Under the pieces are notes generated by a model that had not been told where the DNA came from, made no database searches, and was given only the letters and a program-made list of their open reading frames with translations. This document shows, in pieces, positions 1 through 5,482 of a stretch of DNA of 5,482 bases. How positions within the stretch are numbered: position 1 is the first letter of the stretch; each line of letters begins with the position of its first letter. Made by a program: the position numbers and the translations under genes. The stretch covers positions 1 to 5,482 of the forward strand of contig JADLHH010000474.1 in assembly GCA_020848855.1 (NCBI GenBank). The letters are read 5' to 3'. This stretch comes from Anaerolineae bacterium. GTDB lineage: Bacteria; Chloroflexota; Anaerolineae; Aggregatilineales; Phototrophicaceae.

Positions 1-28
1 CCGTTCGTCCTAACGATCGGTATTCCAT
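1..28 (-). CDS. Aldo/keto reductase, N-terminal fragment (partial, runs off the left edge)
   Basis: Reading leftward from an ATG at 28-26 gives MEYRSLGRT followed by the first base of a probable Gly codon. This closely resembles the usual opening of aldo/keto reductases, which are NAD(P)H-dependent cytosolic oxidoreductases of TIM-barrel fold (typical opening M-E-Y-R-x-L-G-R-T-G). A strong Shine-Dalgarno GGAGGA sits seven bases upstream of the ATG (complement of 36-41), and a sigma70-like promoter lies further upstream. Only nine residues are visible, so the family call rests on that opening plus the initiation signals; no catalytic residue can be seen. The gene lies 169 bp downstream of the multicopper oxidase on the same strand, with a palindrome and its own promoter between them, so it is probably a separate transcription unit. 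Confidence 0.6.
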
Positions 29-58
29 AAGCTTATCCTCCGGGCAGTTGATACCGCG

Positions 59-87
59 ATCTTACCGGAAAGGGGCGCATCGGACAA
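59..87 (-). promoter_or_regulatory. Candidate sigma70 promoter for the leftward aldo/keto reductase gene
   Basis: On the minus strand a -35 box TTGTCC (82-87, 4 of 6 to consensus) is followed by a 17-bp spacer and a -10 box TAAGAT (59-64, 4 of 6). Transcription would begin near position 52, leaving a leader of about 24 bases with the GGAGGA ribosome binding site in it. The spacing is ideal, but the boxes are only moderately close to consensus and no experimental support exists. Confidence 0.4.
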
Positions 88-137
88 ACCGTCGGAGTTA
101 TGCCAATTTTCGAGGGAATACGGTGTATGAATAAAAT

Positions 138-165
138 GTAGGGGCGTTACATGTAACGCCCCTAC
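138..165. repeat. Perfect 28-bp palindrome, GTAGGGGC-type, downstream of the multicopper oxidase
   Basis: The two 14-base arms GTAGGGGCGTTACA and TGTAACGCCCCTAC are exact reverse complements with no loop. The element starts 33 bases past the oxidase stop codon. Read in the direction of oxidase transcription it is followed by ATTTTATTC, so the RNA could fold a long stem before a U-rich stretch and act as an intrinsic terminator or 3'-end protector. The outer eight bases on each side are identical to those of the palindrome at 2251-2278, so it is also a member of a dispersed palindromic repeat family. No gene is seen between 29 and 197 apart from this and the promoter at 59-87. Confidence 0.85.
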
Positions 166-197
166 GCCTACAGATTCTTGGTTGTTTCCGATCCGAA

Positions 198-1190
198 TTA
201 CTGCACGATCAGCACAGTGACCATGCCGAACATGCCGTTCGCCGATTCGGCGTGCGTGAGAATGTGGCAGTGGAACGCCCAGATGCCCGGTTCGGTGCAG
301 TCCACCAGCACGTCGTAACGCTCGCCGGGGGCGATCATGACCGTATCCGCCATGTATGGAACCGGCAGATACCAGCCGTCCTTGGCGAACACCAACTGCG
401 GGATGCCATGCAGGTGCATCGGGTGGATCATGAAGCCTTCGTTGAAGTAGCGGATGCGAATCTTGTCGCCCAGCTTTGCCGAAATCGGCTGCGTGTAGGG
501 GAAGCCCCTGCCGTTGATGGTGAAGCCGAGCGTCGAGTCGTTCAGGATGAATGAATAGTCGCCGGCGACTTCCGGCTCGCGGCTCGCGTCCTTCGGGTCG
601 ATGATGAACGCGCCCAGCAGCCCGCGCGACACCTGCTCCGCCGCATTGTGGTGCGAGTGATACATGTGCGACCCGGAATTGCGCGCCGTGAATTCGTAGG
701 TGAAGGTCTCGCCGGGCTTGATCGGGTCCTGGTTGATATAGGGGACGCCGTCCATGTTATTGGGAACGAGAACGCCGTGCCAGTGGATCGAGGTACTTTG
801 CGTCATGTTGTTGGTGACGACAAAGCGGCACTTGTCGCCTTCGGTAATGCGAATTTCGGGACCGGGAACCATACCATTGTAGCCCATCGCCGGGAACAGC
901 ACGCCGCCACCGGTATCCCACTGCAGTTCTTCGCAGGAGATCGCGAATACCTTCACGTCGCCGTCCATCGTGAATTCGAGCGGCTTGCGCCAGAAATTCT
1001 CTTCCTTGCCGACGTTGTCCAGAAACATCTGAACGCCCTGCTGGTGGTGGGCATCCATCTCGTCCGCCGTCTGCTGAAGCGCGGGAGCTGGAACCGCCGC
1101 CATACCGGTGCGCGCCAGCACCGGCGCAGACACCGCGCCGACCGCGCCAGCGCTTACGCCCATCAGTTTCAGAAAATCACGTCGTTCCAT
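198..1190 (-). CDS. Tat-exported two-domain multicopper oxidase (laccase-like)
   Basis: A 330-residue protein. It starts with a twin-arginine signal (RRDFLK, residues 3-8, then a hydrophobic Ala/Val/Gly stretch to about residue 27), so it should be exported folded. All four copper-binding motifs are present: HWHG (His136, His138), YHSH (His178, His180), HPMHLH (His256, His259, His261) and HCHILTH (His307, Cys308, His309, His313) with axial Met320. That supplies ten His and the Cys needed for one type 1 copper and a trinuclear centre. The length and the type 1 ligands in the C-terminal cupredoxin domain fit two-domain, usually trimeric, small laccases rather than three-domain enzymes or NirK nitrite reductases. 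Such enzymes oxidise phenols or metal ions and reduce O2 to water; the substrate here is unknown. The Cys308-Met320 spacing is 12, two longer than the common 10. The ATG at 1190 is preceded by AGGAG eight bases upstream. It is divergent from the dihaem cytochrome c gene. Confidence 0.93.
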   Translation of the reverse strand: MERRDFLKLMGVSAGAVGAVSAPVLARTGMAAVPAPALQQTADEMDAHHQQGVQMFLDNVGKEENFWRKPLEFTMDGDVKVFAISCEELQWDTGGGVLFPAMGYNGMVPGPEIRITEGDKCRFVVTNNMTQSTSIHWHGVLVPNNMDGVPYINQDPIKPGETFTYEFTARNSGSHMYHSHHNAAEQVSRGLLGAFIIDPKDASREPEVAGDYSFILNDSTLGFTINGRGFPYTQPISAKLGDKIRIRYFNEGFMIHPMHLHGIPQLVFAKDGWYLPVPYMADTVMIAPGERYDVLVDCTEPGIWAFHCHILTHAESANGMFGMVTVLIVQ

Positions 1191-1398
1191 TTGAAGCTCT
1201 CCTGCTCAAAAGTCTCCTGACCGCGAGACAAGCCTATAAAAATGTTGCACATTGAGATTACCCCATCTTACGTTTACTATAGTTCAATTGTAAGAAGAAA
1301 GCACACGCTTCAGCCATGACATTTTTCACTTGTCGGATCAGGATGGCTGGCAAACAATGGTCATACGATCCGCAGTCCAACAATGAGGTGTTCGAGTA
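1191..1398. other. Divergent control region between multicopper oxidase and cytochrome c
   Basis: This 208-bp stretch separates two genes read away from each other. It is clearly more AT-rich in its middle (about 1231-1300) than the flanking genes, as expected of promoter DNA. It contains the oxidase ribosome binding site at its left end, a rightward promoter candidate (1252-1280), and the cytochrome ribosome binding site GAGGTG at 1385-1390. A short inverted repeat CTTAC (1267-1271) / GTAAG (1290-1294) brackets the promoter -10 region. I found no convincing leftward promoter by eye. Confidence 0.6.
1252..1280 (+). promoter_or_regulatory. Candidate sigma70 promoter for the dihaem cytochrome c gene
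   Basis: A -35 box TTGAGA (1252-1257, 5 of 6 to consensus) is followed by a 17-bp spacer and a -10 box TACTAT (1275-1280, 4 of 6). Transcription would start near 1287 and give a leader of about 110 bases before the ATG at 1399. The prediction comes from matching by eye only. Confidence 0.45.
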
Positions 1399-2238
1399 AT
1401 GAGCGAGAAAACCCCGAGTTTCCCGCTGGGTCCGGCGCTGGTTCTGTTCGGAATCGTCGGCGTGCTGCTCATCGCGCAGCTTTCCAACCAGCCGCGCATT
1501 CCCCCAGCCGTCCCGGCAACACCGACCGAAATCGTCATGGTTCCGACTGCGACACAGCCCGTCCAGAACGTCGGGTCGGATGACGAAGCCGTCAAGCAGG
1601 GGCAAGCGCTCTTCTCGACCACCTGCTTCGCCTGTCACGGCTTCGACGCGCGCGGTATTCCCGGCTTGGGCAAGAATCTGGTCGAGAGCACCTTCGTGCA
1701 TGATCTGAGCGACGCCGACCTGCTGACGTTCATCATCGAAGGGCGCGCCATCACCGACCCGCTCAACACGACCGGCGTCGCCATGCCGGCGCGCGGCGGC
1801 AATCCGTCGCTGACCGACGACCAAATCCTGTCGATCATCGCTTACATGCGCAGCCTGCAGGCTGGACAGCAGATCGCCGCCGCGCCGACAAGCGCGCCAA
1901 CCGAGCCGACCAGCATTCCCGGCACTGCCGCGCCGTTCACCCTGCCCATCGAGGGTATGAACCTCGCCACGCCCGCACCGGTCGAGCCATCAACCGACGC
2001 GGCAGCCATGTACGCCGCCGCCTGCGCCTCGTGTCACGGCGCGAACGGCGAAGGCGCGTCGGCGTCGGCGGTCAGCGCGTGGACGATGAGCGATGACGAC
2101 ATCTTCGCGCTGCTGACCACCCTGCTCCCGGCGGATGGTCAGGGGACGCAGCACCCGCTGTACGGCGGCACACTCTACCTGAACGCCGACCAGCTTCACC
2201 TGCTGATCGACTACATCCACACCCTGCCGACGAGCTAA
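1399..2238 (+). CDS. Membrane-anchored dihaem cytochrome c
   Basis: A 279-residue protein with two class I cytochrome c domains. Residues 10-29 form one hydrophobic segment with no clear cleavage site, so it is probably an uncleaved anchor. A Pro/Thr-rich spacer (about 30-55) holds the first domain off the membrane. Haem 1 binds at CFACH (76-80) with axial Met129 in a VAMPARGG motif. A second Pro/Thr/Ala-rich linker (about 155-200) leads to haem 2 at CASCH (209-213). In domain 2 the position equivalent to Met129 is His252 (HPLYGG): both lie 13 residues before the matching Q in DDQI/ADQL, so haem 2 may be bis-His or otherwise unusual. The start is supported by GAGGTG eight bases upstream. The role is presumably extracytoplasmic electron transfer; the partner is unknown, but the multicopper oxidase encoded divergently next door is a candidate. 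The gene ends 12 bases before a perfect palindrome. Confidence 0.92.
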   Translation: MSEKTPSFPLGPALVLFGIVGVLLIAQLSNQPRIPPAVPATPTEIVMVPTATQPVQNVGSDDEAVKQGQALFSTTCFACHGFDARGIPGLGKNLVESTFVHDLSDADLLTFIIEGRAITDPLNTTGVAMPARGGNPSLTDDQILSIIAYMRSLQAGQQIAAAPTSAPTEPTSIPGTAAPFTLPIEGMNLATPAPVEPSTDAAAMYAAACASCHGANGEGASASAVSAWTMSDDDIFALLTTLLPADGQGTQHPLYGGTLYLNADQLHLLIDYIHTLPTS

Positions 2239-2250
2239 CAAAACACCCCC

Positions 2251-2278
2251 GTAGGGGCACGATATATCGTGCCCCTAC
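2251..2278. repeat. Perfect 28-bp palindrome, GTAGGGGC-type, downstream of cytochrome c
   Basis: Arms GTAGGGGCACGATA and TATCGTGCCCCTAC are exact reverse complements with no loop. It shares the outer GTAGGGGC / GCCCCTAC with the palindrome at 138-165, while the 12-base core differs yet is still fully self-complementary. It begins 12 bases after the cytochrome stop codon. No T-run follows it on the plus strand, so as a simple intrinsic terminator it is weaker than the first copy. It could still protect the 3' end of the mRNA or be a non-autonomous mobile repeat. Confidence 0.85.
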
Positions 2279-2295
2279 ACACCCCAAATCGACCA

Positions 2296-2324
2296 TTTCA
2301 AGTTTTCGCACCAATGGGCATAAT
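2296..2324 (+). promoter_or_regulatory. Weak candidate promoter for csaA
   Basis: A good -10 box CATAAT (2319-2324, 5 of 6 to consensus) lies 17 bp after a poor -35 box TTTCAA (2296-2301, 3 of 6). It sits between the palindrome and the csaA ribosome binding site, which is where a promoter is expected if the palindrome ends the cytochrome transcript. Confidence 0.33.
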
Positions 2325-2353
2325 CGCCCCCGGTTTCATTCCGGAGAGCGATC

Positions 2354-2689
2354 ATGGACATCATCAGCTACGGCGATTTCGAAAAAGTGGAGATGCGCGT
2401 CGGCGAAATTGTCGAGGTGCAGGACTTTCCCCGCGCCCGCAACCCTTCGTACAAGCTGCGCGTGAGTTTCGGCGCGGAGCTGGGCGAGCGCTGGTCGTCG
2501 GCGCAGATTACGCGATATAGCAAGGCGGAACTGATCGGCAGGCAGGTGATCGCCGTCGTCAATTTCGCGCCCAGGAACATCGCCGGGTTTATGTCCGAGT
2601 GCCTGATCCTCGGCGCGCCGATGGACGATGGCAGCGTGTCGATCCTGTCGCCGACGCGCCCGGCAGTGCTGGGCAGCAAAGTATTCTGA
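2354..2689 (+). CDS. csaA: CsaA-type tRNA-binding-domain protein (secretion chaperone-like)
   Basis: A 111-residue protein that consists of a single OB-fold tRNA-binding domain of the kind found in MetRS C-termini, Arc1p/Trbp111 and CsaA. The CsaA signatures are clear: an N-terminal DFEKVEMRVGEIV (8-20), SSAQIT (48-53), and VVNFAPRNIAGFMSE (68-82), ending in a Gly/Pro-rich tail. Length and motifs fit Bacillus CsaA, which is about 110 residues, dimeric, cytoplasmic, and reported to bind preproteins and SecA as a chaperone; tRNA binding is the alternative role. The ATG is preceded by GGAG seven bases upstream. It converges on the flavodoxin-like gene with only 24 bp between the two stops and no obvious terminator hairpin there. 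Nothing in the flanking genes points to a specific client protein. Confidence 0.9.
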   Translation: MDIISYGDFEKVEMRVGEIVEVQDFPRARNPSYKLRVSFGAELGERWSSAQITRYSKAELIGRQVIAVVNFAPRNIAGFMSECLILGAPMDDGSVSILSPTRPAVLGSKVF

Positions 2690-2713
2690 AGTTGTCGGTA
2701 CGCGCCGCCGTAT

Positions 2714-3232
2714 TTACAGCCGGAACGCCGCCGGCAAACTCCCCGCCCATGCGCGGATGGCGTTCCAGTCGCGGTGGTCGCCTTCCGACCACACGCCGAA
2801 CAGCACGCTCAGCCGGAACTTGATGCGGTCGCTCAGCTTCGGCACTTTGCCGATATCCAGTATGCCGGCGAAGAAGCCTTCGCTCACCGGCGACACCAGC
2901 GAGCGCACCGGCTGGAGCCAGTCGACCACCGCTGAACGATAGCGCGGGTTCTTCATCGCCATCGTCATACAAACGGCGAATGTGGCGAGCGGCTTGCCCG
3001 CCAGTTCCGTCCGGTGCGCCTGCACAAACTGCATGGCTTCCGGCAGCCACTGGCGATTTTGAATCGCGCTGCCGACGACAACTGCCCGATAGGGTGTGAT
3101 GTCCTTCACATCCTCCACACGGCGAACGTCGACCTCCGCGCCGCTTTCGCTCAGGGTTTTGCCGATGGCTTCGGCGACTCCGGCGGTCGAGCCGGTCATG
3201 CTCGCATAGGCGACCAGAATTCTATCCGACAT
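2714..3232 (-). CDS. Flavodoxin-fold protein (HemG-like flavodoxin family)
   Basis: A 172-residue cytosolic protein of flavodoxin fold. The first beta strand ILVAYAS runs into the FMN-phosphate loop SMTGST (11-16). VVVGSAIQ (51-58) matches the second flavin-contacting loop, and the C-terminal GDHRDWNAIRAWA (151-163) resembles the GxTDxRDWxxIxxWA ending of the flavodoxin branch that includes protoporphyrinogen oxidase HemG. It probably binds FMN and carries out electron transfer or a dehydrogenase reaction; the exact substrate is not visible. I chose the ATG at 3232 because a near-perfect ribosome binding site GGGAGGTG lies five bases upstream. The in-frame ATG at 3256 would place that site inside the gene and add the uncharacteristic residues MSLEGGVA. 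It is divergent from the chelatase gene, so a role in tetrapyrrole metabolism is possible but unproven. Confidence 0.85.
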   Translation of the reverse strand: MSDRILVAYASMTGSTAGVAEAIGKTLSESGAEVDVRRVEDVKDITPYRAVVVGSAIQNRQWLPEAMQFVQAHRTELAGKPLATFAVCMTMAMKNPRYRSAVVDWLQPVRSLVSPVSEGFFAGILDIGKVPKLSDRIKFRLSVLFGVWSEGDHRDWNAIRAWAGSLPAAFRL

Positions 3233-3237
3233 AGCGA

Positions 3238-3245
3238 CACCTCCC
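3238..3245 (-). promoter_or_regulatory. Strong ribosome binding site that fixes the flavodoxin start
   Basis: The minus strand reads GGGAGGTG five bases before the ATG at 3232-3230, nearly the full anti-Shine-Dalgarno complement. It falls between two in-frame ATGs (3256 and 3232) and therefore favours the inner one. Confidence 0.8.
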
Positions 3246-3396
3246 TCAAGTGACATCAGAAGTTCAACCTAGCAAGCGGGTCATCGCTCGACCAGTGACG
3301 GATTTCCCCATTTTGCATGTAGTTTGTAATACAGCGCGCGGTCGGGTCTGGTGGGGCTGAAATCTGTGGCACAGCAGACCAAGCCGATTGTGGCGA
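3246..3396. other. Divergent intergenic region, flavodoxin / chelatase
   Basis: No gene is seen here. It should contain the leftward promoter of the flavodoxin gene, but I found no pair of boxes worth calling. Two small symmetric elements are present: CTGTG-G-CACAG at 3364-3374, and an inverted repeat GGTCTG (3345-3350) / CAGACC (3375-3380) enclosing it. Either could be an operator or a chance match. Confidence 0.4.
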
Positions 3397-3426
3397 TTGA
3401 AACAGCACGGCGCAATCAGGTATAAT
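3397..3426 (+). promoter_or_regulatory. Strong sigma70-type promoter for the chelatase gene
   Basis: A -35 box TTGAAA (3397-3402, 5 of 6 to consensus) is separated by 18 bp from a perfect -10 box TATAAT (3421-3426). Transcription would begin near 3433, giving a leader of about 30 bases before the ATG at 3463. This is the best promoter match in the window. Confidence 0.65.
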
Positions 3427-3429
3427 CTC

Positions 3430-3446
3430 TCCTGAACCTCTCAGGA
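3430..3446. promoter_or_regulatory. Dyad over the chelatase transcription start, possible operator
   Basis: TCCTGA (3430-3435) and TCAGGA (3441-3446) form a perfect inverted repeat around a five-base centre ACCTC. It begins three bases after the -10 box and covers the predicted transcription start. That position suits a repressor operator, or a small hairpin at the very 5' end of the mRNA. No regulator is identified. Confidence 0.4.
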
Positions 3447-3462
3447 TTTGAAGAAGGCAGGC

Positions 3463-4578
3463 ATGGCAAAACGACCTCCGGTGTACCCGTTCACGGCAAT
3501 TGTCGGGCAGGACAAGATGAAAACTGCCCTGATTTTGAACGCGATTGATATGCGAATCGGCGGCGTGCTGATTCGCGGCGAGCGCGGCACGGGTAAATCG
3601 ACCGCCGCCCGCGCGCTGGCAGCTCTGCTGCCCGAAGTCGACGTGGTCGCCGACTCACCCTTCGGCGACGACCCGAAGCACCCTGAAACGTGGTCGGACG
3701 CGGTGAAGGAACGCGCCGAGCGCGGCGAGCAGCTTCCGGTTGCGCGACGTAAGATTTCGTTCATTGACTTGCCGGTGAGCGCCACCGAAGACCGCGTCGT
3801 CGGCACGCTCGACATCGAAAAAGCGATCCAGAAGGGCGAAAAGAAGTTCGACCCCGGCGTGCTGGCGAACGCCAATCGCGGCATTCTCTACGTCGATGAA
3901 GTCAACCTGCTCGATGATCATGTCGTCGACCTGCTGCTCGACTCGGCGGCGATGGGCATCAACGTGGTCGAGCGCGAGGGCATCAGCTTCTCGCACCCGG
4001 CGCGCTTCATCCTGATCGGCACGATGAACCCGGAAGAAGGTGACCTGCGCCCGCAGTTGCTCGACCGCTTCGCGTTCTCGGTCGAGGTGCGCGGCATCCA
4101 CGATCCCGCCGAACGGATGGAAATCGTCCAGCGGCATATCGCCTACGAGGACGACCCCGAACGATTCCGCGAGGCATGGGCGGGCGAAGAAGAACGGCTG
4201 TCGGATCGCATTGCCGCCGCGCGCGAGATCGTGGACGACGTGGGTTATTCGCGCCGCGACCTGTTCACCATCGCCACATTGACCAGCAACCTGCACATCG
4301 ACGGACACCGCGCCGACCTGGTGATCCTGAAGGGCGCGCGCGCCAATGCCGCTCTGCATGGACGCGACGCCATCAGCCAGAGCGACATTCTGCTGGCGCT
4401 GGAACTGGCAGTCCCGCACCGCCTCAAGCGCGGCCCGTTCACCGACGGGCAGATGAGCATGGCGGAAATCGAGCGCCAGATGGATCAGATCGAGTCCGAG
4501 TGGGGCGAGGGCGAAGAAGCCGACCAGCGCACGGACGACGGTCAGCAGGAAGCGGTCAAAAAAAAAGTCCCTCGGTAG
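3463..4578 (+). CDS. chlI: ChlI/BchI-type AAA+ chelatase ATPase (zero-frame product, small subunit)
   Basis: A 371-residue AAA+ ATPase of the Mg/Co-chelatase small-subunit family. It has the family opening YPFTAIVGQDKMK (8-20), Walker A GERGTGKST (39-47), Walker B ILYVDEVN (141-148), the insertion INVVEREGISFSHPARF (166-182), sensor 1 GTMNPEEGDLRPQLLDRF (186-203), and a sensor 2-like GARA (291-294). Such subunits form ATP-driven rings that power metal insertion into a tetrapyrrole with a medium (ChlD) and a large (ChlH/CobN) subunit. The ATG at 3463 is chosen over the TTG at 3448 because GAAGG lies five bases upstream of it and the TTG has no ribosome binding site. The last residues are an acidic, low-complexity stretch ending KKKVPR, encoded by nine A and stopping at TAG 4576-4578. 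The same reading is the N-terminal half of a fused ChlD protein if the ribosome shifts -1 on the A run. It may serve cobalamin rather than chlorophyll synthesis; the window alone cannot decide. Confidence 0.92.
   Translation: MAKRPPVYPFTAIVGQDKMKTALILNAIDMRIGGVLIRGERGTGKSTAARALAALLPEVDVVADSPFGDDPKHPETWSDAVKERAERGEQLPVARRKISFIDLPVSATEDRVVGTLDIEKAIQKGEKKFDPGVLANANRGILYVDEVNLLDDHVVDLLLDSAAMGINVVEREGISFSHPARFILIGTMNPEEGDLRPQLLDRFAFSVEVRGIHDPAERMEIVQRHIAYEDDPERFREAWAGEEERLSDRIAAAREIVDDVGYSRRDLFTIATLTSNLHIDGHRADLVILKGARANAALHGRDAISQSDILLALELAVPHRLKRGPFTDGQMSMAEIERQMDQIESEWGEGEEADQRTDDGQQEAVKKKVPR
4547..4566 (+). promoter_or_regulatory. Putative programmed -1 frameshift site (A9 slippery run with upstream SD-like sequence)
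   Basis: Nine consecutive A occupy 4558-4566, read in the zero frame as AAA AAA AAA. The heptamer A_AAA_AAA at 4560-4566 allows perfect re-pairing of both tRNAs after a -1 slip. Translation would then continue at AGT (4566-4568) in the frame of the von Willebrand A half. Without a slip, a TAG comes three codons after the run. An SD-like AGGAAG (4547-4552) lies seven bases before the heptamer and could stimulate the shift, as in dnaX. RNA polymerase slippage that adds one A would give the same fusion. A sequencing error (nine instead of ten A) is the competing explanation. Confidence 0.65.
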
Positions 4579-5482
4579 CCACCCAGTCCGATGAGGAGAT
4601 GCCGGATCTCGGTCAAACCGACCCATCCCCTCAGAACGTGTTCGATAACCACGACGCGTACTGGTGGGAAGGCGGCAAAAAGGTCGAGTCCGGCGCCGAA
4701 TTCGCCCCGCGCAAGCTGCAAACCACGCTCGACCAGATGACCCGCAGGCAAGCGGGTCGCCGGTCGCGCACGCACACCGACCGCAAGCGCGGGCGCTACG
4801 TGCAGGCACGCCCCGCCAACGGCAAAACCGACGACATCGCCTTCGATGCCACGCTGCGCGCCGCCGCCCCGCTGCAGCGGGGGCGCGAGGAGCAGAAGCG
4901 CGCAACCGGCATGGCGTATGCCCTGCGCAAGAGCGACCTCCAGCGTAAGGTGCGCGTCCGCAAAACCTCCAACCTGATCCTGTTCGTGGTCGATGCCTCG
5001 TGGAGCATGGCGGTCTCCGAGCGCATGACCGCCACCAAAGGCGCGATCATGTCGCTGCTGACCGACGCCTACCAGCGCCGCGACCGGGTCGGTTTGGTCG
5101 TGTTCCAGAAAGACCGCGCGCAGGTCATCCTGCCGCCGACCAACTCGGTCACGCTGGCGAAGCAGGCGCTTCAGAATATCCCGGTGGGCGGCAAGACGCC
5201 GCTGGCTGCCGGGCTGCTGCTCTCCTACGAGATCATCCACCGCGAGAAAACCCTGCACCCGGACATCATCCCGCTGATGATCCTGCTCACGGATGGCGCG
5301 GGCAACGTCTCGATTGGCAAGGACTCGCCGCAGGAGGAAGCCCACCGCATCGCCGAGCAGATCAAGCACGAGGAAATCCGCACCGTGACCATCAACATGG
5401 AGCACTCGGCGTTCGACCAGGGCTTGGCGGCGAAGCTGGCGGATCGACTGGGTGGACCGTGTTACTCGCTGGCGCAGATGCG
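4566..5482 (+). CDS. chlD: ChlD/BchD-type medium subunit: linker and VWA domain, -1 frame continuation of the chelatase gene (partial at right edge)
   Basis: This frame is open from the A run to the window edge, 305 residues. Joined after codon 368 of the ChlI part it gives a fused protein of at least 673 residues, as in known ChlI-ChlD fusions annotated as magnesium chelatase subunit D or putative cobaltochelatase. In order come an acidic/Pro linker, the family segment VFDNHDAYWWEGG, a basic Arg/Lys-rich part (RRQAGRRSRTHTDRKRGRY), DATLRAAAPLQR, and a von Willebrand A domain. Its metal-ion site is intact: DASWS (511-515 of the fusion), Thr579 in GGKTPL, and Asp611 in LLTDG. The visible end GGPCYSLAQM is near the usual C-terminus, so probably only a few tens of residues are missing. 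There is no credible independent start: the first in-frame ATG (4599) directly abuts GAGGAG with no spacer and would drop only part of the linker. This favours expression by frameshift, although translational coupling from the TAG at 4578 remains possible. Confidence 0.87.
4592..4633 (+). other. Possible RNA stem-loops downstream of the frameshift site
   Basis: Two small perfect stems follow the slippery run: GAGAT (4596-4600) / ATCTC (4606-4610) with a five-base loop, and TCGGT (4609-4613) / ACCGA (4617-4621) with a three-base loop. They overlap by two bases, so they are alternatives or need trimming. TGAGG (4592-4596) can also pair with CCTCA (4629-4633) and enclose both. The first stem begins about 30 bases past the run, further than the usual 5-9 bases, so a stimulatory role is uncertain. 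Confidence 0.25.

Follow-up and report, generated by a model that had tools for sequence, protein, structure and literature searches.

The 5,482 nt of Anaerolineae DNA analysed here (the window) very probably contain a single gene for two proteins, a ChlI-type AAA+ protein and a ChlI-VWA (ChlD-like) protein, the second of which would arise by a shift of reading frame on a run of nine A. Combining the order of the frames with the conservation of the junction, we suggest that (i) many readings would stop at TAG 4576 to give the ChlI-type AAA+ protein, and (ii) a fraction would change to the -1 frame at the A9 run and read on through the linker and the VWA half to give the ChlI-VWA protein. Judged by its sequence, the window is a member of the fs-chlD genes, with adjacent frames in the right order, an in-register A_AAA_AAR site near the end of the first frame, and conservation of this site. 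Programmed frameshifting in fs-chlD genes has already been published, also for Anaerolineaceae, and the window is a further case. A 2020 paper by Antonov in Mol Biol Evol is said to deal with these genes as well. The fs-chlD genes of Antonov and co-workers (PMC3711429, 2013; PMC9227772, 2022; excerpts, as are all papers cited below) share with the window the ChlI frame, the A_AAA_AAR site, the stop just past it and the VWA half in the -1 frame.

The two frames and their junction

The features of the locus are the following:
3463..4578, + strand: zero-frame ORF for a ChlI-type AAA+ ATPase, the short product, from ATG 3463 to TAG 4576-4578
4547..4552, + strand: AGGAAG, Shine-Dalgarno-like, 7 nt 5' of the heptamer; not conserved and not counted in the signal
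4558..4566, + strand: A9 run, zero-frame codons AAA AAA AAA; the only A9/T9 within the window
4560..4566, + strand: -1 slippery heptamer A_AAA_AAA, in register with the zero frame
4566..5482, + strand: -1 frame, which encodes the linker and VWA half of the long product and has no stop before the window ends
4576..4578, + strand: TAG that closes the zero frame, 9 nt past the A9 run
4599..4601, + strand: first VWA-frame ATG past the run; not accepted as a private start

The initial annotation rested on the A9 run and its in-register heptamer, and both are confirmed from the letters: the zero-frame codons at the junction are GTC AAA AAA AAA GTC CCT CGG TAG. Only 2 of 200 dinucleotide shuffles of the window contain at least one A9/T9. 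The short product has 371 residues from ATG 3463, or 376 if TTG 3448 is used. In profile searches it matches TIGR02442 over residues 8-362 (493 bits, alone under the whole-protein cut-off of the model), TIGR02030 (419 bits) and AAA_lid_2, and its best PDB matches are ChlI (8osf/6l8d) and BchI (1g8p). The reading frame and these profile matches bear out the earlier claim of a complete ChlI-type AAA+ frame that closes at the TAG. In an alignment of 190 rows, the Walker A K and the Walker B D and E are present in 190/190 and 189/190 rows, respectively, the latter with one gap.

The -1 frame is open from 5' of the run up to the end of the window, which cuts the VWA half. The 305 residues that follow the run match VWA, TIGR02442 and ChlD models, the partial NCBIfam matches falling under the whole-protein cut-offs of those models. 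The MIDAS residues D, S, S, T and D are identical in every ungapped row of the 190, with 1-2 gaps. ATG 4599 directly abuts GAGGAG with zero spacing, and its Met is kept in 8/26 close relatives, the other 18 having Q, T, S, D or E. A private VWA start at this ATG is unlikely on this count, and the lack of a good start of its own, as first read from the letters, is upheld by the spacing and by the methionine count alike.

Conservation of the run and a proposed reversal of polarity in fused genes

In 144 of 193 sequences with both halves (one a duplicate, L046 and L102 being the same locus), the VWA half lies in -1 behind an in-register run of A6-A10. This arrangement is found in 66/71 of a first set consisting of 70 loci and the window, with runs of A9 (45), A8 (16), A10 (4) and A6 (1), and a class-wide set adds 78/83 two-frame loci. 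Two loci were set aside before the junction counts: L021, the contig of which begins at the junction, and L065, which has A9 and -1 by eye and a D half broken by an N stretch. The standard arrangement is absent in 49/193 sequences, namely 40 continuous frames and nine others (L065 and the eight counted as misses: L047, L067, L069, L104, L126, L139, L153 and L154). L067 and L069, labelled as other phyla, are also continuous, and L126 and L139 have A10 and require a +1 change to join the halves. At the short end, L068 has A6 only and the site A_AAA_AAG; AAG is found in the site of five further sequences.

The zero-frame stop lies 9 nt past the run in 37 of the 66 sequences (range among these 66, 1-27 nt) and overall within 1-55 nt of it. 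A comparison of orthologues had been proposed as a check, and in them run, register and nearby stop are conserved. In E. coli reporters, frameshifting was 63% with 11 A, 40% with 9 A and 10% with 7 A for three cassettes from the published gene cluster (excerpt of PMC3711429). The conserved site together with these reporter data for the family supports the initial proposal that one gene yields two products through -1 recoding at an A-run.

The clade of the window, 28 sequences including L018 that were picked without regard to the run, has AAA at run codons 1 and 2 in 28/28 and at codon 3 in 27/28 sequences, giving 83 AAA, 0 AAG and 1 other (n=84); at five Lys columns elsewhere in the ChlI half, AAG occurs in 8-23 of these 28 sequences. 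Counted more broadly, Lys codons inside the run are 165 AAA and 6 AAG, the site definition itself permitting AAG at the last codon only, and elsewhere in the same genes 827 AAA and 878 AAG. A separate version of the Lys-codon comparison used 33 loci chosen for A9, in which the run is AAA by choice, and we rely on the clade test instead.

Uninterrupted fusions were counted manually in 39/128 class genomes with the main orthologue. Among the 40 continuous frames, 33 retain the A-run, and in 33/33 of these a -1 stop follows within 29 nt of the run; 500 synonymous resamplings gave an expectation of 15.6 +/- 2.4 and a maximum of 21, with a limit of 29 nt chosen after data inspection and with resampling that takes no account of kinship. 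The linker background for -1 stops is 19-20%. These data suggest that the run-bearing fusions are the same device in the polarity of E. coli dnaX, with the long product as the default, and genes resembling plain ChlI-ChlD fusions may make both products too. In the literature searched on fs-chlD frameshifting we found no description of fusions that have kept the run and meet a -1 stop soon after it, the excerpts of PMC8211752, PMC7242693 and PMC8651126 containing nothing on fused forms; earlier publication is possible. Run-less uninterrupted orthologues, which the initial annotation had named as evidence against its reading, do occur (7/193), but the 33 other fusions keep the run and the close -1 stop. 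The seven lack any run of at least six A, and two continuous frames have only A6 and no in-register heptamer. The short product is seemingly dispensable in places, because each genome of the seven run-less fusions has one ChlI match only.

A +1 stop is found within 30 nt in 17/23 fused A9/A10 forms and in 0/7 fused A7 forms (background 29%), and over all fused loci with a run in 18/33, the remaining 15 having none within 30 nt. Each of those 18 loci could be a misread -1 form, and homopolymer errors in assembly could account for some of the changes in polarity. The related loci L018 and L019 differ in their runs, with A10 in the former and A9 in the latter.

Ribosomal or transcriptional slippage as the probable mechanism

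In our model the A-run itself would determine the shift; in the clade of the window we found neither a conserved stem-loop nor a conserved Shine-Dalgarno helper. An upstream Shine-Dalgarno sequence as a conserved part of the signal was rejected: it is present in the window and missing in most relatives. The rows of the 24-row alignment were hand-picked from close loci with A9. Conserved downstream RNA structure in the clade was likewise rejected by a fold comparison of relatives. In the window, the hairpin region does not exceed its own background in strength (z +0.8), and most A9 relatives are likewise without a hairpin above background; a single fold of 134 nt past the run of the window gave z -2.2, against shuffles only and for the window alone at that length. 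In this respect the window differs from the usual fs-chlD genes, which were found by their frame break and for which downstream RNA structures are described as usual in the excerpt of PMC9227772.

A strong stem-loop (z < -1) is present in 37/50 sequences with A6-A8 vs 19/123 distinct sequences with A9-A10. Short runs (A7-A8) mostly have a strong stem-loop and long runs (A9-A10, including the window) mostly do not, an association that is only suggestive after correction for kinship: the 66-row tree gave 2 run-length/stem-loop pairs, and the corrected comparison 8 on supported branches, with 3.6 changing the same way and 0.3 the other way on average (median p 0.25).

Following the published description of the family, we adopt ribosomal -1 slippage on A_AAA_AAA as the default; at this locus, RNA-polymerase slippage on A9 is an almost equally good alternative. 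By the latter, mRNAs with 10 A would be translated normally into the long product, as for Thermus thermophilus dnaX, and we regard it as a serious contender whose chances fall somewhat short of even. The last run codon in the clade of the window is never AAG (27 AAA, 1 other, n=28) though A_AAA_AAG keeps the ribosomal site; the clade lacks a stem-loop or conserved Shine-Dalgarno sequence; the +1 change needed by L126 and L139 with their A10 also fits slippage by the polymerase, as do the stops in both other frames that fused A9/A10 forms often have, a pattern given for Thermus dnaX (excerpts of PMC5009743 and PMC1088944). Those +1 stops, however, may have been inherited from -1 ancestors in which the run grew by one A, as the pair L018/L019 suggests, and both the A_AAA_AAG sites, with only A6 in L068, and the stem-loops of most A7/A8 forms, typical of ribosomal shifting, argue for the ribosome.

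Two further readings would dispense with a shift in the window. If the VWA half were a separate gene with its own start and translational coupling, ATG 4599 would provide the start, and some tested pairs also initiated at the downstream gene (excerpt of PMC3711429); but the methionine is poorly kept, unlike the A-run, and the two halves form one continuous frame in 40 orthologues, which makes such a gene distinctly improbable. We give hardly any credence to A9 as a sequencing or assembly error for A10 in a plain ChlI-VWA fusion. Uninterrupted fusions are indeed common in the class and the pair L018/L019 differs by just one A, but A9 with a stop 9 nt on recurs in dozens of separately assembled relatives and the run codons avoid AAG; a homopolymer error in the window is very unlikely because these codons are conserved in the clade.

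Extending the preferred reading of one gene with two products to the class, we tentatively propose that Anaerolineae may possess a near-core AAA+/VWA gene that mostly has no chelatase large subunit to go with it and keeps its A-run as a two-product switch, in which the default product flips (18 fewest changes on one tree) and which may use stem-loop-aided ribosomal shifting on A7-A8 and RNA-polymerase slippage on A9-A10, the type of the window. If this is true, selection would maintain both products and let the genetic polarity and the biochemical mechanism drift, in a natural series serving a non-chelatase ATP-driven remodelling complex. Ribosomal and transcriptional slippage may replace each other within one orthologous gene, and the loci form a defined set of natural cassettes to test how two products persist while the mechanism changes.

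Chelatase identity and related systems

The initial annotation took the products for the small and medium subunits of a cobalt chelatase, an assignment that our counts leave unsupported and that we consider improbable. It draws on similarity to TIGR02442 ('putative cobaltochelatase'), each half alone being under the whole-protein cut-off, and on the model published for other fs-chlD genes (excerpt of PMC9227772). Against it, the chelatase large subunit PF02514 is found in only 3/50 genomes of relatives, in which RpoB is found in 47/50, and in 14/150 class genomes; these counts come from relatives, covering 50 of the genomes of the 71 loci and 150 class genomes. In 8/13 class genomes with PF02514 over the cut-off, a further pair of I and D matches adjoins CobN; where CobN is present, it mostly has an I/D pair of its own. 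Cobalamin synthase CobS is found in 11/50 genomes of relatives, and three genomes of relatives (G003, G025 and G027) lack matches to both PF02514 and CobS. The search for a large subunit and a separate chlI that had been proposed for the genome was made in the relatives, where the large subunit is rare and a second ChlI-like gene is present in 37/50 genomes (manual count). The excerpt of PMC9227772 likewise records fs-chlD in Anaerolineaceae and some members without CobN/ChlH or with a separate chlI. For most Anaerolineae copies 'magnesium/cobalt chelatase' is, judging from these genomes, probably the wrong name.

The neighbour survey, based on crude gene calls on uneven flanks, found no cobalamin gene among the neighbours common to several loci, which also argues against a cobalt chelatase, and in the clade of the window no neighbour family in more than 5/28 loci. 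The commonest neighbour is an S1-domain-like protein, named by its look, in 15/72 loci, none of them in this clade.

We suggest that the two products would assemble into a mixed AAA+/VWA complex, in the manner of BchI-BchD or DnaX gamma/tau, and would act on a client other than CobN or ChlH. Like E. coli dnaX, where a ribosomal -1 shift gives gamma and tau, the window combines a short and a C-terminally extended product with one A-rich slip site; unlike E. coli dnaX, its default is the short product, and it is the fused Anaerolineae orthologues that share the dnaX polarity, with the long product in the zero frame and the stop in -1 (excerpt of PMC5009743, where reversed-polarity dnaX genes are also on record). 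The likeness to T. thermophilus dnaX, with transcriptional slippage on nine A, lies in the A9 of the window and in the many fused A9/A10 forms with stops in both other frames (excerpts of PMC1088944 and PMC5009743). With BchI/BchD and ChlI/ChlD of Mg chelatase (PDB 1g8p, 2x31, 8osf) the locus shares its AAA+ and VWA domains, in which the Walker and MIDAS residues are intact; unlike in Mg chelatase, the H subunit was not detected in most host genomes examined, and the AAA+ domain is common to both products.

The A-run and the frame break

The ChlI + VWA gene occupies the right-hand 2 kb of the window and consists of the following elements:

3463 (ATG) to 4576-4578 (TAG), + strand: complete ChlI-type AAA+ frame (ORF reading)
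4558-4566, + strand: run of nine A (A9; sequence reading)
opening before the A-run and running to the window end, + strand: VWA half in the -1 frame (ORF reading)

The initial annotation had proposed that a -1 frameshift on the A9 run generates ChlI and a fused ChlI-ChlD as cobalt-chelatase subunits; the sequence layout is as described there except that the VWA half is cut by the window end. Against Pfam and NCBIfam, the first frame matches AAA_lid_2/Mg_chelatase, TIGR02442 and TIGR02030, with ChlI and BchI as its nearest solved structures, and the -1 frame matches VWA, TIGR02442 and ChlD models, single-half NCBIfam scores lying below the whole-protein cut-offs. The A9 run is unique in the window on both strands, and any A9 appeared in 2 of 200 shuffles. 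The hairpin after the run is not above background (z +0.8), and no conserved Shine-Dalgarno sequence was found at this site.

Scanning genome contigs with the VWA half as query yielded 71 loci, by title nearly all from uncultured Chloroflexota of Anaerolineae type (the exceptions being L005, L013, L067, L069 and the unplaced L058). With L021 set aside because it starts at the junction, 70 loci and the window remained, and in 66 of these 71 sequences the VWA half lies in the -1 frame with an in-register A_AAA_AAR site (A9 45, A8 16, A10 4, A6 1) and a zero-frame stop 1-27 nt past the run. This recurrence of run, register and nearby stop identifies the frame break as genuine, and a homopolymer error in the window is very unlikely. 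The other sequences are L047 (A8, halves in +1 relation), L065 (A9 and -1 by eye, with an assembly gap breaking the VWA half), L067 (fused; Omnitrophota by title), L069 (different architecture; Selenomonadales by title) and L018, a single continuous frame with A10 in which the stop used by its relative L019 is still visible. L018 (2052-2061, A10, fused) and L019 (5993-6001, A9, shifted) are related genes one A apart, reflecting either an assembly difference or a polarity switch that has been caught.

In the window's clade (27 tree rows and L018, picked regardless of run) the 84 run codons comprise 83 AAA, 0 AAG and 1 other, whereas at five Lys columns elsewhere in this half AAG is found in 8-23 of 28 rows. 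The run is therefore under selection as nucleotide sequence.

An even sample of 150 genomes was taken from the class to which G027, the genome containing L051, belongs; judging from titles this class is Anaerolineae. Any VWA-half match was found in 136 and a ChlI-half match at E 1e-45 in 132; counted from the matches listed, 128 have a main orthologue, which is continuous (one frame of 660 aa or more) in 39 and two-frame in 89. Junctions were examined at all 39 continuous and 83 two-frame loci, the other 6 of the 89 being already in the first set, and 78 of the 83 are in -1 with an A-run (A9 50, A7 20, A8 5, A10 3). The five exceptions are L104 (early stop), L153 and L154 (run absent, +1 relation), and L126 and L139 (A10, +1 relation). 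The frame arrangement is secure as an observation and, belonging to a known frameshift family, ordinary in kind. Across 190 sequences (193 minus L067, L069 and L104), the K, S and T of Walker A, the D and E of Walker B, the N and R positions that follow Walker B and the MIDAS positions are invariant in all ungapped rows. Variable sites are a Walker A glycine (A 156, G 34), a single Leu position and two sites close to sensor 2. Both halves are under constraint.

Fused orthologues and reversed polarity

Together with L018, the 39 class loci give 40 continuous orthologues, 33 of which keep an A6-A10 run at the same junction, with an in-register heptamer in 31. All 33 have a -1 frame stop 0-29 nt past the run, against 19-20% of positions in the same linkers, and resampling of synonymous codons gave a close -1 stop in 15.6 +/- 2.4 of 33 (maximum 21 in 500), the 29-nt limit having been set post hoc and loci being counted as independent. 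These data suggest that the fused orthologues with a run are more than plain fusions. Their polarity is that of E. coli dnaX, in which the long product is the default and the short product arises via the shift; no description of this reversed form was found in the available portions of the literature on fs-chlD, the published frameshifted chlD genes.

The -1 stops are not relics of a -1 ancestor, because gain of one A by such an ancestor would leave the stop in the +1 frame. At 18 of the 33 loci the +1 frame, too, is closed within 30 nt, and for each of these a misread run is therefore possible; at 15 there is none within 30 nt. On one FastTree tree of the 190 sequences the fewest polarity changes number 18, a count that takes in branches of low support as well as the 7 fused loci lacking a run. 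These 7, each in a genome with one ChlI match, tell against the idea that every genome requires the short product.

Slippage, run length and hairpins

The shift may arise by ribosomal -1 slippage or by RNA-polymerase slippage on A9, and, judging from the codons, both routes would yield identical protein. The polymerase is favored by the purity of A9 in the window's clade, where no stimulators of the shift were found, and by the many fused A9/A10 forms whose other two frames are both closed by stops, a pattern that the available portions of PMC5009743 and PMC1088944 describe for Thermus dnaX; a +1 stop lies within 30 nt at 17 of 23 fused A9/A10 loci versus 0 of 7 with A7. The ribosome is favored by L068, which has just A6 with A_AAA_AAG, by AAG in the site at five further loci and by stem-loops at most A7/A8 sites. 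At L126 and L139 a +1, not a -1, change would be needed to join the halves at the A10 run, which a transcript lacking one A would achieve more easily than ribosomal -1 slippage; an assembly error behind these A10 runs is possible.

Best hairpin directly 3' of the run, as mean z versus windows further down the same gene (n; number below -1)
Run; -1 form; fused form
A6; +1.95 (single locus); -
A7; -2.25 (20; all); -1.86 (7; 5)
A8; -1.02 (21; 12); -0.12 (1)
A9; +0.19 (94; 18); +0.27 (17)
A10; +1.12 (7); +0.12 (6)

By distinct loci, z is below -1 at 37 of 50 with A6-A8 versus 19 of 123 with A9-A10. Given that kinship correction leaves only 8 supported independent pairs (on average 3.6 the same way and 0.3 the other way, median p 0.25), we regard a trade-off in which longer runs go with weaker hairpins as suggestive. 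It fits the reporter values for three fs-chlD family cassettes in the available text of PMC3711429 (frameshifting of 63% at 11 A, 40% at 9 A and 10% at 7 A).

The chelatase label and the gene neighbourhood

Searches for PF02514, the chelatase large subunit family (CobN/ChlH), gave matches in 3 of the 50 genomes of relatives (cobalamin synthase 11/50, RpoB 47/50) and in 14 of the 150 class genomes, 13 of them over the cut-off. In 8 of these 13 (G053, G090, G094, G121, G146, G160, G165, G184) the contig bearing CobN also carries I and D matches within some 9 kb that are distinct from the main orthologue. Given this rarity and these separate I/D pairs, the label of cobalt chelatase is probably wrong for most of the class, and the gene may instead encode a putative AAA+/VWA remodelling complex acting on another client. 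A second ChlI-like gene is present in 37 of the 50 relatives' genomes and, at E 1e-45 and by count of the matches listed, in 13 of 39 fused versus 24 of 89 two-frame genomes, similar shares that indicate no clear dependence on polarity. The available text of PMC9227772 (2022) describes Anaerolineaceae with fs-chlD, some of which have chlI as a gene of its own as well, and notes that certain genomes, that of Brevefilum fermentans among them, lack a large subunit altogether; it terms the function unknown. The present counts widen these observations to the class.

Gene neighbours are common only to parts of the tree: the most frequent family is found at 15 loci, 0 of them in the window's clade, where every family reaches at most 5 of 28. 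At these 15 loci, all in one part of the tree (e.g. L036, L041, L046, L052), that neighbour lies divergently upstream of the gene, often within 200 nt, and is a repeat protein with the look of ribosomal protein S1. The remainder of the window contains:

138-165 and 2251-2278, intergenic: two perfect 28-nt palindromes with common outer arms GTAGGGGC...GCCCCTAC
198-1190, - strand: multicopper oxidase (profile match)
1399-2238, + strand: two-domain cytochrome c, adjoining the multicopper oxidase
2714-3256, - strand: flavodoxin-domain protein, divergent from the chelatase-like gene

The start of the multicopper oxidase reads like a putative twin-arginine leader, and neither this protein nor the cytochrome c has homologues among the called genes of the relatives' flanks. 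The flavodoxin-domain protein, with a below-cut-off match to menaquinone-dependent protoporphyrinogen IX dehydrogenase, is likewise without homologue among called genes at the other loci. The palindrome may be a lineage-specific repeat, because only one similar site, imperfect and at L043, was found across 953 kb of relatives' loci.
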